Shown: one piece after another, positions 1 through 32,243 of the stretch
Numbering within the stretch: position 1 is the first letter of the stretch
Layout: each line of letters opens with the position of its first letter
DNA from: Halanaerobiales bacterium
GTDB lineage: Bacteria > Bacillota > Halanaerobiia > Halanaerobiales > M55B127
Assembly (NCBI GenBank): GCA_018399995.1
Contig: JAGYMU010000013.1
Location: 1 to 32,243 of the forward strand
DNA: 32,243 nt
Reading direction: 5' to 3'
Made by a program: the position numbers and the translations under genes
Notes under the pieces: model-generated
The model's database searches: none
The model's input: the letters and a program-made list of their open reading frames with translations, nothing else
Told to the model about the DNA's origin: nothing

Positions 1-1147
1 TTTGAAGTACATCAATATTCCCTTCCCGCATTACAAGTTTAGCCGTCTTATGTATGGCACCCTTTTTACCCAATTTCTCAGAAGTCGAAACCAATTTAAT
101 TTTAATATCTGTCATTAGATAAGGCTTAGAAAGAATATTACGGGCTTCTTTGTAAATATTATCAACTGTAAGATCATTTTGTACTACTTCAGGAACTATT
201 TCACTGTCTGATAAAATATTGGGCATACCGAAATAATCTTTCTTATAAAATAGTTTAGCAATTTGATAGGTTAGATTGCTGGTTTTATATATAATCACCA
301 TAGGTGTATTTAAAATCATTGCTTCCAAAGTTGCTGTACCAGAAGTAACGATAGCAAAACGAGACAACTTTAAAACAAGGTGGGTATGGTCTTTTACAAC
401 CTTCACCTTAATCGGATGTTTGATCAAAATATCTTCAATTAAATCAGCCAACTTTAAATTTGCTGCAGGTATGAAAAAAACATAATTGCTATTATCCTTC
501 TTTAGTTTAAGAGCTGTTTCAATCATGAGGGGAAGCAGTTTTCTGATTTCCTCTTTTCTGCTACCCGGCAGTAAAGCAATAGGAAATTCATTATCCTTAA
601 TTTCAAAGATTTCATTTAGTTCAACATTATCCAGATTAACATCAATTTTATCTACTAAAGGATGCCCCACAAAAACAGTTTCAGCACCCTTGGCTCGATA
701 TATATCTCTTTCCATGGGAAAATTCGCTGCTATTACGGCACCATATTTGGCCATTTTTCTTGCTCTCCATTCACCCCACAACCAGGCTGAAGGAGGGAAA
801 TAATCTACAACGGGTATGCCTAATCTTGCACCCATTTTAGCCATCTTAATATTAAAACCAGAAAAGTCAATCAAAAAAAATACATCAGGTCTCCTTTCCT
901 GGGCAGCATTTTTTAAAATATCATAATTATGTTTATGTACTTTGTAATTTTTTATTGCTTCTAAAAATCCAATAGAGTTAATTTCAGTCGGATCAATAAT
1001 TATTTCCACAGATTGTTCTTTCAATCTATCTGAACCCATACCAAAGAATTCTACCACGGGATTAAGTTTTTTTATCTCTTCAACAACCTCTGCTGCCCTC
1101 TGGTCACCTGATAATTCACCAGTTACAACCATCACTTTACTGGACAT
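1..1147 (-). CDS. lpxB: Lipid-A-disaccharide synthase LpxB, 3' end cut by window edge
   Basis: LpxB joins UDP-2,3-diacylglucosamine and lipid X to form the lipid A disaccharide at the inner face of the cytoplasmic membrane. The minus-strand reading frame is open from the ATG at 1147 to the left edge, giving about 382 residues; E. coli LpxB is 382 residues long, so only a few codons are probably missing. Visible family motifs in order: GELSGD near residue 10, LIDFSGFN near 95, PSAWLWGEWRARKMAKY near 120, FVGHPL near 160, LPGSRKEE near 190 and SGTATLEAM near 260. The start lies 1 base after the lpxI stop, and its Shine-Dalgarno GGAGGAGG sits inside the end of lpxI, which suggests translational coupling. 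It is the last visible gene of the outer-membrane block. Confidence 0.95.
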   Translation of the reverse strand, partial: MSSKVMVVTGELSGDQRAAEVVEEIKKLNPVVEFFGMGSDRLKEQSVEIIIDPTEINSIGFLEAIKNYKVHKHNYDILKNAAQERRPDVFFLIDFSGFNIKMAKMGARLGIPVVDYFPPSAWLWGEWRARKMAKYGAVIAANFPMERDIYRAKGAETVFVGHPLVDKIDVNLDNVELNEIFEIKDNEFPIALLPGSRKEEIRKLLPLMIETALKLKKDNSNYVFFIPAANLKLADLIEDILIKHPIKVKVVKDHTHLVLKLSRFAIVTSGTATLEAMILNTPMVIIYKTSNLTYQIAKLFYKKDYFGMPNILSDSEIVPEVVQNDLTVDNIYKEARNILSKPYLMTDIKIKLVSTSEKLGKKGAIHKTAKLVMREGNIDVLQ

Positions 1148-1148
1148 T

Positions 1149-1964
1149 TTAAACCTCCTCCGGTGATATAGATATTATAGATAAATTAGCCCGATCAGCT
1201 AATTTAATAATTTCCCTTTGATTAATGATTAAAATCTTTTTGCTCTCTAAAACGAGACCTTTTGCATTTATAAAAATCAAATTTCTAATTGTATCTAAAC
1301 CTATTGTAGGAATATCGAAACGGAAATCATGTCTGTCTTTACTCACTTTAGCCATAACAGTACCTTTTTTAACCAAGCTGCCTGCTCTCTTAATGGTCAG
1401 ATCCGTACCTTCCAGAGCTTCAACAGCTACTACAGCTTTATCTTTAGTCAATATAGTTTGTCCGATGTTTAAGTTGGCAATTTCCTTCGCTTTTTGATAA
1501 GCATACTGCATCTCTTTTTTCAATTGTTGATCAGGTTCAATATTATTAATTTGACCACTATTAACTAAAAAATCATCCATAAATATCCTCTGATCTAAAA
1601 CTTCTAAGTTTTCTTTATTAAATTCCTCAACTATTTTTGCTAATATAGTATGATCTTCTAAATCTTGAAGCTTCAAAAATAACAAATTAAATCTTTGATC
1701 AAAATTATTTTTTTTAAAAAGATGCTTTTTATCCACTTTACCCAACATTATTATTTTATCTAAATTATAATTTTTCATCTTCTTAATTAGTCTATCCAAC
1801 TGGGTTAAGTTTAAATAATCTGCCGTATAAGCATAACCAGCGATATTTGCGCTGTATTCTTCATTAATCAAAAAGGCGTGTACCCTCACATCTTTCTTAT
1901 TGGCTTTTTTAATCCAAAGTAGTGGTAATTTTCCATATCCAGCTATCAGTCCTACTTTTTCCAT
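1149..1964 (-). CDS. lpxI: UDP-2,3-diacylglucosamine pyrophosphatase LpxI (DUF1009 family)
   Basis: LpxI hydrolyses UDP-2,3-diacylglucosamine to lipid X, the step done by LpxH in E. coli. The 271-residue length matches the LpxI family. The N-terminus VGLIAGYGKLPLL is the family glycine-rich signature, IIMLGKVDKKHLF lies near residue 95, and the C-terminal RFDIPTIGLDTI block matches the conserved region holding the catalytic Asp in characterised LpxI (family knowledge from Caulobacter). The ATG is preceded by AAGGTG at good spacing. It lies between lpxA (15-base gap) and lpxB (1-base gap), the expected position for the fourth lipid A step. No LpxH-like gene is in the window. Confidence 0.93.
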   Translation of the reverse strand: MEKVGLIAGYGKLPLLWIKKANKKDVRVHAFLINEEYSANIAGYAYTADYLNLTQLDRLIKKMKNYNLDKIIMLGKVDKKHLFKKNNFDQRFNLLFLKLQDLEDHTILAKIVEEFNKENLEVLDQRIFMDDFLVNSGQINNIEPDQQLKKEMQYAYQKAKEIANLNIGQTILTKDKAVVAVEALEGTDLTIKRAGSLVKKGTVMAKVSKDRHDFRFDIPTIGLDTIRNLIFINAKGLVLESKKILIINQREIIKLADRANLSIISISPEEV

Positions 1965-1979
1965 AACAATTACACCTTT

Positions 1980-2780
1980 CTAACGACAAATACCCCTTTT
2001 CACATTTCTTAAAAATCTTAAAAAGTATTCTATATTTTGATCTGCATTCAAGGTATTATCCATTTCCATAATTGCTTCATCTATGTTCAAATCAGATCTG
2101 TATAATATCTTGTATGCCTTTTTAATTTCTCTTCTTACTGCAGGTTTTATGCTGTTTCTTCTTAAGCCAATTACATTTATGCCGGAAACCTGAGCAGGAT
2201 GTCCATCCACAATTATATAAGGTGGTACATCTTTTAACACATTAGAGTGTGCCCCCACCATAGATATTCTACCAATTCTAACATATTCTTTTACATTGGT
2301 CATACCTGCCACCACTGCTTGATCTTCTATTATGACATCTTCCCCTATAGATGTAGCATTAGACATAATAACATCACTGGAAATATTGCAGTTTGCAGAA
2401 ATGTGACAGTAAGCCATAATCATATTGTTGTTGCCTATTTTAGTCTCAGCATTGCCGCGATCTGAATCGCTTTTTATATTTACATATTCTCTGAATATAT
2501 TATTATCACCAATAAATATCTGACCTTCTTTTTTAACCCCTTGTGGGCATGAACCAATAGACACACCATGGTATATTTTATTTGCTTTTCCCAAAAAAGT
2601 ATCTCCGGTAATTGTAACATGGGTTCCAATTTTAGTATCATCCCCTATTTTTACATGTGGCCCGATAATTGAATAAGGTCCTATTTCCACATTTTTACCA
2701 ATCTCTGCCTTTGGGTGAATATATGAATTTTTATAATTATCAGATATATTAATCACTTTATTGTTTTTATTTGAGCTCAA
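1980..2780 (-). CDS. lpxA: LpxA-type UDP-GlcNAc O-acyltransferase with altered active site
   Basis: By family and position this is the first lipid A enzyme, acylating UDP-GlcNAc at O-3 from 3-hydroxyacyl-ACP. The 266 residues form a left-handed beta-helix of hexapeptide repeats (about residues 20-190) followed by the C-terminal helical part, with the LpxA landmarks DVPPYIIVDGHPA and GINVIGLRR, and KKAYKILYRS matching E. coli NAYKLIYRS. Aligned by eye to E. coli LpxA without gaps through the core, the general base His125 is Ala129, Asp74 is Gly81, His99 is Lys103, His144 is Asp148, His160 is Lys164 and Glu200 is Ile204. His122 (His126), Lys76 (Lys83), Asn198 and Arg204 are kept. The reading frame is intact. 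The start is TTG at 2780 with upstream GGAGC. About 18 residues precede the usual N-terminus. Membership of the family is clear; the exact reaction is uncertain. Confidence 0.85.
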   Translation of the reverse strand: MSSNKNNKVINISDNYKNSYIHPKAEIGKNVEIGPYSIIGPHVKIGDDTKIGTHVTITGDTFLGKANKIYHGVSIGSCPQGVKKEGQIFIGDNNIFREYVNIKSDSDRGNAETKIGNNNMIMAYCHISANCNISSDVIMSNATSIGEDVIIEDQAVVAGMTNVKEYVRIGRISMVGAHSNVLKDVPPYIIVDGHPAQVSGINVIGLRRNSIKPAVRREIKKAYKILYRSDLNIDEAIMEMDNTLNADQNIEYFLRFLRNVKRGICR

Positions 2781-2802
2781 GATAACAGGGCTCCTTTCAA
2801 AA

Positions 2803-3246
2803 TTATTTCATTGCAAAAAGCAGTCTGCCTTCTGCTACCAAATCATCATCAACAAATGCCTTAGCATAAACCTTAGCTGCTCTCTTCTTAAAATTAATAA
2901 TATCACAAATCAGCTTAAGCTGATCGCCCGGCTGCACAGGTTTTCTGAATTTAGCCTTATCAATACCGGCAAAATAAGGTAGAGAATCATTTTCTTGTTC
3001 AACACTGTACAGCATTAAAAGACCGCCTGCTTGAGCTAAAGCCTCTATAATAAGAACTCCAGGCATTATGGGTTTATCTGGATAATGGCCCTGGAAATAA
3101 TTTTCGTTATAGCTGACATTTTTGATTGCAATAATTTTTTTCTTCGGTTGAAAATCAAGAACTTTATCTACCAATAACATGGGATATCTATGTGGTAAGA
3201 CATCCAATATATCTTCAATATTATGCAAATTATTCACCCCATCCAT
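2803..3246 (-). CDS. fabZ: 3-hydroxyacyl-ACP dehydratase FabZ
   Basis: FabZ dehydrates (3R)-hydroxyacyl-ACP in fatty acid elongation, competing with LpxA/LpxD for the same substrate, which explains its usual place in lpx clusters. This is a 147-residue single hot-dog domain. Motifs: HRYPMLLVD at 19-27, the catalytic His54 in GHYPDKPIMPGVL, and the catalytic Glu68 in EALAQAGG. The ATG at 3246 overlaps the end of lpxC by 17 bases. That ATG has no convincing Shine-Dalgarno, and an in-frame TTG at 3228 preceded by GGATGGGG is an alternative start, so the exact N-terminus is uncertain. It is a separate gene and not fused to LpxC as in Bacteroidetes. Confidence 0.95.
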   Translation of the reverse strand: MDGVNNLHNIEDILDVLPHRYPMLLVDKVLDFQPKKKIIAIKNVSYNENYFQGHYPDKPIMPGVLIIEALAQAGGLLMLYSVEQENDSLPYFAGIDKAKFRKPVQPGDQLKLICDIINFKKRAAKVYAKAFVDDDLVAEGRLLFAMK

Positions 3247-4123
3247 TTTTTATTTTTAAAGCCTGAATGTGCCGGTTTAGCTCATAGTTATTACTGTGTC
3301 CAGTTTTGATTCCTATAATTTCACAAATAATGGGACCATTTAAATATAAATCTCCCACCATATCTAAAACTTTATGCCGGACAAATTCATCATCAAATCT
3401 TAACTCATTAACAACACCATCTTTATTTAGTAAAACAGCATTTTGTAGGCTGCCCCCTAAGGCCAAACCTCTTTTTTTTAAGTCTTCAACCTCACTTTTA
3501 AAGCCAAAGGTACGCGCCGGCATAATTTCTTTGACAAAACTGTCTTTATCAAAGATATATTCCAGATATTCTGTCCCAATTATGGGATGGTTATATTTTA
3601 AAAGATAGTTTATTTTGAAAACATCAGAAGGAAACAAACCAAGATAAGTATCTTTTTCTTTTAAGTGAATACTCTGCTTGATCTTGAAAATTTTTTTTGT
3701 TTTCTTCTGACCTTTTATACCAGCCTTTGTTAAAAGCTCACCATATAATTTAGCACTGCCATCCAGGGCGGGCAGCTCCTCATTATTAATCTCTATCATC
3801 AAATTATCAATATTAAAGGCCCTTAAAGCTGCCATCAAATGTTCAATAGTCTGTACTCTGATCGAAATATCCCTGTGACCAATAGTTGTGGATCTCCTTG
3901 TTGAAGTTACATTATCAACCACAGCTTTGATTTCAGGCTGTCCTTTAAGGTCAGTTCTCTTAAAAACTATTCCTGAATCTACAGGAGCCGGTTTTAAAAC
4001 GAGTTTAACCTTCTGTCCACAATGGAGACCAATTCCACAAATATTAACTTCTCTGTTTATTGTTTTCTGTTCGCGTAACTGCTCGGACAAAGCATTCATC
4101 CCCTCAATTAATAAACACATCAC
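3230..4123 (-). CDS. lpxC: UDP-3-O-acyl-GlcNAc deacetylase LpxC
   Basis: LpxC is the zinc hydrolase that deacetylates UDP-3-O-acyl-GlcNAc, the committed step of lipid A synthesis. Numbering from the longest start: Glu94-His95 in IEHLMAAL, the MPARTFGF loop at 201-208, and the zinc and catalytic residues His250 and Asp254 in HKVLDMVGD and His276 in TGHSNN. All correspond to E. coli Glu78/His79, His238, Asp242 and His265. The N-terminal TINREVNICGIGLHCG block is typical. The start is not settled: GTG at 4123 or ATG at 4120 follow AAAGGTG too closely, ATG at 4099 touches GAGGGG, and TTG at 4090 has that GAGGGG at 9 bases and would bring the numbering close to E. coli. It overlaps fabZ and follows lpxD by 22 bases. 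Confidence 0.95.
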   Translation of the reverse strand: MMCLLIEGMNALSEQLREQKTINREVNICGIGLHCGQKVKLVLKPAPVDSGIVFKRTDLKGQPEIKAVVDNVTSTRRSTTIGHRDISIRVQTIEHLMAALRAFNIDNLMIEINNEELPALDGSAKLYGELLTKAGIKGQKKTKKIFKIKQSIHLKEKDTYLGLFPSDVFKINYLLKYNHPIIGTEYLEYIFDKDSFVKEIMPARTFGFKSEVEDLKKRGLALGGSLQNAVLLNKDGVVNELRFDDEFVRHKVLDMVGDLYLNGPIICEIIGIKTGHSNNYELNRHIQALKIKNGWGE

Positions 4124-4145
4124 CTTTATTAGAAATATTAAGTTG

Positions 4146-5198
4146 TTATTTTTCTTTCTTTAAATCAAATATCTCTTTTCTATAATTAACTAACTTATTT
4201 TTAAGTGCTCTTGCTTTTAATTCATTAATCCTTTCTTGAGCAGGGTTACCTAAATAAAAAGAATCCTCCGGAATATCGGAAGTCACAATACTTGCGGCTC
4301 CAACTTTAACATTATCACCAATTTTAACATGATCAAAGACTGCAACCCGGCCTGCCAGGATGACGTTATCCCCTAAAATCGAACTACCACCAATTGCTAC
4401 ATGTGCAACTAACAGGCAATTAGAACCTATTTGTACATTATGACCAATTTGAACCTGGTTGTCAATTTTTGTCCCTCTTTTAATAATTGTAGAGGTTTGA
4501 GTCGCGCGGTCTATGGTGACTACAGCTCCTATTTCTACCTCATCTTCGATAATTACATTACCAAGTTGAGGAATATGATGATGTTTGCCCTCTGAAAAAA
4601 CATATCCATAACCCTCAGAACCAATAACTGTAGATGCCTCGATAATAACATCTTTACCGATTATACTATCCCTCTCAATCACAACATTAGGGTGTATTAC
4701 AGTATTTGAACCGATCCTAACGTTCCTACCAATTTTTACACCAGGGGCTATCACAACATCTTTTTCAATTATTGTGTTTTCACCTATATATGAACCGCTG
4801 TTAATAGAAACATTTTGAGCTATAGAGACATTTTTTTTGAGTACTGCCGTCTGATCCACTCCAGGATTATAATAAGGGACAGGATTGAATAGCTGAGCAA
4901 TTTGAGCATAACTCAATCTTAAATTTTTTACTTTTATCAAATTCTTAATATCATTTTCCCGGCAATTCTCATCGACTAACACTACTCCTTTTGCCTTTTT
5001 TTCAGCCTCTTTAATATGTTTTTGATTTTCGGCAAAGGTAATTCTATCCAGTCTGTTATTTGCTATACTGCTAACACCTCTTATGGTATGTTCTAAAGGA
5101 AACTGTCCTTCATATTGGCCATCTATTTTTGTGAGCAGTTCTTTTATCTTATATGTTGTTTTAACCTCATTTTTATCTTTATAGCCACTTGGTTTCAT
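4146..5198 (-). CDS. lpxD: UDP-3-O-acylglucosamine N-acyltransferase LpxD
   Basis: LpxD adds the second hydroxyacyl chain (N-2) to UDP-3-O-acylglucosamine. The 350 residues comprise an N-terminal uridine-binding domain (about 1-110), a hexapeptide left-handed beta-helix (about 115-320) and a short helical C-terminus. The catalytic His is kept at His253 in [11 protein letters not shown] (E. coli His239), and [19 protein letters not shown] at 207-225 is a strong LpxD signature. In contrast to the LpxA of this cluster, its active site looks normal. The ATG starts 2 bases after the stop of the upstream OmpH-like gene, with GAGG inside that gene's end, so the two are probably translationally coupled. 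Confidence 0.95.
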
Positions 5199-5200
5199 TT

Positions 5201-5632
5201 TTAATCAGCCTCATAATATTTCTCATCTAATAATTGAGCAACTTCATTTGTAATATCTTCTCCACCATAATATACTCTATTTTTATATAGAACTACAGAA
5301 TACTTATTATTTTTGTTTATTTCTTTTATTACCTGTTCAATCTCTCTATTTAACTGATCTTCGATTTCCTGTTTTTCTTGTGTATATTTAATATTTATTT
5401 GGTTTTCATCAATTTCTTCGTTTTCAGCCTGATTATCATTATTTTCAAACTCTTCTTTAAGTTCTTCACCTTTTTTTTGTAGTAATATCTTCAGCTGATT
5501 TGCCCTTCCACTATCTTTTATCAGCCTTTCCATATCAATAATAGCAATTTGCTTTTCTGTACTGTAGAAGTTATAGTATGCTGTTAAACCAATAATGATT
5601 AATATCAGTATAATTGAAAGCTTTTTATACAT
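5201..5632 (-). CDS. OmpH/Skp-family periplasmic chaperone, membrane-anchored (second copy)
   Basis: Skp/OmpH proteins hold unfolded outer-membrane proteins in the periplasm for BamA. The 143-residue protein has a hydrophobic N-terminal segment (about 5-21) with no clear signal peptidase site, so it is probably anchored. It continues with the family start block IAIIDMERL, a charged coiled-coil middle (about 48-105) and the family C-terminal block [18 protein letters not shown], which matches the usual VLDKxxVLYGGxDIT end. The start ATG abuts the preceding stop codon, and its Shine-Dalgarno GGAGAGG overlaps that stop. It lies just upstream of lpxD, as skp does in Proteobacteria. It is shorter and more diverged than E. 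coli Skp. Confidence 0.82.
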
Positions 5633-6592
5633 TTAATTCCTCTCCTTGTTCACAGTTGAATATGCACTTTTTAAGACCTCCAGATCATCTTTGACAACCT
5701 CATCAACAATTTTTAGCACAGCTAATATTTCCTGCTTCTCTTCATTAATGAGTTCTTCAGCCTGATTAATATTATGCGTGGCTGCAATATATCTCTGCTG
5801 TTGGTAAGTACGATAAGACTCCTCTATTTCTCTTTTCTTATTTGCGACAAGCTCGTTTTTTTTCTCTGTAAATTTTTCTAGTAAATAACTCACCTTTTCC
5901 TCTTTATTTTCATTGAGTAGTTGACTTGCTGTTTTCAACTCATAATATATTTCATTTAACTTATTATTTATTTTAATTCTCTTTTCAAGCTCTATTTTTG
6001 CTATCTTATCTCTGTATTCTTTTTTTTGCTCATCTGTAAGGTCCAGTGTTTCTAACTTTAATCTATAATTTAAAAGCTCATTACTCCTTTGTTTTTTAAG
6101 CTCGCTTTCAAAATCTTTGAACTCTTCTCTGTAATTTTTGATTAAATTTTCAAGAGATCTCTCTACTTCATAATCAATCATTGAACTGTAATAAGCTATC
6201 TTTTTATCCAATATATCATCGGCCTCTATTTTATATTCTGCAAATTGTCTGTCTAACTCTTCTCTTAATTTTGCAATATCACTGCTGTATTGATCAAAAT
6301 ATAATACATATTTATTAAACTGTACCTCACTAAAAGATATTTCGTAATCATTACTTAATTTCTCCTGCCGAGCTGCCCACTGCTCTTGATCATCTAAAGA
6401 AGCTGCAAAAGGAACTTTGAATATATCTACAAATAAGGTTGGCTCAAAATCTGGCTCAATTGAATATGCCTCTCGATCTATATTGAAGGAAGGCGATCTG
6501 GCTTCTTCAATTTCAAAGAATATTATATAGGTGAAAAGCCCTGTTATAATAATTAAAACAATCAATATAACATTAACAATATCTCTGAACAT
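5633..6592 (-). CDS. Membrane-anchored long coiled-coil protein, family not recognised
   Basis: I do not recognise this 319-residue protein. It has one hydrophobic N-terminal segment (about 6-26) with no obvious cleavage site, a non-helical stretch to about residue 95, then nearly continuous charged heptad-like sequence rich in Glu, Lys, Leu, Gln and Arg (about 110-290) predicted to form long coiled coils. It therefore probably projects into the periplasm. It sits between two OmpH/Skp-like genes and downstream of bamA, with gaps of 0 and 20 bases, so a role in outer-membrane protein transport or envelope spanning is likely by context only. It could be an enlarged OmpH paralogue, but the typical OmpH end block is missing. 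Confidence 0.7.
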   Translation of the reverse strand: MFRDIVNVILIVLIIITGLFTYIIFFEIEEARSPSFNIDREAYSIEPDFEPTLFVDIFKVPFAASLDDQEQWAARQEKLSNDYEISFSEVQFNKYVLYFDQYSSDIAKLREELDRQFAEYKIEADDILDKKIAYYSSMIDYEVERSLENLIKNYREEFKDFESELKKQRSNELLNYRLKLETLDLTDEQKKEYRDKIAKIELEKRIKINNKLNEIYYELKTASQLLNENKEEKVSYLLEKFTEKKNELVANKKREIEESYRTYQQQRYIAATHNINQAEELINEEKQEILAVLKIVDEVVKDDLEVLKSAYSTVNKERN

Positions 6593-6612
6593 AACCCGAT
6601 CTTCCTTCCCTC

Positions 6613-7068
6613 TTATTGTTCGGTAATACTTTCTAAAATTAAGGGAGTCATGTTTATCCCGCCCTCTAATATGTCTTCATTTTTTAGCATTAATTTCACC
6701 TCATTGTCTTCTGCAACTTTCTGAATAGTTATTTTTATATCAGCTACAATATTATCGATCAACTCATTCTCTTTTTGAGATAATAAATCCTGGTAATCAT
6801 TAATCAACTTCTGATGATCTTTTTTGGGTACATCTTCTAGTTTGTTCTCCAATTCAAATTGAAGATCTCTGGCAAGATCATTGATTTCATTTTCAGCCTT
6901 TTCCTTGGAAGGGTGGTTGACAAAAATTGTCTGAATATCTACATAACCGATTTGATCAGCTAACTCGTTTTTATCTTCTAAATTAAAGTAATCAATCAGG
7001 AGTAATAAACCGCTTATTCCTACAACAATCACTACTATAATTATAAATATAATATTATTTTTATCCAA
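6613..7068 (-). CDS. OmpH/Skp-family periplasmic chaperone, membrane-anchored (first copy)
   Basis: This 151-residue protein begins with a strongly hydrophobic segment (about 6-27) and continues with IGYVDIQTIFVNHPS, a good match to the OmpH opening block, then a coiled-coil region (about 58-120) with the LINDYQDLLSQKENEL heptad stretch seen in Skp-like proteins, and an end block LMLKNEDILEGGINMT matching the family C-terminus. It should trimerise and hold unfolded outer-membrane proteins. The start is TTG at 7068 with AAGGAG 9 bases upstream. It lies 25 bases after bamA, the bamA-skp order of Proteobacteria. The hydrophobic anchor appears uncleaved, which differs from soluble E. coli Skp. 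Confidence 0.85.
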   Translation of the reverse strand: MDKNNIIFIIIVVIVVGISGLLLLIDYFNLEDKNELADQIGYVDIQTIFVNHPSKEKAENEINDLARDLQFELENKLEDVPKKDHQKLINDYQDLLSQKENELIDNIVADIKITIQKVAEDNEVKLMLKNEDILEGGINMTPLILESITEQ

Positions 7069-7093
7069 AATATATTACTCCTTTCACAGTCTA

Positions 7094-8767
7094 TTAAAAT
7101 GTATTACCCAAACTGAAGTGTGTTGTGCCTTTTTCTTGATCATTCCAGCCATAATCCAATCTGATCTGACCGATAGGAGTATTTAGTCTCACACCCAGGC
7201 CCTTACCATATTGTAGATCTTCCAGTTTTATTTCTTCCGCTCTATCCCAGGTCTGGCCACCATCAACAAAGATTACACCGGTTAGGTTATCTAAAAATGG
7301 TATTCTATACTCTACCTGTGTCAAAAGAGTCTTATCACCACTGAAGGTATTTAATTCATAACCTCTTAACGTATCTGCACCACCTAATTTGTATTTTTCA
7401 TAAGGAGGTAACTCACCTGTTGAAGTCCCACCTTTGAGCCTTAAGGCCCAGGATTGGTCTCCTTTAAATCCGGGATAATACCTTCGGAATTCAAAGTTAT
7501 ATTTGGTAAAGTAATTATCGCCACCTAAAAAGTAACCAGCATGTTCGATGGAAAAATTATCATTTTTACCTCTAGTAGGATTAACAAGGTAATTGGTAGT
7601 GTTTTTTGCTATCTTTAGTGTTATACTTCTCAATTCGTTTGTGGTATCAGCCATCTCTTCATCTACATAGTCAGTATTTATATTCTCCAATTTATATTGG
7701 ACAGTACCCTGCCAATCGAAAAACAAATCATGGCCTATAGATACTGTACCACCTGTAGTATCTGTTTTATATTTTTTGTTTGTTTCGAAATCTTCACCCT
7801 CTTCATCTCTATTATATAAATTTATCGCAAAAGAGGTATTAGAATTCATCAAATACGGCTCAGAAAAATTAAGATTATAGTAACTATTCTTACCGAACTG
7901 ATAATTAAAACTTAAGGTCTGGCCATTGCCACCCAGATTTGATTCATTGACCTTTACAAATCCAAACCAACCTTCACGTGAACTATAGCCGCCACCAAAA
8001 TTAAAATTACCCGTCTTTTTTTCCTGTAATTTAATAACTATATTAACATCATTATTCTCTTCACTAACTCTCTGTAGTTCGGGATTTATATCTGTAAAGT
8101 AATCTAGATTGAAAATTTTACGTGAGGCAGCCCTAATATCATTTATATTTACAACCTGTCCTTTTTCAATATCAACTTCTCGCAAAATTACATAATCTTT
8201 TGTCTTCTCATTCCCTTCCACCTTTATATCGTTAACATGACCTACATCTAAAACAATATTTAAAATGCCTTCATTTGAAACATTTACATCTGCAAAGTTC
8301 ACCACAACATATCCATTATCCTGATATTTTTTTGTTACATTTTCTAGACCTTCATTTAATTTTTTTACATTTAGTAAGCTACCTGATTTTACCCCCAGCC
8401 ATTCTATAACCTGCTCTCTATCATATACTTCTAATCCTTCTATATTTATCCCCTCAATTATGGGATTTTCCATAACATTGAAGATGACTTTTAGCCCACC
8501 ATCATAATTTTGAAAATTGACTGTAATGTCCTGAAAATAGCCTAAATCGTAGATTGCCTGCATGTCATCTCTAATCTGATCACTGTTGAATCGATCACCG
8601 ACTTTTGTTTCTATCACAGAGGTCATCTCATTACTCATCAGGTAATCATTGCCTTTTATTTCAATGGCTTTTATGACCTGATCTTGTGATTGTGCAAATG
8701 TGGGGGTTGTTATAAAACAGACAAATAAAAATACAGTTAACATTATTATGAGATCTCTTCTCTTCAT
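7094..8767 (-). CDS. bamA: Outer-membrane protein assembly factor BamA, three POTRA domains
   Basis: BamA folds and inserts beta-barrel proteins into the outer membrane. The 557-residue protein has a signal peptide (cleavage likely after TFA, residue 25), three POTRA domains (about 30-101, 103-176 and 178-250) and a 16-strand barrel of about 300 residues. Visible marks are LRGY at 467-470, equivalent to the conserved VRGF loop motif, and a C-terminal strand ending HFSLGNTF with the terminal Phe of outer-membrane proteins. E. coli BamA has five POTRAs and about 810 residues, so this is a short version of the sort seen in diderm Firmicutes. GGAGGA precedes the ATG. It lies between tamB and the Skp-like genes, 15 bases after tamB. 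Confidence 0.95.
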   Translation of the reverse strand: MKRRDLIIMLTVFLFVCFITTPTFAQSQDQVIKAIEIKGNDYLMSNEMTSVIETKVGDRFNSDQIRDDMQAIYDLGYFQDITVNFQNYDGGLKVIFNVMENPIIEGINIEGLEVYDREQVIEWLGVKSGSLLNVKKLNEGLENVTKKYQDNGYVVVNFADVNVSNEGILNIVLDVGHVNDIKVEGNEKTKDYVILREVDIEKGQVVNINDIRAASRKIFNLDYFTDINPELQRVSEENNDVNIVIKLQEKKTGNFNFGGGYSSREGWFGFVKVNESNLGGNGQTLSFNYQFGKNSYYNLNFSEPYLMNSNTSFAINLYNRDEEGEDFETNKKYKTDTTGGTVSIGHDLFFDWQGTVQYKLENINTDYVDEEMADTTNELRSITLKIAKNTTNYLVNPTRGKNDNFSIEHAGYFLGGDNYFTKYNFEFRRYYPGFKGDQSWALRLKGGTSTGELPPYEKYKLGGADTLRGYELNTFSGDKTLLTQVEYRIPFLDNLTGVIFVDGGQTWDRAEEIKLEDLQYGKGLGVRLNTPIGQIRLDYGWNDQEKGTTHFSLGNTF

Positions 8768-8782
8768 TGTTTTCCTCCTCAG

Positions 8783-11700
8783 TTAAAATTCAATATTTGC
8801 CTCCAATAAAAATCTATAATCATCTTCCCCATACCAGCCGCCTTCTAAGTTTAAATATTCATTAATATTGTACTCAAAAGAAATCTCACCACTGCTGATT
8901 TCAGGGGAATAGGTTCCTATATATTGTAGATATAGATCATCTGTAAGTTCTTTTCCTAAGTAGATAGTAATTTCACGTTCTCCTGCTAGAGAATATGTAT
9001 CTATCTCAAAGCGGTCCAGTTCAAATATTTTTTGTAAATTCCTCTCTAACTTCTGTATAAATTCTAGTTGGAGCTTTTCTCCTATAAATCTAAATAACTC
9101 CGATTCGACTATAGAGCCAGGCCCAACTCCTTCTTCAGATGTAAAGCCCCTTAACCCTCCTTTGCGGGTAAGTAAGGCTATTATTCTCTCCTGTGGTAAT
9201 TCGGGTTTTGAGCCAAAACTAATATTTAGATTATCAGCAGGACCATCCACATATATATAGATCTTAACACCGCTATTCATAGTAGAACCCACCAGATGAA
9301 TGGAAGGTATGTTATCACTATATCTATCAAAGTCAGCATTGACAATATCTACAATAAATTTATTATTATAATAATCAAGACTTCCCTCATTACTATTTAG
9401 CTTACCAATAAATATTAATTCATTTTCCAGATAATTAAACTCCAAACTCCCTCCTTCCACTTTTATATCTATATTCTCATCTCTAAAATAAACATCTTTT
9501 CCGGGAATTAGATTTAGCTTTAACTGGGGTTCGAAATAACTAATTTGCCCATTTTCATTTGAAACAGGCCAATTTAAATCACTATTAACTATAAAATCAT
9601 GAATAGTTAGATCACCCTCTATAAGTGGCTTATTGAACTCATTAATTACTTTTATTTTGGGGTCAAACTTACCATTAAATGAGCCCCGGTCCAAGGAAAA
9701 AGATTCCCCGGTTAATTTTATATCCCAGAAATTCTTTCTATCTATGTAATTTATATTACCGCTTAACTCAAAACTACCTTCATCATATTGACCAGAAAAA
9801 TCTTTGAGATTAATAGCGTTTTCATCAAAAAATAACTGTCCTTTTAATTTTTCTATAGATTTGATATTTTTCATGAGGAGTTCAGATATATCTATATTTA
9901 TTTGGCCATCAACATCTGGTTTTTCTATATCACCTTTTAAAACTACCTTTCCATCTAAACTCCCCTTTAGGCTTTCAACATCTCTGTTTACTCCATCCAT
10001 ATGGTTTAATTTATAATTTTCTATATCCATGTTAAGTTCTGAGATTTGTTTTGTCAAAAGATTGAGAGCACCGTTAACTTCAATTGTCTGGCTCTCTTTT
10101 TGCTGTAGAGTCTGGTTGATCTCAAGAGTGCCATCAGTATAATAACAAAAACTACCCTTTATATCACTTAATTTTAAACCCATTACATCTAGATTTTCTA
10201 AACTGGTCTCGAGACTAATTTCATAATCCTTTCTTGTCCCCTGCATTTCTACCTGAAAGTTGAGATCACCCTGATACTCGATATCATAATCAATGGGTTC
10301 TGGTAATTTGAACAGGCTTAAGGGTAGTTTGCGTCCTGTTGTTTTTAAATCAATTTTTTCCCCTATCTCACCTTCAATATCTAAGAGCTTTACTTGATCA
10401 TTAAAAACCGATAATCTTATCTCTGCCTCGGGATATTCAATTCTTCCACCCAGCTTTAAATTACCATTGATTGCATAGTCCAAATCATATGGAATGTCAT
10501 AGTCTACAACATTTAATATATCCCTTAGATAACCTCGGTCAGTATAAATTTCCATATTTAAATTTTGCTCTTCACTTAAATTAGAAATCATGCCTGTAAT
10601 ATTATAAATCGAAGAATTACTTTTAGCCTTAATATCCTTAAACCTTATTGTATCATCATTATAGGTTATTTGACCAGAAAAATTATCTGCCATTAATCTA
10701 TTATAATTGAAATTATCTGATAAAAAACTCATCTTAATTTCTGGATCGCTAATATTACCATCTACTTTTCCTTCTATAACAAAAATCCCCCTAGCATTAT
10801 TGTCTAATCCTAGTAAAGCAATATTAAAATTATTAGCTTTGAAATCTAAAGCAATATTATTTTCTTCATAAAGACCTTCAACGATAAGATGAATATTATC
10901 TTTTATTATAACACCGTTTTTTAATTCAAAAACATTGTTTTTTAAAAACCAGCTGATGTCTGTTTTTAACTGATCCAACTCATATATTTTTTTATTAATT
11001 TCAATTTGAGTATTTTCTGAAATAATATGGCCTTCTGCTTTTAAATCATTTATTATGCCTGTCAGTTGTAAATCAAATTGAAATCCACCTATAAGCGGTA
11101 GGTCAAAATTTATGAATTTTTCTAATTTACCATAGTCAATAATAGCTGTCTTTAGTGATAAATCAACTGCCGATTCTGTTAATTTTAAATTGTCGGCAAT
11201 ATCTAAACTACCCATTCCTATAATTTTCTCACCTTCAATATTAAAACTTAGATCTTTTACATTTATCTTTTTCTTTAAATAAGAAAAGTCTAATAAGATT
11301 TCTTCAACCTCATAATCTTGATAGGTTAAACGGCTGCTTGTAATTTGTCCTTTGATCAGAGGATTATTTAATTCTCCCTCTATTACAGCACTAATATCTA
11401 TTACATTTTTTCCATCTAATTTTAATTCAAAATGATCATTAAGAGGATGAAGCTTCACATCTTTGCCTTCCAGTTTAACACAAATACTGTCATCTTTTAA
11501 ATCTATTTCTCCGAATAAATCCAATTCCTCTTTTAAAAAATTTATCTTACCATCCTCAATATATATTTTTTTATCAGTATATAATAAGTGGCTGTTTAAT
11601 TTATTAACTCCATTTTTACTCAGTATATTGGCCTGATCTGGATAAAAATTAAATTCAGCCTCTGCAATATATTTTTTTGTCCTGTTCGAACCAGTAGTTG

Positions 11701-13144
11701 TGAGATTGAAATCCAGCTTTCCTCTTAAATATTGTTTCAGATTATATCGATTATCAGAAATGAGATCCCGTATAATTTTGTCATCATAATATATACCAGG
11801 CTGGATACCTTCAGCCTTAATGTCCATTTGATAATAACCATCTGTAATCTGGTATAACCCCGTTAATTTAAGGCTGGCTCCAGACAAAGTCTTTAAATTC
11901 AGCTGATCAAGATAAACGCTATTTTGTAAATAACGCAGCTCAGCCGAAACATCTTCAAATCGATGTTCCATAACCTTAAGCTGCTCAAGATTGATTTTAG
12001 AAATGATATTTATATCACTAAAATCTCCATCAAAATCTGCCTTCAATTCACCTTCTGCAGAAAAGCTATATGCTAACTCTTCCTTTAAAAAATTATTTAA
12101 ATAGTTACTATCTATTTTAAAATCGTTACTGATTAATTTGCCACTGTAGTGTTTATCTTTAAGATCATAAACAGCTTCAAAATTATATTCCACATCATCT
12201 AAATACAGGTCTAAATTTTCTAAAAATACCTTATCCTGTTCAGAATCTAAATAAAGAGATGCCTCCTGCAGCTTAATATTTTTTTGAACAGAATCCGACT
12301 TCAGTTTTAAGTTAAACTGAGTATCTTTTATTTTGATATTAGATTGATAATTTAGGATCTCTTCTTTCCATCCTGCCAAATGAAAATCAAGGCTGGCTGA
12401 TCCTCGAATATCAGCTATCTGATAATCTGGAATTTCTTTTTTTATAAAATCTGTAATTAGAACATCAAATTCAGATATATTCAGTTCGCTATTTTTAAAG
12501 TATAAATCCCAGCTTTCATTATTTAATTCAGCTGAGATCTTAAAATTATCTGTAGTAATTTTTCCTAATTCCAATTTATCATAAAGCGGCCCTTTAAGAT
12601 CAAAACCTTTTTTGACTTCAACTGCAATATGTTTTCGCCCACTGTTAATTTTCATTGCTGAGTTTAGAGAATTAACCTGATAAAATTGATCAGCAAGTAT
12701 TAAATTAATCCTACCATCTTTAATATCAACATATAACTGATCTGTTTGATTAAATAAAATATCTTTGATCTCCATAAAAGATAACTGCTCACTTTGTCTT
12801 TGTTCTTTTGCTTCATAGGTAAGCTCTGGTTTCTCAAGATAAACATTTTTAATAATTTTGGCAGCTTTTTCTGAGTTAGCTAGATAATCAAACAATGAAT
12901 AATCCATTCTTACTTTTTGAGCTGTAAGTTCAAAATTATCCCCATTTATAATAAAATCCTCTATTTTTATTTGATTAAGAGGCCATAGATTAACTTTTGA
13001 ATATACTATCTCATATCCGCTCTCTTCCTCAAGATAACTTACAATTGTATTTTGAGGGTCAAGAGTGAAATCTCTATAGAAAAAATAACCCGCAGCGAGG
13101 ATTAATATCGTTAAAGTTAGTATTAAAATATTTCTATATTTCAT
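8783..13144 (-). CDS. tamB: TamB-family translocation/assembly (AsmA-like) protein
   Basis: TamB spans the periplasm and is implicated in outer-membrane protein assembly and phospholipid transport between the membranes. The protein has about 1450 residues: an N-terminal inner-membrane anchor (about 8-24), a very long run of beta-strand sequence with recurring patterns such as LDGKVVLKGDIEKPDV and IKLTGE (the beta-helical groove), and a C-terminal DUF490-type domain (about the last 350 residues) containing PADNLNISFGSKPELPQE, RIIALLTRKG and the end strand EITIYLGKELTDDLYLQY. I chose ATG at 13144 because GGAGG lies 6 bases before it; the longer ATG at 13150 would have the Shine-Dalgarno touching it. 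It is directly upstream of bamA, the same pairing as tamA-tamB in Proteobacteria, where TamA is a BamA paralogue. Confidence 0.92.
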   Translation of the reverse strand: MKYRNILILTLTILILAAGYFFYRDFTLDPQNTIVSYLEEESGYEIVYSKVNLWPLNQIKIEDFIINGDNFELTAQKVRMDYSLFDYLANSEKAAKIIKNVYLEKPELTYEAKEQRQSEQLSFMEIKDILFNQTDQLYVDIKDGRINLILADQFYQVNSLNSAMKINSGRKHIAVEVKKGFDLKGPLYDKLELGKITTDNFKISAELNNESWDLYFKNSELNISEFDVLITDFIKKEIPDYQIADIRGSASLDFHLAGWKEEILNYQSNIKIKDTQFNLKLKSDSVQKNIKLQEASLYLDSEQDKVFLENLDLYLDDVEYNFEAVYDLKDKHYSGKLISNDFKIDSNYLNNFLKEELAYSFSAEGELKADFDGDFSDINIISKINLEQLKVMEHRFEDVSAELRYLQNSVYLDQLNLKTLSGASLKLTGLYQITDGYYQMDIKAEGIQPGIYYDDKIIRDLISDNRYNLKQYLRGKLDFNLTTTGSNRTKKYIAEAEFNFYPDQANILSKNGVNKLNSHLLYTDKKIYIEDGKINFLKEELDLFGEIDLKDDSICVKLEGKDVKLHPLNDHFELKLDGKNVIDISAVIEGELNNPLIKGQITSSRLTYQDYEVEEILLDFSYLKKKINVKDLSFNIEGEKIIGMGSLDIADNLKLTESAVDLSLKTAIIDYGKLEKFINFDLPLIGGFQFDLQLTGIINDLKAEGHIISENTQIEINKKIYELDQLKTDISWFLKNNVFELKNGVIIKDNIHLIVEGLYEENNIALDFKANNFNIALLGLDNNARGIFVIEGKVDGNISDPEIKMSFLSDNFNYNRLMADNFSGQITYNDDTIRFKDIKAKSNSSIYNITGMISNLSEEQNLNMEIYTDRGYLRDILNVVDYDIPYDLDYAINGNLKLGGRIEYPEAEIRLSVFNDQVKLLDIEGEIGEKIDLKTTGRKLPLSLFKLPEPIDYDIEYQGDLNFQVEMQGTRKDYEISLETSLENLDVMGLKLSDIKGSFCYYTDGTLEINQTLQQKESQTIEVNGALNLLTKQISELNMDIENYKLNHMDGVNRDVESLKGSLDGKVVLKGDIEKPDVDGQINIDISELLMKNIKSIEKLKGQLFFDENAINLKDFSGQYDEGSFELSGNINYIDRKNFWDIKLTGESFSLDRGSFNGKFDPKIKVINEFNKPLIEGDLTIHDFIVNSDLNWPVSNENGQISYFEPQLKLNLIPGKDVYFRDENIDIKVEGGSLEFNYLENELIFIGKLNSNEGSLDYYNNKFIVDIVNADFDRYSDNIPSIHLVGSTMNSGVKIYIYVDGPADNLNISFGSKPELPQERIIALLTRKGGLRGFTSEEGVGPGSIVESELFRFIGEKLQLEFIQKLERNLQKIFELDRFEIDTYSLAGEREITIYLGKELTDDLYLQYIGTYSPEISSGEISFEYNINEYLNLEGGWYGEDDYRFLLEANIEF

Positions 13145-13197
13145 ATACATCCTCCAGCTCTCTTAAAAATATTAAAAGCCGTATTATTGCATGTACA

Positions 13198-15003
13198 TCA
13201 TTCCTTACTAAGTTTTGGTATATTAGTCTCTTTCTCATTGTCCGGTTTCTCTTTAATCTCAAAATCAAGGGTTAAATTGCCTTCCAAAACATAATCCGTA
13301 TAGATCTTCTTTTTGATTTCAGGCTTTCCCTCTGGCTCAGCAGTCTCTGGTTGATCATCACCGTCGTCAGTTTCATTTGCTTGAACATCATTAGAATCTT
13401 CTACTTCAGAGCCCTCTGCTTTTTCTTCAATTCCAGCCTGATCTTGTGAAATGAAAGCCGGATAAACCTGTAATGTTATTTCATTATTCATAGGTGCTTC
13501 TAAATAGTCTTCAATTAACTCTTCGAAACTTTTATAACCTTCAATAACAGCCCGGTTCATATCATTCTCTTCTTCTTGATCATCTCTACTATTAAGTAGA
13601 TTACCATAACCAGCACTCAAAGTTAGGGTAGCCCTTCCAATATTTATATCTTCAGGTATCTCTATTGATAATTCTCTGCTGACTGAATTTGCTCGATATG
13701 GCCTGAGAACTACCTTTAGATATAAAGTGTCACCTGGATAAATATCTTTATCTAATATTTCTGCCTCTTCTATTAAAGCAATATCATCGGTTTTATCTAC
13801 CTCTATATTTACTTTGATATCAAATATATTTATTTCTTTAAACGAATTTCGTACAATTAAATCCATCAGCCTGTTATAATCAATAAGAGTTGCTACAGCA
13901 ATATCATTATTACTGTAATACATGTTCCCCTTTTCTATCTTTCCTTCCGGTAGATTTGAACCTGTAATAGCAATATTAACCTTGGAAGTTCCTTCACCTA
14001 TCCTGTCTAATGTGCTGTCTATAGACTCTAAAATAATACTACTGCCTAACTCCCTTAACATTTTATCATCATTAACAATCTGGGTTCTTACTACCCGACT
14101 CGTTTTTAAGCTATTATCTTTAACCTCAACTGTCAGTGGTATGATATTAGGAAATTGATTTATTCTTCCCAAAATACCTGCGTTTCTATCACTTTGAACA
14201 GTTCCCAGCAGCTCATCAAGAGGACTACCAACTTTAAACGGCTGACTCTGGCTGGGGATGATGGCATCAATATAAGCGCCACTCATCAAATAATTACTTT
14301 CTCCTTTATTTAAAAATGGATGGCCAAAAGCATATAGATAACCCTTATCAACAAGTGTGACTGTACCAATAGAAGCAACACTCACGTCACCTCTTATTAG
14401 TTGAACAGCAACAGCACTACCTGCTTTTAACTTAAAATCTTCATTGGTATTAAGATGGTGACTTGCACTCAAGCCACTAATAATACGATTATCTTTTATA
14501 GCTAAGCCATCTTTTAAATTCTCTAGCGATCTTCCACTTAATCCAGCCACCATGATAGGTGTCTGTACCGTATTTAATTCATCATAAAAAGACAGATCTT
14601 CTACTTGCTTTTTTAAATCTAACATTTCCTGTATGGGCGTAACCAGGGCATATTTATGCTCTGAATTCTCCCATTTGTAACTGATTGCTCCAGCCAGTTT
14701 TCCCTCTATATATACCGGACTTCCACTCATTCCAGAAGCAATTCCGCCTATCTGGTCAATTTTATCACCAAAGGCCTTAATTAATATCAAATTAGATTTA
14801 ATCCTCTGTCCTTTAACAATATTAATAACCTCTACTGGAAACTCTTCTATCTCTGTACCTGCAAACACAGTTTTAGCAATACCTTTCTGTCCGGCCTGCA
14901 GTTTATCGATTGAAATTATCGAGGGATTTTCTGCTAAAACATTGGTGCTTAAAATTGTTAGAAATAATAATATAACAAACAAGGTTTTTATATGTTTATT
15001 CAA
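13198..15003 (-). CDS. Secreted SpoIVB-type (S55) serine protease-like protein with reversed motif order
   Basis: This 601-residue protein has a signal peptide (cleavage likely after VLA, residue 24). Residues about 34-115 match the C-terminal half of the SpoIVB S55 domain, with GGIASGMSGSPVYIEGKLAG (Ser93 candidate nucleophile; Asp80 or Asp83 candidate acid). Residues about 211-282 match the N-terminal half, with GTVTLVDKGYLYAFGHPFLN (His228) and LLGTVQSDRNAGILGRI. In B. subtilis SpoIVB the His block precedes the Ser block, so here the order is reversed. The C-terminus (about 530-601) is acidic and low in complexity. It starts with TTG at 15003, 30 bases after mreB, and is followed by tamB. 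A periplasmic envelope protease is a reasonable inference; the substrate is unknown. Confidence 0.82.
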   Translation of the reverse strand: MNKHIKTLFVILLFLTILSTNVLAENPSIISIDKLQAGQKGIAKTVFAGTEIEEFPVEVINIVKGQRIKSNLILIKAFGDKIDQIGGIASGMSGSPVYIEGKLAGAISYKWENSEHKYALVTPIQEMLDLKKQVEDLSFYDELNTVQTPIMVAGLSGRSLENLKDGLAIKDNRIISGLSASHHLNTNEDFKLKAGSAVAVQLIRGDVSVASIGTVTLVDKGYLYAFGHPFLNKGESNYLMSGAYIDAIIPSQSQPFKVGSPLDELLGTVQSDRNAGILGRINQFPNIIPLTVEVKDNSLKTSRVVRTQIVNDDKMLRELGSSIILESIDSTLDRIGEGTSKVNIAITGSNLPEGKIEKGNMYYSNNDIAVATLIDYNRLMDLIVRNSFKEINIFDIKVNIEVDKTDDIALIEEAEILDKDIYPGDTLYLKVVLRPYRANSVSRELSIEIPEDINIGRATLTLSAGYGNLLNSRDDQEEENDMNRAVIEGYKSFEELIEDYLEAPMNNEITLQVYPAFISQDQAGIEEKAEGSEVEDSNDVQANETDDGDDQPETAEPEGKPEIKKKIYTDYVLEGNLTLDFEIKEKPDNEKETNIPKLSKE

Positions 15004-15033
15004 ATTATCAAATCCCTTCCGATTTATTTGCCT

Positions 15034-16050
15034 TTACAACATATCACTGGAAATTAAAATGTCTTTTAAGTTCTCAAGCTCTTCTAATGCAATACCTGTT
15101 CCCTCTGCCACGCAGGATAAAGGTGACTCGGCGGAAAAAACGGGGATTTGTGTCTCTTTAGATATTAAAGTATCCAAACCATGTAGTAAAGAACCTCCCC
15201 CAGTTAGTACAACTCCCTTATCCATAATATCTGAGGATAACTCGGGTGGGGTTTGTTCTAATACGTGTCTTACGCTTTCTATTATAGTAGTAATATTTTC
15301 TTTAAAAGCCTCCACGGTCTCCATAGAACTGATGGTTAGATTTTTGGGCATACCAGTCATCAAATTTCTGCCCCTCATCTCATACTCTCTGCTTTCTCCA
15401 TCTATCCAGGCTGAACCAATTTCCATTTTAACTTCTTCAGCTGTTTTCTCACCAATCACCATATTATATTTATTCCTTATGTAGCGAACGAGGGCTTCAT
15501 CAAATTTGTCTCCACCAATCCTTAAAGATTCACTTACTACAATCCCCCCCATAGATATTACGGCAATTTCAGTTGTACCTCCACCTATATCTATAACCAT
15601 ACTACCGTCCGGTTCTTCTACTTTTAGACCAGAACCAATCGCAGCAGCCAACGGTTCTTCAATAAGATAGGTATTCCTGGAACCAACCTGGGAAGCAGCA
15701 TCCATGACGGCCCTTTTCTCCACACCGGTAATCCCTTCTGGAATACAAATCATGATCGTTGGTTTAAATAAAAATCTCTGTTTTACAACTTTAGAAATGA
15801 AATGTTTTAGCATTAACTCCGTTACTTCGAAATCGGCAATAACACCATCTTTTAAAGGCCTTGTAGCTACAATATTACCTGGGGTACGGCCTAACATTCG
15901 TCTTGCCTCTTTACCCACAGCCAATACTTTATCATTGTTTTTGTCAATAGCCACAACAGATGGTTCCTGTATTACTATGCCTTTGCCCTTTTCATATATC
16001 AATATATTAGCCGTGCCTAGATCAATTCCTATTTTTTTTGACAACCCCAT
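15034..16050 (-). CDS. mreB: Rod-shape actin-like protein MreB/Mbl
   Basis: MreB forms membrane-bound filaments that guide lateral cell-wall synthesis. The 338-residue length is typical. Actin-fold motifs: phosphate-1 GIDLGTANILIY at 8-19, phosphate-2 DIGGGTTEIAVIS at 154-166 and the adenosine motif VVLTGGGSLLHGLD near 282-295. GGAGG lies 10 bases before the ATG. No mreC or mreD follows; the next gene is the S55 protein 30 bases downstream, so mreB appears to head the outer-membrane block. Its place near murA recalls mbl of B. subtilis, so it may be Mbl-like in orthology. Confidence 0.96.
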   Translation of the reverse strand: MGLSKKIGIDLGTANILIYEKGKGIVIQEPSVVAIDKNNDKVLAVGKEARRMLGRTPGNIVATRPLKDGVIADFEVTELMLKHFISKVVKQRFLFKPTIMICIPEGITGVEKRAVMDAASQVGSRNTYLIEEPLAAAIGSGLKVEEPDGSMVIDIGGGTTEIAVISMGGIVVSESLRIGGDKFDEALVRYIRNKYNMVIGEKTAEEVKMEIGSAWIDGESREYEMRGRNLMTGMPKNLTISSMETVEAFKENITTIIESVRHVLEQTPPELSSDIMDKGVVLTGGGSLLHGLDTLISKETQIPVFSAESPLSCVAEGTGIALEELENLKDILISSDML

Positions 16051-16190
16051 AAATTAATTTACCTCCTTATGCAGTTTAAAAAATTATTGTTTATATAAAT
16101 CAAAAATATATTTAATCATATGGCTCTTCGCTAATTTATATGGAAAATCTTTTTTATATCTAATTTTACATATATTTTTAAATATAAAAA

Positions 16191-16320
16191 CTTAGTACAA
16201 TACCAAGATACAGACCACAACAGCTTCAATTTATATTAAATTACAAAACAGAAAATATAAATAGAAAATAAAAAATTAGGAACAGAGATATATCGATCTG
16301 TAGATTGCTCTTGTACTAAG
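16191..16320. repeat. Perfect 10-base inverted repeat pair, arms 110 bases apart
   Basis: CTTAGTACAA at 16191-16200 and its exact reverse complement TTGTACTAAG at 16311-16320. The arms are too far apart for a simple hairpin and could be paired protein-binding half sites or the ends of an eroded element. Chance is also possible in AT-rich sequence, although the arms are richer in G and C than their surroundings. Confidence 0.5.
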
Positions 16321-16383
16321 CCTTCCTGAATCTTTATCAATTTATCCAACATTTTAACTAACTCTTTATTTGATTGTAATTTG

Positions 16384-16422
16384 TTAAAAATTAAAATCCC
16401 AAAATTGAAGACACAGGATTTT
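16384..16422 (-). terminator. Weak possible terminator after murA
   Basis: On the minus strand AAAATCC (16422-16416) can pair with GGATTTT (16399-16393), followed by AATTTTT. The loop is about 16 bases and the stem has only two GC pairs, so termination would be inefficient. Confidence 0.3.
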
Positions 16423-16436
16423 TAAATGCTTTTTGC

Positions 16437-17684
16437 CTATTCCACTCTTTTAATATCTGCTCCCAGACCATATAATTTTTTCTCTATGCCTTCATACCCT
16501 CTTTCCACATGATGAATTTTTCTAATCTCTGAACTACCCTCTCCAATCAAGGCCGCAAGGATCAGAGCGGCCCCTGCCCTTAAATCAGTAACCGTTACTT
16601 CAGCTCCAGATAAATCACTGGCTCTGATAAGGGCACTGTGACCATCTATAGTTATATCTGCACCCATCCTTTTTAATTCATCTACATGCATAAATCTGTT
16701 TTCCCAGACTGTTTCTTTAATAATGCTCGTACCATCAGTTTGTGTTAATAGGACCATAATCTGTGACTGGAGATCAGTTGGAAAACCAGGATAGGGAAGT
16801 GTTTTGACATCGACTGAATCCAATCGCCCATTACCACTTACCCTTACTCCAGAGATATCTTCTTTTATTTCTAAACCCATCTCATGCAATTTTGCTATCA
16901 GGGATTTGATGTGTTCAGTTAAAACATTCTTAACAAATACATCTCCCCTTGTCAGGGCAGCAGCAATCATAAATGTACCCGCCTCAATGCGATCCGGGAT
17001 AATTCTGTGTTCCCGACCTTCTAAACTATCAACTCCTTCGATCTTAATTATATCAGTACCAGCTCCCTTTATTTTAGCTCCCATTACAGTTAAGAAATTA
17101 GCTAAATCAACCAGTTCTGGTTCACGAGCAGCATTTTCTATTATAGTCTTACCCTCTGCCCTACTGGCAGCTAACATAATATTGATAGATGCACCTACAC
17201 TGGGATAGTCAAGATATATTTTATCTCCCACTAATTTATTGGCCTTAAGCTCCACAATCCCATGGTTTAATGACACATCTGCCCCTAAAGCTTTAAAGCC
17301 CTTGAGGTGTAAATCGATCGGCCTATTACCGATATTACAACCTCCTGGTAAAGAGGTCCTGGCCTCTCCATTTTTAGCGAGCATTACTCCTAAAATATAG
17401 TAGGATGCCCTCAATTTTTTAGCTAGCTCTTTATCTGTCTCATAAGTATTTAAACTTCCAGGATCTATTTCAACTGAATGTCCGCTCTGTTTAACATCGG
17501 CGCCCATCCTTCTTATTATTTCACATAAATTAGTAACATCTCTCAATATTGGAATATCTTTCAATTTACTGGGTGTATCTGCTAATAAAGTTGCTGCTAT
17601 TATAGGTAAAGCAGCATTTTTTGCACCATTTATTTTAACCAAACCTTCTAAAGAGTTACCTCCATTGACAATAAATTTGGACAA
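16437..17684 (-). CDS. murA: UDP-N-acetylglucosamine 1-carboxyvinyltransferase MurA
   Basis: MurA transfers enolpyruvate from PEP to UDP-GlcNAc, the first committed step of peptidoglycan synthesis. I chose TTG at 17684 because GGAG lies 8 bases before it, inside the first codons of the longer ATG frame that begins at 17702. With this start the substrate-binding Lys is Lys22 in NGAKNAALP and the catalytic Cys is Cys116 in PGGCNIGNRPIDLH, almost identical to E. coli numbering (22 and 115). The catalytic Cys is present, so fosfomycin sensitivity would be expected from family knowledge. About 416 residues is the usual length. It is transcribed from its own promoter upstream. Confidence 0.96.
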   Translation of the reverse strand: MSKFIVNGGNSLEGLVKINGAKNAALPIIAATLLADTPSKLKDIPILRDVTNLCEIIRRMGADVKQSGHSVEIDPGSLNTYETDKELAKKLRASYYILGVMLAKNGEARTSLPGGCNIGNRPIDLHLKGFKALGADVSLNHGIVELKANKLVGDKIYLDYPSVGASINIMLAASRAEGKTIIENAAREPELVDLANFLTVMGAKIKGAGTDIIKIEGVDSLEGREHRIIPDRIEAGTFMIAAALTRGDVFVKNVLTEHIKSLIAKLHEMGLEIKEDISGVRVSGNGRLDSVDVKTLPYPGFPTDLQSQIMVLLTQTDGTSIIKETVWENRFMHVDELKRMGADITIDGHSALIRASDLSGAEVTVTDLRAGAALILAALIGEGSSEIRKIHHVERGYEGIEKKLYGLGADIKRVE

Positions 17685-17780
17685 TTTATATGCTCCTTTC
17701 ATTACTGAAAAAAATCTCTATATAATAAATTCTATATATAATTCAAAACACCTGCATGCAAGGCCTGTACATTCTTAGTT

Positions 17781-17809
17781 AGAATATCATAATTTTTGTT
17801 TTTTTTCAA
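17781..17809 (-). promoter_or_regulatory. Sigma-A-type promoter for murA
   Basis: Minus strand TTGAAA (17809-17804), a 17-base spacer, then TATTCT (17786-17781), about 97 bases upstream of the murA TTG. The leader contains the 8-base palindrome TGCATGCA near 17753-17760. Hexamers and spacing are good. Confidence 0.7.
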
Positions 17810-17884
17810 CAAATAGGGTTGCTAATTATCCTCTTATTATAGCCTTAAAAAATTATATAAATAATTATCAGTAACTGAGCATAA

Positions 17885-17911
17885 GAAAAAAAGCCCCATA
17901 ACCTGGGACTT
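17885..17911 (-). terminator. Intrinsic terminator of the ATPase operon
   Basis: On the minus strand AAGTCCC (17911-17905), loop AGGTTAT, GGGGCTT (17897-17891) and then a run of T (plus-strand A from 17890). It has a seven-pair stem including one G-T pair and lies 11 bases after the atpC stop. Confidence 0.85.
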
Positions 17912-17922
17912 AAATATCTATA

Positions 17923-18348
17923 CTAATAATATTGGCTGCTGTGCTTGTCTGCCGCTTTAATCCGGGCTATTGCCCTTTCCATAGCACCTTCAGCTCTCGC
18001 ATGATCAATTTTAGCGCTGGATTCTCTTAATCTTTCTTCAGCCCTCTCTTTTGCCTCTTTTGCTCTGTCAAGATCTATGTTTTCCGACAGCTCGGCAGTT
18101 CGAGCCACTATATTAACCTGATCAGGTTTAACATCCATAATACCCTCACTGATTGAGATAAATCTTTCTTTATCATCCATAACAGCCCTGATAACTCCCG
18201 TTTTTAGAGCAGTTATCAAGGGAGCATGTCTTGGTAAAATTCCTATAAGACCATCTACAGCCGGGGCCTCTAGAACATTTACTTCCTCTTTAAACACGGT
18301 TTTTTTCGGTGTTATAATCTCTAATACTATTTTCTTTTTAGGAGCCAT
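17923..18348 (-). CDS. atpC: F1Fo ATP synthase epsilon subunit
   Basis: Epsilon links the gamma stalk to the c ring and can inhibit ATP hydrolysis. The 141 residues have an N-terminal beta-sandwich (about 1-90, with [20 protein letters not shown]) and a C-terminal helical hairpin (about 98-138, with the Ala/Glu/Arg-rich stretch [19 protein letters not shown]). It is the last gene of the atp operon. The ATG is 2 bases after the atpD stop with AAAAGGTG upstream, and an intrinsic terminator follows the gene. Confidence 0.96.
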
Positions 18349-18350
18349 TT

Positions 18351-20703
<2,353 letters not shown>

Positions 20704-20768
20704 AGACATTCACCTCAATTTTAAAGGCCGTTTACCTTTGATTTATTAATTTTAATATCTTTTTACTC

Positions 20769-22313
20769 CTATACTTCTTCAGCTTGTACAATACTTTCTT
20801 TTCTTATTGTAAATGAATCATCAAATTCTTTTATAATTGAAATCAATTTGTTTTCTAACTCATCGGTTAATTTACCCTCAGCTTTTATTTTTTCTTTGAT
20901 ATATGCATGATTTGTATCTATAAAGGACAGGAGCTCATCTTCAAATCTCTCTACATTGTCAACGGGAATATTATCGAGATAACCGTTTACCACAGCATAA
21001 ATTACAATAATTTGCTCTGCGATCGGCATTGGTGAATACTGGGGTTGTTTGAGTGCTTCAACTATTCTTTCTCCTCGAGACAATTTATTCTGTGTCGCTT
21101 CATCCAAATCAGAACCGAATTGAGCAAAAGCCTCCAGTTCTCTATACTGTGAAAGATCAAGCCTTAAGGTACCGGCAATGTCCTTCATCGCCTTAATCTG
21201 AGCATTACCACCAACCCGAGAAACCGAAATACCAACATTAACTGCCGGCCTTACACCTGAGAAAAACAGCTCACTTTCTAGATAAATTTGACCATCAGTT
21301 ATAGATATAACATTAGTTGGAATATAGGCAGAAACATCTCCGGCCTGGGTTTCTACGATTGGTAGGGCTGTTAAAGAGCCAGCCCCTCTTTCATCATTCA
21401 ATTTGGCTGCCCTCTCCAGTAAGCGAGAATGTAAGTAAAATACATCACCAGGATATGCCTCTCTTCCAGGTGGCCTCCTCAATAGTAATGACATTGCACG
21501 GTAGGCTACCGCATGTTTGGACAGATCATCATAGACAACAAGTACATCTTTGTCTTCTTCATACATGAAGTATTCTCCCATCGCACATCCTGCATAAGGA
21601 GCCAGGTATCTTATCGGTGCAGGCCTAGAAGCTGATGCTGATATTACGATTGTATAATTCATAGCTCCCCGTTCTTGTAATTCCTCAGTGATCTGAGCCA
21701 CTGTTGATTCCTTTTGACCAATTGCAACATATATACAGATTACATCTTCATCTTTTTGATTAATAATTGTATCAATAGCTATTGCTGTTTTACCTGTCTG
21801 GCGATCTCCGATTATTAACTCACGCTGCCCCCTACCGATAGGAACCATAGAGTCAATCGCCTTCAAACCAGTTTGCAGTGGTTCTTTAACTGGTTGTCTC
21901 TCAATTACACCAGGTGCTTTTTTTTCTACCGGCCTTGTTCGATCTGTTTCTATTTCACCTCTGCCGTCCAGCGGCTGTCCAAGTGGATTTACAACACGGC
22001 CTAAAAGGGCTTCTCCCACCGGTACCTCTACTACATTACCAGTTCTTTTTACGGTATCACCCTCACTAATCTTGGTTTCATTTCCTAATAATACTACACC
22101 AATGTTATCTTCTTCTAAATTTAAAGCCATTCCATAAACATTGTTAGGGAATTCCAACAGCTCATTTGATTTGGCATCTTCTAAGCCATAAACATGAGCG
22201 ATACCATCCCCCACATCAAGTACGGTTCCTACTCCTATTGATTCAATCTTTTTATCATAATCTTCAATTTCTTTTTTAATAATTGAACTTATTTCCTCTG
22301 GTCTAAGTTCCAT
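20769..22313 (-). CDS. atpA: F1Fo ATP synthase alpha subunit
   Basis: This is the non-catalytic nucleotide-binding F1 subunit. The P-loop GDRQTGKT is at 169-176, and the arginine-finger motif [12 protein letters not shown] and the segment [22 protein letters not shown] are present. The 514-residue length is standard. It follows atpH by 6 bases. No anomalies were seen in the sequence. Confidence 0.98.
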
Positions 22314-22319
22314 ATTTAA

Positions 22320-22880
22320 TTACACCCCTATCTCATGTAATGGAATCTTCTTAATCTTTTCTTCAAGGGATTCAAGTTTGCTTTTTATACTACCATCTAT
22401 TAGATAATCGCCAATCTTTATGATCATCCCACCGATTATCTCAGGATCACATTTATTATGCATCTCTATTTTTTTGCCGACATATTCCTCTAATTTTTCC
22501 TGAAGGTTTTCTTTCATCTCAGGATTCATATCTACAGCTGTTGTTACTTCAGCAGTCATAATATTCTCTTTTTTATAGACCAATTTCTTAAATTCATTAA
22601 TCATATTTTCAATAAAATATATTCTTCTTTTTTCGATAAGAAGCATTATGAATTCAAAAAGTTGCTTTGACAATTTATCTGAAAAAACAGTCTTAAAAAC
22701 CGCTTTTTTTTCTTCAACCAATACCCTTTGATGTAAAAGAACCTCTTTAAGTTTATCATTTTCATTGATAACTCCCCAAAGTTCGTTTATCTCTTTATAA
22801 AGCTCCATTAAGATATCTTTCTCTTCTCCAATCTCAAAGAGTGCCTTACTATATTGCCGCGCAATTTCATCTTTTTTCAC
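22320..22880 (-). CDS. atpH: F1Fo ATP synthase delta subunit
   Basis: Delta (OSCP) attaches the peripheral stalk to the top of F1. The 186 residues include the N-terminal ARQYSKALFE motif and the C-terminal conserved segment CDPEIIGGMIIKIGDYLIDGSI. The start is GTG at 22880, overlapping the atpF stop as GTGA, which indicates coupled translation of the two stalk subunits. Confidence 0.96.
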   Translation of the reverse strand: MKKDEIARQYSKALFEIGEEKDILMELYKEINELWGVINENDKLKEVLLHQRVLVEEKKAVFKTVFSDKLSKQLFEFIMLLIEKRRIYFIENMINEFKKLVYKKENIMTAEVTTAVDMNPEMKENLQEKLEEYVGKKIEMHNKCDPEIIGGMIIKIGDYLIDGSIKSKLESLEEKIKKIPLHEIGV

Positions 22881-23377
22881 TGAACATCACCCAGCTTTTT
22901 TTTATCTAGCTGATTAATAAATTTTGCCATCAGCTCTTCATGTTTATTTCGATCAAGTTCTTTTTCAATCATCTGAGCAGCAGCCAATAAAGTTATATCA
23001 GTAAAATCATCTCTAATCTCTTTTCTCGCTTCTACTTTGGCCTGCTCTATTTCTTTTAATTTATCTTCTTCAATTTTTTCAGCCTGTACTTTGGCCTGAG
23101 TTATAATTTCTTTGGAACGTTCTCTTGCCCTTCTCTCGGCCTTATCTACTATATCAGATGATTTTTCTCTAACTCTTTTTAGTTCGGCCCTATGTTCTTC
23201 TTTTAACTCCATTGCTTCTGCATGTTCTTTTTCAGCTTCTGCAATTTCATTTTTTATGGTATTTTCTCTTTTATCTAAAATCTCCTTAATTGGTCCATAT
23301 AGGTATTTTTTTAATAACCATAAAAGTACTAAAAAATTGAGTACCTGCCATAATAAGGTGGTGTTAATGTTAACCAA
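22877..23377 (-). CDS. atpF: F1Fo ATP synthase b subunit
   Basis: The b subunit forms the peripheral stalk, anchored by one N-terminal membrane helix (about 6-24) and followed by a long charged coiled coil (about 30-140), for example the stretch AEKEHAEAMELKEEHRAEL. The 166-residue length is typical, and one gene only is present, so the stalk should be a homodimer. The start is TTG at 23377, supported by a strong GGGAGGTG about 7 bases upstream. It is separated from atpE2 by 103 bases that contain a strong hairpin. Confidence 0.96.
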   Translation of the reverse strand: MVNINTTLLWQVLNFLVLLWLLKKYLYGPIKEILDKRENTIKNEIAEAEKEHAEAMELKEEHRAELKRVREKSSDIVDKAERRARERSKEIITQAKVQAEKIEEDKLKEIEQAKVEARKEIRDDFTDITLLAAAQMIEKELDRNKHEELMAKFINQLDKKKLGDVQ

Positions 23378-23445
23378 AGTCGTTCACCTCCCGCAAAATG
23401 AAAATGTCAAATGGGAAAATTATAAAAAAAATAAATGCTAAAAGG

Positions 23446-23469
23446 AGAGAGGGAATGGATTCCCTCTCT
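23446..23469 (-). promoter_or_regulatory. Strong RNA hairpin between atpE2 and atpF
   Basis: A perfect 11-base inverted repeat AGAGAGGGAAT / ATTCCCTCTCT is separated by 2 bases, 11 bases after the atpE2 stop. No T run follows directly: the sequence reads CCTTTTAGC and then a T-rich stretch about 10 bases later. It could be an mRNA 3'-end stabiliser or a leaky terminator that raises c-subunit output over b and F1 subunits. Confidence 0.75.
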
Positions 23470-23480
23470 TAATTTCGTAA

Positions 23481-24183
<703 letters not shown>

Positions 24184-24204
24184 AAATTAAACCTCAAAAC
24201 TTTT

Positions 24205-24477
<273 letters not shown>

Positions 24478-24493
24478 CTAAAAGACTTCTAAA

Positions 24494-25153
24494 TTAAGAC
24501 TTTGCCACCGAGATGTAAGAAATTGCAACCATACCGAAAATAAGGGCCTGTATTAACCCAATAAATAGATCAAACCAGGCATGCAGAGGTACTGGCACTA
24601 ACCCCGGAGCTGCTTGATAAATCAAGGTTATGATAATACCTCCCCCAACAATGTTTCCAAAAAGACGGAAGGAGTGTGATATCGGTTTAGCAAATTCGCT
24701 CACAATATTTAAAGGCAAAAGAAAGATTACCGGTTGACCAAAACTCTTAAAATATCCCCAAACACCTTTTTCCCTCATGCCCTCGTAGTGGCTTACTAAA
24801 AACACTACTAAAGCCAAACCTAAAGTGGTATTCAAATCCCCCGTTGGACTGGTTAATCCGGGCACAAAACCAATTAAATTGCAAAATCCAATATATATAA
24901 AAATGGTGGCAATAAAAGGCAAAAACCTCCAGCCTTCTCCTGGAAGCATTGGTTCAATCTGATCATATATTGCTGTCACCATTAACTCAGCAACATTTTG
25001 TTTGCCTTCCGGCCTGAGCTTTAAATTTTTAGTCAAATACCTGGCCAATATAATGATCAAAATAACAGACAGCCAACCAATAAGTAAAGTATCGGTTACA
25101 GGTAAATATGATTTGCCAAATAGATGAGTTACAACTTGTGGACCAGGATTCAT
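24494..25153 (-). CDS. atpB: F1Fo ATP synthase a subunit
   Basis: The a subunit provides the two ion half-channels next to the c ring. The 219 residues have five to six membrane segments, with the essential Arg163 in SHSFRLFGNIVGG (E. coli Arg210 in LRLFGN) and the conserved block NVAELMVTAIYDQIEPML. The ATG at 25153 follows AAAGGAG. It precedes atpE1 by 34 bases. The stator Arg is intact, so loss of the Glu in AtpE1 is not matched by a change here. Confidence 0.97.
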   Translation of the reverse strand: MNPGPQVVTHLFGKSYLPVTDTLLIGWLSVILIIILARYLTKNLKLRPEGKQNVAELMVTAIYDQIEPMLPGEGWRFLPFIATIFIYIGFCNLIGFVPGLTSPTGDLNTTLGLALVVFLVSHYEGMREKGVWGYFKSFGQPVIFLLPLNIVSEFAKPISHSFRLFGNIVGGGIIITLIYQAAPGLVPVPLHAWFDLFIGLIQALIFGMVAISYISVAKS

Positions 25154-25189
25154 AGAAAAATCTCCTTTCTCAATAAAACTTCAGTACAC

Positions 25190-25417
25190 TTAATCATCAT
25201 CTTTCATAGAACCCTTAATTATTTGGTAATCAGAATAAAACCCTGAGGCTACTCCAATTAGGATTCCTATAATCTTAAATATCAAATTGTAATTTAACCA
25301 TTGATCTAATTTAAAGCCAAGGTAAAACCCCAGGGCAATATTCGCCAAAATAACAATCCCCAGTTGAGTTATGAGGCTCATTGATCTCATAATTTTGCGC
25401 CAGTCTTTTTCTTCCAT
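25190..25417 (-). CDS. atpZ: AtpZ-type small membrane protein, first gene of the atp operon
   Basis: This 75-residue protein has two predicted membrane helices (about 16-35 and 43-63) and charged ends, consistent with the AtpZ (F0F1 ATPase-associated, AtpI-related) family found at the head of many atp operons and linked to Mg2+/Ca2+ uptake or complex assembly. AGAGGT precedes the ATG. It sits 36 bases upstream of atpB and 46 bases downstream of the operon promoter. A second, longer AtpI-type gene is found inside the operon. Confidence 0.82.
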   Translation of the reverse strand: MEEKDWRKIMRSMSLITQLGIVILANIALGFYLGFKLDQWLNYNLIFKIIGILIGVASGFYSDYQIIKGSMKDDD

Positions 25418-25462
25418 TTTAATTACCTCTGGCTGTAAATTTTTTACTTAATTTATTAAAAA

Positions 25463-25492
25463 ATTATATCATAACAGGTTTTAAATTTCCAA
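25463..25492 (-). promoter_or_regulatory. Sigma-A-type promoter of the ATPase operon
   Basis: Minus strand TTGGAA (25492-25487), an 18-base spacer, then a perfect TATAAT (25468-25463), about 46 bases before the atpZ start. It is the best promoter seen in the window. Confidence 0.75.
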
Positions 25493-25572
25493 TCTTAACT
25501 TTAAAACTTGTTGTACACTAAACCAGGCTGTTTTATTTAGCTGAGAACAGATATAACAAAATTAAAAAAATG

Positions 25573-25596
25573 TAATCATGATTATAACTATAATCA
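25573..25596. promoter_or_regulatory. Overlapping palindromes upstream of the atp promoter
   Basis: TAATCATGATTA (25573-25584) is a perfect 12-base palindrome, and it overlaps TGATTATA-AC-TATAATCA (25579-25596), an 8-base inverted repeat with a 2-base centre. It lies about 80 bases upstream of the atp -35 and 33 bases after wecA. It could be an operator; the regulator is unknown. Confidence 0.4.
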
Positions 25597-25628
25597 AATT
25601 TATCACATAGGATAATCTTTGTAAAGAA

Positions 25629-26678
25629 TTATTTTCCTTCATCCCAGGCCTTACTTTCAGTAGGAATCTCTCTAGAAAATATTCCCAACCTCCACGCTCC
25701 ATATATAACACCTGCTACAGCAAGTCCGAAAAGTATCATGCCATTTTTTATATCGAGCCCGTTAATAATTAAAGCAGTAATCCCTAAAAATATACTGCTG
25801 CCGTAAACAATGATAACGGCCTGACGGTGACTCCAGCCTAAAGCTAAAAGCCTGTGATGGATATGTCCTCGATCGGCTTTTCCAATAGGCTTATCATGGT
25901 AAATCCTCCTGACAATAGCAAAAATGGTATCAAAAATAGGAATACCAAGTGCCAAGATTGGTACAATCAGGGTTACTGCGGCTGCACTTTTTAATGCCCC
26001 CGTGATAGAAATAGCTGCTAAAATATAGCCAATAAACATCGAACCTGAGTCACCCATAAAGATTTCGGCCGGATGAAAATTATACTTTAAAAACCCAACT
26101 AAACTACCGGCTAAAGCGATAGCTAGAATAGCAGGTATAAATCTATATTCCTGTATTGCAACAAAAAATAAGGTCATCGTAGCTATTATTGATATGCCAG
26201 CAGCAAGACCATCCAGACCATCTATTAGGTTAACTGTATTTGTGATCCCTACAACCCATATAATTGTCACGGGGATACCGAAATAACCCAGATAGATAAT
26301 TCCGCCCAGGGGATTAGTAATAAATTGAATCTGCACACCAAAAAAAAGCAATATTGCAGCAGCTGCAATCTGTCCCAGCAACTTTATAAGAGGAGAAATT
26401 TCATAAATATCATCGACCAATCCCAGGCCAAATATAAAGGCAGAACCTGCCATAATACCATAAGTAGAAATAGAATGAGCGTTAAAAAAATAGTAACTGA
26501 TTATAAAAGAAACAAAAATAGCTATTCCTCCTGTGTTAGGAATAGGCCTAGTATTGACTCGACGCTGTGACGGATAGTCAAATCCATCAAAGAAGTAGGC
26601 TATTTTTTTTGCGAGGGGAGTTAGTATATAACTGATTATTAAACTGGTTATAAAAATCAAGACTAATTTTTTAATCAC
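25629..26678 (-). CDS. wecA: WecA/TagO-type undecaprenyl-phosphate GlcNAc-1-phosphate transferase
   Basis: This polytopic enzyme transfers a sugar-1-phosphate to undecaprenyl phosphate, starting O-antigen, enterobacterial-common-antigen-like or teichoic-acid-like polymers. The 349 residues have about ten membrane helices. Motifs of the MraY/WecA superfamily: GLVDDIYE (Asp89-Asp90), NLIDGLDGLAAG (Asp153, Asp156), FMGDSGSM (Asp210) and the WecA-type GHIHHRLL near 270-278. That last motif points to WecA/TagO and away from MraY. The start is GTG at 26678 with AAGGGA upstream. It follows upp by 24 bases. In a diderm the polymer may be LPS-linked; that is inference. Confidence 0.92.
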   Translation of the reverse strand: MIKKLVLIFITSLIISYILTPLAKKIAYFFDGFDYPSQRRVNTRPIPNTGGIAIFVSFIISYYFFNAHSISTYGIMAGSAFIFGLGLVDDIYEISPLIKLLGQIAAAAILLFFGVQIQFITNPLGGIIYLGYFGIPVTIIWVVGITNTVNLIDGLDGLAAGISIIATMTLFFVAIQEYRFIPAILAIALAGSLVGFLKYNFHPAEIFMGDSGSMFIGYILAAISITGALKSAAAVTLIVPILALGIPIFDTIFAIVRRIYHDKPIGKADRGHIHHRLLALGWSHRQAVIIVYGSSIFLGITALIINGLDIKNGMILFGLAVAGVIYGAWRLGIFSREIPTESKAWDEGK

Positions 26679-26702
26679 TTTAATTCCCTTCTTTAATGAA
26701 GC

Positions 26703-27332
26703 TTATTTTGTCCCATATAATCTGTCGCCTGCATCTCCCAAGCCCGGTACAATATAAGCATGCTCATTTAATTTATCATCTATTGCTGCAGTATAAATAT
26801 CTACATCAGGATGTTCTTCTTTAACCCTTTCAATTCCTTCTGGAGCAGCTATTAATACCAAAAGCTTAATACCCCGGGGATCTCTCTCCTTAACAAAGTT
26901 AATTGCCGCACAGGCTGAACCGCCTGTGGCTAACATAGGATCAACTACAAGCAAATCTCGTTCTTCAATATCGTTGGGAAGTTTACAGTAATATTCAACT
27001 GCTTCTAAGGTATCCGGATCACGATATAGACCAATATGACCAACCTTTGCTGTCGGAATTAACTGTAAAACACCATTTAACATACCCAATCCTGCTCTCA
27101 AAATAGGTACGATGCTGATTTTTTTCCCTGAGATCACTTTAAATGTATCCTTACAAATAGGTGTTTCTACTTCTACATCTTCTAAAGGTAAATCTCTTGT
27201 GACTTCATAAACCATTAAAGTAGATACTTCATCAACAAGTTCTCTAAACTCTTTTGGCCCTGTATCTTTATCTCTAATCAATGTCAACTTGTGCTGAATT
27301 AACGGATGATCTATAAGTATTACTTCTCCCAT
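26703..27332 (-). CDS. upp: Uracil phosphoribosyltransferase
   Basis: Upp salvages uracil to UMP using PRPP. The 209 residues align closely to B. subtilis Upp over the whole length: [16 protein letters not shown] at the N-terminus, [11 protein letters not shown], the PRPP loop [12 protein letters not shown] and the end [13 protein letters not shown]. The upstream AAGGGGG is about 12 bases before the ATG, which is rather long. Its place between ywlE and atp matches Firmicutes gene order, although rpiB and glyA, often found nearby, are absent here. Confidence 0.97.
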
Positions 27333-27588
27333 GGTTATATTATTCCCCCTTATCTTTTTTACAATCCATCTGTTCTGTTATCTAAATTTCTTGAGATATT
27401 TAATCTGCAATTAATTAATAATCTCTGTCATTACCAGTAATAAATTAGGCAAAAACATTAAAAAATTTAATTTTGTTTACCGATTAGATAGCTGATAAAA
27501 AGATCAATAAATTGACTTTCTCGAATTAAATATTTGACCATTATCCTAAGTTAAAGTATTCTAGATAAGAAGTATTATTCCTGCCTTT
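27333..27588. other. Gap upstream of upp
   Basis: This is 256 bases of AT-rich sequence between ywlE and upp. It should contain the upp promoter, but I find no hexamer pair with good spacing. A short inverted repeat ATTAC-CA-GTAAT is at 27430-27441. A 24-codon minus-strand frame (27541-27467) has a poor ribosome binding site. Confidence 0.6.
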
Positions 27589-28038
27589 TTAATCCCTTCT
27601 CAGCTTTTTAAAAAGTTCTTTGATAGTATGCTCAATCTCATCTCTGGTCTCTCGATATTTTTCGATTCCAAATCCATATGGATCTAAAATATCACAGTTT
27701 TCACAGACCTGGATACTATATTTTAAATTATATATGTTATCATAATTATACATATCTTGGATGACTTTACGGTGATTATTTGTCATAGTAAATATCTTAT
27801 CATTTTCCTTTAGATCCTCTTCCCTTAACATCTTGGCCTTATGTCCATTTAAATCAATTCCAATTTCTTTCATAACCTCAATTGCTTTTGAGGAAGCTAC
27901 TTGTCCAACTCTTGCATTAATACCAGCAGAATCAACTTCATAATCCTTGAGATTATTGTCTTCAATATATTTTTTTGCAAAATATTCAGCCATAGGACTA
28001 CGACAGGTATTACCGGTACATACAAATAGTATCTTCAT
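27589..28038 (-). CDS. ywlE: Low-molecular-weight phosphatase, probably protein-arginine phosphatase YwlE
   Basis: This 149-residue low-molecular-weight phosphatase has the P-loop CTGNTCRSP at 7-15 (nucleophile Cys7, Arg13) and the general-acid loop with Asp119-Pro120 (LDPYGFGIEKYRET). The P-loop carries Thr11 where tyrosine phosphatases have Ile or Leu. In B. subtilis YwlE this Thr selects phosphoarginine, so the enzyme probably reverses McsB-type arginine phosphorylation (established for YwlE, inferred here). Its place after ywlC also matches B. subtilis. The Shine-Dalgarno GAGGGAGG is strong. Confidence 0.9.
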   Translation of the reverse strand: MKILFVCTGNTCRSPMAEYFAKKYIEDNNLKDYEVDSAGINARVGQVASSKAIEVMKEIGIDLNGHKAKMLREEDLKENDKIFTMTNNHRKVIQDMYNYDNIYNLKYSIQVCENCDILDPYGFGIEKYRETRDEIEHTIKELFKKLRRD

Positions 28039-28053
28039 CTCTACCCTCCCTCG

Positions 28054-29121
28054 TTAAATTATTTTTGTAGCTGCTTTTGTCAATCTGTTCATAACCGCTA
28101 TTCCAATGTCTCTTTTAGAAACTTCTTCAATTAAAATTAATTTGAAACCCTCAAGGTCACTTTCTCTTAAAATTTTAAATAAATTTTTTGCTATATAATC
28201 AAGATCATTGATAGAACCCAAATCCTTAATTTTAGTTTTAATTTGATTTGACCTGAGATCCTGTAAAGTTTCAGATGAAACTATAATTAGAGTCTTTTCA
28301 TTATTTATGTCATTTTTTTTTAAAATTTTGGTAATAGAACTACTTTTTTTAACAATCCATAAAGGGGTACTCGGCGCATAATGTTTATATTTCATACCTG
28401 GAGATTTGGGCCTTACATGTTCTTTATGGTTGATTGTTTTGACCAAATGTGTATTGCCGACTACTCCTTTAATCATTTCAATGGTAATAGCACCTGGTCT
28501 CAGAATATTTACTTGTCCAGACTGAATCTCAATAACTGTAGATTCTAACCCTATATCACAAATTCCCCCATCAACAATAAGGGGAATCTTTCCATTTAAA
28601 TCACTATATACATGTTCAGCATGTGTAGGAGAAGGAAACCCGGATGAATTGGCACTTGGTGCTGCTAGGGGAAGTTCTGTTTGATTAATCAAGGCAAGTG
28701 CAATGGGGTGAGAAGGCATTCTGACAGCAACAGTGTCGAGACCGGCCGTTGTTATTTGAGGAACTCGGCTGCTTTTTTTAAAAATTATGGTCAGCGGACC
28801 CGGCCAAAATTCATCGATTAGCTTATCAGCTGCTTTTAAAATACAGCCTTTAATTAATTTAAAAAGCTGTTCTCGACGCGAAATATGAACTATTAATGGA
28901 TTATCAGTTGGCCTGCCTTTGGCCTCAAATATTTTTAAGACCGCTTTTTCTTTTAGAGCATTAGCCCCTAAGCCGTAGACTGTTTCTGTAGGAAACGCCA
29001 CCACCTCATTTTCTACGATGAGTTCAGCTGCCTTTTTAATAGCTTTAGTTTGTTCAATTATTTCAATATTTTTATTATTTATTAAGTCCCTTTTGATCTT
29101 TAATACAGCTGTTTTATACAT
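28054..29121 (-). CDS. ywlC: Threonylcarbamoyl-AMP synthase, long Sua5/YwlC form
   Basis: It makes threonylcarbamoyl-AMP from Thr, bicarbonate and ATP for t6A at position 37 of ANN-decoding tRNAs. The 355 residues comprise a YrdC domain (about 25-210; FPTETVYGLGANA, then FEAKGRPTDNPLIVHI, then AAPSANSSGFPSPT) and a C-terminal Sua5 domain (about 235-350), joined by a linker with RPGAITIE and SPGMKYKHYAP, as in Sua5. The ATG has AAGGGG upstream and lies 4 bases after prmC. Partners TsaB, TsaD and TsaE are not in the window. Confidence 0.95.
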   Translation of the reverse strand: MYKTAVLKIKRDLINNKNIEIIEQTKAIKKAAELIVENEVVAFPTETVYGLGANALKEKAVLKIFEAKGRPTDNPLIVHISRREQLFKLIKGCILKAADKLIDEFWPGPLTIIFKKSSRVPQITTAGLDTVAVRMPSHPIALALINQTELPLAAPSANSSGFPSPTHAEHVYSDLNGKIPLIVDGGICDIGLESTVIEIQSGQVNILRPGAITIEMIKGVVGNTHLVKTINHKEHVRPKSPGMKYKHYAPSTPLWIVKKSSSITKILKKNDINNEKTLIIVSSETLQDLRSNQIKTKIKDLGSINDLDYIAKNLFKILRESDLEGFKLILIEEVSKRDIGIAVMNRLTKAATKII

Positions 29122-29125
29122 ATTT

Positions 29126-29983
29126 TTACCCCTTATGTGCTAAAATGAATCGATCTTTATCAGCATAATCCTTTCTAACTTCAATCTTTTCAAAATTATT
29201 TTCTCTTAAAATTTTTTCAACATTATCGGCCTGTCTATAACCAATTTCCACAGCTATCATGCCCCTATCTTTTAATATCTGTGGCGCCTGTTTGATCAAC
29301 TTCTTATATATGTCCAGACCTCTTTTCCCACCATAAAGAGCACCATATGGTTCTTTTTTAACTTCAGAAGGAAGGCCCTGCATCTCTTCATCACTAATGT
29401 AAGGTGGGTTGGAAACAAGGAGATCTACATTGTCAACACCTTTTTTTATTAAAGGTTTTAAAAGATCACCTTTAGTTAGCTTCAACCTGTTTTGCAATCC
29501 ATATTTTTTAATGTTTTTTCTGCTAACCTGCAAAGCCCCTGCATCAATTTCTACACCCAAGATTCTGGCCTCTTTTAAATAATAGCCCAGGCTGACCATA
29601 ATAGCACCACTACCTGTTCCCACCTCTACAATATTGACTTTTTTTCTTTCTTTTTCCTGAAAGTAATCTATAAGGTATTCAACCAATATTTCCGTTTCCG
29701 GACGGGGTAAAAGGACATTTTGATTAACATCAAAATCAAGCGACATAAATTCCTTATGACCGGTAATGTAAGCAACTGGAATATGCCGGGCTCTTGATTT
29801 AATCATCTGTCTATATCTGGCAATCTCTTTTTCCTTCAAAGGGTAATCGAAGTTAACATATAATCTAATTCTCTCCATATCAAGAAGATCTGCCAGCAGT
29901 ACTTCTGCATCTAAACGGGGATTATCAATATTATTTTTTTCAAAATATTTTTCTGTATTGAGCAAGACTTCCTTGATATTCAA
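29126..29983 (-). CDS. prmC: Release-factor glutamine methyltransferase PrmC
   Basis: PrmC methylates the Gln of the GGQ motif in release factors. The 285 residues comprise an N-terminal helical domain (about 1-75), the SAM-binding motif VEVGTGSGAI near 117-126 and the Gln-binding active-site motif SNPPYI near 190. The start is TTG at 29983 with GAAGGTG upstream, 3 bases after the prfA stop, so enzyme and substrate protein are made from one transcript. Confidence 0.97.
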   Translation of the reverse strand: MNIKEVLLNTEKYFEKNNIDNPRLDAEVLLADLLDMERIRLYVNFDYPLKEKEIARYRQMIKSRARHIPVAYITGHKEFMSLDFDVNQNVLLPRPETEILVEYLIDYFQEKERKKVNIVEVGTGSGAIMVSLGYYLKEARILGVEIDAGALQVSRKNIKKYGLQNRLKLTKGDLLKPLIKKGVDNVDLLVSNPPYISDEEMQGLPSEVKKEPYGALYGGKRGLDIYKKLIKQAPQILKDRGMIAVEIGYRQADNVEKILRENNFEKIEVRKDYADKDRFILAHKG

Positions 29984-29986
29984 CTA

Positions 29987-31057
29987 TTACACCTTCTCTA
30001 ATTTTTTCATTGTATCTTCTTCAAGCAAAGGTTCTATTACAATATTAAGATCACCATCAAGTATTTTTTCTAATTTATGTTCTGTTAAATTAATTCTGTG
30101 ATCACTTACCCTACCCTGAGGAAAGTTATATGTCCTGATCTTCTCACTTCTTTCACCGGTTCCAACTTGACTCTTGCGAGCTTCTGCTCTCTCGGCCTGT
30201 TTTTCTTTCTCCCTTTTTTCCTGCAGACGAGCCCTTAAAACGCGCATCGCCTTTGCCTTGTTTTTATGCTGGGATTTTTCATCCTGACAGGATACGGTTA
30301 AATCAGTAGGCTGGTGTGTGATCCTTACAGCTGAATCGGTAGTATTTACACTCTGTCCACCCGGACCACTGGAACGAAAGAAATCTATCTTTAAATCATT
30401 GGGATCAATATCAATATCTACTTCTTCAGCTTCGGGTAAAACCGCAACTGTAGCCGTAGAAGTATGAATACGGCCACTGGACTCAGTTGAGGGAACCCTC
30501 TGAACCCGATGGACTCCACTCTCATATTTAAGGTGCTTATACACATCCTTGCCTTCAACAGAAAAGATAACCTCTTTAAAACCACCCACCCCTGATTCAT
30601 TAGCACTCATTAGTTCCCATTTCCAATTATTGTTTTCTGCATAACGGGTATACATTCTAAATAGGTCTGCTGCAAATAAGCCGGCTTCATCTCCACCGGC
30701 TCCAGCTCTGATTTCTACTATTACATTTTTTTCATCCTGAGGATTTTCGGGTAAAAGCATAATCGGTAATTTTTCTTCTAATTCTTGCAAGCATGGTTTC
30801 AAATCTTCTATTTCCATTTCAGCTAATTCTTGCATTTCAGAATCATCTTCTTCAATAATCTCTCTGGCTTCTTCAATTCCTTTTTTTAGCTCTTTATATT
30901 TTTTATAATAATTAACTAATTTTTTTAGCTTAGCATGTTTTTTAAGAAGCTTCTGATATTTATTGGAATCATTCATTACCTCAGGATCGCTGATCTTCTT
31001 ATTTAGTTTTTTATATTCTTCATATTTTTCTGCTAATTTAGCTTCCAGGTCAAACAT
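29987..31057 (-). CDS. prfA: Peptide chain release factor 1
   Basis: RF1 terminates translation at UAA and UAG. The codon-recognition tripeptide is Pro-Ser-Thr at 189-191 (PxT, the RF1 type, in [14 protein letters not shown]), and the catalytic GGQ is at 233-235. I chose ATG at 31057: GAGGTG lies 6 bases upstream, whereas a longer GTG start at 31066 lies inside that Shine-Dalgarno. The chosen start overlaps the yqhQ stop by 8 bases, which suggests coupling. About 356 residues is the normal length. Confidence 0.97.
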
Positions 31058-31934
31058 ACTCTTCACCTCTTTCTTCTTCAGGTAGTACGCCCTTTAGGGC
31101 GGTTATAGCTATTTCCAGCATATCATCATCTGGCTCATTTGTGGTCAACTTCTGCAGCCATAAGCCTGGTGTAGCAAGTACTTTGATCAATGGATTAACA
31201 TTATCCCCACCAGCTAATTTAATAACTTCATAAGAGGTTCCGGCTATAATGGGTAGCAATAATATATGGTATAATATCCTGTATAAAAAGGGAGGTCTAC
31301 CAAAAAATGAAAAAAACAAAATGCTCAGTATAATAACTATAAATAAAAAGTTGGTACCACATCTGGCATGTAGGGTTGTGAATTCTCTAGCATTTTCTAC
31401 TGATAATTCCTTATCTGATTCATAATTGTGAATTACCTTGTGTTCAGCTCCGTGATACATAAAAACCCTTTTTATATCATCCAATTTCCCTATCAATACA
31501 ATATATGTCAAAAAGGCCGTAATCTTAATTAAACCTTCAATAACATTTAATAATAAATCATAATGAATATATTGCTGGATAAGAGCAATAATACCAGCTG
31601 GGAGGGCAACAAATAATAATAAGGCCAATCCCAGTGACACAATTATCGTTAATCCCATCTCAAGTGGGCTGAGTTCTTCATCTTCTTCTGTAACCTGATT
31701 GGCAGCATATGTTAAAGACTGCATACCTAAAATCAGTGAGCTAAAAAGGGTTACTACTCCCCGAATGAACGGCCATCCAAAAAAATTATACTTCTCACTT
31801 AAAGGTGTTAATTTTCTCTTTTGCACAACTATTGAATTATCCGGTTTTCTAACTGCTACCGCTAAGCGGTTTAAGCCCTTCATCATAACTCCTTCAATGA
31901 CAGCCTGACCGCCATAACTAACTTCTTTACTCAT
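31050..31934 (-). CDS. yqhQ: YqhQ-family (DUF1385) membrane protein
   Basis: This 294-residue membrane protein is of unproven function and widespread in Firmicutes and other phyla, very often next to prfA or rpmE. Conserved marks: [14 protein letters not shown] at the N-terminus (residues 6-19), the [15 protein letters not shown] block near 160 and [10 protein letters not shown] near 190, whose His, Glu and Cys could bind a metal. There are about five hydrophobic segments. The start ATG overlaps the tdk stop by 8 bases, and the end overlaps prfA. Confidence 0.93.
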
Positions 31935-32243
31935 ATATATCTCCTTTGGGTTTGTCTTTTACTTCATGACAGCTTCTACACCTTGCTTCATAATTTTCAG
32001 CTGCACCTACCATAATAATAGGATCATTATATGAAGCAGGTTCTCCATCTATCAACCTCTGAGTCCTTGTAGCGGGATCACCACACTGCAGGCAGATTGC
32101 ATGTAATTTTTCTATATATTCTGCCCTGGCTAATAGTTCAGGTACAGGTGTGAAAGGTTCATTTCTAAAGTCCCTATCCAACCCTGCCACAATAACCCTG
32201 AGCCCCTTATCTGCAAGATGTTCACAGATTGGAACAATATCCT
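31927..32243 (-). CDS. tdk: Thymidine kinase (type II), N-terminal part beyond window edge
   Basis: Tdk phosphorylates thymidine for pyrimidine salvage. Only the last 105 residues or so are visible; the frame is open to the right edge. Family marks: [17 protein letters not shown], then the structural zinc ribbon with Cys pairs in [13 protein letters not shown] and RCRSC, and the thymidine-binding loop around [12 protein letters not shown]. An internal GTG could be misread as a start at 32190, but the upstream frame continues with sensible tdk sequence. Position before yqhQ-prfA-prmC matches the Firmicutes rpmE-tdk-prfA order. Confidence 0.95.

What the first reader, a model, noticed from the sequence alone, without database searches (positions are those of the whole stretch)
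1980..2780. LpxA without the catalytic histidine
Seen: in an ungapped alignment by eye around the active site, E. coli His125 corresponds to Ala129 (GCA), with Asp74 to Gly, His99 to Lys, His144 to Asp, His160 to Lys and Glu200 to Ile; His122 and Lys76 are retained. The neighbouring LpxD keeps its His253. Known: His125 is the general base of LpxA. Inference: the enzyme may use His126 or another residue as base, may act on another nucleotide sugar or acyl donor, or may be non-catalytic with LpxA activity elsewhere.
Basis: partly seen in the sequence, partly recalled or inferred. Interest (0 to 1): 0.75.

Follow-up and report, generated by a model that had tools for sequence, protein, structure and literature searches.

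The report
LpxA split between two half-dead subunits
The first enzyme of lipid A (endotoxin) synthesis, everywhere else built from three identical subunits, seems in some salt-lake bacteria to be made from two different subunits, each keeping only one half of the active site, so neither should work without the other.

Summary
The lpxA at 1980-2780 (-) scores as LpxA, sits in lpxD-lpxC-fabZ-lpxA-lpxI-lpxB, and has Ala (GCA) where the catalytic His125 belongs. D74, H99, D126, G143, H144, H160 and Q161 are also changed.

The same genome has a second LpxA, about 12 kb beyond the window's left edge, beside gnnA and gnnB. It keeps every catalytic histidine but has lost the other half of the inter-subunit active site (M118, G155, M170, R204; in sister lineages the whole uracil-binding loop). 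LpxA active sites form between subunits, one giving the His/GlcNAc face and its neighbour the uridine/acyl face. The window protein ('beta') keeps only the second face; the partner ('alpha') keeps only the first. The reciprocal loss recurs in every genome that has both copies without a canonical LpxA; several are 93-99% complete and have no two-faced LpxA. Both genes are under purifying selection.

Best explanation: an obligate alpha-beta LpxA heteromer (probably a trimer with one working site), probably acylating UDP-GlcNAc3N made by GnnA/GnnB. Relatives with intact LpxA plus alpha look like the intermediate stage. I found no report of heteromeric LpxA in the searchable open literature. Untested biochemically.

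The parts
1980..2780 (-). lpxA-beta: LpxA homologue lacking the His/GlcNAc face, keeping the uridine/acyl face
   Evidence: TIGR01852 263 bits, above cut-off; residue table; dN/dS 0.02-0.12 against sister genomes
2394..2396 (-). codon GCA, Ala129 = E. coli His125 (general base)
   Evidence: sequence, gap-free alignment
2286..2291 (-). Lys164-Glu165 = E. coli His160-Gln161 (lost catalytic face)
   Evidence: alignment
2337..2342 (-). Glu147-Asp148 = E. coli Gly143-His144 (lost catalytic face, oxyanion/6-OH contacts)
   Evidence: alignment
2415..2417 (-). Met122 = E. coli Met118 (kept uridine/acyl face)
   Evidence: alignment; face assignment PMC7072397
2259..2261 (-). Met174 = E. coli Met170 (kept uridine/acyl face)
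   Evidence: alignment; PMC7072397, PMC6408518
2157..2177 (-). Asn202 to Arg208 = E. coli Asn198-Arg204, uracil/phosphate-binding segment (kept)
   Evidence: alignment; PMC7072397
2803..3246 (-). fabZ
   Evidence: TIGR01750 193 bits
3230..4123 (-). lpxC; needs the LpxA product as substrate
   Evidence: TIGR00325 285 bits
4146..5198 (-). lpxD, with its catalytic His
   Evidence: TIGR01853 307 bits
1149..1964 (-). lpxI
   Evidence: PF06230/PF17930 above cut-offs
2..1147 (-). lpxB (runs off the window). The partner lpxA-alpha (contig G000:C169:2777-3562) lies about 12 kb beyond this end
   Evidence: TIGR00215 241 bits; the two contigs align 65 bases apart on one contig of G034

Best explanation
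The window gene encodes one half (beta) of an obligate hetero-oligomeric LpxA. In LpxA each active site lies between two subunits: face B of one gives His125, His122, Gly143, His144, His160 and Gln161 (catalysis, GlcNAc), and face A of the neighbour gives Met118, Gly155, Met170, Asn198 and Arg204 (uridine, phosphate, acyl chain). Beta has lost face B and keeps face A. The partner, alpha, encoded beside gnnA-gnnB, has lost face A and keeps face B. A working site can form only where alpha's face B meets beta's face A. A mixed trimer of either stoichiometry would then have exactly one working and two dead sites. The likely acceptor is UDP-GlcNAc3N from GnnA/GnnB, giving a 3-N-acyl product that LpxC, LpxD, LpxI and LpxB carry on. 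Shown here: the sequences, the reciprocal loss, the co-occurrence, the gene order and the purifying selection. Taken from papers: the face assignment. Inferred: physical assembly, stoichiometry, activity and substrate.
For: (1) Own genome: two LpxA over the family cut-off. Alpha keeps H99, H122, H125, D126, G143, H144, H160 and Q161 and has M118K, G155R, M170L, R204D; beta is the reverse. (2) Face membership comes from published complexes: PMC7072397 Table 1, with PMC6286764 and PMC6408518. (3) Of 89 positions invariant (at least 95%) in 24 canonical LpxA of the class, face A is retained 0.29 in alpha and 0.89 in beta; face B 0.89 and 0.09; the rest 0.77 and 0.70; 0 of 100,000 permutations reach this. 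(4) Without using papers: in the regular coils (Ec 108-185, 18 residues per turn) nearly all positions lost in alpha fall in phases 8-11 and those lost in beta in phases 14 to 1, two separate columns of the beta-helix. (5) The pattern repeats in all ten genomes in which both copies were found (G000, G034, G035, G037, G031, G024-G027, G030; G026 beta and G027 alpha only in part). Family f5 alphas have N198G and a deletion over Ec 200-204, so they cannot hold uracil in the known way themselves. (6) Genomes 93-99% complete have only alpha and beta: G034 97%, G025 99%, G024 98%, G027 97%, G031 96%, G030 95%, G026 95%, G035 93%. (7) dN/dS 0.02-0.12 (beta) and 0.01-0.06 (alpha). (8) Both genes lie on one contig in G034, G037, G031 and G025, so this is not a binning artefact. 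(9) M118, N198, R204 and H125 are invariant in all full-length LpxA from other phyla that I checked.
Against: No complex structure or assay. Only a monomer could be predicted, at moderate quality (pLDDT 77.8; best PDB matches are all LpxA, but TM only about 0.4). The faces come from other species' structures, and PMC6408518 is not fully consistent in where it places Gln161. alpha-G033 keeps most of face A, and no main lpxA of that genome is in its assembly. One genome of the window's genus (G036, 62% complete) shows beta without alpha. Net charges at the two dead faces are not consistently complementary. The window's genome is only 80% complete.
Confidence: 0.82

Rival explanations
1. Alpha works alone as a homotrimer with altered nucleotide and acyl contacts, and beta is a relic or a redundant paralogue on its way out.
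For: Alpha scores well above the LpxA cut-off (289 bits) and keeps every catalytic residue. Some face A positions (M170, G173) vary naturally in other phyla.
Against: Alpha's face A is scrambled with no new consensus, including residues invariant in all full-length LpxA checked from other phyla (M118, R204); the loop is deleted in family f5. Beta is under purifying selection, and its residual constraint falls on exactly the face alpha lacks, which a relic would not show.
Confidence: 0.09
2. Beta is itself an acyltransferase with a substitute base (His126 = Ec His122) or no base, for example N-acylating an amino sugar.
For: His122 is kept in the window copy and its genus. Some sugar N-acyltransferases of this fold need no catalytic His (recalled for QdtC, not tested).
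Against: His122 is R, Q or V in betas of G031, G024-G027 and G030. The oxyanion glycine, Gln161, His144, His160 and the sugar loop are also lost and vary without consensus. The sugar-modifying genes gnnA/gnnB travel with alpha, not beta.
Confidence: 0.04
3. Beta is a regulatory or scaffold subunit of an alpha trimer, binding UDP or acyl-ACP as an effector rather than completing the active site.
For: Beta keeps the uridine and acyl contacts, so it could bind these ligands.
Against: It would leave alpha without its own uridine/acyl face. The kept residues are exactly the complementary half-site, so the half-site explanation needs fewer assumptions.
Confidence: 0.05

Closest known systems
LpxA (UDP-N-acetylglucosamine 3-O-acyltransferase, E. 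coli type, TIGR01852)
   Same: Fold and family (both subunits above the curated cut-off), operon position of beta, and nearly all active-site parts present in the genome once alpha and beta are added together
   Different: Known LpxA is a homotrimer with three identical sites; here the two faces of the site are divided between two gene products
Leptospira / Acidithiobacillus type LpxA with GnnA and GnnB (UDP-GlcNAc3N pathway)
   Same: lpxA (alpha) next to gnnA-gnnB (arrangement in Acidithiobacillus recalled, not checked); Lys76 lost, as in Leptospira LpxA
   Different: Those LpxA are single proteins with both faces intact; alpha has lost the uridine/acyl face and Asp74
Plant mitochondrial gamma-carbonic anhydrase heterotrimer (CA/CAL)
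   Same: Left-handed beta-helix trimer with interfacial sites; paralogues have lost histidines so that only one interface can be active (PMC7447434)
   Different: Different enzyme; there some sites were simply inactivated, not a clean two-sided division in which no subunit has both halves

Membership tests
LpxA (TIGR01852) | Score above the curated cut-off over the full length | tested here: met
   window 263 bits, alpha 289 bits, cut-off 231
LpxA (TIGR01852) | Left-handed beta-helix plus C-terminal helical domain (PF13720) | tested here: met
   PF13720 and PF00132 hits; the model's best PDB matches are all LpxA, though TM is low
LpxA (TIGR01852) | Catalytic His125 with D126, G143, H144, H160, Q161 | tested here: not met
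   A, N, E, D, K, E in the window protein; met by alpha
LpxA (TIGR01852) | Uridine/acyl face M118, G155, M170, N198, R204 | tested here: met
   all kept in the window protein; not met by alpha, which has K, R, L, N, D
LpxA (TIGR01852) | Acyl transfer from hydroxyacyl-ACP to UDP-GlcNAc | not testable with these tools
   needs assay
UDP-GlcNAc3N (GnnA/GnnB) pathway | Gfo/Idh dehydrogenase and DegT aminotransferase beside lpxA | tested here: met
   for alpha: PF01408 and PF01041; best NCBIfam for gnnA is UDP-GlcNAc 3-dehydrogenase, 259 bits, below its 450 cut-off; kept in all alpha loci with readable flanks except G031, which lacks gnnA
UDP-GlcNAc3N (GnnA/GnnB) pathway | Product UDP-GlcNAc3N, amide-linked acyl chain in lipid A | not testable with these tools
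   needs lipid A structure
Paralogous heterotrimer with one active interface (as plant gamma-CA) | Paralogues with complementary losses at a shared interfacial site | tested here: met
Paralogous heterotrimer with one active interface (as plant gamma-CA) | Physical hetero-oligomer | not testable with these tools

The most novel reading that the evidence does not exclude
An obligate alpha-beta LpxA with a single composite active site, dedicated to UDP-GlcNAc3N, that arose by stepwise complementary loss. Alpha appeared with gnnAB and lost its uridine face while riding on intact LpxA; that stage survives in G004, G006, G022 and G023, which would make two lipid A precursors from mixed trimers. Then the main LpxA lost its catalytic face once or twice, locking the cell into the heteromer.
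Probability: 0.55. Interest if true: 0.85.

Novelty: new variant of a known kind. Interest (0 to 1): 0.76.

Why it matters
LpxA is a textbook homotrimer and a drug target whose His125 is called absolutely conserved. A lineage that divides its site between two genes would show that this step of lipid A synthesis can become a hetero-oligomer. Living relatives seem to preserve the stages before and after the split, so how a homomeric enzyme becomes an obligate heteromer can be tested directly. It also warns against annotating either copy as 'LpxA, active' or 'pseudo-LpxA' on its own.

Tried and rejected
Alternative base at His126: rejected, not kept in other betas. Redundant paralogue of a canonical LpxA: rejected, the second copy is not canonical. 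Sequencing or assembly error: rejected, same state in sister genomes and both genes on single contigs. Pseudogene: rejected by dN/dS. Charge complementarity between the two dead faces: looked promising in the window's genus but is not consistent across lineages. Single origin of beta: the tree shows two places, but one clade is not rejected (p-AU 0.099) and branches are long, so 'one or two losses'. Alpha monophyly is 98/94 with all columns, but weaker when face columns are removed (not rejected, p 0.365). Structure: the AlphaFold monomer from 6 sequences was poor, from 31 moderate, and a complex could not be folded. Papers on heteromeric LpxA: none found; a 2016 study of LPS in Halanaerobiales does not mention a second lpxA in the passages found.

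Full report
WHAT IS THERE. The ORF at 1980-2780 (-) is LpxA by curated models in the order lpxD-lpxC-fabZ-lpxA-lpxI-lpxB. Ala129 (GCA, bases 2394-2396) stands for E. coli His125 in a gap-free stretch. D74, H99, D126, G143, H144, H160 and Q161 are changed too; H122, K76, M118, G155, M170, N198 and R204 are kept.

A SECOND LPXA. The same genome (80% complete) has another LpxA, 289 bits, on contig C169. C169 and the window align to one contig of the sister genome G034 with 65 bases between them, so the second gene lies about 12 kb beyond the window's left edge, past lptB, an lptF/G-like permease gene and other envelope genes. It is followed by a Gfo/Idh dehydrogenase and a DegT aminotransferase gene, the gnnA-gnnB arrangement of the UDP-GlcNAc3N pathway (enzyme roles as given in PMC5644692). 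I call it alpha and the window gene beta. Alpha keeps all the histidines but has M118K, G155R, M170L, R204D, D74N and K76G.

TWO HALVES OF ONE SITE. In LpxA the substrate lies between two subunits. PMC7072397 Table 1 puts R204, R205, N198, M170, I152, I134, L116 and M118 on one monomer (uridine/acyl side, face A) and Q73, D74, L75, K76, H125, G143, H144, Q161 and F162 on the other (GlcNAc/catalytic side, face B). PMC6286764 and PMC6408518 agree for H99, H122, G143 against N198, R205, and for G155, M170, G173. Beta has lost face B and alpha face A. Among 89 positions at least 95% invariant in 24 canonical LpxA, face A is kept at 0.29 in alpha and 0.89 in beta, face B at 0.89 and 0.09, all others at 0.77 and 0.70 (0 of 100,000 permutations as extreme). 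Without any literature, positions lost in alpha and in beta fall into two separate columns of the 18-residue coil: phases 8-11 against 14 to 1, with one clear exception, D149. In other phyla H125, M118, N198 and R204 do not vary in the full-length LpxA checked, so both losses are exceptional.

DISTRIBUTION. In 59 genomes of the class there are three states. (i) One canonical LpxA in the lpx operon, the usual case, including a genome whose length matches Halothermothrix orenii (2,578,146 bp, PMC2626281). (ii) Canonical LpxA plus alpha with gnnAB: G004, G006, G022, G023; alpha's face A is already degraded. (iii) Beta in the operon plus alpha with gnnAB: G000, G034, G035, G037, G031 (gnnB only), G024-G027, G030. 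H125-less LpxA was found only together with alpha, except in G036, which is 62% complete. G029 and G033 also carry alpha; in both, the operon stretch that would hold the main lpxA is missing from the assembly (no lpxI found). GnnA of 62% or more identity is found in all alpha genomes except G031 and in no genome without alpha; three genomes have 52-57% relatives, away from any lpxA in the two I read. By matching contig lengths, G034 is a Great Salt Lake MAG (GSL_CB2_7), G035 and G036 are 'Tobar' MAGs, G022 is Soudan_29 and G031 is T1Sed10_99, all uncultured.

SELECTION AND HISTORY. dN/dS is 0.02-0.12 for beta and 0.01-0.06 for alpha (dS is saturated for the wider pairs). Alpha copies form one clade (98/94) and betas branch with canonical LpxA in one or two places. 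The simplest history: duplication gave alpha with gnnAB; alpha lost face A while the main LpxA supplied it; then the main LpxA lost face B. Family f5 alphas have also deleted most of the uracil-binding segment (about Ec 200-204), so they can no longer bind UDP in the known way by themselves.

MECHANISM. Alpha's face B meeting beta's face A gives the only complete site. In a cyclic trimer of mixed composition, alpha2-beta or alpha-beta2, there is exactly one such interface. Shown: sequences, co-occurrence, reciprocal loss, selection. From papers: faces. Inferred: assembly, single site, substrate. UDP-GlcNAc3N as acceptor rests on gnnA-gnnB beside alpha and on changed D74/K76 (Leptospira LpxA has Gly at 76, PMC7072397); gnnA is below its family cut-off and G031 lacks gnnA.

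LIMITS. The predicted monomer is only moderately confident and its matches to LpxA structures have low TM. No complex could be predicted. The E. coli LpxA sequence used for numbering was entered from memory; it agrees with the PDB chain printed. Literature search covers open papers only; none describes a heteromeric LpxA. The nearest precedent is the plant gamma-carbonic anhydrase heterotrimer with a single intact interface (PMC7447434).

Noticed in passing
L095 1051-1848 (-), genome G047: A second LpxA without gnnAB beside an intact canonical copy; it has G143E, H160Y and Q161E but keeps H125: an apparently independent, partial loss of the catalytic face.
   Followed up: partly
L086 9418-11334 (+), genome G030: The beta LpxA lies in a 638-aa ORF with long low-complexity Lys/Gly/Ser tails on both sides of the LpxA domain.
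   Followed up: no
genome G001: A 95% complete genome of the order with no clear LpxA and no LpxI found; it may have lost LPS.
   Followed up: no
L043, genome G031: Alpha is followed by the gnnB-like gene directly; no gnnA found in the 96% complete genome. How its amino sugar would be made is unexplained.
   Followed up: partly
L103 and L104 (genomes G009, G011), also G013: gnnA/gnnB-like pairs (52-57% identity for gnnA) away from any lpxA (neighbourhood read for G009 and G011 only).
   Followed up: no
window 5201-7068: Two OmpH/Skp-like small ORFs flanking a 319-aa coiled-coil-like ORF between bamA and lpxD.
   Followed up: no
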